Part shown: piece by piece, positions 1 through 64,000 of the stretch
Layout of the letters: each line of letters begins with the position of its first letter
Numbering within the stretch: the stretch's first letter is position 1
Assembly: GCA_003154775.1 (NCBI GenBank)
Contig: PMES01000027.1
Location: 1 to 64,000 of the forward strand
Direction: 5' to 3'
Length of the DNA: 64,000 nt
Source of the DNA: Acidobacteriota bacterium
GTDB lineage: Bacteria > Acidobacteriota > Terriglobia > Acidiferrales > UBA7541
Position numbers and translations under genes: made by a program
Notes under the pieces: generated by a model
What the model saw: only the letters and a program-made list of their open reading frames with translations
Database searches by the model: none
What the model was told of the DNA's origin: nothing

Positions 1-19
1 CATGAATTCTTCTGACGAA

Positions 20-1219
20 TCAGTATTTCAATACCGTACAGACTGAGGCGCAGATGGGTCCGCCAATATTGAACGTAGCGGCAACATTGGCGCCCTTTAC
101 CTGCAAGGGTTTTGGGACCTTGCCAAGCAATTGCCACGCGCACCATCCGAGCATCGCGACGCCGGTTGCGCCTATGGGATGGCCTTTCGCAATGAGTCCG
201 CCCGAAGTATTGATGCCACATTCGCCATCGACACTGGCTTTTCCGTCGACCCAATACTGCGCGCCTTTACCGTACTCCGCTTTGCCCAAAACTTCCGTGC
301 CAAGCGCTCCCATGACCGTGAAACAATCATGGATCTCGGCGACCTTTACATCATCCGGCCTGACCCCGGCCATTTCGTAAGCGCTTTTCATGGCCTTGAT
401 CGCGCCCGCGGGGCGCAGCACATCGCGGCCGGACTTTTTGAGGGGGTCGGTCGCCTGCGCGTACCCGGCAATTTCGACGGAGTCTTTTTTGGCGACGCCG
501 AGCTTTGCCAATCCTTCCTCTGTAGCCAAAATGAGTGCGGCATACCCGTCGCTGATCTGGGAACAATCGTAGGTCTTGAGCGGGAGTCCATCGACGATGT
601 AGCGATTAATGCCACCAATCTGCATCGCCTGCTCGACCGTAAGTTCGACGTTGCGCATCTGCGCGTACTCGTTGTGGCGCGCGTTGGCGTACTCCGCGAC
701 AGCGATCTGCGCAAGGTGTCTTTCGGGAATGCCATGTACCTTCAGATAGCACTCCATCACTTCCGCAAACAGGTGGGGGAAGATGTATACCTTGCCTTCG
801 CGTTCCGCGGGATGCGAGAAATATCCCAGGGCCTGGCCGACGAGCTTGCCATCCATCTTGCCTTCGGCATCGCGCATTTTTTCGTAGCCGATGGCAATGC
901 CGGTATCGCCCCATCCGATTTGCAGTTTCTGGATGACGGAGAGGACGGCCTGGCCGCCGGAAGCGCAGGCATTTTCGACCGATTCGATGGGCTTGCCGGC
1001 GAGACCCGGAATATCCGCCACGAGGCCCGCGAGCAGCCCTTGCTGGTTAAGGGAGATGTTGCAGATGGCGCCCACGGAGCCAACATCGATCGCGGCGGGT
1101 TCCACTTTGATCTCCGCGCAAACTTCTGTAACGGCGCGGCGAAGAATCTCCGGTACCGACATGCCCATGAGCTTCCCGAATTTCGATTGATGATAGGCGG
1201 CGATGTAAATGCGCTTCAT
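20..1219 (-). CDS. SCP-x type thiolase / acetyl-CoA acetyltransferase family protein
   Basis: Thiolase-fold enzyme of about 399 residues, probably making or cleaving 3-oxoacyl-CoA in the cytoplasm. The active-site cysteine lies in ENACASGG near residue 85, and the C-terminal GHPIGATG motif carries the conserved histidine. The fold resembles the non-specific lipid-transfer (SCP-x) thiolases rather than FadA. An in-frame extension to 1282 exists, but ATG at 1219 is preferred: it has GAGAGG just upstream and starts the family-typical MKRIYIA. After its stop, a new ATG sits at positions 3-1 on the same strand behind AGAAG, so a downstream gene leaves the window. In many genomes that partner is a DUF35 OB-fold/zinc-ribbon protein, but this cannot be seen here. 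Confidence 0.85.
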   Translation of the reverse strand: MKRIYIAAYHQSKFGKLMGMSVPEILRRAVTEVCAEIKVEPAAIDVGSVGAICNISLNQQGLLAGLVADIPGLAGKPIESVENACASGGQAVLSVIQKLQIGWGDTGIAIGYEKMRDAEGKMDGKLVGQALGYFSHPAEREGKVYIFPHLFAEVMECYLKVHGIPERHLAQIAVAEYANARHNEYAQMRNVELTVEQAMQIGGINRYIVDGLPLKTYDCSQISDGYAALILATEEGLAKLGVAKKDSVEIAGYAQATDPLKKSGRDVLRPAGAIKAMKSAYEMAGVRPDDVKVAEIHDCFTVMGALGTEVLGKAEYGKGAQYWVDGKASVDGECGINTSGGLIAKGHPIGATGVAMLGWCAWQLLGKVPKPLQVKGANVAATFNIGGPICASVCTVLKY

Positions 1220-1380
1220 AAAGCACCTCTCACTATGACTTCCGTTCCAGCGAAGCAGAATGGTTTTCGCCGGCGGTCCCAAGCCTGAAATCCCGCAGGC
1301 GGTCCTGGAGCTTGCGCTTCAGGACCTTACCATAGTCGAGGGATCCCTCTTCCTCCTTAGGGGGTCGGAGCGGCGCCTGT

Positions 1381-1395
1381 CCCGACCCGGTCGGG
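1381..1395. repeat. REP-like palindrome, copy 1
   Basis: CCCGACCCGGTCGGG is a perfect palindrome apart from its centre. Nearly the same sequence occurs at 30545-30561 and 33357-33373, always between genes. Confidence 0.65.
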
Positions 1396-1493
1396 AGCTC
1401 CGACGTATAGGCGCCCCAAATAGCAAAAACTCCCCAAGCTCCCTCTTCCTTCCTGATGCTCGTCTCGCCTCCCCTCCCGCCTCTCTCCCCCGC

Positions 1494-1530
1494 TGTCATC
1501 CCGCCTGCCCTGAGCGGAGTCGAAGGGACC
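1494..1530 (+). repeat. TGTCATCCC-family intergenic repeat
   Basis: Begins TGTCATCCCGCCTGCCC and contains GAGCGGAGTCGAAGG, a widespread environmental-bacterial intergenic repeat (known generally; not searched here). Related TGTCAT(C/T)CCGA elements occur near 16000-16018, 32511 and 42904-43004. Confidence 0.55.
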
Positions 1531-1888
1531 GGAGCGGCCCGATTTTTTCTTCCGCGCCGAATTATGGCGCGTTGGGCCGCAGAGTGGAGGGATCTCTCTT
1601 CCTGCTTGGTGATCGCCCCGCCTCCCATCCCAATTCGGGAAGGCACTGTTGCCACCGGAGTAACCCCCTCCCCCCGCCAGTTTTTGTGAAGCATGTCAAA
1701 ACAAACGGGATACGGGCGCGAGAGTGCGCAAGTATGTGAAAACAGGGGAGTTAGAAACTCACTGTTTTGATTTGCAAAGCCTTTGTTTTGATATGGATGC
1801 GCACTGTGGGCGCAGAGGGTGAGTGTGCTGGGGATCTGCGGAGCGCGGGCGGGCCTGTGCCGAGTATTCACGACGCATTATACTGCAC

Positions 1889-1948
1889 TATTTACCAACT
1901 GTCAATAGACATTGTGAGGTACTAGAGTCGAAACTGGTACGAGGGGAA
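1889..1948 (-). repeat. Dispersed repeat with 22-bp near-palindrome, copy 1
   Basis: Contains GTACTAGAGTCGAAACTGGT (1919 onward), a near-palindrome preceded by ACTATTTACC. The reverse complement of 33010-33073 carries the same arrangement, including GCAC..ATTTACC and GGTACTAG. The symmetry is like an operator or the end of a small mobile element. It lies just upstream of the small gene at 2016. Confidence 0.55.
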
Positions 1949-2015
1949 GCGTGGAGAACACTTTGGCACTTCAGGTGCTCCCAATTTCCGCTGTAGTATG
2001 GGAGAGGAGCAGTTC

Positions 2016-2237
2016 ATGGGTAGGTACCTGAAGGGTGACCACGTCAAAATCGAAGTCACCGACGAACTGTCGGGAGAAAGCGAATGGGTGTGGATCTTAG
2101 TCGATCACAGTGACGACGGGCAGCAGTTGGTCTTCGGTCAACTAGATTCAGAACCAATCGTGGCGACGGAAATGCGCAAAGGCCAGTCCCTTGCCGTGAG
2201 CTACGAGCAGGTTCGCGACCACAAACGATTTGAATAG
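2016..2237 (+). CDS. Small conserved hypothetical protein
   Basis: A 73-residue acidic protein (MGRYLKGDHVKIEV...) with a compact beta-rich pattern. The repeated K-G-D-H-V-K-I and E-W-V-W-I strands suggest an SH3/DUF2314-like small barrel, but this is only a resemblance. The start at 2016 is chosen over 1998 because GGAGAGGAG ends six bases before it. It is on the strand opposite to the neighbouring restriction-modification cassette, converging on the DUF262 gene. No function is assigned. It might belong to the cassette or merely border it. Confidence 0.6.
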   Translation: MGRYLKGDHVKIEVTDELSGESEWVWILVDHSDDGQQLVFGQLDSEPIVATEMRKGQSLAVSYEQVRDHKRFE

Positions 2238-2339
2238 CTGGGCTGGAGCACCCTTCGTAAGTTAGCAAGACGTGCGTGCACCACCCAAAGTCCTTCCTCT
2301 CCTCACCCTGCCGGAACCCACCAGTTACGTCTTGGGGTA

Positions 2340-3410
2340 TCAGAGATCGTCTGTAGAAACGTCCCTTTTGAAGACTTCACGAAGAAGGACCTTCAGGCGA
2401 AACTTGATGGCATAAGCGTCGTTGGGCGACTGCGCGTAGCGGTCAAATTCGATCAGGTCATAATTCGCCCTCGTGAGACCTTGTTCCGCCTTCTCCCGGT
2501 TCAGCTCGCGCAGTTTGTCAAAATCGGCCAGGCGTTTTCTTGTGATCGTCTGTACCCACCCTTGCTCGTGTGCCACGCGAAACAGATGATAGTAGAGCAG
2601 TACGATGCCAACCTGGCGAAGCAGGGGGTCCTTTTGTATGAACACCCCTGCCATTTGCGTAACATTGTCTTGGGCCAACTTCAAAAACGAGGGCATTTTG
2701 CCTCGCGATTGCCCTGCGAAGTTTTCAACAAACCTGTCCAAGTAAGCTTTTTTTGTATCGACGACTTTGCCGTCGTTTTCCGCGTACAAGAACTTCGTGG
2801 CAAGATCGAAGTGTCGATAACGCTTGTTCGGAAAGGGTATGTTCCCTGTGAAGAAAGACTCGCTAGCCAATTTCCGGATCGCGCCTGGCAATGGTCCACC
2901 ATAGGCGTTCCTTTTCTCGGGAGCGGTGAGAGGAGCGGACTCGTTAAGCCGTGAAAACATCTCCTCGATCATTTCCAACTCGTCCGTCTCAATACAAACA
3001 GTAGTGAGTTGGAAACTGTCGAATTGAACTTTGAGGTCGGGATATGCCTTGCCTAGCTCCGCATAGGTCATATTCCCCGCTTTCACCTTCGAGCCCTTGA
3101 AGAACTCGAAATCCTCCGCAAGAGCCATCTTTCCGTCCACGAAGGACCACATTGTTTCAAGCCGCTGCTTCCCATCAATTATCGCGTAGTCGTAGCTCTT
3201 GGCGCCCCGTTTTACGGGCTCGTGGAACTTGTGCAAATAGAGCTTTGGGACATCGAACTCGTTGAGGATAGTGTCAATTAGAAGCTGTCGCTTGTCCATC
3301 GTCCAGATATCGCTCAGCCTCTGGTATTCGGGGTCCAGCAGGATCCTATCCCGCATTCGATAAAGGCTCCAAACGGTGCAATTCCTGAGATCTGTGATTT
3401 CGAATTTCAT
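2340..3410 (-). CDS. DUF262 family protein
   Basis: A 356-residue DUF262 (ParB-N/Srx-like, GmrS-type) protein. PEYQR at 27-31 and IDGKQRL at 78-84 match the conserved nucleotide-handling motifs. FSRLNES followed by LTAPEKRNA matches the usual downstream signature. No DUF1524 HNH nuclease motif is visible at the C terminus, so unlike GmrSD it lacks its own nuclease. Known relatives occur in type IV restriction and other phage-defence loci. Its start codon overlaps the stop of the FRG gene by four bases (ATGA), implying translational coupling. It is the last gene of the minus-strand cassette. The region is visibly less GC-rich than the metabolic genes around it. Confidence 0.85.
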   Translation of the reverse strand: MKFEITDLRNCTVWSLYRMRDRILLDPEYQRLSDIWTMDKRQLLIDTILNEFDVPKLYLHKFHEPVKRGAKSYDYAIIDGKQRLETMWSFVDGKMALAEDFEFFKGSKVKAGNMTYAELGKAYPDLKVQFDSFQLTTVCIETDELEMIEEMFSRLNESAPLTAPEKRNAYGGPLPGAIRKLASESFFTGNIPFPNKRYRHFDLATKFLYAENDGKVVDTKKAYLDRFVENFAGQSRGKMPSFLKLAQDNVTQMAGVFIQKDPLLRQVGIVLLYYHLFRVAHEQGWVQTITRKRLADFDKLRELNREKAEQGLTRANYDLIEFDRYAQSPNDAYAIKFRLKVLLREVFKRDVSTDDL

Positions 3411-4153
3411 CCGAGTATTTCCCTGGTTAAGTCTGCCACTCTATCAAGTTCGGGGAATAGGGTTAGCGCCGAAATCCCGAGAACCGCGAGTTCCTTGAGA
3501 ATCTTTCCCTTGGCGGCCCCTGGAACTATCCATCTCCAGACGTGCTTGCCTTCCCCAATATCTTCGATCGGTGTGTGGAGACGGTGGTTGATTGTGAAAG
3601 TGCCGAGTTGGGCGGCCATTCGCGGAGTATTCCGCGGTCCAACGATTGCCACTGGGTACAGTTCCGCGGGATTTTCTCGAACGCGGCTTGGGAGGTAACT
3701 TTCGAGGACTTTATCTCGCCCGAAGGCCGGAATTTCGGGCTCGAATTCAAATTTGAGCTTCGCTTCTCTGTTCAGGGCAACCGGATCGAGACACCAGACG
3801 GCGCCTGAAGCGCCCAAGTGTTCTTCCTCGTGCACCGCGAAATAGAGGGCCGCGAGCGGGCTTTCGCTCCAGTCTAGCAAACGGGTGAAGGCGCGATGAT
3901 GCTGCATCAGAAAAATCCACTCCCATTCTTCCCGTGGCTGAGTGTCGAGGTGTGGTGCAGCGTTTTGCATAAACCGTTTGATCAGGGCGTTTTCGGCCTG
4001 GAGATGGGCAGCATCGCGGGCCAACGAGGGAACCAGCTTCCATACCTGTCGCGCTTGCCCACGAAACCACAAAATTCGTCTCGGCTTTGTCTGGTGCTTC
4101 AGCGCACTGAGCATTCCGGCCACTGAGCTTATTGTGCGATCTTTGTAGCGCAT
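3407..4153 (-). CDS. FRG domain-containing protein
   Basis: A 248-residue FRG-domain protein. The defining FRG triad is at 30-32 (WFRGQ), followed by LVPSLAR and then QHHRAFTRLLDWSESP with LAALYFAV around 84-107, all hallmarks of the family. Its biochemical activity is not established; FRG genes are repeatedly found in defence islands. It sits 80 bases after the Eco29kI-like nuclease and overlaps the DUF262 gene by four bases, so the two proteins are probably made together. Two CCGCGG hexamers, the predicted target of the adjacent nuclease, lie inside the gene at 3632 and 3664. Confidence 0.85.
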   Translation of the reverse strand: MRYKDRTISSVAGMLSALKHQTKPRRILWFRGQARQVWKLVPSLARDAAHLQAENALIKRFMQNAAPHLDTQPREEWEWIFLMQHHRAFTRLLDWSESPLAALYFAVHEEEHLGASGAVWCLDPVALNREAKLKFEFEPEIPAFGRDKVLESYLPSRVRENPAELYPVAIVGPRNTPRMAAQLGTFTINHRLHTPIEDIGEGKHVWRWIVPGAAKGKILKELAVLGISALTLFPELDRVADLTREILG

Positions 4154-4233
4154 TGGTACTGGAGCAAACTGTCGCTCTCACGACACTGGCCGCATCTCCT
4201 CTAGGAAATCCACTCAAAAGGCTCGGCTACTCC

Positions 4234-4908
4234 TCACTCTTCCTCGTCTTCTTTCTCTTCTTCTTCCCCGACAACGGCTTCGGCTGGTGTAAGAACTGGT
4301 ACCTTCTTCCCAGCAAAGAAATCAGCAATTAGCTCTACGATCTTTTCCTTGGACATTGGATTGGGGGGAAGTCCCTTTGCGAGACTGCGGCCCGGATGTA
4401 TCGTGTCCCACTTGGACCGTACCTGTTTCTTTCTTCCTTTTCCGGGGGTGTGGATGCCAAACCCCTCGACAAGGACATTCCATGGAGGCTGGAATCGCTC
4501 GATAAGAAGCGCTTCGCCAAGAGGTATCCAGATGTCGTCGCACACAAGGTACCGACACAAAAAATCTTCAACGTCCAGGTTTTTCGATTCCTGTATGGAT
4601 TTTGCATGCTCCCTGAGTCTTTTGAACAGCGCGTTACGCGGGTCGGCTCCGAGGCCAAACCCGCCCTTTCTTGCGCCAGGTGGCACGGCCTTACCGACGT
4701 AGATCGGTGACGTTGGATCTTTTCCCTGGTTCTTTTCAGCAATGCGCGCGTAGGGTGCAAAACCACCGACATAGTAGATGGCATAGATGCCAGCGCCGTC
4801 GAATTTCTCTTCGGAAGGCAGGAAACTTACTGGTCTTTTCAACATTGCCTCGGCGAGGCTTTTGGCCAGATTCAGTTTGTCTAGCGGATTGAAGGGGGCA
4901 TCCGGCAT
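4234..4908 (-). CDS. Eco29kI-like GIY-YIG type II restriction endonuclease
   Basis: A 224-residue GIY-YIG nuclease closely resembling R.Eco29kI, which cuts CCGCGG. GIYAIYY starts at 40 and PIYVGKAV at 68. The catalytic set described for Eco29kI (Tyr49, Tyr76, Arg104, His108, Glu142, Asn154) maps to Tyr42, Tyr70, Arg97, His101, Glu132 and Asn144. The Arg-His and Glu-Asn spacings are identical, so the enzyme looks active. The last ten residues are nearly all acidic (EEEEKEDEEE), an unusual tail. It lies 12 bases downstream of the methyltransferase gene. Target specificity is inferred from family membership only. Confidence 0.9.
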   Translation of the reverse strand: MPDAPFNPLDKLNLAKSLAEAMLKRPVSFLPSEEKFDGAGIYAIYYVGGFAPYARIAEKNQGKDPTSPIYVGKAVPPGARKGGFGLGADPRNALFKRLREHAKSIQESKNLDVEDFLCRYLVCDDIWIPLGEALLIERFQPPWNVLVEGFGIHTPGKGRKKQVRSKWDTIHPGRSLAKGLPPNPMSKEKIVELIADFFAGKKVPVLTPAEAVVGEEEEKEDEEE

Positions 4909-4920
4909 GGATGTGGTGGC

Positions 4921-6093
4921 TCAGTTGCGCGTTAGGGTAGCCTTAAGCTTTTCTGCGATGGCTTCACCGAGCAGAACTGGAACAGCGTTCCCGATTTGGC
5001 GCATGCTTTCCGTCCACGAATTCGGGAAGACGAACGAATCCGGGAAGGTTTGTAAACGGGCACTCTCCCGTATGGTGAAGTATCGAACGGATCCATCAGG
5101 TAGCGCCAGCATATTTTCGCCGCCCGGCACCCCATGCACTCCTGCCTTGAGCGTTTTGGCGGGCTCGTCAAGCGGACTTCCAGTGTGGCCGACATAACTT
5201 CTGGCTCCCTTAATTTGAAAATGAGTTAGGCCTGGCTCGTCGGGAGTGCGCTCAGGCTGAGGTTTCGGTAGATCATTGATCGCGTCCCGCACTGTTTTCC
5301 AAGGCTTGAGTGCCGGTGGAATCAGCCGGTGCTTAAGCGCCTTAATTCGTTCACGCAATTCCGCATTGAGCTCTGGCCTCCGCTTTGATGGAACTCTGTG
5401 CCTGTCCCAGTACTCGCCAGAGTAGTATTGCTCCCAGAGTAGGGAGTCTGGTGAGTGGGTGGCGGAAGGGAACGACCACTCTACACCCAGGTCGGCGCGA
5501 ATCGCGACTATAAAGAGTCGTTCACGTTTCTGGGGCACCCCGTAATCAGCCGCGTTCAGGATGCGATGAACAACCCTGTAGTAGAGGTCGTCGCGCTTTC
5601 CCTTGGTGTGGTATCGCTCCAGTCTGGAGAGATGGTCAAACCACTGTTCTTCTTTTCTTCGGCATATTCCTGGGTAGGTCAGCATTAACTCGATGTAGCT
5701 GAAGTACTTCGCGAACGATGGCCGCCGCAGTCCGCGTACGTTTTCAATGATCACGGCCTGCGGCTTCAGACGCCGAATGACATCGATTGTCTCCGGAAAG
5801 AGGTTGCGCTCATCCGAGTGACCCCTGTGTTTGCCGCCGATGGAAAAGGGCTGGCAAGGAACACCCGCAGCGAGTAACTCAATCCCTTCGGGCAGCGAAT
5901 CGAAATCGAATTGGCGCACGTCACAGTTGAAAAGCGGCCAGCTATGAACTTCTTCAACTCTGCGCCTCTTGTTTTCCTGAATCGTGAGGCATGAGTCCTC
6001 GTCAACTTCCACAAGGGCGAGATGTTTAAAACCCGCCCGGCTGATACCGAGCGCGAGTCCACCCGCGCCCGTGTACAGCTCAACGCTTTGCAT
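4921..6093 (-). CDS. DNA (cytosine-5-)-methyltransferase, partner of the Eco29kI-like enzyme
   Basis: A 390-residue C5 methyltransferase that should protect host sites from the adjacent endonuclease. Motif I (YTGAGGLALG) lies at 7-16, the catalytic PCQPFS with Cys80 at 79-84, ENVRG at 117-121, motif VIII as PQKRERLFIV, and RQIGNAVP near the C terminus. The target recognition region lies between motifs VIII and IX. Its start overlaps the end of vsr by 14 bases, and it ends 12 bases before the nuclease gene. The expected substrate is CCGCGG, by analogy with M.Eco29kI. Confidence 0.93.
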   Translation of the reverse strand: MQSVELYTGAGGLALGISRAGFKHLALVEVDEDSCLTIQENKRRRVEEVHSWPLFNCDVRQFDFDSLPEGIELLAAGVPCQPFSIGGKHRGHSDERNLFPETIDVIRRLKPQAVIIENVRGLRRPSFAKYFSYIELMLTYPGICRRKEEQWFDHLSRLERYHTKGKRDDLYYRVVHRILNAADYGVPQKRERLFIVAIRADLGVEWSFPSATHSPDSLLWEQYYSGEYWDRHRVPSKRRPELNAELRERIKALKHRLIPPALKPWKTVRDAINDLPKPQPERTPDEPGLTHFQIKGARSYVGHTGSPLDEPAKTLKAGVHGVPGGENMLALPDGSVRYFTIRESARLQTFPDSFVFPNSWTESMRQIGNAVPVLLGEAIAEKLKATLTRN

Positions 6094-6502
6094 TATTCCC
6101 CTCCAAGAATCTTTTCATCCTCTTTGCAAGAGAAGTGGGGTCCTTGAGCTGACACTCCCATACTACGCTCACGCCCCAGTCGTCTCGGCGCAACCGAGCG
6201 ACATTTCTCAAATCGCGTCGTCGATTTTCCGTCAGCTTGGGGATCCAAAAACGGAGCCTCGATTTTGGCAATCGTGCGAGCGCACATCCCGGATGACGGT
6301 GCCAAAAACAACCATGCACGAAGATGACCTTTCTGAGCTTCGGAAAGACGAGATCGGGTTTGCCAGGCAGGTCGGAGACATGCAGGCGAAATCTGTGTCC
6401 ACATGAACTGGCTATTCTCCTGACTAGGAGCTCCGGTTTAGTGTCTTTGCTACGAACAAGCGCCATTCGCCTGCTGCGCTCTGTCCGTGTGAGCGTGTCC
6501 AT
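6080..6502 (-). CDS. vsr: Very short patch repair endonuclease
   Basis: A 140-residue Vsr nicking endonuclease that repairs T:G mismatches made when 5-methylcytosine deaminates. The catalytic aspartate is in GKPDLVF (Asp50). The zinc and active-site residues lie in FVHGCFWHRHPGC (Cys65, His68, His70, Cys73) and VWEC (Cys117). This matches the E. coli Vsr layout. It is the first gene of the minus-strand cassette and overlaps the methyltransferase gene by 14 bases, so repair and methylation are co-expressed. The Shine-Dalgarno before the ATG is weak. Confidence 0.93.
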   Translation of the reverse strand: MDTLTRTERSRRMALVRSKDTKPELLVRRIASSCGHRFRLHVSDLPGKPDLVFPKLRKVIFVHGCFWHRHPGCALARLPKSRLRFWIPKLTENRRRDLRNVARLRRDDWGVSVVWECQLKDPTSLAKRMKRFLEGNNAKR

Positions 6503-6809
6503 TGCCAGCCGTCCAGCGGATGGTATCGCACGCCGCTGCGCGCCAACAACTTCAAGCGAGCTACCCTGTGGGAAAAGTACACTGCTGAAGCCCGCAGGGC
6601 AAGGAAAATATTCGCTTTTTCATCGCCGTAGCTACTTCTAGAAGGGGACGCTGCTCTTGTGCCATTTCGGGTCGTCCCGCAACCCCATCCGGGACGCAAA
6701 CATCGCGTCCTCCAGAAAACGGCGGACGCGGAGTCCTTGTACTCGCGGAAATTCTGGCGACTCTCGCAGCCTGACCCCCTTTAGGGACCCCTGTTCCAGA
6801 ATCTCGGGC
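6503..6809. other. Spacer upstream of vsr
   Basis: No gene is supported. It should contain the promoter of the vsr cassette, but no clear -35/-10 pair was recognised. It carries the 65-bp repeat at 6643-6707, whose other copy is at 33097-33161. Confidence 0.5.
6643..6707 (+). repeat. 65-bp dispersed repeat, copy 1
   Basis: Starts AGGGGACGCTGCTCTTGTGC and includes a stem of GTCCCG pairing with CGGGAC. It matches 33097-33161 with four differences in 65 bases. It forms the right border of the restriction-modification cassette. Confidence 0.8.
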
Positions 6810-7913
6810 TTACTCGGTCGCCAAAGAGCTGCGGACCTTGGCGTAACCCGGTTTGATGACGGAGTAGATGAGATCGCAGCGCTGGTCGTAGGGCAGGAAG
6901 GCGCTCTTCATCGCGTTGATGGTGATCTTTTCAAAGTCCTCCAGGGAAAGGCCCAAGGTATCCGCCGCAGCCTCGAATTCCTTGGTCATGGTGGTGTCGC
7001 TCATCAAGCGGTTGTCGGTGTTCAGGGTGACGCGAAATTTTGCTTGATAGAAAATCTTAAAGGGATGTTCAGACACGCTGCGTGCGGCCCCCGTATGGAC
7101 GTTGCTGATCAGGCAGATCTCCAGGGGAATCCGTTTGTCGAGGACGTACTGCGCGATGTCGCCTAATTTCACGGCCTTGCCGTCCACGACGGCGATATCA
7201 TCGATTAAGCGGGTACCGTGTCCGATGCGGTGCGCTCCGCAATATTGAATGGCCTGCCAAATCGATTCTTTTCCAAATCCCTCGCCGGCATGAATCGTGA
7301 TGTTGAAATTCTGCCGTTGAATATAGTGAAACGCATCCACGTGCTTTTTGGGAGGATAACCGCCCTCCTCACCCGCCAGATCGAATCCCACAACTCCCCG
7401 CTCGCGAAAGTCAACGGCGAGTTCGGCCATTTCCAGCGACACGTCCATATTGCGCATCGCACAAATGATTAGCCCGCAAGAAACTCCAAAATCCGTTCGG
7501 CCCCGCTCCAGGCCCTTTAGCACGGCGGAGACCACCTGCTGGTGGGTTAATCCTCGCTGGGTGTGAAAAACCGGAGCAAAGCGAGACTCAAAATAGACCA
7601 CGCCGTCGCGGTGCAGGTCTTCCGCCTGTTCGTAAGCCACTCGTTCGAGCGCCTCTTCGGTCTGCATCACAGCGATTGTGTGCGCGAAGCCCTCCAGGTA
7701 CTTTGGCAGACTCCCTTGGTTGGCCCCCTGGTGGAACCAGCGCGCCAGCGCTTCCGGATCTTCCGTGGGGAGCTGGTCGTATTCGGCGCTTCTTGCCAAC
7801 TCAATTACCGTTTTCGGCCGCAACACGCCGTCCAGGTGTTCGTGCAACAGCACCTTGGGGAGACTCTTAAGTAGTTCGTGATCCAGCTTCATGGAGGCCT
7901 GCGCTTGCGTCAT
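6810..7913 (-). CDS. Adenosine deaminase family protein
   Basis: About 367 residues in the adenosine/AMP deaminase metallo-hydrolase family, which hydrolyses adenosine (or a related purine) to inosine and ammonia using zinc. The metal motif HEHLDG has His24 and His26. A later HAGEG motif and the terminal TDN (NTDNRLMS) give further metal and catalytic residues. The frame is open to 8000, but the conserved core begins close after 7913 or 7892; neither start has a strong ribosome site. It is divergent from the cytosine deaminase gene, and the two share a 270-base control region. A second family member lies at 41816. Confidence 0.85.
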   Translation of the reverse strand: MTQAQASMKLDHELLKSLPKVLLHEHLDGVLRPKTVIELARSAEYDQLPTEDPEALARWFHQGANQGSLPKYLEGFAHTIAVMQTEEALERVAYEQAEDLHRDGVVYFESRFAPVFHTQRGLTHQQVVSAVLKGLERGRTDFGVSCGLIICAMRNMDVSLEMAELAVDFRERGVVGFDLAGEEGGYPPKKHVDAFHYIQRQNFNITIHAGEGFGKESIWQAIQYCGAHRIGHGTRLIDDIAVVDGKAVKLGDIAQYVLDKRIPLEICLISNVHTGAARSVSEHPFKIFYQAKFRVTLNTDNRLMSDTTMTKEFEAAADTLGLSLEDFEKITINAMKSAFLPYDQRCDLIYSVIKPGYAKVRSSLATE

Positions 7914-8182
7914 ATTCCGGATGTGGCTCCGATCTTCTCTTTCTTTGCCCATTCGGGGAGTAAGTGCCGCTACGATATAGGCTCTACTGAGCATGTACAA
8001 GGGGCTTCTAACTCGACGATGAAGAATTGTCGCATTAAACTATCGCTGCGAAGCTGCGGAAATACTGCTCGAGCTCCTCTTGGCGCCCAGTTATCTCATT
8101 GGTCATCAGAAACGCGGGCCCGTACGAGAAGCGGTAAGAATACAGCGGTGGATTTCCGCGCACGATTGACTCAGGAGAAAAC

Positions 8183-8638
8183 ATGACCTCGACGCCAGAC
8201 TACCGTTCCATGCTCGCCGTTGCCCTCGCGGAAGCGCGCCTGGGCCTGAAGGAAGGCGGCATACCCATCGGTGCGGCTATTTTCGACGAGACAGGCAAGC
8301 TGATCGGCGCGGGGCACAACCGCCGGGTGCAGCAAGGCGATCCGTCGGTGCACGGAGAGACCGACGCGTTCCGAAACGCGGGCCGGCAAAGAAGCTATCG
8401 CAAGCTGACCATGGCGACGACGCTCTCGCCCTGCTGGTATTGCAGCGGTTTGGTGCGCCAGTTTGCATTCGGCACAGTGGTGGTCGGGGAAAGCAGGAAC
8501 TTTCAGGGCGGGATCGAGTGGTTGCGTTCCCTGGGAGTGCGGGTGGTCGATCTCGACTCGCAGGAATGCGTTTCGCTGCTGGCCGATTATATTCGCGCGA
8601 ATCCAGCCGTCTGGAATGAAGATATCGGCGAGGAATAG
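8183..8638 (+). CDS. Cytosine deaminase, fungal FCY1-like
   Basis: A 151-residue zinc nucleoside/base deaminase. HGETDAF (His57, Glu59) and SPCWYC (Cys84, Cys87) form the metal site. The flanking pattern (GHNRRVQQG, then VVVGESRNFQGG and the terminal NEDIGE) follows yeast cytosine deaminase more closely than TadA or guanine deaminase. The likely reaction is cytosine to uracil plus ammonia, in pyrimidine salvage. ATG at 8183 follows AGGAGAAA. The downstream aminotransferase starts 88 bases later and may be co-transcribed. Confidence 0.85.
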   Translation: MTSTPDYRSMLAVALAEARLGLKEGGIPIGAAIFDETGKLIGAGHNRRVQQGDPSVHGETDAFRNAGRQRSYRKLTMATTLSPCWYCSGLVRQFAFGTVVVGESRNFQGGIEWLRSLGVRVVDLDSQECVSLLADYIRANPAVWNEDIGEE

Positions 8639-8726
8639 GCCAGCGAAAAAGCGCAGCCGCCTGTTCAGTGGAAATGTCCGAACACATGCTATAGTCTGCG
8701 TGATTTCAAGAACGGACAGACAACTC

Positions 8727-10088
8727 ATGGATTCTCATTCCCGCAAAGTGGTGCAAGAAAACCGCGATTACACGATGTTCTCCTGGTCCGTCCAGGGAGC
8801 CTCGATCCCGGTTCACATGAAACGCGGCCAGGGCGTTTGGTTCTGGGACGGTGACGACAATCGCTGGCTGGACTTCAGCTCGCAGCTCATCAACTTAAAC
8901 GTCGGCCACCAGCACCCCAAAATGCTGGAAGCCATCAAAAAACAGGTCGACGAACTCTGCTTCGCCGGACCGGGGTTCGCTACGGAGCCGCGGGGCCTGC
9001 TCGGCAAGAAGCTTGCCGAAGTCACCGGCCTCGCAAAAGCCTTCTTCACATTGGGCGGCGCCGAAGCCAACGAAAACGCCATGAAAATCGCCAAGCTCTT
9101 CACCGGCCGCGACAAAATCATCACGCGCTATCGTTCCTATCATGGCGCCACCATGGGATCAATGACCGCTTCCGGCGATCCGCGGCGCTGGCCCGTCGAG
9201 CCGGGCATTCCGGGCATCGTTCGCGTTTTCGATCCCTACTGTTATCGCTGTCCGTTCGGACAAAAAGTGGAAACATGCCATCGCGAATGTGTCTTGCATA
9301 TCGAAGAAGTCATCCAGATGGAAGGCCCAGACACGATTGCCGCGATTCTCGTGGAAGGCATCACCGGCTCCAACGGTTTGCTTGTTCCTCCCGACGATTA
9401 CTATCCCAAACTCCGCGCCCTCTGCGATAAATACGGCATCCTGCTGATTGACGACGAAGTCATGAGCGGATTCGGCCGCACCGGCAAATGGCTCGCCACG
9501 CAACATTACGGTATTCGCCCGGATATCGTGAGTTGCGCCAAGGGCCTGACCAGCGGCTACCTTCCCCTCGGCGCCGTGATTGTTTCCGATGCCATCGCCA
9601 GGCACTTTGAGACGAACATGCTCTGGGCCGGACTCACCTACAGCGGCCACCCCGTTTGTTGCGCCGCTGCCGTCGCCAATCTCAATCTCTACGAAGAAGA
9701 GCACATCTTCGCCAACGTTGAGCGACAAGGGCGTTATCTCGCCTCGCGCTTCGAAGCCATGAAGCAGAAGTATCGCTGCGTCGGCGACGTGCGCCACATT
9801 GGCCTCTTTAGCGTCCTGGAACTCGTGAAAGACAAATCCACGCGCGAGCCTTTGGCGCCATTCAACGGCAATAGCCCGGAGATGATCAAGCTCGCCGGCC
9901 ACTTGAAGAGCAAGCATCTCTATGCGTTCAGCCGCTTCAATATGTTGTGGGTTTGCCCGCCTCTCATCATCAAGGAAGAGGAGCTCCGCCAGGGGCTGGA
10001 CATCGTGGAGGAAGGATTAGCCTTAGTGGATGCCGCGTTATCTCCGGCTTCCAGTGCACAACCCGCAACAGTTCTGGCGCAAAAGTAG
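8727..10088 (+). CDS. Class III (omega) aminotransferase
   Basis: A 453-residue PLP-dependent aminotransferase of subgroup III. The PLP lysine is Lys272 in SCAKGLTSGYLPLG. The upstream DDEVMSGFGRTGKW motif holds the cofactor aspartate, and GGAEANENAMK binds phosphate. The substrate is uncertain: beta-alanine/pyruvate, taurine or other omega-amino acids are plausible. Beta-alanine would fit its place after cytosine deaminase, since uracil breakdown yields it, but that link is inference. The frame is open from 8463, overlapping the deaminase. ATG at 8727 is preferred because MDSHSRKVVQENRDYTMFSW matches family N termini. Confidence 0.88.
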   Translation: MDSHSRKVVQENRDYTMFSWSVQGASIPVHMKRGQGVWFWDGDDNRWLDFSSQLINLNVGHQHPKMLEAIKKQVDELCFAGPGFATEPRGLLGKKLAEVTGLAKAFFTLGGAEANENAMKIAKLFTGRDKIITRYRSYHGATMGSMTASGDPRRWPVEPGIPGIVRVFDPYCYRCPFGQKVETCHRECVLHIEEVIQMEGPDTIAAILVEGITGSNGLLVPPDDYYPKLRALCDKYGILLIDDEVMSGFGRTGKWLATQHYGIRPDIVSCAKGLTSGYLPLGAVIVSDAIARHFETNMLWAGLTYSGHPVCCAAAVANLNLYEEEHIFANVERQGRYLASRFEAMKQKYRCVGDVRHIGLFSVLELVKDKSTREPLAPFNGNSPEMIKLAGHLKSKHLYAFSRFNMLWVCPPLIIKEEELRQGLDIVEEGLALVDAALSPASSAQPATVLAQK

Positions 10089-10311
10089 GACCTTCGCAAC
10101 GCATGGGGCACACTCGCTGTGGAGAACCACAAAAACTGGGCCGGTGCTGACGATGGCGGTCACGAACCTCTCGCAGAAGCAGATCCCTGAGTCGGCAGTC
10201 TCCCCATCCACTCGCGCAATTCTGGAAGTTGCCATCATGGTTGGCGCGCCTGCTAATTAGAATCTTGAAAAGTAATTTAGCGGGCAAAATAAGCCATGCA
10301 ATGGCTGCCGT

Positions 10312-10863
10312 CTACGACGTGTGCAGGCGGCGGGCAACGACAAAGCAATAGTGGAAGCCGGAAGTGATCACCAGCGCGGCCACCGTGTACCCCAGATAGT
10401 GCGCCAGAAGGCTGGCGCGATCATTGGCATACGCCGCGGCCAGCACGGTGAAAAACAACAGCGCAATCTCAAAAAACGTGGTGGACTTGCCAAGCAGGCT
10501 CGGCGGAAACGGCCGGTAGCCCTGGATCACAAGAATGACGGCGGCGACGACAAGCATCAGTACATCGCGGCTCAGCACAAAAATCGCCAGCCACCAGGGA
10601 ATCTTCTTTTCCATCGCCAGCGCCACAAACGAGGAAGAGAGCAGCAGCTTATCGGCAATGGGATCGAGATAGGCGCCCAGGGCCGATTTTTGATCGAGCC
10701 GGCGCGCCAGCAGCCCGTCCACGGCATCGGTAAGCGCCGCGCACACCAGCACCAGCAGCGCCCACCGGTATTCCTCATACAGAATGAGGATCAGGAAAAA
10801 CGGCAGAAAACCGAGGCGCAAAAAAGTGATCTGATTGGGTACCGTCCAGATGCGGCCTTTCAT
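10312..10863 (-). CDS. pgsA: CDP-diacylglycerol--glycerol-3-phosphate 3-phosphatidyltransferase
   Basis: A 183-residue inner-membrane enzyme that makes phosphatidylglycerol phosphate from CDP-diacylglycerol. The CDP-alcohol phosphotransferase signature is complete: Asp49, Gly50, Ala53-Arg54, Gly63, Asp67 and Asp71. Four to five hydrophobic helices surround it. Length is normal for the family. Related CDP-alcohol transferases such as cardiolipin synthase variants cannot be excluded from sequence alone. It ends 21 bases after the start-side neighbour's stop, so it is probably co-transcribed with the small gene at 10885. Confidence 0.87.
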   Translation of the reverse strand: MKGRIWTVPNQITFLRLGFLPFFLILILYEEYRWALLVLVCAALTDAVDGLLARRLDQKSALGAYLDPIADKLLLSSSFVALAMEKKIPWWLAIFVLSRDVLMLVVAAVILVIQGYRPFPPSLLGKSTTFFEIALLFFTVLAAAYANDRASLLAHYLGYTVAALVITSGFHYCFVVARRLHTS

Positions 10864-10884
10864 TGGCTGCCAGAATAGCGCAGA

Positions 10885-11193
10885 TCAGGCGAACTGGGCG
10901 AGATAATCGGTCAGCGTGCGGCCGATCTTGCGCTCAAAGATCTCGGCCATGGAGGGAATCGAGCCCGACGGCTCGTCGAGCGAGATGCGCTCGATGCGCG
11001 TCATCGGGAAAAACACCGTGGGCAGGCCGACGCGCTCCGCATCCAGTTGGTTGATCTGGCTGACGAAATGATCGAAGGAGTTGAGATCGATGCCGCGGAT
11101 GGTCACTCCGCTGGGATTGATATCGAGGAGGATGCCCCAGATTTTTTCTTTGGGCGAGTGCAGGCTAATGATGACAATGGAGTCGGGTTTCAT
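10885..11193 (-). CDS. Conserved small hypothetical protein
   Basis: A 102-residue soluble protein (MKPDSIVIISLHSPKEKIWG...). The pattern V-I-I-S-L-H-S-P-K-E-K-I-W-G and G-V-T-I-R-G-I-D resembles an Sm/RNA-chaperone-like or PilZ-like small barrel, but no known motif is certain. It lies between the CoA-transferase genes and pgsA on the same strand, 21 bases upstream of pgsA. Coding character is good and it appears genuine. Function is unknown. Confidence 0.65.
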   Translation of the reverse strand: MKPDSIVIISLHSPKEKIWGILLDINPSGVTIRGIDLNSFDHFVSQINQLDAERVGLPTVFFPMTRIERISLDEPSGSIPSMAEIFERKIGRTLTDYLAQFA

Positions 11194-11239
11194 GAGTTTG
11201 TGGTCCCTGGGAGATCGTCTTTAGTTTACCCCAGCGCGC

Positions 11240-11911
11240 TCAGATCGGCATCGGCGCGGGGCCTGCGAGCGGCAGGAGCAACTTTGGCTCCGTGAGCGAC
11301 TGCACCCGCTCGAGGGTGGCGTCGGGAGCGAGCTCGCGCAGGAGCAGGCCTGCGGGCGTGACGTCAATGAAGGCGAGTTCCGTCACGATGTGATCCACCA
11401 CTTCAACGCCGGTTAGCGGCAGCGTGCATTTCTTCAGGATTTTGGGTTTGTTGTCGCGCGTGGCGTGCTCCATGGCGATGAACACGCGCTTCGCGCCCGC
11501 CACCAGGTCCATCGCGCCGCCCATGCCCTTCAACATTTTTCCGGGGATGGCCCAGTTCGCAAGATTTCCCTTTTCATCCACCTGAAGCGCGCCGAGAACG
11601 GTAAGATCGATGTGGCCGCCACGAATCATGGCGAAGGAATCGGCGGAAGAAAAATAGCAGGTACCGGGTATTTCGGTGACGGTTTCCTTGCCGGCGTTGA
11701 CGAGGTCGGCGTCAACTTCGGACTCGAGGGGATACGGGCCCACGCCGAGCATGCCGTTTTCCGATTGCAGGATGACATCCATGCCCTTCGGAACATAGTT
11801 GGCGACGAGCGTAGGAACACCGATACCCAAATTGACGTAGTAGCCATCGCGAAGTTCCTGCGCGATTCGCCGTGCGATGCGTTCGCGTTTTTGGTCGTCG
11901 GTCAGTGGCAT
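11240..11911 (-). CDS. scoB: 3-oxoacid CoA-transferase subunit B
   Basis: A 223-residue beta subunit of a family I CoA-transferase. The catalytic glutamate that forms the CoA thioester is Glu51 in LQSENGMLG, and [11 protein letters not shown] and [11 protein letters not shown] are family-typical. With subunit A it transfers CoA from succinyl-CoA to acetoacetate or a similar 3-oxoacid. It follows subunit A by 68 bases on the minus strand. That gap contains short AGTTCACAG-type repeats like those upstream of tyrA. Confidence 0.92.
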
Positions 11912-11979
11912 AGGAAGTTCACAGTCTATAGCTTACAGTTCACAGCCAAAGCAAATCTGACCGGTCTGAAGACCGGCCA

Positions 11980-12675
11980 CTACAATTCTCGCACGGTGCG
12001 CTGCTCGATGCGTTTTTCGAAGTGCGTGCCCTGAAAAATGGCATCGACATAAATGCCCGGCGTGTGCACGAAATCGGGATCAATTTGCCCGGGCTCCACA
12101 AGTACTTCCACCTCCCCGACAACGAAGTCAGCGGCCGTTGCCATCATGGGGTTGAGATTGCGAGCCGTCTTGCGATAGACGAGATTGCCCCAGCGATCGC
12201 CTTTCCACGCTTTCACGAACGCGAAATCGGCACGCAAGGCGCGTTCCAGGACGTACATGCGGCCGGCAAATTCTCGGGTCTCCTTGCCCTCGGCCACCAC
12301 CGTCCCGAAGCCAGTGGGAGTGTAAAACGCGGGAATGCCCGCGCCACCCGCCCGCAGGCGTTCGGAGAGCGTCCCCTGAGGATTCAACTCCAGTTCGAGT
12401 TCGCCGTTGAGCGCGAGCTGCTCGAACAGCTTATTTCCCCCGATATATGTGGAGATCATCTTCTTGACCTGGCGAGTCTGCAGCAGGAGGCCGACGCCGC
12501 AGTCTTCCACGCCACCGTTGTTGCTGACGATGGTGAGGTTCCGCGTACCTTTGCGGCGCACCGCGGCGATCAGGTTTTCGGGTATACCGCAAAGCCCGAA
12601 GCCACCGATAAGGATGGTCATGCCATCGCGAAGATTGGCGATGGCGACGTCCGGGGATGCGATGCGTTTGTCCAC
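11980..12675 (-). CDS. scoA: 3-oxoacid CoA-transferase subunit A
   Basis: A 231-residue alpha subunit (VDKRIASPDVAI...) with the GGFGLCGIPENL CoA-binding glycine-rich stretch near residues 23-34 and SNNGGVEDCGVGLLL. The frame is open to 12795. GTG at 12675 is the better start: GGAG lies about ten bases upstream and the conserved domain begins straight after. It is the first gene of a scoA-scoB pair. Thiolases at 20 and 19753 could act on the same acetoacetyl-CoA pool, but they are not adjacent. Confidence 0.92.
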   Translation of the reverse strand: MDKRIASPDVAIANLRDGMTILIGGFGLCGIPENLIAAVRRKGTRNLTIVSNNGGVEDCGVGLLLQTRQVKKMISTYIGGNKLFEQLALNGELELELNPQGTLSERLRAGGAGIPAFYTPTGFGTVVAEGKETREFAGRMYVLERALRADFAFVKAWKGDRWGNLVYRKTARNLNPMMATAADFVVGEVEVLVEPGQIDPDFVHTPGIYVDAIFQGTHFEKRIEQRTVREL

Positions 12676-12897
12676 TTCCCACTTTCTCCGTGATGAGTGA
12701 AGACACCGCGAAAAGTGTACTCTAGTTCGCCAAGAATACAGAACTGGGAGCCTGACCGCAAAAGTGAATCTACACCCACTTTGGATCGCTTTCACTCTCT
12801 AACCTTGAGGCCACATTCTACACGGTGCTATCTTCGGTCCTACGGAAACAATCGTTTTGTTCGCAGGGCCAAACGAGCAAGAGTCTGAGGAGGGGCC

Positions 12898-13452
12898 ATG
12901 AAAGTAGCCTATCTTGACATCGAAACGAACTACATCGGGCAATTCAAAAGCGATGATGACCGATTCTTCCGCGACTCCAGGAATCACCTGATCACGGTTC
13001 TCGGTGTCAGGCTGTTGGACAAAGATAGCGATGTGTTTGTGCAGCTCTTCGATAAGGAGGTTACGAAAGCGAACTTGGCCAAGGCTCTCGAGGGCATTAC
13101 GAAAATCGTGACTTACAACGGCCGCTCCATCCCCGATCCCCTCAAGAAAAGAGTGGGTTTTGACTTTCCCGTCATAGCCGCGCAGCTGGGTATCGTCTTG
13201 GACAAGGAGTATCAACATCTCGATCTCTGCCCGGAATGTTGGAAACGCAACTTGTATGGCGGCCTCAAAAAGGTAGAGCAAAAGCTGGGGCTGCGGCGGC
13301 AATTCCCGGACCGGGAAGGCGCCTGGGCCATGGAAACGTTCCGCGCTTATGTGAAAACGGGCGACGAAAAGCTGCGCAGCGAGTTGCTCGCCTACAACCG
13401 CGAAGACGTCTTCATGCTGCGCGAACTCGAACTCAAACTGGCAAAGCTTTAG
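12898..13452 (+). CDS. RNase H-like (YprB-type) 3'-5' exonuclease domain protein
   Basis: A 184-residue protein of the DEDD ribonuclease H-like superfamily. The first metal motif is YLDIET (Asp7, Glu9). TYNGRSIP followed by FDFPVI resembles the second, and YNREDVFMLREL the third. It is likely to be an exonuclease or helicase-associated nuclease; substrate unknown. ATG at 12898 follows GAGGAGGG. It is a single gene between the divergent scoAB operon and the convergent tyrA gene, ending 25 bases from the tyrA stop. Confidence 0.75.
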   Translation: MKVAYLDIETNYIGQFKSDDDRFFRDSRNHLITVLGVRLLDKDSDVFVQLFDKEVTKANLAKALEGITKIVTYNGRSIPDPLKKRVGFDFPVIAAQLGIVLDKEYQHLDLCPECWKRNLYGGLKKVEQKLGLRRQFPDREGAWAMETFRAYVKTGDEKLRSELLAYNREDVFMLRELELKLAKL

Positions 13453-13476
13453 CGAGAACTTACAGGGCGGCTACGG

Positions 13477-14349
13477 CTACAGGCTGCGGAGAAGTTTGTA
13501 GAGTTCGTTGGCGGCGTCGAAATCGGCTTCGAGTTCGCGGGAGCCGAGGCGTTCGCGGAGATCATCGAGGCGGCGGGCGAAGAGATCGAGCGCCACAGAG
13601 AGCACTTCGCGATTGGTGAGCACGATATCGCGCCAAGTGCTGTACGAGCTCCCCGCAAGACGCAGCGAATCGCGCAAGCCCGGCCCCGCCAGCGTGATGG
13701 GCAGGCCGTTCTCGTCCAGGCGATCGTAGAGAAACGACGCCAGCGCCACGGCAGCGAGTTGCGGGAGATGCGAGGCGAGGCCGACGGCGTAGTCATGCTG
13801 CTTTGCGCCGAGCCACACCGGGCGCGCGCCCATTTTCCCTAGAATTTTCACGAAGGCGGCCACGCGCGGATCGCGGCTCTCCCCGGAATCGCTCGTCAGC
13901 GCGTAAGTGGCGTTGCGGAAAAGGTCCGCGTCCGCGTGCTCGAAGCCGGAGAGTTCGCGGCCGGCCATGGGATGCCCGCCGAGAAAGTACGGTCCACCTT
14001 CCTGGGGGAAGAGTTCCGCAGCGGCTTGCGTGATGCGCTGCTTGGTGCTGGAAGCGTCCGTGACCAACGCGTGCGACGCCGCGTGCCGCGCAATTTCCGG
14101 CAGCAGATCGAGCGTAGCGCCGATGGGCAGCGCGATGTAGATAAGATCGGCGGCGCGCAGTGCGGGTTCGAGCGAATCGGAAAAGGCTTCGTTGAGCGCG
14201 CCACTTTTTTGCGCCTGCTGCACCACGTCGGCGCGATCCCAGCCGGCGATGTACAGGTCCGGCGCATATTTGCGCAGCGCCAGGGCGAAGGAGCCGCCGA
14301 TCAGGCCGGTGCCGAGAATGGTGACGCGCTGGATCAGGTGTGGGGACAT
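13477..14349 (-). CDS. tyrA: Prephenate dehydrogenase
   Basis: A 290-residue NAD(P)-dependent enzyme that oxidises prephenate to 4-hydroxyphenylpyruvate in tyrosine synthesis. The Rossmann motif GTGLIGG is at 13-19 and the active-site HPMAGRE at 126-132. No ACT or chorismate mutase domain is fused; a separate chorismate mutase gene lies two genes upstream. It is the last gene of the minus-strand aromatic cluster, about 150 bases after the DAHP synthase gene. Arogenate dehydrogenase activity is possible. Confidence 0.9.
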   Translation of the reverse strand: MSPHLIQRVTILGTGLIGGSFALALRKYAPDLYIAGWDRADVVQQAQKSGALNEAFSDSLEPALRAADLIYIALPIGATLDLLPEIARHAASHALVTDASSTKQRITQAAAELFPQEGGPYFLGGHPMAGRELSGFEHADADLFRNATYALTSDSGESRDPRVAAFVKILGKMGARPVWLGAKQHDYAVGLASHLPQLAAVALASFLYDRLDENGLPITLAGPGLRDSLRLAGSSYSTWRDIVLTNREVLSVALDLFARRLDDLRERLGSRELEADFDAANELYKLLRSL

Positions 14350-14501
14350 GGCAAGGACAAGTTTACAGTGGACAGTTTAAAGTTCACAGTCGGAGAAGAA
14401 ATAGAGATATTGGCGCGAAGGCGCGGAACAAATGGAGAAGGAAAGCACGGCGGTTTTTCTCTAAATGCGGCGCCGAATCTAATCATTCCAGCCATGGAGG
14501 T

Positions 14502-15521
14502 TCAGACCAGGCGGCGGCCGACGGCGGGCGCAATGATGCGTAACTCGCCCATGAGCTGCGCAAAATTCGTGGGATAGAGCGACTGCGCGCCATCGGAGAG
14601 CGCGTGGTCGGGATCGTTGTGCACTTCGATCAGCAAGCCGTCCGCGCCCGCAGCGACGGCGGCGCGGGCCATCGGCGGCACTTTGTCGCGGCGTCCGGTG
14701 CCGTGAGAAGGATCGGCAAAGATTGGCAGGTGCGACAGCTTCTGAATCACGGGAATCGCGGCGATATCCAGGGTGTTGCGCGTGGCCGTCTCAAAGGTGC
14801 GAATGCCGCGCTCGCAAAGTACGACGTTGTAATTTCCGCCGCTCAGGATGTACTCCGCGCTCAGCAACCACTCTTCCATGGTGGCGGACATGCCGCGCTT
14901 CAGCAGCACCGGCTTCTGGACCTCACCGAGGGCGCGCAAAAGAAAATAGTTCTGCATGTTGCGCGCGCCGACCTGGAAGATGTCCACGTACGCGCCCATC
15001 ATCTGGATTTGCGAAGGATCCATGACCTCGCTGACGACGAAAAGGTTGAACTTGTCCGCGGCCTCGCGAATCAGCTCCAGTCCCTTTTCGCCCATGCCCT
15101 GGAAGGCGTACGGCGAAGTGCGCGGCTTAAAGGCGCCCGCGCGCAAAATCTTGGCGCCCGCCTTGGATACGGATTCCGCGATGGAGAGGATTTGCTCGCG
15201 CGATTCCACGGAGCACGGACCCGCCGCGACAATGATTTCGTTCCCGCCGATTTTCACGCCGCGGCCCAGATCAATGATCGTGCCCTGCGGCTTGAACTGG
15301 CGGCTGGCCAGCTTGAACGGCTGGGTGATGCGCACGACCTCGCGCACGCCTTCGAGCAGCTCGAAATCGCGATGATCGAAATCGCGGTGGACGCCCACGG
15401 CGCCGAGAACGGTATGAGAAGCGCCCGTCGAGCGATGCACGTCAAAGCCGCTGGCGATCACGCGGTCGATGACGTGCTGGATCTGCTCGTCGGTGGCTCC
15501 TTCATGCATGATGATGACCAT
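14502..15521 (-). CDS. aroF: 3-deoxy-7-phosphoheptulonate (DAHP) synthase
   Basis: A 339-residue type I-beta DAHP synthase, which joins phosphoenolpyruvate and erythrose 4-phosphate to begin the shikimate pathway. The first 80 or so residues form the ferredoxin-like regulatory domain of this subclass. The barrel starts at AAGPCSVES, with [11 protein letters not shown] binding substrate and [10 protein letters not shown] at the metal site. The regulatory domain suggests feedback control by an aromatic amino acid or chorismate/prephenate. It lies 61 bases after the chorismate mutase gene. Confidence 0.92.
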
Positions 15522-15582
15522 GATGGTTAGGCCTCAGTTCCTGTGATTCGGGAAGTACAACATAAAATCGGACGCGCCGGCA

Positions 15583-15879
15583 TCATTTGGGTTCCTCGTC
15601 GGAAGATTGCTCGCCGTGCATGGCCAGGCGCTCGGCGGAACGCGCTTCGTCAATGATGCGCTCAAAGAGGCGGCGAATCGCGGCGTCGGTGAGCGGCCCT
15701 TTGTTTTCGCTTTCGGCGTTCGCAAGCACTTCGCTTTCGCGATCGGGCTGGTAGAGCGGGATGTTCGATTCCTGCTTGATGCGGCCAATTTCCAGGGCGC
15801 ATTGCGAGCGCTCGTTGAGCAACTCGACGAGTTTCTTGTCAATTTCATCGATGCGGCGCCGCCAGTCGGATAGATTCAT
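15583..15879 (-). CDS. Chorismate mutase, AroQ type
   Basis: A 98-residue all-helical AroQ-class chorismate mutase converting chorismate to prephenate. DWRRRIDEIDKKLVELLNER, the conserved helix 1 arginine and the QPDRESEVL helix 2 motif are present. ATG at 15879 begins the domain exactly; upstream codons to 16158 are repeat-like and are excluded. It stands between trpA and DAHP synthase, so its product feeds tyrA in the same operon. A complex with the DAHP synthase, known for some type I-beta enzymes, is possible. Confidence 0.85.
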   Translation of the reverse strand: MNLSDWRRRIDEIDKKLVELLNERSQCALEIGRIKQESNIPLYQPDRESEVLANAESENKGPLTDAAIRRLFERIIDEARSAERLAMHGEQSSDEEPK

Positions 15880-15899
15880 GGCGTGGCCTCGCGGATCGA

Positions 15900-16020
15900 T
15901 CGAAGAGGGATCCCTCGACCCCGGCGAAGCGCACGGGGCGCACAAAACGCGCTGCGCGACTCGGCGCGCCAAACTGCAGCGCGCAAGAAAAAACCGGGTC
16001 GCTCCGCTCGGGATGACAAT
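15900..16020 (-). repeat. Dispersed intergenic repeat between trpA and chorismate mutase
   Basis: The gap contains GAGGGATCCCTCG and, further on, CGGGTCGCTCCGCTCGGGAT followed by GACA. Read on the minus strand this begins TGTCATCCCGAGCGGAGCG, the same family seen at 1494 and 42904. Confidence 0.5.
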
Positions 16021-16048
16021 CTGGAGGTCGGGCTCAAGGCCAGTGAGG

Positions 16049-16888
16049 TCATGGCGTAGCCTCGCGGCGGGAGAGGCCGCGGCGCGCGGCTTCCTTGAGC
16101 GCGCGAACGCGTGCGCGCAGAGCTGTGGCCGCCGCCTCGGGCGAAGCTGCCTTCTCAATTTCGGAAACCAGCGCGGAGCCGACTACCGCGGCGTCCGCGA
16201 GCCCGCCGAGAACGGAAACGTGGCCCGGCAGCGAAATCCCGAAACCCACCGCAATGGGAAGTTGCGTGAAGCTGCGCGCGCGGCGCAAGAGCGCGGGCAA
16301 ATCGTCGGGCAGCGCGTCCTTCGCGCCGGTCACGCCGGTGCGCGAAATCACGTAGAGAAATCCGGAGGAACACGCGGCGATTTTCACGAGGCGTTCGTCC
16401 GTGGAAGTGGGCGCGGCCAGGAAGATAGTGTCCAGGTGATGCGCCTGCAGGATGCGGCGATACTCCGCCGATTCTTCCGGCGTGAGATCGGTGACGAGAA
16501 CTCCGTCGGCGCCGGCTTCCGCGGCCGCGGCGGCGAATCTTTCCAGGCCCATCTGGAGAATGGGGTTAAAGTAGCTGAAGAGCACCAGCGGCACCTGGCT
16601 GGATTGGCGAATTTGCCGCACGAGCGCAAGCACGCCGGCAAGGGTTGTGCCGGACTTCAAAGCGCGTTCAGAAGCGCGCTGAATCGTGGGGCCATCGGCG
16701 AGCGGATCGCTGAAGGGCACGCCGAGTTCGATGACATCGGCGCCCGCTTCGGCCAGCGCCAGAGCGTAGTCGCACGTGGCATGCAAAGTGGGATCACCCG
16801 CGGTGATGTACGCAACGATGCCGAGTTCGCCGGTGGCGCGGAGTTCCGCGAAATGCTTGGCGATGCGAGTTGTGAGAGGGACGGTCAT
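16049..16888 (-). CDS. trpA: Tryptophan synthase alpha chain
   Basis: A 279-residue TIM-barrel subunit that releases indole from indole-3-glycerol phosphate. The catalytic glutamate is Glu54 in VIELGVPFSDP and the substrate aspartate is Asp65 in LADGPTIQRA. GVTGAKD and VGFGIS form the phosphate site. It follows trpB by 76 bases. The remaining trp genes (trpE, D, C, F) are not in this window, so the cluster is split. Confidence 0.94.
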   Translation of the reverse strand: MTVPLTTRIAKHFAELRATGELGIVAYITAGDPTLHATCDYALALAEAGADVIELGVPFSDPLADGPTIQRASERALKSGTTLAGVLALVRQIRQSSQVPLVLFSYFNPILQMGLERFAAAAAEAGADGVLVTDLTPEESAEYRRILQAHHLDTIFLAAPTSTDERLVKIAACSSGFLYVISRTGVTGAKDALPDDLPALLRRARSFTQLPIAVGFGISLPGHVSVLGGLADAAVVGSALVSEIEKAASPEAAATALRARVRALKEAARRGLSRREATP

Positions 16889-16964
16889 TTAGTGCTACTT
16901 CGCCGGGTACGACGGGCAATCACTTGATGAAAGCATATAAAAATGGCGCCGAACGAACACGGCA

Positions 16965-18188
16965 TCAAGTCAATTTACCGAGCAGCCGGGTGTATGTGTC
17001 CATGTCCTTATCGCCGCGGCCGGAAAGATTGAGGATGACGAGATCGCTCGGCTTGAACTGCGGCAGGCGCTCGATGAGTCCGGCGATGGCGTGCGCGGAT
17101 TCCAGCGCGGGGATAATGCCCTCGGTGCGCGAAAGAAGCTGAGCGGCTTCGAGAGCGGCCTGATCGGAAACGGCGGCGTATTCGGCGCGATGCTGATCGG
17201 CAAGCCAGGCGTGTTCCGGGCCAACGGCGGGATAATCGAGGCCGGCGGAAATAGAATGGGTCGCGGCGATTTGGCCGTCTTCGTTTTGCAGCACGTACGT
17301 GTAGGTGCCCTGGAGCACGCCGGGGCGTGCGCCCGTGAAACCCTGATGTGCGGCAAGACGCGCGGCGTGTTCGCCGAGGCCGTTGCCACGGCCGCCTGCT
17401 TCAATGCCCACAAGTTTCACATCGGCGTCTTTCAGGAATTCGTAGAACAACCCGATGGAGTTGGAGCCGCCGCCGACGCAGGCGTAGAGATGCGTGGGCA
17501 GGCGTTTTTCGGCTTCCAGAATTTGCGCGCGCGCTTCACGGCCGATCACCGCCTGGAAATCGCGCACCATCGTGGGATAGGGGTGCGCGCCCAGAACCGA
17601 GCCCAGCAGATAGTGCGAAGTGCGCACATTGGTGACCCAATCGCGCATGGCTTCGTTGATGGCGTCCTTCAACGTGCGGCTGCCGGATTCCACGCCAATC
17701 ACTTCCGCGCCCAGCATGCGCATGCGCGCGACATTGAGCGCCTGCCGCGCCATGTCTTCCGTGCCCATGTATACGGTGCATTGCAGGCCGAGGTGCGCGG
17801 CCACGGTGGCGGAGGCCACGCCATGCTGCCCTGCGCCCGTTTCCGCAATGATGCGCGGCTTGCCCATCTTCACCGCGAGGAGCCCCTGGCCGATGGCGTT
17901 GTTGATTTTGTGCGCGCCGGTGTGCAGCAGGTCTTCACGCTTCAGGTAGATGCGCGGGCCGCCGAGTTTTGCAGTGAGGCGCGCCGCAAACTGCAGCGGC
18001 GTGGGGCGCCCAGCAAAGTTTTTCAGCAAGTCTTGAAGCCGCGCCTGAAACGCAGGATCGGCTTTGGCGAGTTCGTAGACGCGCTCGAGCTCAAACAGCG
18101 GCACCATCAACGTTTCCGGCACATAGCGGCCGCCGTAGGGGCCGAAACGTCCGGGCGTGGTGGCGGGAATGGTGAGTTGGGTGCTCAT
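16965..18188 (-). CDS. trpB: Tryptophan synthase beta chain
   Basis: A 407-residue PLP enzyme that condenses indole and serine. The PLP lysine is Lys94 in [13 protein letters not shown], and [12 protein letters not shown] binds the cofactor phosphate. TrpB1 type, normal length. The start at 18188 ([13 protein letters not shown]) is chosen over the open frame to 18248, which lacks family similarity. The Shine-Dalgarno is weak. It is the first gene of the aromatic cluster, and its promoter must lie within the 110 bases before the transposase remnant. Confidence 0.94.
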
Positions 18189-18257
18189 GGGTTGAACGAG
18201 TATTGTACAGCGAGACGGGATGGGAACGGAGCCGGATGGTCGCGTCATGTCTTAGCT

Positions 18258-18320
18258 CCATAATTCTGTCACCCCTTAACGGCAACGTGAAAATGTCACC
18301 CTATGAGACAGGAGACATTC
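18258..18320 (+). other. Probable left end of the ISNCY element
   Basis: CTGTCACCCCTTAACG is followed by an inverted pair, AACGTGAAAATGTC and GACATTCACGTT, bracketing the transposase start. No matching right end was seen after 18938, consistent with truncation. Confidence 0.4.
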
Positions 18321-18938
18321 ACGTTGAGTCAGAAGGAACTGCAGCGAGTGAGCGTAATTACTGCTTGCGTCAAAGGAGACATGGCGTGTGCCAGCGCCAC
18401 CGGACTCCTGTGCCTGAGCGAGCGCCAGATTAAGCGCTTGAAAAGGCGTCTGCGCGAAGACGGGGAGGCGGCGCTGGCTCACGCCAACCGCGGCCGGCCC
18501 AGTCCCCGCCGCCTGCCCGAGCGCACTCGCCAGGCGGTCTTGCGCCTGTACCGCACCAAGTATGCCGGCTTCAACGACCATCACCTGTGCGAAAAGCTCA
18601 ACGAGGTCGAAGGCCTCGCGCTTAGCCGCGAAACCCTGCGCCGCCTCCTGCGCCAGGAAGGCCACGGCTCCCCGCGCAAACGCCGTGCTCCCGCTCATCG
18701 CCAGCGCCGCCTGCGCGTGGCTCGCGAAGGCGAACTCGTGCAACTCGACGGCAGCCCGCACGACTGGCTCGCAGGCCGCGTCGAACGCCTCTGGGGCGTG
18801 CTCCAGGATCGCTGGTGCAGCGAACTCCGCCTCGCCGGCGTGAACACATCCTGCGGGGCCGGGGTTTCCAGCAGAAAGCCGTGGGTAAAATTCAAACGCT
18901 CGTTTGAAAAAAAACCAATTTCGGGATTCTATGCCTGA
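18303..18938 (+). pseudogene. Internally deleted ISNCY-type transposase
   Basis: A 211-residue open frame starts as an ISNCY-family transposase: helix-turn-helix region (LCLSERQIKRLKRRL), linker, then the beginning of the rve catalytic core (LVQLDGSPHDWLAGR). It then jumps directly to RVERLWGVLQDRWCSELRLAG, which in complete members follows roughly 150 residues later. The shared Gly-Arg codons near 18774-18782 look like the deletion junction. The middle of the core with its second acidic residue is missing, and the C terminus reads into foreign sequence, so it should be inactive. A partial left end with GTGAAAATGTCACCC precedes it. Confidence 0.8.
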
Positions 18939-19075
18939 GGAGCATATTTGTGCAATAGGACCCGGAAGGCGGCGGTGGGTCAGTTTCCAGTTAAAGCGTT
19001 ACACATCCGAGTGGACACACTTCAGCAGGAATGGGGCTACTCCAAATACAGGTAGGCGAATTCAGGGACGGAACA

Positions 19076-19567
19076 TTAAGGTTTGCCCTCTATCACGGCC
19101 CCGCGTCTGTTCTCCAAGAGACCGAGGGCGATCGTCATTACAACAAAGAAGAGAAGCAGGTTCAGAACGAAGTGCATTCCGTCGGGCGCGGGGTGTCCAA
19201 TGGAAGATGGAAATATCTTGTACGTTCTTTGAAGAAACTTCTGATTGTTCAGAGCGCGCTGATCCGCACCGAATATCCATGGTATCCACCAACTCTGAAT
19301 CTCAAGCACAGCCCAGATGCCATAACCAATCAGTCCTACCCACATCAGCCAAACCCAACGCTTCCAAATGGCCAGGGCGAAGAGCAGAACCGGGAGTAGC
19401 ATTGCTAGCACAAAACCCAACTCAGCCGATGCCTGCCCTTCGCGAAGAAGTGTAATCAGTCGCTTCCCAGGTTGATCGTTCCAAGAACCGAGCGGAAACC
19501 AGAGAATCGCCTGAACATACACTGCTAGAATGATCTGAATCACTAAGGATACTTTGAGCCATTTCAT
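19076..19567 (-). CDS. Hypothetical four-helix membrane protein
   Basis: About 163 residues with four hydrophobic segments: around 5-25, 50-70, 75-95 and near 135-155. Not recognised as a known family. GTG at 19585 and ATG at 19567 are both possible starts and neither has a clear ribosome site. Codon use is less GC-rich than its neighbours. It lies between the transposase remnant and a thiolase gene, so it could be laterally acquired, but that is weak inference. Confidence 0.6.
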   Translation of the reverse strand: MKWLKVSLVIQIILAVYVQAILWFPLGSWNDQPGKRLITLLREGQASAELGFVLAMLLPVLLFALAIWKRWVWLMWVGLIGYGIWAVLEIQSWWIPWIFGADQRALNNQKFLQRTYKIFPSSIGHPAPDGMHFVLNLLLFFVVMTIALGLLENRRGAVIEGKP

Positions 19568-19752
19568 TGAGCCGAATACTAGCACCCCCCGTTGAGGCAG
19601 ATCAAACTGTTTTCACCTGAATGTGCAGTCACGCAATCGGAAACTGACCCGCCACTCCGAATGCCGCGAGCTGTAGGAGCGGAGAGCCGCAGACTTTTCA
19701 CAAAAGACCAAGATAGGGTGAATGCAATTGTTGGAACTACGCGTAAAGAACG

Positions 19753-20955
19753 TTACAGACGCTCGAAAATGCCGGCGGCGCCCATGCCGCCGCCGATGCA
19801 CATGGTCACCATGCCGTAGCGCGCATTGCGGCGTTGCAATTCGCGGACGAGGGATGCGGTGAGTTTCGCGCCAGTGCACCCCAGCGGATGACCCAGGGCG
19901 ATCGCGCCGCCGTTGGGATTGACGCGCGCCGCATCGAGATTGGCTTGTTGAATGACGGCCAGCGACTGCGCCGCAAACGCCTCGTTCAATTCAATCACCG
20001 CAACATCGTTAAGAGACAGTCCCGCCATCTGCAAAGCCTTGGGAATGGCGTAAACAGGGCCAATGCCGAACTCCTCCGGCGGGCAACCGGCCGTGGCGAA
20101 AGCCACAAAGCGCGCTTGCGGTTTCAAGCCAAGCTGCGCGGCCTTGCCCGCGGACATGACCACAACGGCGGCGGCTCCATCACTCATAGGCGAGCTATTG
20201 CCGGCCGTCACCGTGCCCTTCACATGAAAAGCGGGCTTCAATCCGCTCAGGACTTCCATCGAAGTATCAGGCCGGGGCAATTCATCCTTATCGAAAACAA
20301 AAGAATTTGTAGCCGGCTTCGGCGAAGTCTTGGACTTTGCGCCGTTGCCGTTGGGCAGGGAAGTGATTCTCACCTCGACGGGTACTGTCTCATCCTTGAA
20401 TTTGTTCGCTGCCAGCGCGGCAACGGCTTTTTTGTGCGAGTCCACCGCGAACTGGTCCGCTTGTTCGCGGGAGATGCCGAATTTGCGCGCGATATGTTCC
20501 GTGCCGAGGCCCATGTTGATGTAAGCGTCCGGATAATGATCCACGAGCCAGGGATTCGGCGAAATTTTGTTGCCACCCATGGGCACAAGAGACATCGATT
20601 CGGTGCCGCCGGCGACGATCACCTGGGCCGCGCCGCTGCGGATGCGCTCCGCGGCAAGGGCAATGGCTTGCAGACCGCTAGCACAAAAGCGATTCACGGT
20701 CATGGCCGAAGTTTCAACCGGCAGTCCCGCCCGCAACGCCGCGATGCGTGCCACGTTCATGCCTTGTTCGCCTTCGGGCATGGCACAGCCGAGAATGACG
20801 TCGTCAATTTCCCTGGGATCAAGCCCCGGCACGCGCGCGAGCGCTTCCTTGATGACGAAAGCGGCGAGGTCGTCGGGGCGGGTGGTGCGCAGCGATCCCT
20901 TATAGCCGCGGCCCACGGGCGTGCGCACGGAAGATACGATGACGGCTTCGGGCAT
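19753..20955 (-). CDS. Acetyl-CoA C-acyltransferase (thiolase)
   Basis: A 400-residue thiolase of the FadA/AtoB class. The nucleophile is Cys91 in [20 protein letters not shown] supplies the histidine, and [10 protein letters not shown] near the C terminus holds the second cysteine. It could act in beta-oxidation or in acetoacetyl-CoA metabolism; FadB-like partners are not in the window. Length is standard. It starts 120 bases beyond the TonB receptor's stop, with a strong terminator between them, so it is a separate unit. Confidence 0.92.
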
Positions 20956-21020
20956 GGCAGACCTCTTTCGGCGAATTCTTCCCGATTGTCAGCCGCCTTC
21001 CACAAAAAAGCAAATCGCCA

Positions 21021-21056
21021 AGAAAAAAGGGGCGCCGGTTGCAGCGCCCCTTTGGA
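21021..21056 (-). terminator. Rho-independent terminator of the TonB receptor gene
   Basis: On the minus strand a ten-pair stem (AAAGGGGCGC with GCGCCCCTTT, loop of eight) is followed by TTTTTTCT. It lies directly after the receptor stop at 21076. Confidence 0.85.
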
Positions 21057-21075
21057 TTGGCTTGTGCGACGCGCT

Positions 21076-24000
21076 CTAGAACTGCAGGCGCAGACCAAAC
21101 TGCAGCACGCGCGGCCCTCCGCCGCCGAGGCCGGGATTGCCCTGAGCCACGTCCGGAGTTTGCGTGATGAGACCCGCCGCGCCGGCATTCTTGTTGACTG
21201 TGCCGTCCGCATTAATGCCGGGAGTAATGACGTTCGTCGGCAAGGCGAAGTTGGGATGATTGAAAATATTGAAAATTTCCGCACGAAACTGGAGTGCCAG
21301 GGCTTCGGTCAGCTTTGTGTTTTTGGTGACAGAAAAGTCCGCGTTCCAGAAGCCGGGGCCGTAGATCTGATTGCGCCCCAGATCACCAAAGTCACCGGCG
21401 GGTTGTTGGAAGGCGGCAGGATTCAGGTAGCCCGTCGCTGGCGTCCAATTCGGCAGAATCGGATTCACGCCGGGAACGAGGTCCGGGCGCTGGTGATAAT
21501 TGATTCCACCATTGGACGTGATGATGCCGATGGGCCGCCCGGACTGGACCGTGACGATGGCGTTCAACTGCCAACCGTCGGCAAGAAGCTTGGGGAGATG
21601 GGTGGAGACGGGGAGTTGGTAATTGAGTACGGAGGTCCAGCGATGGCGAGTGTCAAACGTTGACGGCCCTTTTTCCGCAGGGAGGTCGTCTGAATTTTGC
21701 GGAAAGGCGGCGGTGGCTCCGTTGAAGTCGATGCCATCGGAAGCGCCATCGAGAGATTTGGACCAGGTATAGGTGGAAAAACCTGAGAAGTGATGCCAGT
21801 TGTTCAGGCGCAGCGTGGTCTGCAAAGCGTTGTAGGTGGAGTTGGCGGTGGTGGCGAGAACCGCGATCTGGTAATAGTCTTCGTTGGTGCCATCCTGATT
21901 GGCGTCATACAGGCGCGTCAGCCGTGTGCCCTTGGTCCCCACATATCCTATTTCGAAGGCCACCGATTCGTTGAACTGGCGCTGAATATTCAAGTTCCAG
22001 CTTTGCACATACGGCGTGCGGAAATTGCGTTCGGTGACAAAAATGCTCTGCGTGTAGGCCGTTGGCATGTAGATGGGGCCGGTAGCCGAGCCGTTCCAGA
22101 CGTTGCCATTAAAATCCAGGCCGTTGACGGGGACGGAGATGGAACTGTTGGTGGCGCTGCTGGGATTGGTAGCCACGCCCGCAGAATTCGTGTAGTTGGC
22201 GATGAGAATATCCTGGGGGATGTAGTCGTAATACATTCCATAAGCCGCGCGAACGGTGGTGTTGCGCCGCGGGCTCCATACGAGACCGACACGCGGGCCA
22301 AAGTTGTTGAGATCACGGTGGTAGAGAAGAGGAAGGGTTGGAGTTCCCACCTGCACCAGATTGCCGCTGGCATCGAAATTGGAAAGGAGATTGTGTTGTT
22401 CGCCCAGGGGACCGAAGTATTCCCAGCGCAAGCCCAGATTGATGGTGAAATTTGAGCGCACACGGATCTCATCCTGAGTGAAGAAACTGATGTTGTTGTT
22501 GAACGTGAAACGCGAGGTGTTGCCCGTGAGGGCGGCGCCATAAATGTTGCCGATGAAATAGTTGGCGAGCACGTTGACAACGGGGTTGGCGGCGAGGGCC
22601 ACGTAATTGCCAGTTCCGTCGTCAATGGTTTGGTTGATCTCAAGGATGCCGCGCTCCAGATTGTCGTTGAAGCTCTGGACGTCATAGCGGTGATATTCGC
22701 CGCCGAACTTGAAGGTTTGGTGGCCGTTTACCAGGGTGAAGTTGTCGAGGGTCTGGAAGGTTTCACTGACGCGGCCGCGGGGAACGCTGTATCCGCTTGT
22801 GCCGAGATTCTCGATGACACCGTCAAAGTCGATTTCCGGCAAACCCAGCTTGCCGTTGCCGAAATCGAATCCATTGCCAAGGGTTGTCGGATCGAGTTGG
22901 TCGACGGAACCGAAGCTGGTGCGAAAGCGCGAGTAACCGAAGCGGAGTTCATTCAGCCGGGTCGGAGAGAAAGTAGTAAGCAGGCTGGCCGAAACGACCT
23001 GAACGCGTGTGGGAGATGTTTGCTCGAAGCTGCTGAGACGCGAGCCGCTTCCATAGCCGCCGAGCGAGCCGAGTGGATAAACCTGGTCGCTTTGGCCGAA
23101 CGCGTAACGCCCCGTAAGCGTGTTATTCGACCCGAGCTTCTGGTCGAGCTTCACGATGAAGTTGTCTCCGTTGTTCGTGTCACGGTCAGTGCCAAACACG
23201 GAATTGGAACTCGTCGGGTTCGCGGGGAAATAGCTGAGAATCTTGAGGAGCGCGGGATTGATGCTGCTAATCGGACTGTACGTTTGCTCGAGTGCAACCT
23301 GTTCGGCCGTCTGGATGTCGTTGTCGACGGTGCCCGTGCGCGGCACTATAAAATTGTAGTCGGAGCCGACGACCTCGCGCTGCCCTTCATAGGCGAGAAA
23401 GAAGAATGTCTTGTCTCTGACGATGGGGCCGCCGAGAGAGCCTCCGAAATTATTATTATTGAAATGGGATTGTAGATCGGGCGAAGGGTTGAAATAGTTG
23501 CGCGCGTCGAAATAGGAATTGCGATTGTATTCAAACAGCGAGCCGTGAAAAGCGTTGCCACCGGAGCGGGTAACGATGTTGACGGCAGACCCGGAATTCC
23601 GGCCGTATTCGGCGCCAAATTGCGATTGCAGGTTGAACTCCTGAATGGCGTCAAGGGGCAGAAGCGTGGCTGGCGCCCCGGAGATGCCGACTTGGTTTAA
23701 CGCGGAATTGTTGAAAAAGGGATCGTTGTTGTCGGTGCCGTCGAGCATGTAATTGTTGGAGCGGTCGCGATTGCCGTTGATGTTGAACTGGCCGAACCCC
23801 TTCTCACTGCCGGCAACCCCCGAACCTTCCACGGTCACGCCAGGGGTGAGCGCCACCAGCTTTCCGAAATCGCGACCGTTGAGGGGAAGCTCCTGGACCA
23901 ATTTGCGATCGACCACCTGCGAGAGGGTAGTGGTGGTGGTCTCCACGATGGGCGCCGCTTCGGTTACCACCACGCGCTCGATCGTCTCGGTGGGCTTGGC

Positions 24001-24354
24001 GAGTTGCAGGTTGACGATAGTCTCCTCGCCCGCGCTGACGGTCACGCCTCCCTGCCGGTATTCCTGCAGACCCGGGGCGACGGCGGAAACTTCATACTGG
24101 CCGGCGGGAAGTTCGAGGAAAAAATATTCGCCCTCGGCATCCCCGGTCACTTCGCGAGTTTCGCTGGTGGCCAGGTTGCGGGCGACCACCTTTGCACCGG
24201 CGACACGCAGGCCGTGCGCATCCGTAATTTCTCCGCGAATTCCTCCGCGGAAGGACTGCGCCGCCAGATTCGCGCGCGAACCGGAGAGCGCCACGACAAC
24301 GAACAGTGCCATTGCGATTCGTAATCCAAATGAGAGTACACCCTGAAGTTTCAT
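21076..24354 (-). CDS. Oar-like TonB-dependent receptor
   Basis: A 1092-residue outer-membrane protein. It starts with a signal peptide (about 1-33), then a carboxypeptidase-regulatory-like beta-sandwich (about 35-115: GGIRGEITDAHG, then GQYEVSAVAPG). A plug domain follows (QELPLNGRDFGKL onward) and a long beta-barrel ends in LQFGLRLQF with a terminal phenylalanine. Such receptors import or export large ligands and are strongly expanded in Acidobacteriota. The substrate cannot be read from sequence. ATG at 24354 has AGGA eight bases upstream. It is monocistronic, with its own terminator. Confidence 0.93.
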   Translation of the reverse strand: MKLQGVLSFGLRIAMALFVVVALSGSRANLAAQSFRGGIRGEITDAHGLRVAGAKVVARNLATSETREVTGDAEGEYFFLELPAGQYEVSAVAPGLQEYRQGGVTVSAGEETIVNLQLAKPTETIERVVVTEAAPIVETTTTTLSQVVDRKLVQELPLNGRDFGKLVALTPGVTVEGSGVAGSEKGFGQFNINGNRDRSNNYMLDGTDNNDPFFNNSALNQVGISGAPATLLPLDAIQEFNLQSQFGAEYGRNSGSAVNIVTRSGGNAFHGSLFEYNRNSYFDARNYFNPSPDLQSHFNNNNFGGSLGGPIVRDKTFFFLAYEGQREVVGSDYNFIVPRTGTVDNDIQTAEQVALEQTYSPISSINPALLKILSYFPANPTSSNSVFGTDRDTNNGDNFIVKLDQKLGSNNTLTGRYAFGQSDQVYPLGSLGGYGSGSRLSSFEQTSPTRVQVVSASLLTTFSPTRLNELRFGYSRFRTSFGSVDQLDPTTLGNGFDFGNGKLGLPEIDFDGVIENLGTSGYSVPRGRVSETFQTLDNFTLVNGHQTFKFGGEYHRYDVQSFNDNLERGILEINQTIDDGTGNYVALAANPVVNVLANYFIGNIYGAALTGNTSRFTFNNNISFFTQDEIRVRSNFTINLGLRWEYFGPLGEQHNLLSNFDASGNLVQVGTPTLPLLYHRDLNNFGPRVGLVWSPRRNTTVRAAYGMYYDYIPQDILIANYTNSAGVATNPSSATNSSISVPVNGLDFNGNVWNGSATGPIYMPTAYTQSIFVTERNFRTPYVQSWNLNIQRQFNESVAFEIGYVGTKGTRLTRLYDANQDGTNEDYYQIAVLATTANSTYNALQTTLRLNNWHHFSGFSTYTWSKSLDGASDGIDFNGATAAFPQNSDDLPAEKGPSTFDTRHRWTSVLNYQLPVSTHLPKLLADGWQLNAIVTVQSGRPIGIITSNGGINYHQRPDLVPGVNPILPNWTPATGYLNPAAFQQPAGDFGDLGRNQIYGPGFWNADFSVTKNTKLTEALALQFRAEIFNIFNHPNFALPTNVITPGINADGTVNKNAGAAGLITQTPDVAQGNPGLGGGGPRVLQFGLRLQF

Positions 24355-24552
24355 GATCTGTGTCCTTTGATTCTGGGATCCATCGCTGCTGGTATCCGTG
24401 TAACGCGTAAAAACCGCTGCAGTTGAAGCCCAAGGGGAACCTATATACTGCGGGCCGGCACCGCCAGCCCGATCAGGAGTTGCTGCGGCGACATCGCCGC
24501 GACTCCGTACATCGCCGTCTGCACATTCCGAAAATCTGGCGCCCGGTTTGCA

Positions 24553-25497
24553 TCACTTGCCCTTGATCGGCGTCCCTTTCTTGGGAATGAACAACGGCAC
24601 GGGCGGCGTGATCTTGTACGCCACCGAAAAATTGCGCTCATTCACAGCCAGCCCAACGCGCCCGCGGGAATCCACGTAGAGGAGTAGCTCACCCACGGGT
24701 ACGTCCATGAAGGTTTTGACGTAAGGGAGCGTAACGGGCTTCTTGTTCAACTGGACGGCGATTTTATCGCCGAGGTTGTAGCCGAGTTTCTTGAACTCGT
24801 CGCCTGAAATATCGCTGATGAGCGATCCGAAGGGGTCATCCAGGCCGATGATGTCTCCTTCAATGCCTTTGTCGGTAGTGGTCGCAACTTTCGGGGTGAG
24901 GCGCACAAGCTGCTGCACCTCTGGACCGACCAGCGTGAAGTCCCAACCCGCGGCAAGATGCGCGCCGACGGGAGAGAAAATGTCGCGGCCATGAAAGGTC
25001 GAGGAAACGGTCTGGCCGATCATCCACCCGGTGTTGGTGATTTCGCGCGCGGAGTCCAAGCCGTCGCGTTCAATCACCGGGGAGACCAAGCCATTGTCCG
25101 GCAGGACGAAATATTGACCCTTCTTGGTTTTGACGACCACGGCCTTGCGGGAAGTCCCTACGCCCGGATCAACTACCGCGACAAAAACAGTGCCGGCCGG
25201 ATAGTAGGGCGAAACGCCGGCTAGGAACCGAGAGCCCTCCTCGATCGAAAATGGTGTGACCTGGTGAGTGATGTCCAGGATGCGCGCGTCCGGAGCGATG
25301 CCAAGCATGACGGCCTTGCAGATGGCCACGGCATCGTTGGCCGTGCCGAAGTCGGTCATGAAGACGATGGCTGGGCGAGCGTTGGCCGCCGTCGTTCCCG
25401 CAGCCTTCTCAGAGGACTCCTGCCGGGCACACCCCCCCATAACCAGAGCCAAGATGAGGATTCCCCCAGAAACACCCAGCCAGCGCAGCCTTTTCAC
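24553..25497 (-). CDS. Lipoprotein S-adenosyl-L-methionine hydrolase (DUF62/SAM hydroxide adenosyltransferase family)
   Basis: About 314 residues. GTG at 25497 follows GGGGGGA and starts a lipoprotein signal (MKRLRWLGV...LALVMGGC) with the lipid cysteine at 23. The mature part is a full DUF62 domain: FMTDFGTANDAV, ILDITHQVTPF, VVDPGVGTSRK, LPDNGL and TFHGRDIFSPVGAHL. These carry the substrate and catalytic residues of SAM hydroxide adenosyltransferases, which split SAM to adenosine and methionine. The family is normally cytoplasmic, so an exported, lipid-anchored form is odd. The substrate outside the cytoplasm is unknown. Confidence 0.85.
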   Translation of the reverse strand: MKRLRWLGVSGGILILALVMGGCARQESSEKAAGTTAANARPAIVFMTDFGTANDAVAICKAVMLGIAPDARILDITHQVTPFSIEEGSRFLAGVSPYYPAGTVFVAVVDPGVGTSRKAVVVKTKKGQYFVLPDNGLVSPVIERDGLDSAREITNTGWMIGQTVSSTFHGRDIFSPVGAHLAAGWDFTLVGPEVQQLVRLTPKVATTTDKGIEGDIIGLDDPFGSLISDISGDEFKKLGYNLGDKIAVQLNKKPVTLPYVKTFMDVPVGELLLYVDSRGRVGLAVNERNFSVAYKITPPVPLFIPKKGTPIKGK

Positions 25498-25836
25498 AAG
25501 TCCCCCCGGATGATTTGTTTTTTTGGGCGCGTTGCGAACCATCGCAGCGCAACTCGCACGGTCGATTGGAGAGCGGAATTGCAGATCCACCGAAATCGTG
25601 GGGCCATTTGCACGCAACCCCTGATTCCCCCGGAACCCACTCCAAAAGAACGTTACCAGTATAGAAGAAGGAGGGCGAATTAGGCGAGCGACTCGAAGAT
25701 GCAGAAGGATTCCGACTGCGAGGGGAACGACATCTTGCTTTCTACGGGCTTGCGCGTCACCTGGGGTAAGGGCAAACTATAGCCGGTTTCTCCACCCATC
25801 GTTCTGCTCCCTCTCGGAGCCAAGGAGGTTGTGCCT
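25498..25836. other. Divergent intergenic region
   Basis: Between the SAM hydrolase and GlsB-like genes, which are transcribed away from each other, so both promoters should be here. No clear promoter hexamers or repeats were recognised. Confidence 0.4.
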
Positions 25837-26082
25837 ATGGTATTTCTCTCGTGGATCATCGTGGGTCTCATCGCAGGTTGGCTGGCAGGGCAGGTCATGA
25901 AAGGCGGAGGTTACGGCATGCTCGTCGACATTATCCTTGGCATTCTCGGGGGAATTGTCGGCGGGTGGTTATTCGGGCTGCTGGGGATCTGGCCGGGTCG
26001 CGGATGGATCGGCTCGATCATCGTGGCTTTCGTCGGCGCGGTGATCCTTGTCTGGATCACGCGCTTGCTGAAAAAAGCGTAA
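25837..26082 (+). CDS. GlsB/YeaQ/YmgE family stress-response membrane protein
   Basis: An 81-residue, three-helix, glycine-rich membrane protein of the transglycosylase-associated (YeaQ/YmgE) family: WIIVGLIAGWLAGQVMKGGG, GILGGIVGGWLF, then a final helix. These small proteins are linked to envelope stress; molecular role unclear. The start at 25837 is supported by AAGGAGG eight bases upstream. An upstream in-frame GTG at 25831 is too close to that site. Confidence 0.85.
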   Translation: MVFLSWIIVGLIAGWLAGQVMKGGGYGMLVDIILGILGGIVGGWLFGLLGIWPGRGWIGSIIVAFVGAVILVWITRLLKKA

Positions 26083-26145
26083 GCACTATTCGAGAAAAAC
26101 AAATCGCGCTGCCGTGACTGGGGGAAGCTGCTGCAGCGCGATTGT

Positions 26146-26445
26146 TTGTTCGGGGGGAAAACCGTATCAGGGCTTCACGATCCAGAATCCCCGGAGATGC
26201 GCGGCGCCATTCAGAAGCTCTTCGGGGTCGCTGCTTCGGAGGTGAAGCCGCTGGTGGCTAAGGTCAATCAGTCGCGGGCGGTGATTCGGATTGTGGAAAC
26301 CGACGGGGACCTCCTGCGGACCGTGGAAGCCACGCCAGGAGCGGTGGGGCTGGTGGACGTATATGCCATCAACAGCGCGGTGAAGGTGCTGCGGATCGAC
26401 GGTAAACTACCCTTTGACGTCGGGTATGCTTTCAAGGGCAATTAG
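26146..26445 (+). pseudogene. Possible C-terminal fragment of a periplasmic phosphate-type binding protein
   Basis: A 99-codon frame without a good start (a TTG at its head, no ribosome site). The second half, with ATPGAVGLVDVY followed by VKVLRIDGKLP and a final YAFKGN, resembles the C-terminal lobe of PstS-like substrate-binding proteins. The usual N-terminal lobe and signal peptide are absent. It may be the remnant of a larger gene or a small genuine gene with an unusual start. Confidence in both identity and coding status is modest. Confidence 0.35.
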
Positions 26446-26848
26446 ACTCACTCTGTCCAATTATTCCTCAGACATAAGGCTGTTCTTAGTGACAGGTTCA
26501 CCTTCGCAAATGCGCCCGGCGAGCGTCGCGCAAAACCTGTACGGAAGGACAGGTTTTCCACAGGGTAGTACCGCGAACAAAAGGCGCAAAGTTCCCCTTT
26601 TGGCACTAATCCAACAAGTCTTATATTTGCAATAATATAGACAATGTTCCATTTATGCCATGGTCGTACTAGAAGCCAGTTTGCCCGTTATTTTGTGACC
26701 TTCGTACTATGGATTTCCTCCCTCTTCCCCTGTCTAATGGGACAGGTACGATGCTTCGTCCCAAAGGTCCGGTGAGAGGCATCTAATCGGAAGAGCAAGA
26801 AATCCAGCCGTCGCCACGAGCTGGCCGTATAGGGAGAATCCAAAATCC
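26446..26848. other. Gene-free AT-richer spacer with hairpins
   Basis: About 400 bases, clearly less GC-rich than the surroundings. It holds a nine-pair hairpin at 26532-26557 and a smaller one, CCTGTC/GACAGG, at 26729-26746. Both share the ACAGG core. No protein-coding gene or known RNA family was recognised. Confidence 0.5.
26532..26557. terminator. Possible bidirectional terminator hairpin
   Basis: AAAACCTGT pairs perfectly with ACAGGTTTT around an eight-base loop. The outer A/T runs give U-tracts on either strand. It lies about 85 bases after the fragment at 26146. Confidence 0.45.
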
Positions 26849-27148
26849 GTGAACGCCAAAGATAGCTTTCGCAAGTGGATCTGGTGGTTTCTAGCGGGTA
26901 TCGCTGCGCTTCAGTTTTACTTTGTCCGCGAGCTGCTGGCGGCCTTCGCCTTGTTTGCCTTGGGCTTTGTTGTCATTGGCCTGTGCTTGGCGACCTTCTA
27001 CCTCCTGCAAAAGAGTTGGGAAGCGGGAGTTGGCCGCGTGGCGGCCAGCCAGAATACGTGGATCCTGGCGGCGCGGCGCGGCGTGGCGACAGTGGAAGAG
27101 TGGGGCCGGCGGCCGATCCGGCGTCCGGATTCGGAACCTGCCCGCTGA
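26849..27148 (+). CDS. Small membrane protein, hypothetical
   Basis: A 99-residue protein with a short basic N terminus, two hydrophobic helices (about 11-33 and 34-54) and a positively charged cytoplasmic tail (WGRRPIRRP). GTG at 26849 has AGGGAGAA upstream. Not recognised as a named family. It is followed at about 90 bases by a strong terminator, so it is probably a single-gene unit. Confidence 0.65.
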   Translation: MNAKDSFRKWIWWFLAGIAALQFYFVRELLAAFALFALGFVVIGLCLATFYLLQKSWEAGVGRVAASQNTWILAARRGVATVEEWGRRPIRRPDSEPAR

Positions 27149-27237
27149 TTTTGTTTGATTCTTTTGCGTTAGCCAGAGCACAGAGGCCGGAATCACAGTC
27201 GGCGTAGGGTGAGTCCCCTCTGAGAATGGAAAGTTCA

Positions 27238-27270
27238 GGCCAGCCGTCCTGAGAGAGCGGCTGGCCTTTT
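27238..27270 (+). terminator. Rho-independent terminator
   Basis: A perfect nine-pair stem, GGCCAGCCG with CGGCTGGCC, loop of eleven, followed by TTTT. It separates the small membrane protein gene from the amidohydrolase. Confidence 0.8.
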
Positions 27271-27317
27271 CTCTGCCTCCCGATTTTGCTACCCTTCACA
27301 GCTTACGGGAGGAAATC

Positions 27318-28622
27318 ATGATTCACATCCGCAAGCTGCTGGTCTGTCTGGCCCTTCTTACTTTCTCCGTTCTAGCCTTCGCGCAGGAAAAACCCGCCAC
27401 CGTTCCCAGGAAGATCGCTATCCGCGCAGGCCGCTTGATTGACGGGAAAAGCGACACGGTTGTTACCAACGCGCTGATCCTGATCGAAGGCGACAAAATT
27501 GTGAGCGTGATGCCCGGAGGAACCGCCCCCGCGGGCGCCGAGGTGATTGATCTTTCGCGGGCTACCGTGCTCCCAGGTTTTGTTGATGCGCACACGCATG
27601 TGCTGCTCCAGGGAGACGTCACCGCGGAGGATTACGACAAGCAACTCCTCAAGCAGTCCATTCCTTATCGCGCGATTCTTGCGGCCCGCAATGCGCAAAT
27701 CGCCCTTTCCCACGGCTTCACGGTGTTGCGCGACGTGGAAACGGAAGGCGCGATGTACGCCGACGTGGACGTGAAGAACGCCATCGCCAACGGCGAAATT
27801 CCCGGCCCGCGCATGCAAGTTTCCACGCGCGCGATGGCGCCCACGGGAATGTACCCGCTGCTGGGCTATTCCTGGGAACTCAAAGTGCCCACCGGCGTGC
27901 AGTATGTCGACGGCGTCGAAGAAGCCCGCAAAGCCGTTCGCGAGCAGGTCATGTACGGCGCGGACTGGATCAAGTATTACTCCGACCATGGATACTTTTA
28001 CGGCTCCGATGGAATCCTGCACAGCCACGTGAATTTTACGGACGAAGAGGCCAAAGCGATCGTCGAGGAGACGCACCGTTTGGGACACAAAGTGGCCGCG
28101 CACGCGATTGGCAGCGACGGCATCGCGGCCGCGCTGAAGGCGGGCGTGGACAGCATAGAACATGGCGATGGCCTGACGGAACCGCTGATGGACGAAATGG
28201 TGCGCAAGGGAACGTATTGGGTGCCTACCATCGCCGTGGGAGCGTACGTGGCTCCGGGACGCGCGGGGAACTGGCCGAAAATGGTGGAATCGGAGAAGAA
28301 TGCCTTTCAATTGGCGTTGAAAAAGGGCGTGAAGATCGTCTTTGGCACGGACGTCGGCGGATTCGATTGGCGCGATTTGAATGAGGCGAAGGAGTTCGAA
28401 TACTACGTCAACTACGGCATGACGCCGATGCAGGCCATTCGCACTGCTACAACCAGTGCGGCGGAACTGCTCGGCTGGTCCGACAAAATGGGCACCATCG
28501 AAGCCGGCAAGTGGGCGGATATTGTCGCGGTCTCTGGCGATCCCCTCAAGGACATTACGGAGTTGGAGCACGTGAAATTCGTGATGAAGGGCGGCGCAGT
28601 GTTCAAGAACGACCTGCGTTGA
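27318..28622 (+). CDS. Secreted metal-dependent amidohydrolase
   Basis: A 434-residue amidohydrolase-superfamily enzyme with a signal peptide (1-22, cleavage after AFA) and therefore likely periplasmic. The metal motif VDAHTHV (His92, His94) and later HAIGSDG and FGTDVGGFD supply the other ligands. It resembles imidazolonepropionase-like or Xaa-Pro dipeptidase-type hydrolases common in Acidobacteriota. The substrate is probably a cyclic amide or peptide. ATG at 27318 follows GGGAGGAAATC. Confidence 0.88.
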   Translation: MIHIRKLLVCLALLTFSVLAFAQEKPATVPRKIAIRAGRLIDGKSDTVVTNALILIEGDKIVSVMPGGTAPAGAEVIDLSRATVLPGFVDAHTHVLLQGDVTAEDYDKQLLKQSIPYRAILAARNAQIALSHGFTVLRDVETEGAMYADVDVKNAIANGEIPGPRMQVSTRAMAPTGMYPLLGYSWELKVPTGVQYVDGVEEARKAVREQVMYGADWIKYYSDHGYFYGSDGILHSHVNFTDEEAKAIVEETHRLGHKVAAHAIGSDGIAAALKAGVDSIEHGDGLTEPLMDEMVRKGTYWVPTIAVGAYVAPGRAGNWPKMVESEKNAFQLALKKGVKIVFGTDVGGFDWRDLNEAKEFEYYVNYGMTPMQAIRTATTSAAELLGWSDKMGTIEAGKWADIVAVSGDPLKDITELEHVKFVMKGGAVFKNDLR

Positions 28623-28689
28623 GTGCTACAAGAAAAATGCGGCGGCGCTATTGACGGCAATCCCTTGTCCGCCTGGCTGACCTGAGTCT

Positions 28690-29106
28690 TTACCGACGCC
28701 TCCATAGCCGGAGGAGCTTTTTACAAGCAATGTCAAAGTCCTTCCGGAAATCGATAAACTCGAAATCAGCGAGTGTCCACGAAAGCAGTTCGTGCTCGCA
28801 GTCACGAAACAGCACCGGGATGATTCTTCGCCTATAACGCTTCTGTCGAAGCGCGTAGAGCAACTCTCGTTTGACCCACACAGATTTCACAGCGTTTGGA
28901 GTGAGTATCAGCAGAAACCAGTCGCAGCGATTCAGTGCACGGCCGATTTCGTCATGCCACTCCATCGCGCCGGGGATGTGAGTCTCGCTGAACCAATAAC
29001 GGATTTTGTTTTGCTTGAAAACCTCCAGAAGTCGCTTGACGAAATTTCGATCCCGGCTGGCGTGCGACACGAAAACTTCGAGGTCATGCTTGGAAGGCGG
29101 GCGCAC
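28690..29106 (-). CDS. TIR domain protein (second of a pair)
   Basis: A 138-residue stand-alone TIR domain. VFVSHASRDR is at 11-20, WFSETHIPG at 38-46 and LILTPNAVKS near 67-76. The position of the catalytic NADase glutamate is filled by Glu81 (VKRELLYAL). Bacterial TIR domains commonly cleave NAD or make cyclic ADP-ribose signals in phage defence. No fused sensor domain is present. GTG at 29106 starts five bases after the stop of the other TIR gene, so the two are co-translated. Base composition is less GC-rich than in neighbouring genes. Confidence 0.88.
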   Translation of the reverse strand: MRPPSKHDLEVFVSHASRDRNFVKRLLEVFKQNKIRYWFSETHIPGAMEWHDEIGRALNRCDWFLLILTPNAVKSVWVKRELLYALRQKRYRRRIIPVLFRDCEHELLSWTLADFEFIDFRKDFDIACKKLLRLWRRR

Positions 29107-29111
29107 TTAGG

Positions 29112-29552
29112 CTATGCCACCTGTTTCAATCTCTCCGCAATCATTGTTCCAATTCGGCCCGCGTCTTTCTTTGCTTCGTATATTTCAAATTTCTTCAAAA
29201 TCCTTCGGCCCGCGGGTATCTTTGCTTCGTATATTTCAAACTCTTTCAAGATCCAGGGAATTTGCTTGGTTGGACGCACCAGGACGGGGAATACCCTGTC
29301 CCGAAAATTCTCATTACCCAGAGCGTACTCCAGCTCGCTATTGAGCAGCTCCGATTTTACGGATTCGGGCGAGAGCAAAACTACTAGTGCGTGCGAGTCT
29401 TCCAAAGCCTTCCCAATCGTCAGCCAAGGATTCTCGCCGGGCAGCAACTCGTCGGCAGACATCCAAACGCGTAACCCCCGGCTGGTAATTTCCTTCGCCA
29501 GTTGAAGTGCAAACTCTCGATCAGCCAGACTGTAGCTAAAAAATACCTGCAT
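29112..29552 (-). CDS. TIR domain protein (first of a pair)
   Basis: A 146-residue TIR protein: QVFFSYSLADREF at 2-14, VWMSADELLPGE at 29-40, VVLLSPESVKS at 57-67, and a glutamate (Glu73, NSELEYAL) at the catalytic site. Residues 101-117 and 118-134 are a tandem duplication of a 17-residue unit beginning ILK(E/K)FEIYEAK, encoded by a 51-bp repeat. ATG at 29552 has AAGGAT upstream. It is the first gene of a two-TIR operon located between an amidohydrolase and an SDR gene. Confidence 0.88.
   Translation of the reverse strand: MQVFFSYSLADREFALQLAKEITSRGLRVWMSADELLPGENPWLTIGKALEDSHALVVLLSPESVKSELLNSELEYALGNENFRDRVFPVLVRPTKQIPWILKEFEIYEAKIPAGRRILKKFEIYEAKKDAGRIGTMIAERLKQVA
29155..29256 (-). repeat. 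51-bp tandem duplication inside a TIR gene
   Basis: Units 29155-29205 and 29206-29256 share most bases, including TTTGCTTCGTATATTTCAAA. The repeat preserves the reading frame. It duplicates the helix following the last TIR strand. Confidence 0.9.
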
Positions 29553-29630
29553 ATATCATCCTTAATCCACTATTGTAACACCCCTGCCGGTAACCGGACC
29601 TCTATTCAGCGAGTACCGCCCGTGGCCGCT

Positions 29631-30413
29631 TTAGAAAAAGACGGCGCCGCCATCCACGTTGAGCGACTGGCCGACGATGGCGCTGGACATGTCCGAGCAA
29701 AGGAATAGCGCGGCTTGAGCAATTTCCATCGCGGTCTGGCCGCGGCCCTGCAGCAGCGAACTCAAGAAGCCCTTGAGTTGCTCTTCCGGGCTGACACCAA
29801 GTTTCTTCGCCAACGTATTCCCCAATTCCTTGGACATCACGGTTTCCGTCACCGGACCGGGGCAGATGGCATTCACGCGCACGCCCTGACGCGAGGCTTC
29901 GGCGGCCATCACGCGCGTCAAGCCGAGGATACCCGCTTTTGCGGCCGCGTATGCCGATCCCCAGCCATAAGCGGCTTTTGCCGAAATGCTGGAAATATGC
30001 AGGATGACGCCCGATTTGCGAGCGTACATTTCCGGTAGAACGAGTTTGCTCAGCAAGAACGCGGCGCGCAGGTGCACAGCAATCACTTTGTCGAACTCCT
30101 CCAAAGGATAATCTTCCACGGGAACCACGGGACCGTAGTGGCCAGCGTTGTTCACAAGAATGTCCACGCGGCCGAACTTCGCGCGCCCCGCGGCCACGAG
30201 TTCCTCCGCATCGGCGGCCCGCGTCAGATCGGCGATGACAAAAGCCGCTTTGCCTCCCGCGGCAGTGATTTCTTTCGCCGTGGCAGCGAGTTCGGCCTCC
30301 GTGCGCGCGGTCAAAAAAACCGAAGCGCCCTCTCTTGCAAAGAGTTGCGCGATCGCGCGCCCGATGCCGCGGCCTGATCCTGTGATTAAAGCCACTTTGT
30401 TTTCGAGAAGCAT
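29631..30413 (-). CDS. SDR family oxidoreductase (FabG-like)
   Basis: A 260-residue short-chain dehydrogenase. ITGSGRGIGRAI binds NAD(P), NNAG is present, and the catalytic serine, tyrosine and lysine lie in ISSISAKAAYGWGSAYAAAKAG. The substrate is unknown; 3-oxoacyl reductase or sugar/alcohol dehydrogenase activity is plausible. It is a single gene, with its end 79 bases after the TIR operon start. Confidence 0.88.
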   Translation of the reverse strand: MLLENKVALITGSGRGIGRAIAQLFAREGASVFLTARTEAELAATAKEITAAGGKAAFVIADLTRAADAEELVAAGRAKFGRVDILVNNAGHYGPVVPVEDYPLEEFDKVIAVHLRAAFLLSKLVLPEMYARKSGVILHISSISAKAAYGWGSAYAAAKAGILGLTRVMAAEASRQGVRVNAICPGPVTETVMSKELGNTLAKKLGVSPEEQLKGFLSSLLQGRGQTAMEIAQAALFLCSDMSSAIVGQSLNVDGGAVFF

Positions 30414-30544
30414 GGCGTTGTGTGTCCTATCCTCTGAAGCTCAGCCAATCCTACATGCTAACCGCACTTTTTCACGAGCCACAAGTCTGATGTTATTCAA
30501 ACATCGCAGCACCCTGTCATCTTGAGGGACGCGCCGGGCGTTTA

Positions 30545-30561
30545 CCCCGACCTGGTCGGGG
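30545..30561. repeat. REP-like palindrome, copy 2
   Basis: CCCCGACCTGGTCGGGG, preceded by GCGTTTA. The reverse complement of the copy at 33357 is preceded by the same ACGTTTA, so the repeat is longer than the palindrome. Confidence 0.65.
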
Positions 30562-30657
30562 CGCCCCGAAAGATCTCAACTGACGCCCCGAAGTCCTCCA
30601 TTTGGGTATTGCACAAAATTTTGGTGCGAGGCCGAGGTACGCTAAAATTACAGGGTT

Positions 30658-32289
30658 ATGATCGCTGTCGAAAACATCACCATGCGCTTCGGCTCGCGCA
30701 TCCTCTTCGAGGACGTGACCACAACCTTTATGGCCGGACGCCGCTACGCCATTTCTGGCCCGAACGGGGCCGGCAAGTCCACGTTCATGAAGATCCTGAC
30801 GGGCGAACAGGACCCCACGATGGGCACGATCACGCGGCCTAAGAAAATGGGGGTCCTGCGCCAGGACCAGTTTGCGTTCGACAAGTTCCGCGTGCTCGAC
30901 ACCGTAATCATGGGCAACGCCACGCTCTGGAAGGCGCTCGAAGAACGTGAAGTGCTCTACGCCAAGCCCCACGACGACTTGACCCATGACGATGGCATGC
31001 GCCTGGGCGAACTCGAGGGCATCGTTGGCGAAGAGGGCGGCTACTCCGCGGAAGCGGATGCGGGCGTGCTGCTCGACGGGCTGGGAATCGAGGCGGAGCT
31101 CCACGAGCGCAAGATGAGCGAACTGCAGGGCGGTCAGAAGGTCCGCGTCCTATTGGCGCAAGCGCTGTTCGGCAATCCTTCGGCGCTGCTTCTGGACGAG
31201 CCCACCAACAACCTGGACCTCGATTCCGTGCACTGGCTGAAAGAGTATCTCTCCGAGTATCACGGCGTCCTGATCGTCATCTCGCACGACCGCCATTTCC
31301 TGAACAGCGTTTGCACGCACACCGCGGACATCGACTACCAGACCATCATCATGTATCCGAGCGGCTACGACGACATGGTGCTCGCGAAGACGCACATCCG
31401 CCAGCGCATGGAATCGTACAACGCCGTGCGCGAGAAGAAGATCGCACAACTCAACGAATTCATCGCGCGCTTTTCCGCCGGCACGCGATCGGCGCAAGCG
31501 ACTTCCCGGAAAAAAGAGGTCGAGCGCCTGCAGACCTCCGAGCTGGCGAGGTCCAACATCCAGCGCCCCTATATCCGCTTCGACACGGTGCGCCCCTCGG
31601 GGCGGCTGCCGCTGGAAGTGAAGAAGCTCACCAAGTCCTACGACGGACTGAAAGTCATCCAGCATTTTTCAGCGAGCATAACGCGGGGCGAAAAGATAGC
31701 GTTGACAGGCCGCAACGGCGCCGGCAAGACCACCATGCTGAAATCGCTGATCCACAACGCGGGCGAGTTTATCGGCCAAGCGGAGCGGCAGTTCCCGATC
31801 GATTCCGGGAATGTCGTCTGGGGCCATGAAGTCACGATTGGCTATTTCCCGCAGGATTTCAGCTACACCATTGACAAAAGCAAGGGCATGACGGCGATGG
31901 AGTGGCTCTGGCAATTCAACCCGCAAGCGCCGCAGGAAGAGATCCGGGGACCGCTGGGACAAATGCTCTTCAGCGGAGAGGATGCGCTGAAGCCCACCTC
32001 CGCACTGTCCGGGGGCGAGCGCGCGCGGCTGATTTTCTGCCGCCTGATGATTCAAAAACCGAATTTCCTGGTCCTGGACGAGCCCACAAACAACCTGGAC
32101 CTGGAAGCGATCAATGCCCTGAATATCGCGCTACAGAAATACGACGGTACACTGCTGTTGGTGACGCACGACGAAGACGTGCTGGATGAAGTGGCCACGC
32201 GAATCTGGCATTTCCACGACGGAAAGATCGAGGACTTCAAGGGCACCTACGAGGAATTTCAACTCACGGCGCAACGCAAGGCGGGGTAG
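30658..32289 (+). CDS. ABC-F family ATPase (YbiT-like)
   Basis: A 543-residue soluble protein with two ABC ATPase domains and no membrane part. Walker A motifs are GPNGAGKS (34-41) and GRNGAGKT. Signatures are SELQGGQKVRV and LSGGERARL, and both Walker B motifs read LLDEPTNNLDLD or similar. The linker between domains is rich in charged residues, as in translation-factor ABC-F proteins that act at the ribosomal E site. It looks closest to YbiT. Upstream lies a repeat-containing 240-base spacer. Confidence 0.93.
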   Translation: MIAVENITMRFGSRILFEDVTTTFMAGRRYAISGPNGAGKSTFMKILTGEQDPTMGTITRPKKMGVLRQDQFAFDKFRVLDTVIMGNATLWKALEEREVLYAKPHDDLTHDDGMRLGELEGIVGEEGGYSAEADAGVLLDGLGIEAELHERKMSELQGGQKVRVLLAQALFGNPSALLLDEPTNNLDLDSVHWLKEYLSEYHGVLIVISHDRHFLNSVCTHTADIDYQTIIMYPSGYDDMVLAKTHIRQRMESYNAVREKKIAQLNEFIARFSAGTRSAQATSRKKEVERLQTSELARSNIQRPYIRFDTVRPSGRLPLEVKKLTKSYDGLKVIQHFSASITRGEKIALTGRNGAGKTTMLKSLIHNAGEFIGQAERQFPIDSGNVVWGHEVTIGYFPQDFSYTIDKSKGMTAMEWLWQFNPQAPQEEIRGPLGQMLFSGEDALKPTSALSGGERARLIFCRLMIQKPNFLVLDEPTNNLDLEAINALNIALQKYDGTLLLVTHDEDVLDEVATRIWHFHDGKIEDFKGTYEEFQLTAQRKAG

Positions 32290-32463
32290 GGAACATTCCG
32301 CTCGGAGCGAGGAATACTGCAGCCGGGACTTCCGCGCTGATCAGTTGTTCACAACGTCGACTGACGTAAACAGGTGGGTAACGTCATCGTCCGAATCTTG
32401 TCCAAACCGCAGATTCACTGCTCCTAGCTTCCTGATCGCTGGCCGCTGGTCGCTGATGGGCCA

Positions 32464-32499
32464 CCCGAGCTTGCCTCAGCGCTTTGAGGGTGCGTCACC
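32464..32499 (+). repeat. 36-bp direct repeat, copy 1
   Basis: CCCGAGCTTGCCTCAGCGCT continuing to GTGCGTCACC. Copy 2 at 32665-32700 differs at one base. Confidence 0.85.
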
Positions 32500-32664
32500 A
32501 CCCAAAATTTGTCATTCCGACCGGGGGGACGACGCTTTTTGCCGTCCCGGAGTGGAGATACGGTTCTCCATCGCACGTTTTTTGTGCGATGAAATCTCTC
32601 TTCAACTTCGGATTTCAGGCTGAATTACGCCGCAAGCGCAGCAAGAGCCTCCGACGGCAAGCCG

Positions 32665-32700
32665 CCCGAGCTTGCCTCAGCGCTTTGAGCGTGCGTCACC
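32665..32700 (+). repeat. 36-bp direct repeat, copy 2
   Basis: Matches 32464-32499 with one mismatch (TTTGAGC for TTTGAGG). The 165 bases between the copies include a TGTCATTCCGACCGGGG element. Confidence 0.85.
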
Positions 32701-32927
32701 CGCCGGCCTGTAGTTCTTGCACTTGCAGCCGGGGTGATAGCAGATTATGCGGAGTCGCTTCGTTCTCCCGGGCTCCGGCCTGTGGATTGTGGAACCGTGC
32801 CCGCAGCGGCAGGGCTGCTTTCGGTGAGTGCTAATCATACTTCAGATGCTATCACGGCGCGGGGTGTCGTGGACGTGCATGGCGCGGTTCAAGTAGGTCA
32901 CCGGAGATTGCCACGGCGGCGGGTGGG

Positions 32928-32951
32928 GCAGCCTTGGCGCGCCGAGGCTGC
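32928..32951. repeat. 24-base palindrome
   Basis: GCAGCC, GGCGCGCC and GGCTGC form a nearly perfect palindrome. It is followed by a second hairpin at 32964-32988. Confidence 0.6.
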
Positions 32952-33009
32952 TTCGGGTGGCCTACCCTTTGCGATTTTTGCAAAGGGTGGGCCCGCTCTT
33001 CTATCCTCC

Positions 33010-33073
33010 CCTCCTGGTACCAGTTTCGAAACTAGTACCGTATAAATAATAGTGGACAAACGGTAAATAATGT
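33010..33073 (+). repeat. Dispersed repeat with near-palindrome, copy 2
   Basis: GTACCAGTTTCGAAACTAGT (33017 onward) is a near-perfect 22-base palindrome. Flanking bases match the reverse complement of 1889-1948. Confidence 0.55.
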
Positions 33074-33096
33074 GCTAAGCTCCACTGGTTATGCTG

Positions 33097-33161
33097 AGGG
33101 GACGCTGCTCTTGTGCCATTTCGGACCGTCCCGCAACCTCATCCGGGACGCAAACAACGCG
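33097..33161 (+). repeat. 65-bp dispersed repeat, copy 2
   Basis: Same orientation as 6643-6707, four differences in 65 bases. The GTCCCG/CGGGAC stem is conserved. Confidence 0.8.
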
Positions 33162-33356
33162 CCCCACACCCTCGTCCGCACGCGAAAATCCCCTAAGTCC
33201 TTTGTTTCCCCTACATCCACGAAATGCGCCCGTAACCCCTTTGTTTCCCCTACATCCGCAAAAACAGGGGGGTGGGGGTATGTGTTAACTACAGCGTCAA
33301 GTGAAATTGTCGGCGCGCCGACATTCCCATATCCGGAAAGAAAGAGCGGCCCGCCT

Positions 33357-33373
33357 CCCCGACCCGGTCGGGG
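33357..33373. repeat. REP-like palindrome, copy 3
   Basis: CCCCGACCCGGTCGGGG followed by TAAACGT. See the copies at 1381 and 30545. Confidence 0.65.
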
Positions 33374-33416
33374 TAAACGTCAGGCGACCCCTGCAAAAGC
33401 GGGAAGCAATCCTGCG

Positions 33417-34784
33417 TTAGGGGCGCGCGGTGGCGGTGTTGGGGGCGGGATTTTCCGGGGGATGGGCGACGCGGGTTACGGCGTCGGTGAGGACCTTTTC
33501 GATGTCGTCGGGGTCGAAGCCGTCGGAGCGGTAGGCCACCTTTCCGGCGCGATCCAGGATGACCGTGGTGGGAAACGCATTGACGTGGAGCAAGAGATCC
33601 AATCCATCCGCGAAGAGGATCGTGGTCTTGGGCCGCTCTTCCGCGAGATAGGGCGCGACGAGCGATTCGTCCTCATCGCAATTCAGCCCGTAAAAGAGCA
33701 CATCCTTTTCGCCGGAAAAGTGCGCCGCCACCTTTTCAAAGTGCGGCTCCAGTTCGCGGCAGGGACCGCACCAGGTGGCCCAGAAATTCAGCACCACGAC
33801 CTTGCCTTTGCTATCCGCGAGAGGGAAGGGAGTGCCCTCCGGGGCCTTGCGCAGCGTGAATTCGTACGGCTCCTTCAAGCCTTTATTCGGAATGGGTTTG
33901 GGAGGAATGGCGGCCGCCGCGGTCTCGTCGAAGGCCTGCAAAAGATAAGCGCCCAGCCCGTCTTCCGAGCCGTGCGCGAGCCGCCAGACGTTGCCGATTT
34001 TCTTGCGCAATTCTCTTTGCGGCGAGACGCCATCGGCTCGATCATCCAGCGAGAAGGCGCGCGCATACTGGCGCAGCGCGTCGTTCAGGTCCTTTTTCAG
34101 CTCCGCAATTTCGCCCAGGCTTTCGGCGGCGGCGCCATTGGGCAAAGCGGCGTAACTGGCGGCAAGGTCTTTTTGCGCGTTGGAAAGATCATTCAGCTTC
34201 TGCTCGAGGCGGCCGCGCACGACCAGCAGCGAAGAGAAGTCGCGTTTCTGGTCGTTCTGCCACTCCTCGGCGGAAACGCGCTGCGGTTTGTCCGCCAGCG
34301 AGGTTCGCCCCAAGCGGTCCACCACGCGCGTGCAATAGGAAACGGCGCGCCGCCAGCCCTCCGCGCCGCCATAGCGATCGAGCAACTGGATGGAGAGCAC
34401 CGTCATCGAGGTGTCCTCCGGATTCAGGGCCACAATGCGTTCGGCGTATTCCGTGGCGCGCGGAAAATCGCGCAATTGCAGGCTCGATTCCACGATAGCG
34501 CGATAGATTTGCGGGCGCTGGCTGGATTCCGGATATTTTTTCAGGAAGGCGTCGAGATTGCGCACCATCGCGGCGCGGTCGTTCCCGGCGTCGGCGATGG
34601 CTTTCTGCAGGTCCGCGTTTTCGGTAGCAGCGTCTTGCGCCGCGGCCTTTTTTGAGCTGGCATTCTTGGAGGCCAACGCGGTGGGAGTAGACGACGAAGA
34701 TTCTTGCGCGAGCGCGGGGAAGGAGAGAAGCAGCGTCAGAAAGAACGCGATGCGGCTCGCGACGGTTGGGCGTAAAGGGAGCAC
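33417..34784 (-). CDS. TPR/TlpA-like thioredoxin domain protein
   Basis: A 455-residue exported protein. A signal peptide lies at about 8-27 (cleavage after ALA). A helical TPR-like region runs over about 60-290, and a C-terminal TlpA/AhpC-type thioredoxin domain has [13 protein letters not shown] with the CxxC at 339-342. Likely a periplasmic thiol-disulfide oxidoreductase. The start is GTG at 34784. The next gene on the strand (DUF4097) ends 73 bases away and is transcribed first. Confidence 0.87.
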
Positions 34785-34856
34785 GGCAGCATTGTACCCG
34801 GTCGCGGGCGCTGTTGCAGTAAAACGTGGGCGCGCGGTCGCGGGTTTTGGGATGGC

Positions 34857-35837
34857 TCAGGAGCCGCTTCGCACGTTGATGCCGCCGGAAACGGTGTGGA
34901 CTTCGACACGGCCGGTGGAATTGCCCACATGGGCGCGCAGAGAGTGCTTGCCCTGCTCTTCGATCATCACCGGAAGATTCGTGCGAATATCGCCGGAAGT
35001 GGCATCCGCCGAAAGCAGGAAAGAGGAGTTCGGAGGCACACGGATGTCCACGGAACCCGAAACGGTCTTCAGATCCCAGAAGCGATTGCCGCTGGGATTT
35101 CCGCGCACTTCGATTGGACCGGAGATGACATGGGCGCGCACGTCGTTGTTGGCCCCGGTGACGTTTATAGAACCGCTGACATTCGAGGCTTCCACACGGC
35201 CGCCGGGATTCAGGATCTGGATGGAGCCGGAAACCGCGGTGGCCTGGATATCGCCCTTGACGTCGGCGATCTCCACGCTTCCCGAAGCCGTGGAGACGCG
35301 CAGGATGCCGCCGATACCGGAAACTTCGATGGAGCCGCTGGCCGCGTTGAGTTGCGTTTCGCGGTCCACGCGATAGACATGCACATAGCCCGAAGCCGAG
35401 GAGCACTTCACCGGGCCGCGCACCTGATCGATGGTGACGCCGCCAGAGGCCACGCCCGCGTCAATTTCGGTGTCGCGCGGCACTTCAATTTGGTAATCGA
35501 TGGCAACATTCTTCAGCCAGGAGGTTTCCTTGCCGATAAGAATGGTATCGCCGCGCTGTTCCAGAGGCGGATTGCTGACCGCGTCCTGAATGTTCTTTTC
35601 GGAGCTGCCCCACAGCGTCCAGCCCTTGGTGACTTTTCCGTGGACGTGGACCTTGCCGTCGGCGGTGCCGCGAATGTCGACGTTGCCGGAGCCATTGCTG
35701 AGTTCGAGGCGAACGGGGCCGGATATGGTGAAGGTCCGGTCAAAAGTGTTGTCCGTGGCGGAAGCTTGCAGAGTGAAGAGTGAGAATGCCGCGGCGAAAA
35801 GGACGATGCCGGGCAAAGCAGATTTGTGAGTACGCAT
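34857..35837 (-). CDS. DUF4097 beta-strand repeat protein
   Basis: A 326-residue exported protein with an N-terminal signal peptide (1-27, ending ASA). Most of the chain is repeated short beta strands of the type G-S-V-D-I-x-x-V/A-x-G, as in DUF4097/DUF4098 putative adhesins that form a right-handed beta-helix. It probably sits in the periplasm or on the outer surface; these proteins often accompany anti-sigma-factor or two-component loci, but none is present here. ATG at 35837 has AGGCAGAAG upstream. Confidence 0.8.
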   Translation of the reverse strand: MRTHKSALPGIVLFAAAFSLFTLQASATDNTFDRTFTISGPVRLELSNGSGNVDIRGTADGKVHVHGKVTKGWTLWGSSEKNIQDAVSNPPLEQRGDTILIGKETSWLKNVAIDYQIEVPRDTEIDAGVASGGVTIDQVRGPVKCSSASGYVHVYRVDRETQLNAASGSIEVSGIGGILRVSTASGSVEIADVKGDIQATAVSGSIQILNPGGRVEASNVSGSINVTGANNDVRAHVISGPIEVRGNPSGNRFWDLKTVSGSVDIRVPPNSSFLLSADATSGDIRTNLPVMIEEQGKHSLRAHVGNSTGRVEVHTVSGGINVRSGS

Positions 35838-35895
35838 GTTCGCTTCTGCCTGAGTTTCCAGGCCCTCCTATCAATATGTACGCAAAGCCGGAATT

Positions 35896-36759
35896 TTATG
35901 TTCCCGGGGATTTCGCCAGGTTTTCGTTCAACGAGCCCTGGCGGTAGCCTTCCAGGTCGAGGGCCACGTAGGTGAAACCCGCTGCTTTCAAGGCATTAGC
36001 GATGGCGGCGGCCATTTCTGGCGAGAGCGCGCGAGGAAGTTCGGCAGGCGCGAGTTCGATGCGCGCCAGATTGTCATGGAGACGGACGCGGAACTGGCGG
36101 AAGCCCAGTTCGCGGAGGGCCGCTTCGCCGCGCTCGACCAGCGAAAGGCGCTCGGCGGTGACTTCCGTGCCGTAGGGCAGGCGTGAGGAGAGGCAGGCGG
36201 AGGCGGGGCGGTCCCAGGAGGGCAGGCCCGCGCGCTGGGATAGGAAGCGAATCTCGGACTTGCGAAGTTGCGCTTCCAGGAGGGGCGTGAGGATGTGGTG
36301 CTCGTGGGCGGCGCGATGGCCGGGGCGGAAATCGGAGGTATCGTCGGCGTTGACGCCGTAGGCGATGGCGGCGAAACGGCGGTCCACGGCGATGCGGTTC
36401 AGCGCGGAGAAGAGTTCGTCCTTGCAGTAGTAGCAGCGGTCGGAAGCATTGGCGCGGTAGGCGGGATTTTCCAACTCGTGCGTTTCGATGAATTCGTGGC
36501 GCAGGCCGGTGGTTTGCAGGGACTTTTCCAGTTGCTCGCGGTCGTAAGCGGAATAGCTCGCGGAAAGGGCGGTCACGCTCAGGGCGCGTTCGCCCAGCAC
36601 TTGATGCGCGGCCCAGGCGAGATAGGCGGAATCCGCGCCGCCGGAGAGCGCGACGATCAGGGAAGGGAGGTTGGCCAGCTTGGAAAAGAGGAACTGCTCC
36701 TTCTCGCTAGCCGCGTGCGTCGAAGGCTCTTCGTTATGGATATGCACCAGGGTCTTCAT
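35896..36759 (-). CDS. larE: ATP-dependent sacrificial sulfur transferase LarE
   Basis: About 287 residues, a PP-loop pyrophosphatase. The P-loop is ALSGGADSAYLA. RCYYCKDELF follows, and the sulfur-donating cysteine is in ASACLSSRLPYG, as in LarE, which donates its cysteine sulfur during nickel-pincer nucleotide synthesis for lactate racemase-type enzymes. LarB and LarC are not in this window. ATG at 36759 fits the domain; the frame extends to 36801. Confidence 0.85.
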   Translation of the reverse strand: MKTLVHIHNEEPSTHAASEKEQFLFSKLANLPSLIVALSGGADSAYLAWAAHQVLGERALSVTALSASYSAYDREQLEKSLQTTGLRHEFIETHELENPAYRANASDRCYYCKDELFSALNRIAVDRRFAAIAYGVNADDTSDFRPGHRAAHEHHILTPLLEAQLRKSEIRFLSQRAGLPSWDRPASACLSSRLPYGTEVTAERLSLVERGEAALRELGFRQFRVRLHDNLARIELAPAELPRALSPEMAAAIANALKAAGFTYVALDLEGYRQGSLNENLAKSPGT

Positions 36760-36855
36760 CGCACAGATGAGTATAGCGCCAACGGCCATGCACTGCAGCA
36801 TTTTGGCTGGTAATGCCTCGATGTTGGTGCGGCTGGGCCAGAGGGAAGCTTCAGG

Positions 36856-38148
36856 TCATTTGAAATCGAGAAGCACATCGACCGTGGACTTCGCCGGATC
36901 GGTCTGCAGCCAATGGCCCACGGTGTCGTAGTGCAGCGGCAGATCCTTGAAAATGGTGTCGCGGTGAATTTCCAGGCGATTCAGGAATTGCTCGAAGGCT
37001 TTTTTGTCAAAGACATCGCCCTGTTTTGCGGGCCAGGCTTCCCGGATCATGCGTTCACCCGCGAGCGACATTCCCGTGATGGTCATCTGGTCGAAATGGA
37101 ACACTGGGCCTTCCGTGATGGATACGACGTAGGAAACGGTGTGCGCCTGGTCGTCGTAGGTGGCCGTGGGCGTGAGTTTCACTTCCAGATAGCCGCGCTG
37201 GCCGTACTCTTCGCGGATGCGGTCCCATCCCGTTTCAATGCCCATGCCGTTGGCCACATCACCGGGCTTAAGTCCCAGCGTGCTGGTGAGCGTGATGGCG
37301 GAGAGCGTCTGGTTGCCGCTCCACTCCACGCCGTTCCAGTGATAGACGGGCCCCGGCTGGCACGGCACGTACACCGGGATTTGCTCTGGCAATTTCTGGT
37401 GGGGGTTCCCGGAGAGGCGCACCTCCGCGGGGCCGATTTTCGCGCGCAAGTAGCCGTCCTGCTGATAGACCGGGCGAATCGCTTCGGCCAGGAAGATATC
37501 GATGGCCAGGCGGGAATAGGGTTTGCCGAGAATTTCCGGAAGATGCTGCTGCACCGCAAGAGATTCCTTCAGGTGCGCATCGCTGAACTCCATGCTCGCA
37601 ATTCGTAGCGCGAGGCCCTCCACGCGAAACTGGTGAACCGATCCCTCGTTTAGCGGGTTGAGCAGCACGGCATGTTCGATCTGCACGTTTGAGCCGTGCG
37701 CCGCGAGAAAAGCCTGCAGGGAATTGGCGGCTTGTTCGACGACGGCGCCGCCTTCGGGCAGCGTGCCGTCATAGAACGGCAGATCTTTGCGGACGGCATC
37801 GTCGAGTTCCGAGTCCGCAAACCACGGGAAACTGTCGTAGGACACCGGCAGTCGCGGATTTTCCTCGAGATGAAAGGTCAGGGAAACCGCATCATTGTGG
37901 GTGGTGAAATTGTAATTGACCTTGGCAAACAGGCCGGAGCGCACCAGCGCGTCGGCGGCGTCCTGGAGTTCCGTACGGCCGACTTGCGCGCCCGTGGCCA
38001 GGCCTGAAAGAGAAATGACTTGCGCCTCGGTCAGCTTCTTCAAGCCATCGGCATGGATTTCCTTGAGGGTGGCTGTCTGCGCGTTTAATAAATTGGGGAG
38101 CGCGAAAAGGAGAACGAATGCGAGCGGAAGAAGAAGGCGGAGCCGCAT
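36856..38148 (-). CDS. POTRA-domain protein without a beta-barrel
   Basis: A 430-residue exported protein with a signal peptide (1-23). It contains two or three POTRA-like repeats, at about 25-95 (LKEIHADGLKKLTEAQV) and again near 270-400 (VEWSGNQTLSAITL, then FDQMTITGMSLAGERMI). BamA/TamA proteins continue into a barrel; this one ends at DVLLDFK with none. It may be a periplasmic partner of an outer-membrane assembly factor. It ends 96 bases beyond larE's start and precedes it in transcription. Confidence 0.75.
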   Translation of the reverse strand: MRLRLLLPLAFVLLFALPNLLNAQTATLKEIHADGLKKLTEAQVISLSGLATGAQVGRTELQDAADALVRSGLFAKVNYNFTTHNDAVSLTFHLEENPRLPVSYDSFPWFADSELDDAVRKDLPFYDGTLPEGGAVVEQAANSLQAFLAAHGSNVQIEHAVLLNPLNEGSVHQFRVEGLALRIASMEFSDAHLKESLAVQQHLPEILGKPYSRLAIDIFLAEAIRPVYQQDGYLRAKIGPAEVRLSGNPHQKLPEQIPVYVPCQPGPVYHWNGVEWSGNQTLSAITLTSTLGLKPGDVANGMGIETGWDRIREEYGQRGYLEVKLTPTATYDDQAHTVSYVVSITEGPVFHFDQMTITGMSLAGERMIREAWPAKQGDVFDKKAFEQFLNRLEIHRDTIFKDLPLHYDTVGHWLQTDPAKSTVDVLLDFK

Positions 38149-38220
38149 GCGATTATTCTAGACCTCAATTTGCGGAAGACCAACTTGTTCATTGGATGGT
38201 TCTTCTGGCGGTGCTTGCGG

Positions 38221-38258
38221 CCGTAAAAGCGGTGGCAAGCCGCCGCACTCCAAAATAG
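38221..38258 (+). repeat. 38-bp dispersed repeat, copy 1
   Basis: CCGTAAAAGCGGTGGCAAGC continuing to CACTCCAAAATAG. Copy 2 at 49066-49103 differs at three bases. It contains an inverted GCGGYGGC/GCCGCCGC stem. Confidence 0.85.
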
Positions 38259-38283
38259 CCGAGGAGCCAATACACAGGATTGG

Positions 38284-40146
38284 CTACTCGACGGTGACGG
38301 ATTTGGCGAGGTTGCGGGGCTGATCGACGTCGCAGCCGCGGCGGATGGCGATGTGGTAGGCGAGCAATTGCAGAGGCACAATTTCCAGCATTGTCGCCAA
38401 CAATTCTGGGGCGGGAGGCAGCTCGATGATGTGATCGGAGGCCTCGCGGGCCAGATGATCGCCTTCGGTCACCACAGAGATCACGATGCCGTCGCGCGCC
38501 TTCACCTCTTTGATGTTGGACACGCTCTTCTCGTACAAAGTCATGGAAGCGGGATCGGAATCGTCGCGGGTGGCCAGCACCACGACCGGCAGGTTCTCAT
38601 CAATCAGGGCGTTTGGCCCGTGCTTCATCTCTCCGGAGGGGTAGCCTTCCGCGTGAATGTAGGAAATTTCCTTGAGCTTCAGGGCGCCTTCGAGGGCAAT
38701 GGGGTAATGAACACCACGCCCAAGATACAGGAAGTCCGTATGGCGGAAGAACTGGCGCGCCAGATTTTCGTAGAAGCCGGTTTGCTCCGCCTGGAGAATC
38801 GTTTCGATCCTGTGGGGGATACGCGTGAATTCCAGCATCAAATGGCGCGCCGCTTCCGGCGAAAGCTTGCCGCGAAGCTGCCCAAGGTAGGAAGCTAGCA
38901 GAACAAGCGAAGCCAGTTGCGAGGTAAAGGCCTTCGTCGAAGCGACGCCAATCTCGGGTCCGGCGTGCGTCAGAAGGGTGCCGGCGGCTTCGCGCGTCAC
39001 CATGGAACCCATCACGTTACAAATGGCCAGCGTTGGCGAGCCTTTCTGCTTGGCCTCGCGCTGCGCCGCCAGCGTATCGGCGGTCTCCCCCGATTGCGAA
39101 ATCACCACCGTCAGCGTATCTTCGCTCACAATCGGATCGCGGTACCGGAACTCGCTGCCGTAATCCACTTCGACCGGGATGCGCGCGAGTCTCTCGATCA
39201 TGAACTTGCCGGCGAGTGCCGCATGCCAGCTTGTGCCGCAGGCCACAATGCGCACTTTCTCAAAGCCGCGGAACTGCTGGTCGGTGATCTGCATCTCGTC
39301 CAGGAAGACCTTGCCGGTGTCCTGGGAGATGCGGTTCAGGATGGTGTCGCGGACGGCGCGCGGCTGCTCAAAAATTTCCTTTTGCATGAAATGCTTGTAG
39401 CCGCCCTTTTCCGCCATGATGGGGTCCCAGGCGACGTGATGAGAGGGGCGGCTGACGGGCTTGCCTTCAAGATCGGTGACGCGCACGCCGTCGCGCGAAA
39501 GAATGGCGATGTCGCCATCGGCGAGGAAGAAGATCTCGCGGGTGTGCTCGAGAAGCGCCGGGATATCGCTGGCGACAAAGTATTCGCCATCGCCCAAGCC
39601 GATCACGGAGGGAGGCCCGATGCGCGCGGCGATCAGCTTCTGCGGATCCTTCGCGGAGAGAAATACCAGCGAGTAGATGCCGCGGAGATCCTTCAAGGTG
39701 CGGCGCACCGCTTCCTCGAAGGGAAATTCCTTGGCATATTCCTCGACGAGATGCGCGACGATTTCCGTGTCCGTCTCGGTGACGAACTTGTGGCCTTGTT
39801 TTTGCAGCCTTTCCTTCAGCTCCAGGTAGTTTTCGACGATTCCGTTGTGCACCACAACGTATTGCCCGGTGCAATCGCGATGCGGGTGAGCATTCTCTTC
39901 CGTGGGACGCCCGTGCGTGGCCCAGCGCGTGTGGCCGATGCCATAGGTGCCGTCCAGCGGCGCTTTCTGGATGGCCTCCTCGAGATTGCGCAGCTTGCCC
40001 GGGGCGCGGCGAATCTCCATTTTGCCGGCGGCGTTGACCACCGCGATTCCCGCGGAGTCATAGCCGCGATATTCAAGTTTGCGCAGGCCTTCGATGATTA
40101 CGGGAACAACCTTTTTGGGGCCGATATAACCGACAATGCCGCACAT
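38284..40146 (-). CDS. glmS: Glutamine--fructose-6-phosphate aminotransferase (isomerizing)
   Basis: A 620-residue enzyme making glucosamine 6-phosphate for peptidoglycan and lipopolysaccharide. The N-terminal nucleophile Cys2 is in MCGIVGYIG. The glutaminase domain occupies about 1-240 and two SIS sugar-isomerase domains follow ([22 protein letters not shown]). The C terminus ends in the typical [23 protein letters not shown] precedes the ATG. No glmS ribozyme is expected or seen in the short leader. Confidence 0.95.
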
Positions 40147-40233
40147 GCTGGAGCTCTCCTAAAGGAAGTATTCTCAGGGTAACACGCGAAATGTTGCGCC
40201 AGTGCGAAAAGGGCACGGAACCCTTAGGGATAG

Positions 40234-40632
40234 TTACTCGATGGGCTGATTGGCCGTGCGCGTCATCTCCACGGCGTTGAGCCTGCCATTGGCGTCGAAA
40301 TAGAAGGTCACCCGCGCGGTGACGGGCCGCACCGTCTGCAAATCAATGTGGCGGATGATGGCGACCAGGGTGCCCGGCTTTTCGGGTGTTTGCAGCTCAT
40401 AGGCGCGCACGGAAAGAAAGGTCGTGACGCGTTCGGTTGTGGAACCCTTGGGCAACTGGGTCTCGATCATCTCCTGAATGGGCTTGAGCTGCGGGTCGTC
40501 GACCTGAAAGAAAGTTTTCTGGCAACCCGCAGCGAGGAGCGCGAGCAATAGTAAGAGCGAACAGAAGGGAAGTGGGCCGAGGCGAACGGCCGTGCTTGCG
40601 ACAGGGTTTTGGTGCGGCATTGTGAATGTCAT
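40234..40632 (-). CDS. Small lipoprotein, hypothetical
   Basis: About 130 residues with a lipoprotein signal ending LLAAGC. The mature part (about 105 residues) has alternating strands and helices (TERVTTFLSVRAYELQTPE, VTFYFDANGRLNAVEM) reminiscent of the BamE/SmpA or PASTA-like small periplasmic folds. No known family is assigned. ATG at 40632 or 40620 are alternative starts. It begins 26 bases after the purS stop, so the two may be co-transcribed. Confidence 0.65.
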   Translation of the reverse strand: MTFTMPHQNPVASTAVRLGPLPFCSLLLLLALLAAGCQKTFFQVDDPQLKPIQEMIETQLPKGSTTERVTTFLSVRAYELQTPEKPGTLVAIIRHIDLQTVRPVTARVTFYFDANGRLNAVEMTRTANQPIE

Positions 40633-40657
40633 CCGGCGGCTCTCGGGAGTTTCCACG

Positions 40658-40900
40658 CTATTCCACGATCTCGAAGCGGTATTCCTCGATGACCGGATTG
40701 GCGAGCACTTCCTTGGAAATGCGCTCGAGCTGCTGCTGCGCTTCGTCGCGGCTCCAGCCATCCAGATTGAGAACGAAGAATTTGCCCTGGCGTACGTCGG
40801 AAATCTGCGCGTAACCCAGGCTGGAAAGGGCGTGTTGAATGGTTTGACCCTGGGGGTCCAGAACAGTGCGTTTCGGCATTACCCAGACGTGAGCTTTCAT
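40658..40900 (-). CDS. purS: Phosphoribosylformylglycinamidine synthase subunit PurS
   Basis: An 80-residue subunit that bridges PurQ and PurL in purine synthesis. VMPKRTVLDPQGQTIQHALSSLGY and the terminal NPVIEEYRFEIVE are diagnostic. Length is normal. Usually next to purQ and purL, but here the downstream gene is a lipoprotein and the upstream one a zinc-ribbon membrane protein, so purS stands apart. Confidence 0.9.
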   Translation of the reverse strand: MKAHVWVMPKRTVLDPQGQTIQHALSSLGYAQISDVRQGKFFVLNLDGWSRDEAQQQLERISKEVLANPVIEEYRFEIVE

Positions 40901-40989
40901 GGCGTTAGTATAGCAATTCCGTTGCGCGTGTTCACGTCGGGCTGCGGTACGGTAATGGGTCCGGTTTGGATAACCTCAGTGATCAGGAA

Positions 40990-41484
40990 TCAGCCGCGTG
41001 TCTGCGACATCTGCCGGTATTCGTCACCAGCCGCGTCGGGCAGGAGCACGAACAGAGTGTAAATGCCGAGCGCAGTGTCGAACGGAGGGCAGATGAGGGC
41101 GAAGAACGCCATCACCAGGGCAAATGTTCGGCCCCAAGGCTGCATCTTGAGCAGGCCCCATCCAGCGACAAACCGAAGGGCCGCCGATGCCAAGAAAACA
41201 ACGCACAGAACAACGAACAGCCCCGGCGCAAACACGAACGCGATCTTGTCAGCTCCCTCCGACACCAGCGGCACAGTTATGACCGCGGCAAGCACACCCA
41301 TAATGACGGCCGGAACGAGAAAGAACGCACCGAGGACGAACCACAAGATGGCCAGCAGATGAACGTGTTCGGCGACCCGTGTCCGCGCGGCGCAAGCGAC
41401 ACGCGCCCCAGTCGTACTTCTGCCGCAATTCGAACAGATTGACTGCTCCGGGGCGATCGGGGAGCCACAACTATTGCAGAACAT
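40990..41484 (-). CDS. Zinc-ribbon membrane protein
   Basis: About 164 residues: an N-terminal zinc ribbon (CNSCG, then CSNCG), followed by three to four hydrophobic helices. Widespread architecture in environmental bacteria, function unknown. ATG at 41484 has AAAGGAG six bases upstream, decisively better than the frame start at 41544. Composition is slightly less GC-rich than average. Confidence 0.75.
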   Translation of the reverse strand: MFCNSCGSPIAPEQSICSNCGRSTTGARVACAARTRVAEHVHLLAILWFVLGAFFLVPAVIMGVLAAVITVPLVSEGADKIAFVFAPGLFVVLCVVFLASAALRFVAGWGLLKMQPWGRTFALVMAFFALICPPFDTALGIYTLFVLLPDAAGDEYRQMSQTRG

Positions 41485-41815
41485 ACGTCTCTCCTTTGAA
41501 GCGGAAGTAACAAGATGCCCAAGGAGCCTGTAGTCTGGCGACAACGACCAATATCAATGGATTCGCTGGCCCTTCTTCGCACCCAAGAAGGCTTTCCGGC
41601 CAACAACAACGGCGAAGACTAAGGTCGGCGCAATTCAGGCTTATTAATGGATACGCGTGCGCGAAGCAAGAAGTTCCACCTGCGTCAGGCTAGCTGGGGG
41701 TACCAGCAGACGCGGGGGCTGAGGAGCGCAGTACTGGAGTATTGGATTCCATTTGTCCGATATCGTGGAAATCGGAAACCGACCTATTGCCCTTGGTACG
41801 GGGTTGCCACTGAGA
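41485..41815. other. Spacer without recognised features
   Basis: Between the zinc-ribbon gene's start and the deaminase gene's end. No gene, repeat or RNA was recognised beyond the zinc-ribbon ribosome site. Confidence 0.4.
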
Positions 41816-42835
41816 TTATTTTCGCGGGAGGGTGGCGAGAAGGGCGCGGCGGGCTTCGTCCGGGAGGAAGGAATGTGCCGCGGCGTTGCGATGCAGGCCG
41901 ACGAGTTCGGCTTCGCCGAGACCCATTTGCGCTGCGATTTCGTATTCGCCGAGGAGCGAGGTGTGAAACATTGCGGGGTCGTCAGTGGAGAGGACTACCG
42001 GGATGCCATGGCGGAGCAGTTGCGGCAAGGGGTGCTGCTGGAGCGTTGCGGCCGGATTATGCAACTGCAGGGCGAGGGCGCCTGTGCGCAAATTGCTGGT
42101 GGGGCAAACCTCGAGGGGAATGCGGCGCTCCGCGAGGAGGTCCATGAGTGCTGGATCGTGGATGGCGGCGATGCCGTGGCCGATGCGCTCGACGCCCAGA
42201 ATCTCGATAGCTTCGCGAATCTTCTCTGGCCCGCCCACCTCGCCCGCATGCATAAGCAGGCGCATCCCGCTGCTCTTGGCGCGCAAATAGGCATAGCGGA
42301 ATTCGTGAGTGGGGATGCTCAATTCGTCGCCGCCAATCCCAAAGGCTACGATGCGCGGCGAGGCGCAACGACGCGCCGCTTCCACAACATCGAGCGCCAG
42401 CTCCGGCCCAAATTGGCGCACGGCATCGAAAATCCAGTTGAGGCGTAAACCGCGATTCTCGAATGGTTCCGTGGCGGCAAGAATGGCCGCAAAGTTGGCC
42501 TGCGGATCCTGTTTGCGCAGGAGCATGACGCCGACGGAGAGCGTGACTTCCGCATAAACGACATGCTGCTCGAGGAGCTGCTCGGCCAGATCGGAGGCAA
42601 GGAGGGCGAAATCGCGCGGCTCGCGCAGGAAAGAGGTCACCCACTTGAAGGCTTCGATGAACTCGGTAAAGTTGCGGTAATCGTAGCGGCGGCGCACCTC
42701 GTCTTCAGTCAACGCGACACCGTGCCGCGCGGAGAGGGCACAGGCTACGGCGGGCCGGATCGAACCTTCCAGGTGGAGATGCAGTTCAGCTTTGGGAAGG
42801 GAAGCAATGCGCGGCGGCAACGAGGAATGTTCCAC
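41816..42835 (-). CDS. Adenosine deaminase family protein (possible aminodeoxyfutalosine deaminase)
   Basis: A 339-residue deaminase. The metal motif LHLHLEGS (His19, His21), MLLMHAGEVGG, IGHGIAAIHD and LSTDDPAMF complete the zinc site. Members this length deaminate adenosine or, in futalosine-pathway bacteria, 6-amino-6-deoxyfutalosine for menaquinone synthesis. Other mqn genes are not in the window, so the choice stays open. Distinct in sequence from the deaminase at 6810. ATG at 42835 is preceded by AAGGTGG. Transcribed alone. Confidence 0.85.
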   Translation of the reverse strand: MEHSSLPPRIASLPKAELHLHLEGSIRPAVACALSARHGVALTEDEVRRRYDYRNFTEFIEAFKWVTSFLREPRDFALLASDLAEQLLEQHVVYAEVTLSVGVMLLRKQDPQANFAAILAATEPFENRGLRLNWIFDAVRQFGPELALDVVEAARRCASPRIVAFGIGGDELSIPTHEFRYAYLRAKSSGMRLLMHAGEVGGPEKIREAIEILGVERIGHGIAAIHDPALMDLLAERRIPLEVCPTSNLRTGALALQLHNPAATLQQHPLPQLLRHGIPVVLSTDDPAMFHTSLLGEYEIAAQMGLGEAELVGLHRNAAAHSFLPDEARRALLATLPRK

Positions 42836-42903
42836 CTTGAAATTTTAGCAGGGTCTTGGCGATTTGCGAGGCAAGAGAGGAAAAGGTGAAAACTGCAGCT
42901 TTC

Positions 42904-43004
42904 TGTCATCCCGAGCGTGGCGAGGGATCTGCTGTTCGCAAGCGGCCTAGGGGAAAGCAGATTCCTCGCCCCGTTCAAAAAGCGAACGGGACTCGGAATG
43001 ACAA
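42904..43004. repeat. Inverted pair of TGTCAT-type repeats
   Basis: TGTCATCCCGAG...GGCGAGGGATCTGCT faces the reverse complement of itself (AGCAGATTCCTCGCC...CTCGGAATGACA). The second copy has an extra hairpin, CCGTTC/GAACGG. A classic back-to-back REP doublet arrangement. Confidence 0.7.
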
Positions 43005-43038
43005 TTGCTTAGATTTTTCAGCAGGCGGAGACAGCCGC

Positions 43039-43896
43039 TCAATGGGGCAATGGGGGCTTGCCGGCGTTGATCCACGCGGTCAGCCAGTAGGATCCGACGT
43101 CGGTGGAGGCATCCGACAACTGCCTAATCAGGGACCCAGCGGCCAGGTTGTAAAACCGGTCGTAGTATTCGTCGGTGTAGGAAGATTGCCCGCGCTTTGC
43201 GGCGCGATCCGCAAGGAGCAGCGATTCCACCTGGCTATGCGCGGAAAGGCAGGAATCGAAGGCATGATCGGTGGGATCGCTGATGAAGGAAGCGTCGTGC
43301 GGGCTGACCGGGAAAAAGGAGCCGAAACGGTCAATCAGAACGGTGTTGAATCGTTGATTGACGCCATTTTGACCGCTGGCGTGTCCGTCATAGTTTTCGG
43401 TGGTATTGAACGGGTCGTGGGCTTCGGCTACGAAGTGCGCCAGAAAGGCCGCATCCACCTTGGCGTTTTCCCACTTGCCATTCTTCAAATCTTCGGTGAG
43501 CTTCTGGCTATATACGCCAATCTGCCACGGGAGCAGGCCCGTGGAATCGATTTTGGATTTACCGTACAGGGCGAGCGCAGCTTTGTAATTCCGCGGCAGC
43601 TTGTCGAACGGGAACTTGCCGTATTTGTCCAGTTCGATGAAATAGTTGCTGCGCTCGCCGGGATGCTTATCAATAAGGTTCAGCGGGTCGTTGACGTGCT
43701 GCACCAGGTAGGAGCGGTTGGCTTCAAAGAAGGAGCGCAGGTCGTAGGGCAGAGAATCGACCGCGTGATTGATGATCAGCCGCTGGGCGTTATCTCCCCA
43801 GGCCGCTGCGTGAAGAGGCAAGAGCATGGCGAGGCCCGCGGCGAATAAGATGATACTCGCGGCATCTCTGAACCTGGAATCAGCGCGGAACAACAT
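43039..43896 (-). CDS. Secreted S1/P1-like zinc nuclease or phospholipase C fold protein
   Basis: A 285-residue exported protein whose mature part starts AAWGDNAQ, the N-terminal tryptophan being a zinc ligand in this fold. HAVDSLP, then AHFVAEAHDP and FNTTENYDGHASGQNGVNQRF, match the zinc-binding helices of phospholipase C/S1-P1 nucleases. Likely a periplasmic phosphodiesterase acting on nucleic acid or lipid. It follows the amino acid permease by 13 bases. Confidence 0.8.
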   Translation of the reverse strand: MLFRADSRFRDAASIILFAAGLAMLLPLHAAAWGDNAQRLIINHAVDSLPYDLRSFFEANRSYLVQHVNDPLNLIDKHPGERSNYFIELDKYGKFPFDKLPRNYKAALALYGKSKIDSTGLLPWQIGVYSQKLTEDLKNGKWENAKVDAAFLAHFVAEAHDPFNTTENYDGHASGQNGVNQRFNTVLIDRFGSFFPVSPHDASFISDPTDHAFDSCLSAHSQVESLLLADRAAKRGQSSYTDEYYDRFYNLAAGSLIRQLSDASTDVGSYWLTAWINAGKPPLPH

Positions 43897-43909
43897 TCCC
43901 GGAAAGCCC

Positions 43910-45445
43910 TCACTTGGCGTTAGTCAACCTTAGCGTACTCTTTCTGCGGCCATAGAAATAATAAATCACCAGGCCGATGATGAGCCAGGTAAAGAAGCGT
44001 AGCCAATTCATGATGGGCAGGCCGGCCATCAGCAGGAGGCACGTGAAAATCGTGACGATCGGGGCCAGCGGCCCGCCCGGCGCGCGGAAGGGCCGCTTAC
44101 GGTCCGGTTCACGGTAACGCAGGATGAGCACCCCAGCGCCGACCAGCGCAAAGGCAAACAGCGTGCCGATGTTCGAGAGGTCCGCAAGCGTGCCGATATC
44201 GAGAAGACCCGCGGGGATTCCGACGACGAAGCCCGCGAGCCAGGTGGAGAAATCCGGCGTGTGGTATTTCGGGTGGACGCGGCCAAAAATGCGCGGCAGC
44301 AGGCCGTCGCGCGACATCGCGAACCACACGCGCGCCTGGCCCAGTTGGAAGACAAGCAGGGAGGAGATCATGCCCATCAGAGCGCCGATTAAGACGATCA
44401 GGCGCACAGTGCCAAAGTGCAGCTTCTTCATGGTATTGACAACGGGAGCGGCGTCGTCGAGCAGCGTTTGCCAGGGGACGAGTCCGGTCAGCACGACCAC
44501 CACGGCGATGTACAGCACCGTGCAGATCACGAGCGTGGCGATGATGCCGCGTGGGAGGTCGCGCTGCGGATTCTTGCACTCCTCGGCCGCGGTGGAAACG
44601 GAGTCAAACCCGATGTAGGTGAAGAAGACGATGGAGCCACCGGTGAGGATTCCCGGCCAGCCATTGGGAGCGAAGGGATGCCAGTTGGCGGGGTGAATGA
44701 AGCGCGCGGCGAAGCTGACGAATACCATGATGGCCACGAGCTTCAGGAAGACCATGATGTTGTTGGTTTCGGCGGATTCCTTGATGCCGCGGACGAGGAC
44801 TATCGTCAGCAGCATCACGATGATGAAGGCCGGCCAGTTGAATCCAAAATGCCAGCCGGGACCGTAAATCGTGTTTCCCTGCAGGTCTTGCAAGCCGGTG
44901 GGGAGATACGCGGGCGAAATCCATTCGGGATTGGGATGCCAGCCGAACCAGTCGAGGAGACCCACGACGTGGGCGGAGAAACCGACGCTGACGGCCATGT
45001 TGCTGACGGCATATTCCAGGATGAGGTCCCAGCCGATAATCCAGGCGATCAGTTCACCCATGGTGGCGTAGGTGTAGGTGTACGCGCTGCCGGCGATGGG
45101 AATCATCGCGGCGAGTTCCGCATAGCAGACGGAAGCGAAACCGCAGACGATGGCCACGAGGACAAACGATAGGGCGATGGCCGGGCCAGCGCCGGGACGG
45201 CCGTAGGACGTGGAATGGTAGATCAGGTATTGCAGCAGCGGCGCGTTCAGTACGGAGGACACCTGCATTTTCTGCCCGGCGATGGCCGTGCCAATGATGG
45301 TGAAAATGCCAGAGCCGATAACCGCGCCGATTCCCAGCGAGGTCAAGCTCAGCCAGCCCAGGGATTTCTTTAATTTGATTTCGGCATTCTCGGAGTCAGA
45401 CAGAAGTTGGTCGATACTCTTACATCGGAAGAGAGGTGAATCCAA
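43910..45445 (-). CDS. Amino acid permease, APC superfamily
   Basis: About 511 residues with twelve predicted membrane helices. The consensus GIGAVIGSGIFTIIG opens helix 1. FTYIGFDSVSTAAEE is typical of the cationic amino acid transporter group. TTG at 45445 has GGAGAG five bases upstream and is preferred; the frame extends to 45481. It is the first gene of a two-gene operon with the S1/P1-like hydrolase. Confidence 0.88.
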   Translation of the reverse strand: MDSPLFRCKSIDQLLSDSENAEIKLKKSLGWLSLTSLGIGAVIGSGIFTIIGTAIAGQKMQVSSVLNAPLLQYLIYHSTSYGRPGAGPAIALSFVLVAIVCGFASVCYAELAAMIPIAGSAYTYTYATMGELIAWIIGWDLILEYAVSNMAVSVGFSAHVVGLLDWFGWHPNPEWISPAYLPTGLQDLQGNTIYGPGWHFGFNWPAFIIVMLLTIVLVRGIKESAETNNIMVFLKLVAIMVFVSFAARFIHPANWHPFAPNGWPGILTGGSIVFFTYIGFDSVSTAAEECKNPQRDLPRGIIATLVICTVLYIAVVVVLTGLVPWQTLLDDAAPVVNTMKKLHFGTVRLIVLIGALMGMISSLLVFQLGQARVWFAMSRDGLLPRIFGRVHPKYHTPDFSTWLAGFVVGIPAGLLDIGTLADLSNIGTLFAFALVGAGVLILRYREPDRKRPFRAPGGPLAPIVTIFTCLLLMAGLPIMNWLRFFTWLIIGLVIYYFYGRRKSTLRLTNAK

Positions 45446-45677
45446 GAGGGCTCTCCGTTCGCATCCGGGCGCATGGGCCACTTGGTATCAGCCGGATACG
45501 GAATAAGGGAATGACAGCGTTTCAATGTATCGCGATAAGGGGAGAGGTGCAACCGGAGGAGGGCATCTGGATTAGAAAGGTTCATTCGGATTACCCTGGG
45601 GCGATTGGGGGGCGCTGCAGATGAAGATCAGTTCGCAGCGTCGCGATCAGGCAAGAAGGGCGTAGAATGGAGCCGAT

Positions 45678-46709
45678 TTGAAGTCAGAAAGGAAATCCCG
45701 ATCAGCAGCAGGCGGTGGCCTGAGTAGCTGTCGTCTGCATACTCTCACCAGTGGTCTTTTCCTGGTGTTCCTGTTCCTTGCGCCTGTTGTAGCGCAAGAG
45801 CCAGGCGGCAAGCCCGACGCACCTACGCCTAAAACTGATCAGGTGGCAATTCCACCGCAGAAGAAACCCCTGGCCATCTCTCTGCCGGCGATATCTGTTC
45901 TAGACCCTCGCACACGACAAGGCCTTAAGGAGCTAGCAACGGAGCTCTTGAAGTATGCTGCGGTCCCACGCTGCCAGAAAACCGGGTGTGCCATTCTTGT
46001 GACAGATTTCGCGCTACCGGATGGAAATACTTCGCTGTACGGAATGCGATTGGCGGATGAACTCTCCAAAGATCTGGCAAGTCGGGGAAACAAGATTCAC
46101 GTCATCGACCGCGGCCTTCTCCATGACTTCCTTATGAGTGCCCGAGTCCCCATGAGGCCCATAGATGAGCAACTAGCCCGCTCGATTGCGCTTGAATTGA
46201 AGGCAACGTTTGTGGTCCTCGGCACAACCAGGAAGAGCGAGGACGATATGGTTCAGCTTTCTGCTCGACTGCTAGACGCGGCCAACGTGACCGACAAGGA
46301 TTGGAGTGGAAACGCCACGGCAGTCAATTTCAATGCTCCAAAATCGATCGCGGACCTCTCCCCCTTGGAACCCTCTACCTTTCTTCCGCCGATTACTACG
46401 ACTGCCAGTGGGGAGAAAATATATCCTTCCGGAGTCGACGGCGTGTCGTCGCCAAGGTGCCGTTACATGCCGAACCCTCCCTATTCCGAAGAAGCTCGAA
46501 AGTCTAAGGTGAAGGGGACTATCTCAGTCGAAGCGGTGATCGATTCCGAGGGCAAGTTAGAGAACGTGCGCATCTTCCGCGGGCTTCCAGGCGGCCTGAA
46601 CGACGCGACAATCGACACCATGAAGACCTGGAAGTGCAGTCCCGCACAGAAGGACGGTAAGCCTGTTTCCACTCTGGTCAGGTTCGAGGTTCATTTTCTA
46701 ATATATTGA
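45678..46709 (+). CDS. TonB-C domain protein with FlgO-like middle domain
   Basis: A 343-residue exported protein: a signal-like hydrophobic stretch (about 25-42), proline-rich linker, and a middle region (CAILVTDFALPDG, then LADELSKDLASRG and VVLGTTRKSEDDM) resembling FlgO/TolB-N type domains. The C-terminal TonB_C domain starts at PNPPYSEEARKSKVKG and ends in FEVHFLIY. Start is TTG at 45678, with GGAG upstream. No ExbB/ExbD genes nearby, so it may not energise receptors. Confidence 0.78.
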   Translation: MKSERKSRSAAGGGLSSCRLHTLTSGLFLVFLFLAPVVAQEPGGKPDAPTPKTDQVAIPPQKKPLAISLPAISVLDPRTRQGLKELATELLKYAAVPRCQKTGCAILVTDFALPDGNTSLYGMRLADELSKDLASRGNKIHVIDRGLLHDFLMSARVPMRPIDEQLARSIALELKATFVVLGTTRKSEDDMVQLSARLLDAANVTDKDWSGNATAVNFNAPKSIADLSPLEPSTFLPPITTTASGEKIYPSGVDGVSSPRCRYMPNPPYSEEARKSKVKGTISVEAVIDSEGKLENVRIFRGLPGGLNDATIDTMKTWKCSPAQKDGKPVSTLVRFEVHFLIY

Positions 46710-46874
46710 GAGCGAGCTCGGCCAAAGGAGCGAGAAGCGGGTTGGCTAGGTACGCGCGGCGGGGGTATACAATTGCGCTGTGTTTGAATGCAAGAAAGAG
46801 ATCCGGAGCGAGACGCGAGCGATTTGCGTCGCGCTGCATGCCCGAGGTCCCTGGATTCCCTGGGGAGTGACGAA

Positions 46875-48110
46875 ATGAACCGGCGCAACTTCTTGTGGAG
46901 TGCGATGCGGGCTGCGGTTGCGAGCTCCGTAGCTGGCAGCGCATCGCTGCTTGCAAAGCATAGGGACGCCAGCGCCGTGAGAGCGGCGAGTTTGGATGCG
47001 GCTCCGCCCATGGGTCGTGAGCTGGATCGCCACCGCTTTGGCGTGAACTACACGCCCTCGAAGAACTGGTGGTTTTGCTGGAACGAGTGGGACGCGGACC
47101 CCATCAAGCGAGACCTGGATGCGATCGCGGCCTTGGGCGCGGACCATCTGCGCATTTTGCTGATCTGGCCCTACTTCCAACCCAATCCGAAGTGGATCAG
47201 CCCGCTTCATCTGGAACGGTTGGATCAACTGCTTACGCTCATGGGCGAGCGCGAATTGGATGCGGTGGTGACCGTATTCACGGGCCAGTTGAGCGGCTGG
47301 TACTTTTTGCCGCCCTTTAACAAGGCCGGGACCGACTTCTACAGCGATGAAACGATGTGGACGGCCCAGGAGCTCTTCATCCGGCAACTGGCGCGCGTGA
47401 TGCAGCCAAAAACGAACATCATTGGCTTCGACGTTGGAAATGAGATCAACACTTGCTGGAGCACCGAACCCCGCGTGGGCGACGCGTGGATGAAGAAGAT
47501 GTTGTCGCTCATGGCGTCGGTCTGCCCTGATGGCCTCCACGTCAACGGAGTGGACGAACTGCCGTGGTTCGAGGCGAACACATTCTCTCCGCAAGCCCTG
47601 GCAGCCGCGCCGATGCCGGTCATACACTGCTACCCTTACTGGTCAGGAGCGCTGAAGTACGGGGGCCCTATGGATCCGCCCAGCACGAAGCTGCTCGCGG
47701 CGATGGCGGCTCTGGTCCGCTCGTACGCCGGCGATCCTCGGAAGCCGGTCTGGGCGGAGGAATTCAACACTTGCATTGAAGCGCTGACCGAAAAGCAACA
47801 GGCAGAATGGCTGGAGAAGGCGGTTTTGGCAGCCATTGATTCCGGAGTGAGCTGGTTCAGCTATTGGGACAGCCACGACGTGGACCGGAAGTTCGAGTTC
47901 AACTCGCTGGAATACAGTCTTGGCCTGCTTACCAATGACGGACGGGTGAAGGAACAGGGCAAGGTATTCAAGCAACTCGCCGAGGCCTATCGAGGAAAGA
48001 CGGTGATGTTCCCCACGCATACTCTCCCGCCACCACCGGTCAATCGCAGCCAAGAAGTTTCTTGGCGCTGGATGCTGGACTGGATGGGCTGGAAAACGGT
48101 GGGCGCATGA
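46875..48110 (+). CDS. Glycoside hydrolase family 5-like (cellulase superfamily) protein
   Basis: A 411-residue protein with a Tat-like signal (MNRRNFLWSAMRAAVASSVA). The TIM barrel carries the two catalytic glutamates of clan GH-A: GFDVGNEIN (acid/base) and VWAEEFN (nucleophile). The substrate is probably a beta-mannan or beta-glucan. ATG at 46875 follows GGGGAG; an open frame to 46788 is rejected. Downstream deoC starts 128 bases later. Confidence 0.8.
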   Translation: MNRRNFLWSAMRAAVASSVAGSASLLAKHRDASAVRAASLDAAPPMGRELDRHRFGVNYTPSKNWWFCWNEWDADPIKRDLDAIAALGADHLRILLIWPYFQPNPKWISPLHLERLDQLLTLMGERELDAVVTVFTGQLSGWYFLPPFNKAGTDFYSDETMWTAQELFIRQLARVMQPKTNIIGFDVGNEINTCWSTEPRVGDAWMKKMLSLMASVCPDGLHVNGVDELPWFEANTFSPQALAAAPMPVIHCYPYWSGALKYGGPMDPPSTKLLAAMAALVRSYAGDPRKPVWAEEFNTCIEALTEKQQAEWLEKAVLAAIDSGVSWFSYWDSHDVDRKFEFNSLEYSLGLLTNDGRVKEQGKVFKQLAEAYRGKTVMFPTHTLPPPPVNRSQEVSWRWMLDWMGWKTVGA

Positions 48111-48238
48111 AACCGAGTCAGCGTCCCGTGAAGCTTCCATGGGACGGCTCTTTACGGAGTGATCGATCTGCGGGGATGAAATGTTACCTGTGGCCTGGCC
48201 ACTCCTCTCGCGCAACAAATAATTTGGAGTGATTTCCC

Positions 48239-48967
48239 ATGGACTATACGTACAGCGACGTTGCGAAGATGATTGATCACTCGCTGTTGAATCCGACACT
48301 GACGCGCGACGATCTGGAAGCCGGCTGCGGGGTGGCGCTCGCTTACGGTACTGCCAGCGTGTGCACCGTGCCGTTTTACCTGAAGCGCTGCGCGGAATTG
48401 CTGCGCGGCAGCAGCGTGAAGGCCAGCACGACCATCGGTTTTCCGCATGGCGTGAATACCACCGCGATCAAAGCAGCCGAGGCGCGCCAGGCCATCGCCG
48501 ACGGCGGCGAGGAACTGGACATGGTTGCCAACATCAGCAAGGTTTTGAGCGGCGATTGGGGGTACGTGCGTGAGGACATCAAGGCCGTTATTGATATCGC
48601 CCACGCGGCCGGGGCCAAGGTGAAGGTAATCTTCGAGAATTGTTATTTGCAGGACGCGCACAAGATTCGCTTGTGCGAGATTTGCGGGGAGCTGAAAGCC
48701 GATTGGGTGAAGACTTCGACGGGTTACGGCTCCGGCGGCGCGATCCACGCGGACCTTATCCTGATGCGCAAACACTCTCCCGCGCATGTGCAGGTGAAAG
48801 CGGCGGGCGGCGTGCGCGATCTGGATGCGCTGCTGGCGGCGCGGGCGCTCGGTGTTTCGCGCTGCGGGGCGACGCGAACGGCGGGCATACTGGATGAAGC
48901 GCGGCGGCGGTTGGGGCTTTCGCCGATCAAAGTTGGGGAAGCGGCGGCGCAGCCTGCGGGGGATTAG
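48239..48967 (+). CDS. deoC: Deoxyribose-phosphate aldolase
   Basis: A 242-residue class I aldolase that cleaves 2-deoxyribose 5-phosphate to glyceraldehyde 3-phosphate and acetaldehyde. The Schiff-base lysine lies in DWVKTSTGYGSGG and the second lysine in VKAAGGVRD. Length is normal. Its function in deoxynucleoside breakdown complements the adenosine and cytosine deaminases elsewhere in the window, though it is not linked to them. Confidence 0.93.
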   Translation: MDYTYSDVAKMIDHSLLNPTLTRDDLEAGCGVALAYGTASVCTVPFYLKRCAELLRGSSVKASTTIGFPHGVNTTAIKAAEARQAIADGGEELDMVANISKVLSGDWGYVREDIKAVIDIAHAAGAKVKVIFENCYLQDAHKIRLCEICGELKADWVKTSTGYGSGGAIHADLILMRKHSPAHVQVKAAGGVRDLDALLAARALGVSRCGATRTAGILDEARRRLGLSPIKVGEAAAQPAGD

Positions 48968-49065
48968 CGCGGAGTTTTCAGCGTGGTGCGGGGAGAGGAA
49001 AGGCTTGGGCTCCCGCCTAACGGCGACGGGGCGGATGAATTATAGTTTGGGTGCGGGGCGGGCGA

Positions 49066-49103
49066 CCGCAAAAGCGGCGGCGAGCCGCCGCACTCCAAAA
49101 TAG
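49066..49103 (+). repeat. 38-bp dispersed repeat, copy 2
   Basis: CCGCAAAAGCGGCGGCGAGC continuing to CACTCCAAAATAG. Same orientation as 38221-38258, three differences. It lies between the convergent deoC and helicase genes. Confidence 0.85.
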
Positions 49104-49141
49104 TTGAAGCGCACAGGGGGCCATCGCGGGTTGCGGTGGCG

Positions 49142-51406
49142 CTACACCGGCTGCAAGTGGGCGTAGCGCTCGATGAATTTTTTTGTGCCGCGGCCGGGGA
49201 AACTCACGGAGATGCGGCGGTCGTCGTCTTCGCCTTCCACGCCAACCACCGTTCCCACGCCGTACTCCGGATGGCGCACCTTCTGGCCCAGCAGCGGGTC
49301 GGCCTTTCCGCCGCGTTTTATCGCGGGCCGGCTGAAGGAATTCGTAGGCGCGGCACGCCGCTGTGGCGTGCGCTCTTTCGGCGCAGACGTACCGCGCGCA
49401 CGGCGCAGAAATTCCTCGGAGGAATAGGAATACTCGGGATCGGGCTCGTAGCGGCGCGATTCGCCGATTTCGGCCATCGACCCCCGCACGGTATCCACCA
49501 GTTCGCTGGGAATTTCTCCCAGGAAGCGCGAGGGCGGGGAAGCGCGCATCTGTTGCTCGTTGCCGAAAATGCGGCGGTAGACCGCGCGGGTGAGCGTCAA
49601 TGATTTTCGCGCGCGCGTCATGCCCACGTACACCAGCCGGCGTTCTTCCTCGATGCCTTTTTCTTCGTTGATGGAGCGGCTGTGTGGGCAGATGCCATCT
49701 TCCAGCCCGGTCAGAAAGACGTGGTCGAACTCCAGCCCCTTGGTGCTGTGAAGCGTGATGAGCGTGACGCCCGGCTTGCCCTCGTAAGAATCGGCGTCGC
49801 TGACCAGCGCGGCGGCGTCTAGGAAATCGGTGAAGGATTCGCCGGCCTCGATGCTCTCCGCCACCGCGCGCACCAGTTCTTCCAGGTTTTCGATGCGCGC
49901 CACGTCTTCCGGGGTGTTGCGATCCTTCAGCGCGTTCATGTAGCCGGTTTCCTCGAGGACGTAGCGGAGGAACTCGGCGGGCTCCTTCGACGAATACGCT
50001 TCCTGCAAACGCAGGATAAGTTCGCGGAAAACGCGCAGCGGCGCGACGGCGCGGCTGGCATGGGGGCTGGTCATCAGCGATTCCATGGCGTCCCAGAAGG
50101 AAAGGCTTTTCCTCTGCGTGATGTCGCGGAGAGCGTCGACGGTGGTCTTGCCGATGCCGCGCGCCGGCACATTCAAAACACGCAGGAGGGAAATATCGTC
50201 CTCGGGGTGCAGCGCCAGCCGCACATACGCGAGCGCATCCTTCACTTCCGCGCGGTTGTAGAAGCTGAATCCGCCCACCAGTTTGTAGCGCAAGCCACGG
50301 CGGCGAAACACCTCTTCAAAGGAGCGCGATTGAAAGTTGGTGCGGTATTCGACGGCGCAGGTCTGGTCCGGATCGCCGGCAAGAATGCGGTCCAGTTCCT
50401 CCGCGACGAATTCGGCCTCGGCCTGGGCGTCGCGAGCCTCGAAATAACGGAGATTGTCGCCCTGGTCTTTTTCCGCGGTAAGCGTTTTTCCCAGGCGGTC
50501 GGGATTATTGGCGACCACGGCCGCGGCGGCATCCAGAATTTTCTGCGTGGAGCGGTAATTGCGTTCCAGGCGCACGACCCTGGCGCCGGTAAAATCCTTC
50601 GCAAAACTGAGCAAGATGGAGACATCGGCGCCGCGCCAGCGGTAGATGGACTGGTCCTCGTCGCCCACCACGCAGACATTCTGGCGTTCGTTGGTCAAGA
50701 GGCGCAGTAAATCGTATTGCACGCGATTCGTGTCCTGATACTCGTCCACGTGCAGATACTGGAAGCGATTCTGCCAGCGTTGGCGGACCTGCGGGGCTTC
50801 CCGCAGCAGCCGCGCCGAGCGCAACAAGAGGTCGTCGAAATCGAGGGCATTGCTTTGCTTTAGAAGCGCCTCGTAGGCAGCGAAGATGTCCGCCACTTTG
50901 CGCGTATCGGGGGCAAACGCCTGGGCGCGCATCTGCTCGGGCGTTTGCGCCTGATTCTTGGCGTAGCTGATGCGGCTGAGCACATTGCGCGGCGTGAGCG
51001 CGTCGTCTTCGATGTGCAGCTTGGCCATGACCAGCTTCACGGCGGCGAGCTGGTCATCATCATCGTAGATCGCGAAATCCTTTGGCAGTCCGGCCGAGGC
51101 CGCTTCCCGCCGCAGCAGCCTGGCGCACAGCGAATGGAAGGTGGAAATCCACGGACGCTCCGGGGGCACGCCCGCGCGCAAGAGCAGACTGGTGACGCGG
51201 CTCTGCATCTCCTCGGCGGCTTTGTTCGTGAATGTGACTGCAAGAATGGACTCGGCGGGAGTGCCTTTGGCGATGAGGTTGGCCATGCGGAAGGTGATGG
51301 CGCGCGTTTTGCCTGTGCCTGCGCCCGCGAGAATCAGCACAGGCCCTTCCGTGGTTTCCGCGGCAAGGCGCTGCTCCGGATTGAGTTGCTCGAGAAAAGT
51401 CGGCAT
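49142..51406 (-). CDS. pcrA: UvrD/PcrA-type ATP-dependent DNA helicase
   Basis: A 754-residue superfamily 1A helicase for repair and replication. Walker A is ILAGAGTGKTRA, motif II DEYQDTNR, motif III VVGDEDQSIYRWRGAD, motif VI VYVGMTRARKSL. The C-terminal Tudor-like domain (GQKVRHPEYGVGTVVG) is typical of PcrA and binds RNA polymerase. ATG at 51406 has AGGA upstream; the frame extends to 51583. Confidence 0.93.
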   Translation of the reverse strand: MPTFLEQLNPEQRLAAETTEGPVLILAGAGTGKTRAITFRMANLIAKGTPAESILAVTFTNKAAEEMQSRVTSLLLRAGVPPERPWISTFHSLCARLLRREAASAGLPKDFAIYDDDDQLAAVKLVMAKLHIEDDALTPRNVLSRISYAKNQAQTPEQMRAQAFAPDTRKVADIFAAYEALLKQSNALDFDDLLLRSARLLREAPQVRQRWQNRFQYLHVDEYQDTNRVQYDLLRLLTNERQNVCVVGDEDQSIYRWRGADVSILLSFAKDFTGARVVRLERNYRSTQKILDAAAAVVANNPDRLGKTLTAEKDQGDNLRYFEARDAQAEAEFVAEELDRILAGDPDQTCAVEYRTNFQSRSFEEVFRRRGLRYKLVGGFSFYNRAEVKDALAYVRLALHPEDDISLLRVLNVPARGIGKTTVDALRDITQRKSLSFWDAMESLMTSPHASRAVAPLRVFRELILRLQEAYSSKEPAEFLRYVLEETGYMNALKDRNTPEDVARIENLEELVRAVAESIEAGESFTDFLDAAALVSDADSYEGKPGVTLITLHSTKGLEFDHVFLTGLEDGICPHSRSINEEKGIEEERRLVYVGMTRARKSLTLTRAVYRRIFGNEQQMRASPPSRFLGEIPSELVDTVRGSMAEIGESRRYEPDPEYSYSSEEFLRRARGTSAPKERTPQRRAAPTNSFSRPAIKRGGKADPLLGQKVRHPEYGVGTVVGVEGEDDDRRISVSFPGRGTKKFIERYAHLQPV

Positions 51407-51662
51407 GGGTCCTGGGGAAACGGAAATTGTCAGCCCAATCATGGTAGCTGAGGGTGCGAGTCTCAGCAAATCGGCGAAAAGTCGTTTGGTGAGATTCTCA
51501 GGAGGATATCTTGCAAATTCTTTGAGCGACCGACGTGTGCAACCCGTGTGTTGAAGCCCCGGCCTCCCAAGGATAGAGGGCATTTTCAGGAGGATTTGAC
51601 CTTGTTCCTATCAAAGGCGCCCGCCTCAGAAGGCGGCCGCTACAGAAGCAACCGACAGAAGC

Positions 51663-52313
51663 TCAATTCGCGGCAGAAGCTCCGAGGGGGATATCAAAAT
51701 AGGAGAGGGGCTGCTTCGTGCCCATGAGGGTGAGGTTTGGCACGTACAGCCGGGCGGATTGCAGCAACTCCACCTCGCCGCGCAAATCAAAATAGAGCAG
51801 CCCTTCGACAGTGCCGTGGGCCGCCACCACGGAAGAGGGCACCCCGGCGTTCTGGCAATCATCACGGAAGTCGGTCCAATTCTTGTCCCTTGAAGGCTTG
51901 GCCCTCCCCACGGGAATCGGCAAAGGGATGCGTTTGGCCGTGGGATCCTTGCCATTGCCCTTCAAGAGGACCGTGTCCGCTACTTCATCGGCGGTCAGCG
52001 GCTCGAGTTCCTGGCGCTCGTCTTCGTTCAATTGCAGGAGCAGGCGGATATGCGGCAAGTCGATCTTGATGCTCTCGTCCGAGTCATTGCGGAAAGAGAT
52101 CCGCAGGGCGACCACTCCTTTGGAAAACGGGGATTTTTTCGGGAACCGCTCCTTGTAGCGGGACGCTACCGTCCAGGGATCGATGCCAATGGTCATGCTC
52201 TCGTGGGAGTCCTGGATGGGGGCGCGGGCCGGTGCGGCTGGCTGCTGCGCCAGTGCCGGGACCAGGCAGACCGTCAACAGAGGCAGGAGAACGGAAGGAG
52301 AGAGTTTTCGCAT
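51663..52313 (-). CDS. Secreted hypothetical protein
   Basis: A 216-residue exported protein with a signal peptide (MRKLSPSVLLPLLTVCLVPALAQ). The mature part has an immunoglobulin-like strand pattern (VVALRISFRNDSDESIKID). No family recognised. ATG at 52313; an in-frame ATG at 52337 cannot be excluded. It is divergent from the lipopolysaccharide operon, with both promoters in the 118-base gap. Confidence 0.65.
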   Translation of the reverse strand: MRKLSPSVLLPLLTVCLVPALAQQPAAPARAPIQDSHESMTIGIDPWTVASRYKERFPKKSPFSKGVVALRISFRNDSDESIKIDLPHIRLLLQLNEDERQELEPLTADEVADTVLLKGNGKDPTAKRIPLPIPVGRAKPSRDKNWTDFRDDCQNAGVPSSVVAAHGTVEGLLYFDLRGEVELLQSARLYVPNLTLMGTKQPLSYFDIPLGASAAN

Positions 52314-52431
52314 GAAGATATAATAGACTGTTTGCATCCTGTGGCCTTCGATTCCTTAGGGATAAGCAGGGTTGCCCTGCTTGCGGAGTCGCGGGCCGTC
52401 GCAAATCCGAGACACACCGGAGCCAGATCGC

Positions 52432-53790
52432 GTGTATTTCTTGTATAGCGTCTTAATGGGCTTGGCCGCCGTCATCACTGCGCCTTATTGGCTGGTGCAG
52501 GGCCTGCGCCACGGCAAGTATCTCTCGAATCTGGGCGAGCGACTGGGGTTTTCCGTCCCCGGCGTCGCCAAACTCCCTGCGGATCGCCCCGGCGCCATCT
52601 GGATTCACGCGGTTTCCGTGGGCGAAGCGCTGGCGGGTGTGGCGCTGGCCAAGAGGCTGAAGGATGCCTATCCGCAGCGGCCGCTGGTCATTTCGACGAC
52701 GACAATCACAGGACAGCAGGTGGCGCGAGAGCGCATGCCCTTTGCGGATGCCGTGGTGTATTTTCCGTTCGATTGGGCGTTCAGCGTGCGCAAGGTGATG
52801 GATGCTGTAAAGCCGGCGGTCATTGTCGTGATGGAAACGGAAATTTGGCCCAATTTCCTGCGCGAAGCCGGGCGGCGCAAGGTTCCGGTGGTTTTCACCA
52901 GCGGGCGCATTTCCGACCGTTCCTTCGCGCGCTTTCAGAAGTGGTTCGGGATCTTCGGGTTTTACCTTCGCCCGCTGCTGGCCTCGGCCCTTTCGAGTGC
53001 CGCGGTGTTCCTGATGCAAACGGAGACCGACGCGGAACGTCTGCGCGCGCTTGGCGCCCCGGCGGAGCGCGTGAAAGTCAGCGGCAATCTAAAGTATGAC
53101 CAGGAATTGCCCGCGGCCACGCCGCTTTCCACCTGGCTGGAAGCGGAGTGCAAGCAGCAGGGGCGCTGGCCGGTGATTGTCGCGGGCAGCGTTGTGGCCA
53201 ACGAGGAGCCACTGGCGCTGATCGCTTTTGGCGTGGTACAGGGAGATTATCCGAAGGCGCTGCTGGTGCTGGCGCCGCGCAAGCCGGAGCGCTTTGCCGC
53301 TGCCGCTGAGTTCATCGAGGAAGCACATCACCAGTTTGTGCGCCGCTCCAAACTGGCCGTGGCGGGGCCCGTCGCGTCGTCGAGTAACAACGGCAAGAGC
53401 TTCACCGCGAACACCACCGTGCTTTTGCTCGATAGCATTGGCGAACTGGCGTCGCTCTATCGCCTGGCGGACTGCGTGTTTGTGGGCGGATCGCTAGTGC
53501 CGTCCGGCGGCCACAACATTCTGGAACCTGCCGCGTTTGGCAAGGTGCCGGTCTTCGGACCTTCCATGGAGAATTTTGCGGCCATCGCTTCGCGATTTGT
53601 GGAAGCCGGAGCCGCCATTCAGGTGAGCAGTCCCGAGGATGCGGGCGTCGAATGGATTCACCTGCTGAAGAGTCCCGAGAAAATGCGGAAAATGGGGGAG
53701 ACCGCGCGGCAGTTGGTGGAAACGAGCCGCGGCGCCCTGGAGCGCGCATTGAGTGAGATTTCGCGGCAACTCGGTGGCGCGCCGCGATGA
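52432..53790 (+). CDS. waaA: 3-deoxy-D-manno-octulosonic acid transferase
   Basis: A 452-residue inner-membrane-anchored glycosyltransferase (GT30) that adds Kdo to lipid A precursor. The N-terminal membrane helix, AVSVGEALAG, METEIWPN and the C-terminal GGHNILEPAAFGKVP are family signatures. GTG at 52432 follows GGAG; the frame extends to 52372. First gene of the plus-strand inner-core operon, overlapping lpxK by four bases. Confidence 0.93.
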   Translation: MYFLYSVLMGLAAVITAPYWLVQGLRHGKYLSNLGERLGFSVPGVAKLPADRPGAIWIHAVSVGEALAGVALAKRLKDAYPQRPLVISTTTITGQQVARERMPFADAVVYFPFDWAFSVRKVMDAVKPAVIVVMETEIWPNFLREAGRRKVPVVFTSGRISDRSFARFQKWFGIFGFYLRPLLASALSSAAVFLMQTETDAERLRALGAPAERVKVSGNLKYDQELPAATPLSTWLEAECKQQGRWPVIVAGSVVANEEPLALIAFGVVQGDYPKALLVLAPRKPERFAAAAEFIEEAHHQFVRRSKLAVAGPVASSSNNGKSFTANTTVLLLDSIGELASLYRLADCVFVGGSLVPSGGHNILEPAAFGKVPVFGPSMENFAAIASRFVEAGAAIQVSSPEDAGVEWIHLLKSPEKMRKMGETARQLVETSRGALERALSEISRQLGGAPR

Positions 53791-54797
53791 ACCCGCCGCC
53801 AATCCTGCGCTGGCTGCTCTGGCCATTGTCGTTGCTGTACGGAATCGCGGTGCGGCTAAGATTGTGGCTGTATGCTCGGGGCACTTTCGAGACGGAACGA
53901 CTGCGCACGCCGGTGATCAGCGTGGGCAATTTGACCGTTGGCGGAACGGGCAAGACGCCCATGGTTATTTGGCTGGCGGAACGATTTCTGGCGGCAGGTA
54001 AGCGCGTGGCGATTTTGAGCCGCGGCTACAAGGGAAGCGGCGAGACGAGCGATGAGATCGAGCTGATGAAGTATCGTTTGCACGATCGCGTTTTGTTTGG
54101 CATTGGCGCAAATCGTTACGAACAGGGCCGCCGCTTGGAACAAAAGGGTGTGGACGTGTTTTTGCTTGACGATGGCTACCAGCACTTGCAGCTTGCGCGC
54201 GACGTGAATCTGCTGCTTATGGATGCCGCGCAGCCCATGGGCAGGGAAATGCTCCTGCCAGCAGGCCGATTGCGCGAGCCCGTTTCCGCCATGGGACGCG
54301 CGAGTTTGCTTGTGTTTACGCGCACGGAAACTTCGGCGGGCGCCGCAGCGGCCATCGGCAAGCTGCAGGGCTATCCGGTGTTTTCGGCCGCGACGCGTTT
54401 GCTGGGCTTCCGCAGACTTGGCGGAGGCATGCAAGTGTTGACGCGAGCGGAAATCGGCGCGGGGCCGTTCTTGGCGTTTTGTGGGATTGGCAATCCGCGC
54501 GCCTTTTTTCTAGATTTGCAGAACTGGCAGATTCCGGTGGTCCGTGCGCGGGCTTTTCCCGACCACCATCGTTACACTAGCAGCGAAGTGGAGGCGCTCG
54601 CGCGAGCGGCACGGGCGGCGGGCGCGCGCGCCTTTGTTACCACGGAAAAAGACGCGCAAAACCTTGGGGAAGCGCAATTCGGAGAGATGCCCGTATTCGT
54701 GGCGATGATTGATCTGGAAATTTCCCAGGAGGCGGTATTCTGGGAAGCGATTCAGGCACAAATCGTGGCCAAGGCTTCCTCCCGGATGGTGAACTGA
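53787..54797 (+). CDS. lpxK: Tetraacyldisaccharide 4'-kinase
   Basis: A 336-residue kinase that phosphorylates the lipid A disaccharide at the 4' position on the inner membrane. The P-loop is VGGTGKTPMV, and DDGYQHLQLARD is the family's Walker B-type motif. The start overlaps the waaA stop (ATGA), so the two are translationally coupled. About 100 bases separate it from waaF. Confidence 0.94.
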   Translation: MNPPPILRWLLWPLSLLYGIAVRLRLWLYARGTFETERLRTPVISVGNLTVGGTGKTPMVIWLAERFLAAGKRVAILSRGYKGSGETSDEIELMKYRLHDRVLFGIGANRYEQGRRLEQKGVDVFLLDDGYQHLQLARDVNLLLMDAAQPMGREMLLPAGRLREPVSAMGRASLLVFTRTETSAGAAAAIGKLQGYPVFSAATRLLGFRRLGGGMQVLTRAEIGAGPFLAFCGIGNPRAFFLDLQNWQIPVVRARAFPDHHRYTSSEVEALARAARAAGARAFVTTEKDAQNLGEAQFGEMPVFVAMIDLEISQEAVFWEAIQAQIVAKASSRMVN

Positions 54798-54894
54798 ATT
54801 TGTGGGCCACGTTAGAACAGTACGGGAACGCGGGAGCGCGTTGCCGCTTTTGCGGGGCTCGTAAAGTTTTTCCAGGCAGCAGGTGCGCAGCAGT

Positions 54895-55941
54895 ATGAAC
54901 ATTATGATTCGCGCGACGAATTGGGTCGGCGACGCCATCCTGGCGCTGCCAACGATTCGCGCTGTCCGCCAGAAATTTCCCGATGCGCGCATCAGCATCG
55001 TGGCGCGGCCCTATGTGACGGAGATTTACCGCGAGCAGTCTATCTGCGACGAATTGATCGCGTATGACCCCAAAGGGACGCAGCGTGGCTGGAGCGGCCG
55101 CGCCACGCTTGCGTCTGATTTGCGCGCGAGGAAATTCGACGTCGCCCTGCTCCTGCAGAATGCCTTTGACGCCGCGTGGCTTGCGTGGCGCGCCGGAATT
55201 CCGGATCGCATCGGCTACGCGCGCGACGGACGGCGCCTGCTGCTGACAAATGCGATCGCCGTGCCCAAGCCCGGCGAGATCCCCGCGCACGAGAAGTTTT
55301 ACTATCTCGAACTGCTACGCCGGGCTGGCTGGATCGATCAGTTGCAGGACGACGTGCATATCGCACTGCACGTTCCCGAGGCGCGGCGCGTGAAAGCCGC
55401 GGAAACATTGCTCGAAGCTGGCGCGCGGGCACATACGGTGCGCGTTGCGATCGGCGCGGGCGCTTCCTACGGCTCGGCAAAGTGCTGGCCGCCCGAGCGC
55501 TTCGCACAATGGGCCAATCGTTTTCAGGCGGAAACGGATGGCGACGTAATATTGTTCGGCACGGCGGCGGAAGCCAGCGTTTCCAATGCCATCATCGTGG
55601 GCATGAAGAAAAAGCCCATTGATCTTACCGGGAAAACCGCGATCGGCGATTTGCCTGCGCTTCTCTCGCAATGCCAATTGTTCCTGGGCAACGATTCCGG
55701 GGCGATGCACGTCGCCGCAGCCGTGGGATTACCGGTGGTCGCTGTCTTTGGTCCGACCGATCCATTTGGCACCGCGCCCGTCACCCCGCGCAGCAGCATC
55801 GTGCAGGAAAGGCCGTACTGCAGCCCGTGTTTCCTGCGTCGCTGCCCCACCGGCCATCGCTGCATGAAAAGCATCACCCCGGAGATGGTTGCGGATGCCG
55901 CAAAACCGTGGCTCGTTAATTTGGAGGTGGGTCCTGCCTGA
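54895..55941 (+). CDS. waaF: Lipopolysaccharide heptosyltransferase II
   Basis: A 348-residue GT9 enzyme adding the second inner-core heptose. RATNWVGDAILALPTIRA is the ADP-heptose transferase opening, LGNDSGAMHVAAAVGLP and FGPTDPFGTAP are the sugar-nucleotide motifs. ATG at 54895 is preferred to GTG at 54883. Its stop overlaps the probable gmhB start. Confidence 0.9.
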   Translation: MNIMIRATNWVGDAILALPTIRAVRQKFPDARISIVARPYVTEIYREQSICDELIAYDPKGTQRGWSGRATLASDLRARKFDVALLLQNAFDAAWLAWRAGIPDRIGYARDGRRLLLTNAIAVPKPGEIPAHEKFYYLELLRRAGWIDQLQDDVHIALHVPEARRVKAAETLLEAGARAHTVRVAIGAGASYGSAKCWPPERFAQWANRFQAETDGDVILFGTAAEASVSNAIIVGMKKKPIDLTGKTAIGDLPALLSQCQLFLGNDSGAMHVAAAVGLPVVAVFGPTDPFGTAPVTPRSSIVQERPYCSPCFLRRCPTGHRCMKSITPEMVADAAKPWLVNLEVGPA

Positions 55942-56503
55942 ACAGACGCCACGGCGACGAGCCGTTTTCCTCGACCGCGACGGAACCATTGCGGAGGAAG
56001 TGGGTTACTTGAACCATTCCGCGCGATTTCGTATGTTTCCCTTTGCGCCGGCGGCCATCCGGCGCCTGAATGAAGCGGGTCTGGCCGTGGTGGTGGTGAG
56101 CAATCAATCGGGAGTTGCGCGCGGCTATTTTCCGGAATTGCTGGTGCTGGAAGTGAATGAGCTGATGAAATTGGCGCTGGCGAAGGATGGCGCGCGACTG
56201 GATGGAATTTATTATTGCCCGCATATTTCCGCGGACGGCTGCGATTGCCGCAAGCCGAATATCGGGATGATGCAGCGTGCGGAACGCGAACTGGGTTTGC
56301 AAACGAGCGGCTCGTTTGTGGTGGGCGACCGTTACGGCGATATGGAGATGGCGTTTCGCGCCGGCGCCCATGCCATACTCGTGCGCAGCGGTTACGGACT
56401 GGGTGAGTGGACGTGGCACCGCCAGGAATGGCCTTGGCAGCCTGACTATATTGCGGAAGACTTGTCGGGCGCGGCGGACTGGATATTAGGGCGGAAACAA
56501 TGA
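55934..56503 (+). CDS. gmhB: D-glycero-beta-D-manno-heptose 1,7-bisphosphate 7-phosphatase
   Basis: About 189 residues, a HAD-family phosphatase. FLDRDGT is the nucleophile motif, VSNQSGVARG motif II, and CPHISADGCDCRKP the zinc-binding insert of GmhB. The start is uncertain: CTG at 55934 has GGAGG six bases upstream and gives the expected N-terminal length, while TTG at 55889 is also possible. It overlaps the waaF end by eight bases and the next kinase gene by four. Confidence 0.88.
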   Translation: MPEQTPRRRAVFLDRDGTIAEEVGYLNHSARFRMFPFAPAAIRRLNEAGLAVVVVSNQSGVARGYFPELLVLEVNELMKLALAKDGARLDGIYYCPHISADGCDCRKPNIGMMQRAERELGLQTSGSFVVGDRYGDMEMAFRAGAHAILVRSGYGLGEWTWHRQEWPWQPDYIAEDLSGAADWILGRKQ

Positions 56504-57561
56504 CGCGTGCAAAGAATATTGTGAGTTCTTCTCCATCCGTGGATTTAGTGGCACTCGCGGACATCGTGGAGCGCTTCGCAGGGAAGCAAGTGGTCGTTCT
56601 CGGCGATTTTGTGGCGGACGCGTTTCAATTCGGCGACATCACGCGCGTCTCCCGCGAAGCCCCCGTGCTGATCCTGAAGCATCGCGAGACGCAGATTGTG
56701 CCGGGTGGCGGCGCTAACGCGGCGAACAACTTTGCGGCACTTGGCGCAAAAGTTTCGCCGGTCACCGCCGTTGGAGATGACGCAGCGGGCGATTGCCTTG
56801 TCGCCGCCTTCCGGGAGAAGAAAGTTGACATCTTCGGCATTGTCCGCGTGAAGGGCTGGACCACTCCCACGAAAACGCGCTTCCTGGCGGGCTGGGCGCA
56901 CACGGTTGGCCAGCAGGTTCTTCGCGTGGATTACGAGCCGGGGGAACCGCTCGGCGCAGCGCCGCGCAAAAAACTGGCGCAGTTGCTCGCGGCGAAAATT
57001 AGCAGCGCCGATGCCTTGGCCGTTTCGGATTATGGATTTGGCGTGGCCACTCCCGAGGAAGTCCGCGGCGCCACGCGCCGGGCGAAACGCGAGATTCCCG
57101 TGACGCTCGACTCTCGCTACCAACTGAATAGCTACAAGAACGCAGGGATTACGTCGGCGACTCCCAACGAGGCGGAGATGGAAGCTTTGCACCACACTGC
57201 GATTGGGAGCAATCTGAAGGAACTGGAACGCTGTGGCGAATCCACTCGTGAAACATTGAAATTGAAATCGCTGCTGGTGACGCGTGGGCGCGACGGCATG
57301 GCCCTTTTCCAGCCCGGACAGAAGCCGCTGCACATCCCTGTTCACGGAAGCGATCAGGCCGTGGACGTCACCGGCGCGGGCGACACCGTGCTTGCGGCAT
57401 ACACCCTGGGATTGGCCACCGGCGCTTCGGCTCTGGAGGCGGCGCACATCGCGAACATCGCCGGCAGCTTGGTGGTGATGAAGCGCGGCACGGCCACGGT
57501 TTCCCGCGAAGAGCTTCTCGAGGCTATTCATCGGGCAGCGGTCACTGGATCAGGGGCTTAG
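56500..57561 (+). CDS. hldA: D-glycero-beta-D-manno-heptose-7-phosphate kinase
   Basis: A 353-residue PfkB-family kinase (RfaE domain I). GGGANAANNFAALG binds sugar and DVTGAGDTVLAAY holds the catalytic aspartate. In E. coli this domain is fused to the nucleotidyltransferase as HldE; here it is separate and the partner follows directly. ATGA overlap with gmhB. Confidence 0.92.
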   Translation: MTRAKNIVSSSPSVDLVALADIVERFAGKQVVVLGDFVADAFQFGDITRVSREAPVLILKHRETQIVPGGGANAANNFAALGAKVSPVTAVGDDAAGDCLVAAFREKKVDIFGIVRVKGWTTPTKTRFLAGWAHTVGQQVLRVDYEPGEPLGAAPRKKLAQLLAAKISSADALAVSDYGFGVATPEEVRGATRRAKREIPVTLDSRYQLNSYKNAGITSATPNEAEMEALHHTAIGSNLKELERCGESTRETLKLKSLLVTRGRDGMALFQPGQKPLHIPVHGSDQAVDVTGAGDTVLAAYTLGLATGASALEAAHIANIAGSLVVMKRGTATVSREELLEAIHRAAVTGSGA

Positions 57562-57621
57562 TTGAGCGCAAGTTTGCGGAGCAGGGAAGCACGGCGAGGC
57601 AATCTGTCGAGCAGGAAAGGC

Positions 57622-58113
57622 ATGCGTAAAGCCGAATCGAAAATCAAGTCGCGCGAAGACCTCCAGCTTCTCCTCGCCGGTGCCAAGCGCCATGGCAAGC
57701 GCATCGTGTTTGCCAACGGTTGCTTTGACACGCTGCACGTTGGCCATGTGCGCTATCTTTCCGGCGCAAAAGAGCAAGGCGACGTCCTGGTTGTGGGCGT
57801 GAATGCGGATTCCAGCGCCGGCCGGCTGAAAGGCCCCGGGCGGCCCATCCTGAACGAACATGCGCGCGCCGAACTTGTTGCGGCGTTACGCGATGTGGAT
57901 TTCGTCGTTCTCTTTGAGGAGCTGAACGTCGAGAAGTTGCTGGAAGAGTTGCGCCCCGACGTTCATGCGAAGGGCACGGATTACACCGCGGAAAGCGTTC
58001 CGGAGCGCGCCGTGGCCGATCGTCTCGGCATACGCGTCGCGATCGTTGGCGACCCCAAGGACCATTCCACGCGCGCGTTGCTCGATTCCATCCGCAAGGC
58101 GCCGCATGGCTGA
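57622..58113 (+). CDS. hldC: D-glycero-beta-D-manno-heptose 1-phosphate adenylyltransferase
   Basis: A 163-residue nucleotidyltransferase (RfaE domain II). [17 protein letters not shown] has the HxGH motif and a later STR motif is present. ATG at 57622 is preferred to TTG at 57562, which would add a non-conserved tail but has AGGGG upstream. Makes ADP-heptose for the flanking transferases. It overlaps the next gene by eight bases. Confidence 0.9.
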
Positions 58114-59107
58114 GCAACGCTTCCTGGTCGTGCGCCTGGGTTCGCTCGGCGACATCGTACACACATTTCCCGCCGTGGCCGGGTTGCGCGAATCGTTTCC
58201 CTCCGCGGAAATTATCTGGCTTACGCACCCGCGCTGGGTGGAGCTCGTCGCCAGCAGCTGGCTTGCCACGGAAATCTGGCCGGTGGATTCACGCGATCTG
58301 GGATGTGTCCGCCGGGTTCTTCGGAAAATTCGCGGCGGCAATTGGACGGCGGCGATTGACTATCAGGGACTCTGGAAGTCCGCCACGCTGCCTTTTCTCG
58401 GAGGCGTCGCCAAGCGCATCGGCTTTTCTTCCGCGACCATCCGCGAATTCGGCGTTCCGGTCCTCTATACGGATCGCGTGGGCTGCCGGACCACGCACAT
58501 CGCCGATCAGAATGGCGAGCTTACGCTGCGAACCGGCGCGGTGAAAGCGGTCAGCGAAGTAAAACTTGAAGTTGCGGAGGCCGACTGCGAGCGGGTTCGC
58601 GAGGAACTGGGGGGACAAGCAACAACGCGCTACGTGGTGCTGAGTCCCGGCGGCGGGTGGCGCTCCAAGTGCTGGCCAACTGAGCGATTCGGGGCGCTTT
58701 GCCAGAAAATCCGCGGCGAGTTGGGGCTCCCGTGCGTCATTAATTATGGCCCCGGAGAAGAATCACTTGTCGCGGCTGTTCAGGTTGCCAGTGGCGATGC
58801 GCGTCCCGTGGCCTACGATGGAGAGATGGGACCCTTGATGGCGCTTCTGCGCGGCGCGCAATGCATCGTCGGTGGAGATACGGGGCCGCTGCACCTGGGC
58901 ATCGCTCTCGGCGCGCGCGGTGTCGCGCTCTTCGGGCCGACCGACCCGGCGCGCAACGGCCCTTACCCGCCGCAGCAAATCGTCCTGCGCAGTCCTGAGG
59001 CGCACACGACGTACGGCCGTGGCGACACGGCGGATCCTTCCTTGCTCGCCCTTTCTGTTGAAGAAGTTTTCGACGCTGTGCGGAAGTCCGTGAGCAAGAA
59101 CGCATGA
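58106..59107 (+). CDS. Heptosyltransferase I-like GT9 glycosyltransferase
   Basis: A 333-residue ADP-heptose transferase homologue. [18 protein letters not shown] is the N-terminal signature. [14 protein letters not shown] and [12 protein letters not shown] are the C-terminal motifs. It is most like WaaC, adding the first heptose to Kdo. ATG at 58106 follows a short overlap with hldC, and it overlaps the next gene by four bases. Confidence 0.86.
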
Positions 59108-59658
59108 CGGCGCTCGACTTTTTCTCGCGCTGGCGCGTGCGTATCGGCTATTTTCTCGCGGTGGTGGTTTTATTGCTGGCCCGGCCGACCCCGCGTTCCA
59201 TTTTTCTTGGCGCTGCGGTGGGAGTAATTGGCTTGGCCATACGCGCCTACTCCGCCGGTTATTTGCATAAACAGGAGGTTCTGACCACGACCGGGCCTTA
59301 CGCTTACACGCGCAACCCGCTCTATTTTGGCAGCAGCATTCTGGCAGTTGGAGCGGCGGTGGCAATGCATTTCTGGCTCGCGGCGGCGCTGATTTTTGTT
59401 TATTTCGCTGTGGTCTACACCTTCGTTATGCGCCGGGAAGAGATGGAACTTCGCGGAAAGCATGGGGCGGCGTTCGATGCGTATGCGGCGGCCGTACCGC
59501 TCTTTTTTCCGAGGCTCAAACCGAGATCCCTGTCCGGCGGGGCCGGCGGGACTTTTTCCTGGGCGCAATACAAACGAAACCACGAATATGAAGCGCCGGT
59601 TGGTTTTCTTCTTTTTTTAATTCTGCTGGCGGTGATCTGGCGCTGGCCCACTCTGTGA
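59104..59658 (+). CDS. Isoprenylcysteine carboxyl methyltransferase (ICMT) family membrane protein
   Basis: A 184-residue protein with about five membrane segments. GPYAYTRNPLYFG and the later EEMELRGKHGAAFDAY are the conserved SAM-binding motifs of ICMT/PEMT-like methyltransferases. Bacterial substrates are mostly unknown; a lipid or cell-envelope molecule is likely given the operon. Start overlaps the previous stop (ATGA). Its last 42 bases overlap the end of comEC on the other strand. Confidence 0.82.
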   Translation: MTALDFFSRWRVRIGYFLAVVVLLLARPTPRSIFLGAAVGVIGLAIRAYSAGYLHKQEVLTTTGPYAYTRNPLYFGSSILAVGAAVAMHFWLAAALIFVYFAVVYTFVMRREEMELRGKHGAAFDAYAAAVPLFFPRLKPRSLSGGAGGTFSWAQYKRNHEYEAPVGFLLFLILLAVIWRWPTL

Positions 59659-62301
59659 TGGCGCCACGGGTTCCGGGCAGGCCACGAAGCAACTTACCTG
59701 CAGCGAGTGCCCGTCGGTGAGCACGCGCACCGCGCCGTCGCGATCGGTACGCAGGAGCCGCGTTCCACTCTCCTCCAGTCGCTGTATCAGTTCCGGGTGC
59801 GGGTGCCCGTAAGGGTTCTCTTCTCCCGCCGAAATGACGCTGATCTGCGGCGATACGGCGGCGAGGAAATCCGGCATGGTGGAGTTCTTGCTCCCATGAT
59901 GCCCGACTTTCAGCACATCCGCGTGCAAAGCCGCGGCATCGTTCTCCGCAAGCATCGCGGCCTCTGCCTGCTTCTCCGCGTCGCCTGGCAGCAGCATCGT
60001 TCTGTCGAGGTAGTGCAGACGGACAACGAGCGAATCGTTGTTTTTTGCGAGCGGGGCAACTTCCTGCGGTGGTATTTCCGGCCACAGAAAATCCACCTGC
60101 ACGCCGTCCCACACGAAATGCTGGCCGCGCAGTTCGTGTTCGATGGGCACGTGGAGGTGCGCGGCTTCTTCTTTCAAGCGCGCGAAGGCCGGCGCGGCCG
60201 TCTCCCGCCCCAGCCACAACTGGCCGACCTGGAAATTTTGTAGAATGGCCGTGAGGCCGCCGATGTGGTCCTGGTGGGCATGCGTCAGCGCCACTGCATC
60301 CAGTTTCTGTATTCCCCGCGACCAGAGGTACGGCGACACGGCGTCCTCGCCGGGATCGGGGCCGAGATGCTCTTCTCGGCCTTGGAACCCCTGAAAAGTT
60401 CCGCCGCCGTCAATCAGCAGGGTGCTGCCTTTCGGAGATATCACCAGGATCGAGTCACCTTGCGCGACGTCGAGCACCGTCATCTCCAGTGCGTTGGGAA
60501 CAACTGACGGCCGGAACGGATAGCTGGCAATTAATATCGCTGCGAAGACGGCTGCGGCAGTGGCGCACGACCGCAGTAAGCGGGCCCAGGCCTGCTGAAA
60601 TCGCAGGCCTGCCGCTAGTGCGAGGATAGCCGCAAAAAACAAAAGGATGACCCAGTGCGGCGGGCTGGGAATGCGATAGCTCCCGCGGGGAATGCGCGCA
60701 AAGAGATGCACGATTCCGCCTTGCAAATGGACGAGCCAAGCCAGCGGCAATGCCAGCACGCGCCCCAAGCCGCGCCACACTAGCGCCAGTCCCAGACTGC
60801 AGAAGCCCAGCGGCACGATGAGCCCAGTCAGTGGCACGGCCAGCAGGTTGGCCAGTGGCCCGAGCAGCGTGATGCGATGGAAGTCTCGCGCCATCAGCGG
60901 CAGCATGCCGAATTGCAGCACCAGGGAGAGCGCGAAGAGTTCCACAAGACGGAATGTCCAGCGCAATCCGGTCACACCAGTGTTTTGCGTCCAGGCCGCG
61001 GTGCGCGTGGAGAGGCTTGCAGTCAAGACACGTGCAGCGTCGCGCAGGTCCAGGCGGTATTGCACTTGCCGCGGCGCATAGGCCGCATCGTGCGTCACGT
61101 CGCGCCAGTTCTTCAACGCGTGGACGAACGGCTGAATGTGGCGTTGCATCCAGGGCAGGGCAATCCCTGCGATGCACCCGATCGCGAGGAACGATAACTG
61201 GAAGCTCGTATCCATGACGGCTTTCGGCTTCGCCACCAAGAGAATGAGCGCAGCCAACGCCGCGGAATTCAGCAGCTCCAGGCGCCGGTAGAAGAAGGTT
61301 CCGAGCACGACGATGCCGGTCATCAGTCCCGCGCGCAGCACCGGCGGGCGCTGCTCGACAATCGCAATGTAGGCAAAGAGAGCCAGGAGAATGACCAGCG
61401 TCGCGAGCGCGTGCGGAAGCCGCAGGCGCCGCGTCAGCCAAAACAGAAAGAAGGCCAGCGCCCCAACGTGCAAGCCGGCCACAACGAGAACGTGGAACAC
61501 GCCGGTCTTCTGGAAGTCCAGCGATTCCGCCCGGTCGATGAACGCGCGATCCCCCAAAAGCATCGCGCGCAGAATTCCGGCGACGTCCGGCGAAGCGGGG
61601 AAGAGAGCGTCCAACTCGTTGCGCAGATTGCCGCGCGAGCGGGCCAGACGCGTCTCGATCGAAGCCGGAGGTGCCCCGATTTTCTGAAGGAGGGTGCTTG
61701 CGCGAAGAGTTGCCTGCACGTGGATGTTTTGCTGCGCCAGGAATTCGCGCCGGTCGAACGCGCCCGCGTCCTTATATACAAGCGGCAGCCGCGCCGCCGT
61801 GAGCACCGCGACCTCATCTCCGGCGTGGAGCTGCGGCAAAGTCGGTTCGCCGTCCTTCGGCGTGAAAGTAATGCGCATGCCGCCGCGCAACGGGAGCGCT
61901 CCGTCTGCCGATTCCACGCGGCTCAGGTCCAGCTCCAGTCCGTAGCCCCAAGGCAAGCGCGAAACTTCATTCCGCAATCGGCCCACGTAGCGCAGGGGAA
62001 CCTTGCCGCTGATTTGCCCCGCGGCCATGCGGCTCAAGACATGTTCGGGCGGCAGAGGCTGCTCCGCAACGCAAGCCGCAAAGACTCCAAGAACAACCCA
62101 CGCCGCAAGGGAACAGGACGCGGCGGGCCACAGCTTTTCGCGCCGGGTGAGCAGGATTGCGGCTAGCAAGGAGACGAGCAAGAAAACCGCGAAGAAGGCC
62201 AGGAAAGTTCTTGAAGTGGCATGCACCGCAACAACTGGCTGCAGGCCGAGCAAAATGCCGCCGGCAAAGGAAGCGGCAAGTGCTACGGCCGGGAGCTTCA
62301 T
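59617..62301 (-). CDS. comEC: DNA internalization competence protein ComEC/Rec2
   Basis: An 894-residue inner-membrane channel for DNA uptake. N-terminal helices and DUF4131 region, then the competence domain (LLGDRAFIDRAESLDFQKTG, VAGLHVG), and a C-terminal metallo-beta-lactamase domain with ALTHAHQDHIGG and GHHGSKNS. Complete length. Overlaps the upstream rlmD by four bases, an unusual pairing. Confidence 0.92.
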   Translation of the reverse strand: MKLPAVALAASFAGGILLGLQPVVAVHATSRTFLAFFAVFLLVSLLAAILLTRREKLWPAASCSLAAWVVLGVFAACVAEQPLPPEHVLSRMAAGQISGKVPLRYVGRLRNEVSRLPWGYGLELDLSRVESADGALPLRGGMRITFTPKDGEPTLPQLHAGDEVAVLTAARLPLVYKDAGAFDRREFLAQQNIHVQATLRASTLLQKIGAPPASIETRLARSRGNLRNELDALFPASPDVAGILRAMLLGDRAFIDRAESLDFQKTGVFHVLVVAGLHVGALAFFLFWLTRRLRLPHALATLVILLALFAYIAIVEQRPPVLRAGLMTGIVVLGTFFYRRLELLNSAALAALILLVAKPKAVMDTSFQLSFLAIGCIAGIALPWMQRHIQPFVHALKNWRDVTHDAAYAPRQVQYRLDLRDAARVLTASLSTRTAAWTQNTGVTGLRWTFRLVELFALSLVLQFGMLPLMARDFHRITLLGPLANLLAVPLTGLIVPLGFCSLGLALVWRGLGRVLALPLAWLVHLQGGIVHLFARIPRGSYRIPSPPHWVILLFFAAILALAAGLRFQQAWARLLRSCATAAAVFAAILIASYPFRPSVVPNALEMTVLDVAQGDSILVISPKGSTLLIDGGGTFQGFQGREEHLGPDPGEDAVSPYLWSRGIQKLDAVALTHAHQDHIGGLTAILQNFQVGQLWLGRETAAPAFARLKEEAAHLHVPIEHELRGQHFVWDGVQVDFLWPEIPPQEVAPLAKNNDSLVVRLHYLDRTMLLPGDAEKQAEAAMLAENDAAALHADVLKVGHHGSKNSTMPDFLAAVSPQISVISAGEENPYGHPHPELIQRLEESGTRLLRTDRDGAVRVLTDGHSLQVSCFVACPEPVAPSQSGPAPDHRQQN

Positions 62302-63605
62302 GTGACTCTTCGCAACCTCACGAGAGTTTCGATGTGAAACGTCTGGGGGAACAGATCGAACAGATGAACTTGCGTGATTTCGTAGCGGTGCGCCGGAGCC
62401 ACTTCGGTGGCTGGGCGACGGTCCGAAGCGGTGAGTACCGCAAGGTCGCGCGCGAGGGTAGAAGGATCGCAGGAAAGATAGGCAATCTCTGGCGCGCCGA
62501 GATTCGCAAGCCGCGCAGCCACTTCGGCGCCCAATCCGAACCGCGGCGGATCCAGCAGCACAAAATCGGGCTGCTCCTGCTCCTTTTTCAGAAAGTCTTC
62601 CGCGTGCTCGTTGTGAGAGACGACTTGCAGGCCCGCTGCTTCCGCGTTCACGCGCAGATCGCGTGTTGCCGAAAGGTTGGCATCCACGCTCACCACCCGG
62701 GTGAACGATTTGGCGAGCGGCAGCGTGAAAAAGCCCACGCCCGCGTAGAGATCGAGCGCATAGCCGCCTTTCGCCCCTTCCAGCACGCTCTTCAACATCC
62801 CTTCAATCAGAAAGCGATTGACCTGGAAAAAGGACAGGTGACTGACGCGGAACGAGAATCCTCCGGCTTGATGCGTCAGGTAGCCCGGACCGGAAAGCTC
62901 AAAGCGGTTCTTGCTCTGATCCAGTAGAAGCAAGCTGTCGAGTTGCGGCAGCGCGGTCTTGAAATCAGCGACCAGGTCCTTGGCGGGCTTGGGAAAGCGC
63001 TCGAAGGCGATGTTCAGAGCCAGCTTGGCATCCTCTGAATCCACAAACGCTTCAATCTCCAGGATTCCGGGAGGCAGCGAATTGGAGCGCGCCAGCTCCT
63101 GCAATTGCCCGAAGGTCTTCGCCAGGCCCGGAGAGAGCACCGGACAGCGGTCGATCGGGATAATGTGCGCGCTTTCCGGCAGAAAATAGCCGAAGGCGCG
63201 CGGCAGGGCGTCACGAAAGGCCCATTGCGCGCGGTTGCGGTAGCCGTAAGGCTCGCCTGTGTGCGCATGGATTTCTCCGGTCCACGACACGCCGCCAAGG
63301 CGCACGAGCGTCTCGCGGAGAATCTCGGTCTTCAAGCGTCCCTGCTCGGCAAAGGCGATGTGCTGGTAATGGCAGCCGCCGCAGACCCCGAAATGCGGGC
63401 ATTCCGGTGCGATGCGCGCCGCCGCGGCCTTGGTGACCTCGAGCAGCTTCGCGTGGATCAGCTTTTTCTTTTTTGTGCGCACGGCGGCGCGCACGTGCTC
63501 GCCGGGGAGCACGTAGGGGACGAACACGGTGTTGCCTTCGGCGTGTGCCAGGCCGTCACCCCCGTACAAGAGCTTCTCAATCGATACTAGTAACTCATCA
63601 GCCAT
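62298..63605 (-). CDS. 23S rRNA (uracil-C5)-methyltransferase, RlmD/TrmA-like
   Basis: A 435-residue SAM-dependent RNA methyltransferase. An N-terminal TRAM-like domain (about 1-58) is followed by iron-sulfur cysteines (Cys69, Cys75, Cys78, and one in DRCPVLS). The Rossmann motif DLYAGVGFFTLPLA and catalytic cysteine in LSCDPSTLARDL follow. RlmD and RlmC cannot be separated safely by eye. It starts at ATG 63605 and overlaps comEC by four bases. Confidence 0.9.
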   Translation of the reverse strand: MADELLVSIEKLLYGGDGLAHAEGNTVFVPYVLPGEHVRAAVRTKKKKLIHAKLLEVTKAAAARIAPECPHFGVCGGCHYQHIAFAEQGRLKTEILRETLVRLGGVSWTGEIHAHTGEPYGYRNRAQWAFRDALPRAFGYFLPESAHIIPIDRCPVLSPGLAKTFGQLQELARSNSLPPGILEIEAFVDSEDAKLALNIAFERFPKPAKDLVADFKTALPQLDSLLLLDQSKNRFELSGPGYLTHQAGGFSFRVSHLSFFQVNRFLIEGMLKSVLEGAKGGYALDLYAGVGFFTLPLAKSFTRVVSVDANLSATRDLRVNAEAAGLQVVSHNEHAEDFLKKEQEQPDFVLLDPPRFGLGAEVAARLANLGAPEIAYLSCDPSTLARDLAVLTASDRRPATEVAPAHRYEITQVHLFDLFPQTFHIETLVRLRRVT

Positions 63606-63767
63606 AAGTGTGCAGTCCTATCTTACGCCTTGCATGTTCAAATGTCCGCTGGCGCAGCCCATCTCCCGGTCTTCAGGGGAGAGTGGGAGCGGTGGAGGTA
63701 TTGCGTCTTTGCCTGTGGGCGCGGTTTTTCATCTGGTGCTTTGTAGAAAACAGCCGCCCCCACCCGT

Positions 63768-64000
63768 TTACGAAAAATAGTACAGGCTCAGCCGCGGCAA
63801 TTGGTACTCGTCCAGCAGCCGCTTCTGGAGATACTGCCTTTCCACCAGGGCCAACTGCGCGGCTTTCATTTTCCTCCGGTAGGCCGACAATTGCGAATCG
63901 ACTTCCCTGCGGATCTTGAGCATCAACTCTTCGGTGGCGTTGCTGAGCAAGGTCGCGTGGACCTTGTCGTCCAGGATGGTCATGCGGCGTTCAAAATCCT
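63768..64000 (-). CDS. Partial hypothetical helical protein at the window edge
   Basis: At least 71 residues, very rich in Lys, Arg, Glu, Gln and Leu, predicted as a long coiled-coil helix, ending LPRLSLYYFS. The frame stays open to the right edge, with codons for DFERR before the ATG at 63983, so the true start probably lies outside. No family recognised. The 160 bases between it and rlmD show nothing. Confidence 0.5.
   Translation of the reverse strand, partial: DFERRMTILDDKVHATLLSNATEELMLKIRREVDSQLSAYRRKMKAAQLALVERQYLQKRLLDEYQLPRLSLYYFS

Follow-up and report, generated by a model that had tools for sequence, protein, structure and literature searches.

In the bacterial TIR systems described so far, a TIR domain is paired with a separate sensor or effector domain. 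The locus considered here, which lies in a 64,000-nucleotide stretch of an acidobacterial contig (the window, in what follows), raises the question of whether two bare TIR proteins could make up such a system between them. A preliminary description of this DNA, made from its letters alone, had pointed to two different TIR domains encoded five bases apart, each with a glutamate at the NADase position, and had suggested that the partner of each TIR may be the other one. We analyzed the locus itself, its counterparts across bacterial genomes, its neighbouring genes and the active sites of its two products.

Two TIR genes in a segment absent from three relatives

Both genes were found on the reverse strand, as previously described. 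TIR1, the first gene of the pair (29112..29552), begins with ATG and encodes 146 amino acids with a single TIR domain, and TIR2, the second gene (28690..29106), begins with GTG and encodes 138 amino acids, likewise with a single TIR domain. Against the Pfam family TIR_2 (PF13676), which has a curated cut-off of 28 bits, TIR2 scored 95.9 bits (3e-27) and TIR1 75.8 bits (5e-21); these scores and the TIR-fold models place both proteins in the TIR superfamily. The TIR_2 domain fills both proteins and leaves no room for another, which bears out the earlier statement that no sensor or effector domain is fused to either. Confident AlphaFold2 models of the two proteins (pLDDT 88.6 and 92.5) both resembled solved TIR domains in Foldseek searches, in which the top match of TIR1 was the MyD88 TIR filament; the Foldseek scores are moderate, and their rank order by itself carries little weight.

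The TIR1 stop codon and the TIR2 GTG are separated by five bases, and an AGGTGG motif precedes this GTG within the 3' end of TIR1. The short gap and the position of the motif make translational coupling of TIR1 and TIR2 likely. TIR1 of the window also contains an in-frame tandem duplication of 51 bp (29153..29254, reverse strand), the copies of which are 86% identical. It adds 17 residues before and into the predicted C-terminal helix and is missing from the other eight TIR1 sequences aligned. The BB loop of TIR1 reads LPGDNW.

On one side, and outside the module, the pair is flanked by a gene for an amidohydrolase family protein (27318..28622, forward strand; PF01979), whose synteny is kept where the TIR pair is lacking. 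On the other side, upstream of TIR1 and on the same strand, lies a short-chain dehydrogenase gene (29631..30413, reverse strand; PF00106), with a terminator-like hairpin at its end (29655-29639). In three relatives (G034, G021 and G030), one of which (G034) is approximately 90-94% identical to the window at the nucleotide level, these two genes stand tail to tail with a short spacer between them. In the window they are about 980 bp apart, and this interval consists almost solely of the two TIR genes. The insert that the three relatives lack spans 28652..29630 (approximately 0.98 kb, with no strand assigned); its ends are ambiguous by approximately 20 bp of similar sequence at the junction, where no obvious mobile element was seen. 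The GC content of the insert is 51% versus 59% for the window, and the GC3 values of the two TIR genes are 57% and 63% versus 70-81% for their neighbours. The pair is sporadic in its presence, occurring in 6 of 89 genomes in the family and 8 of 299 in the class, and remnants of TIR2 can be found in G011 and G023. These comparisons indicate that the TIR pair is gained and lost as a unit.

A similar setting was seen in another genus (G087, locus L058, 7235-9204), where a short-chain dehydrogenase gene once more precedes the pair, in the same order and on the same strand, with a product 64% identical to that of the window. Nearer relatives than G087 are without the pair at the short-chain dehydrogenase site. 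This arrangement could reflect either an old insertion with subsequent losses or repeated targeting.

Conservation of the pair across bacteria

Scanning the genomes of 84,980 species with a TIR2 alignment returned 80 loci. Profile searches placed TIR1 directly upstream of TIR2, on the same strand and in the same order, at 79 of 79 testable loci; the eightieth (L099) ends at a contig edge and is untestable for TIR1. The genes are usually tens of bases apart or overlap, several loci showing a 4-base overlap. Judging by submitter titles, at least 14 phyla carry TIR1-TIR2 loci (Acidobacteriota, Planctomycetota, Pseudomonadota, Verrucomicrobiota, Cyanobacteriota, Myxococcota, Gemmatimonadota, Latescibacterota, Nitrospirota, Chloroflexota, Calditrichota, Bacteroidota, Armatimonadota and Binatota). 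A cultured carrier of the pair is Nostoc favosum CHAB5714.

Searches that began with TIR1 gave a closely similar picture. A close TIR1 homologue occurs in 6 of the 89 same-family genomes, each time followed directly, on the same strand, by a TIR2 homologue. Samples drawn from the same family, from the phylum, from cyanobacteria and from planctomycetes gave 15 genomes with TIR1, of which 14 have it paired with TIR2. A further 28 genomes were reached through the loci, and in these TIR2 adjoins every match to the TIR1 family. A match had to reach at least 120 bits with alignment A3; the remaining TIRs of these genomes scored about 108 bits or less. The exception, G342, has a lone TIR1 (L064, 7976-8377) in which alanine occupies the catalytic position; the 16 kb examined there contain no TIR2. 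Searched from either gene, the homologues are not single and unlinked, and the proposal that the partner of each TIR is the other TIR passes this test, which the preliminary description had set for it.

Both proteins belong to TIR_2 and share approximately 34% identity, as might be seen if they were chance neighbours or if one TIR gene had recently been duplicated locally, explanations to which we attach next to no probability. Chance is excluded by an adjacency that recurs in one fixed order at 79 of 79 loci. A recent duplication is ruled out by that same order and by the separate clades of TIR1 and TIR2, each of which spans phyla. In a joint tree, which was built quickly and resolves few forks, TIR1 and TIR2 each come out as a clade of their own or close to it (one change for TIR2, two for TIR1). 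TIR2 is the better conserved of the two, with a mean column identity of 56% versus 44% for TIR1. The mirror-tree distance correlation between them (r = 0.63) is explained by co-inheritance alone, and we therefore do not use it as evidence of contact between TIR1 and TIR2.

No natural fusion of TIR1 and TIR2 was found among the 80 loci. Cyanobacterial tandem-TIR proteins were considered as fusions of the pair and rejected, since none of their domains scored above 77 bits. At L153, L154 and L165, cyanobacteria encode proteins that each have three TIR domains in tandem, and in one of them the domains are followed by WD40-like repeats. At L134 (3183-4607), TIR1 has about 330 extra N-terminal residues, which match no other Pfam family, and lies directly ahead of TIR2; this extension is possibly a fused sensor. 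Two small tandem TIR ORFs (approximately 149 amino acids) at G504:C219:6465-7146 and two to three small TIR ORFs in a row at L176 (G889) belong to neither TIR1 nor TIR2, and such tandem ORFs suggest that operons with several TIR genes may be more widespread.

Neighbouring genes and active sites

Clustering of neighbouring proteins at the 80 loci revealed no third gene that recurs beside the pair beyond lineage synteny. The nearest neighbours include NrdR, tRNA synthetases, short-chain dehydrogenases, CdsA/UppS and similar genes. Immediate neighbours are mostly housekeeping genes, with few defence genes and no defence enrichment, and the pair does not appear to sit in defence islands. The preliminary description had named ThsA, SAVED and STING among the usual partners of single TIRs; in the family at large, no gene for any of these is conserved beside the pair. 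ThsA was found at 0 of 79 loci, and SAVED, STING, TM or APAZ domains are neither fused in either protein nor recurrent beside the pair. When ThsA was sought in trans, the STALD domain of the type I protein (PF18185) was found in 0 of 24 pair-bearing genomes. The same search detected STALD in 2 of 194 cyanobacteria that served as a comparison sample, while the built-in control genomes were positive in neither search; STALD is therefore findable in this way, and its absence from the 24 genomes is suggestive rather than proven.

A gene for an 8xMP octameric membrane protein occurs near the pair at three loci only, L114 (3946-4443), L115 (3514-4449) and L133 (5482-6036), where it is plausibly an add-on effector. 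We found no copy of the pair in phage records or viral contigs. Plasmids yielded no true family member and two weak matches (27-37% identity), the better of which is a 268-amino-acid TIR protein of another kind. The window also contains type II R-M genes (3410-6093, reverse strand), approximately 23 kb from the TIR pair; the segment 4924-6093 encodes a C5-cytosine methyltransferase, and candidate restriction and PDC-S15-like ORFs adjoin it.

A glutamate at the NADase position had been ascribed to each protein, which implied a symmetrical pair with two such residues. In the window both are present, E73 in TIR1 (codon 29334-29336, reverse strand) and E81 in TIR2 (codon 28864-28866, reverse strand), but conservation across the families is confined to TIR2, and the comparison does not support the implied symmetry. 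E81 forms an AbTir-like W-x-x-x-E site with W77 (codon 28876-28878, reverse strand); in the TIR2 family W77 is conserved at 100%, and E81 is present in every complete copy. At the position of E73, the TIR1 proteins of the 80 pairs have E in 66, D in 8, N in 5 and A in 1. The residue is thus acidic in 74 of 80, and in all 14 pairs with a non-Glu TIR1 the glutamate of the partner TIR2 is intact. There is no W four residues ahead of E73 in the TIR1 of the window, and only a third of the TIR1 family has one there; the W-x-x-x-E helix that AbTir, PdTIR and BtTir have in common can be seen in TIR2 and not in TIR1. In profile searches, the best matches of TIR2 were these same bacterial NADase TIRs, while the top matches of TIR1 included TIR-STING and PdTIR and also MyD88 and Toll-like receptors.

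The conserved glutamate that characterizes TIR NADases is therefore a feature of the TIR2 family and not of the TIR1 family, in which 14 of 80 members are without it. As far as the sequences go, TIR1 and TIR2 are not equivalent, and only the active site of TIR2 is constrained. That the glutamate is lost from TIR1 in these pairs and kept in TIR2 argues for TIR2 as the probable enzyme and TIR1 as its partner; TIR2 is predicted to process NAD+, and TIR1 to act as a sensor or scaffold.

Frames interrupted by stops or frameshifts are likewise unevenly distributed, affecting TIR2 at 8 of 77 loci and TIR1 at 0 of 78 when open frames were taken from stop to stop. A count limited by start codons gave 9 for TIR2 versus 0 for TIR1 (Fisher p = 0.0014). 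Errors of assembly should fall on both genes alike and do not account for breakage that is confined to TIR2. The count for TIR2 is also conservative, because the loci were found via TIR2 motifs and some genes that had been lost wholly will have been missed. One-sided breakage of this kind is as expected if TIR2 is costly to its carrier, for example as a toxic enzyme.

Possible function and relation to known TIR systems

The explanation that we favour, and to which we would give an even chance, is an asymmetric two-TIR immune module in which the TIR1-TIR2 assembly itself depletes NAD+ as its simplest output. It builds on features that can be read from the sequences and the models made from them, namely the TIR fold, a pairing that is obligate and fixed in order, the lack of any third gene, an active site that only TIR2 conserves, the insertion and the selective breakage of TIR2. 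From these we infer a physical complex of the two proteins, NAD+ chemistry, a trigger and a role in phage defence. TIR2 would cleave NAD+ or make an ADP-ribose-type product from it. TIR1, which is largely non-catalytic, would sense the trigger and/or complete the active assembly, and could switch on TIR2 much as staphylococcal ThsB1 recruits and activates ThsB2. Because no effector gene is linked to the pair, direct depletion of NAD+ by the assembly is the simplest output, which would bring the infected cell to a stop as an abortive-infection defence. The further claim that the pair is a complete immune system of two bare TIRs, with sensor, switch and NAD+-consuming effector all in the heteromer, is a tentative one that may well prove wrong. 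The trigger of an NAD+-depleting system is normally recognised by something larger than a bare TIR of 135 amino acids, and the housekeeping neighbourhood, the lack of phage or viral copies and of plasmid family members, and the lone TIR1 in G342 also speak against the favoured explanation.

Other explanations share part of this evidence. TIR1 and TIR2 could be a signalling pair that makes a cyclic or modified ADP-ribose messenger for an unlinked effector (ThsA-like, membrane or caspase-like), which we regard as possible and distinctly less probable than the depleting module. ThsB1/ThsB2, the nearest two-TIR pair to have been characterised, synthesizes gcADPR (PMC12578639), and the 8xMP genes near the pair at L114, L115 and L133 are in keeping with such a role; however, no effector is conserved beside the pair at 79 loci, and ThsA of the STALD type was found in 0 of 24 pair genomes versus 2 of 194 cyanobacteria in a genome-wide search confined to that domain. 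A toxin-antitoxin system, in which TIR2 would be an NAD+-depleting toxin and TIR1, encoded first, an antitoxin that keeps TIR2 inactive through TIR-TIR contact, would account for two small coupled genes, for their sporadic presence, for a catalytic residue that TIR1 can lose and for the breakage of TIR2 (8/77) and never of TIR1, as for a toxin. We nonetheless consider it unlikely, since plasmids and phages are not enriched in the pair, neither protein has a transcriptional regulator domain, and a TIR1 site that is acidic in 74 of 80 pairs goes beyond what a pure inhibitor needs. Less probable again, to the point of being doubtful on its face, is a non-enzymatic scaffold in which TIR1 and TIR2 co-assemble as a signalling platform like MyD88/MAL, with no NAD+ chemistry. 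The MyD88 filament is the best structural match of TIR1, and its profile matches MyD88 and TLRs, but the full W-x-x-x-E site of TIR2 is kept across at least 14 phyla, TIR2 matches NADase TIRs best, and no downstream partner gene is conserved.

As an asymmetric module, the pair would belong among the TIR-based immune modules as a variant without ThsA. Against the ThsB models of PADLOC, TIR2 gave a partial match (best 35.6 bits over residues 9-97) and TIR1 a weak one, and the Thoeris and retron-TIR models of NCBIfam scored far under their cut-offs (24.9 versus 220 bits and 40.9 versus 600 bits). By these profiles, none of the models in PADLOC or NCBIfam fits the pair at family level, and with neither a linked ThsA nor family-level similarity to ThsB it falls outside Thoeris. 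Staphylococcal type I Thoeris (ThsA-ThsB1-ThsB2) resembles it in having two different TIR proteins in one operon. In that system, ThsB1 binds a phage capsid protein and recruits ThsB2, and mutation of the glutamate in ThsB2, and not in ThsB1, abolishes immunity (PMC12578639); the catalytic glutamate is required only in ThsB2 there and is kept only in TIR2 here. ThsB1 and ThsB2 (41.8 kDa and 23.4 kDa with their tags; PMC12578639) are larger than TIR1 and TIR2, and staphylococcal Thoeris includes a STALD-domain ThsA, which lies beside none of the 79 pairs and was undetected in the 24 genomes searched.

The fold and the W-x-x-x-E site of TIR2 are shared with the stand-alone NADase TIRs AbTir, PdTIR and BtTir, which are its best matches by profile. 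None of these is known to occur as a fixed two-TIR pair; they stand alone, whereas here a second, catalytically relaxed TIR is obligate. SpbK, TIR-SAVED, TIR-STING, TIR-APAZ (SPARTA) and retron-TIR also represent bacterial defence by TIR NADases, and several of them show partial profile or fold similarity to the pair, but in each a sensor domain is fused or linked to the TIR, and none consists of two bare TIRs. We found no system of two bare TIR proteins in the open-licence literature, where phrase searching can miss papers.

The assembly of different TIRs, one of them non-enzymatic, is familiar from the plant heterodimer RPS4/RRS1 and from MyD88/MAL, and the likeness to the latter includes MyD88 as the best fold match of TIR1. 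These are larger plant or animal receptors or adaptors that have other domains, whereas the proteins described here are bare bacterial TIRs. If the pair is a complete system of two bare TIRs, no TIR immune system so far would be smaller, and bacteria would have a counterpart of paired TIR signalling. With approximately 285 residues in the present case, the pair could provide a compact model for how one TIR licenses catalysis by another, a question that is common to ThsB1/B2 of Thoeris, to RRS1/RPS4 of plants and to the MyD88/SARM1-type assemblies of animals.
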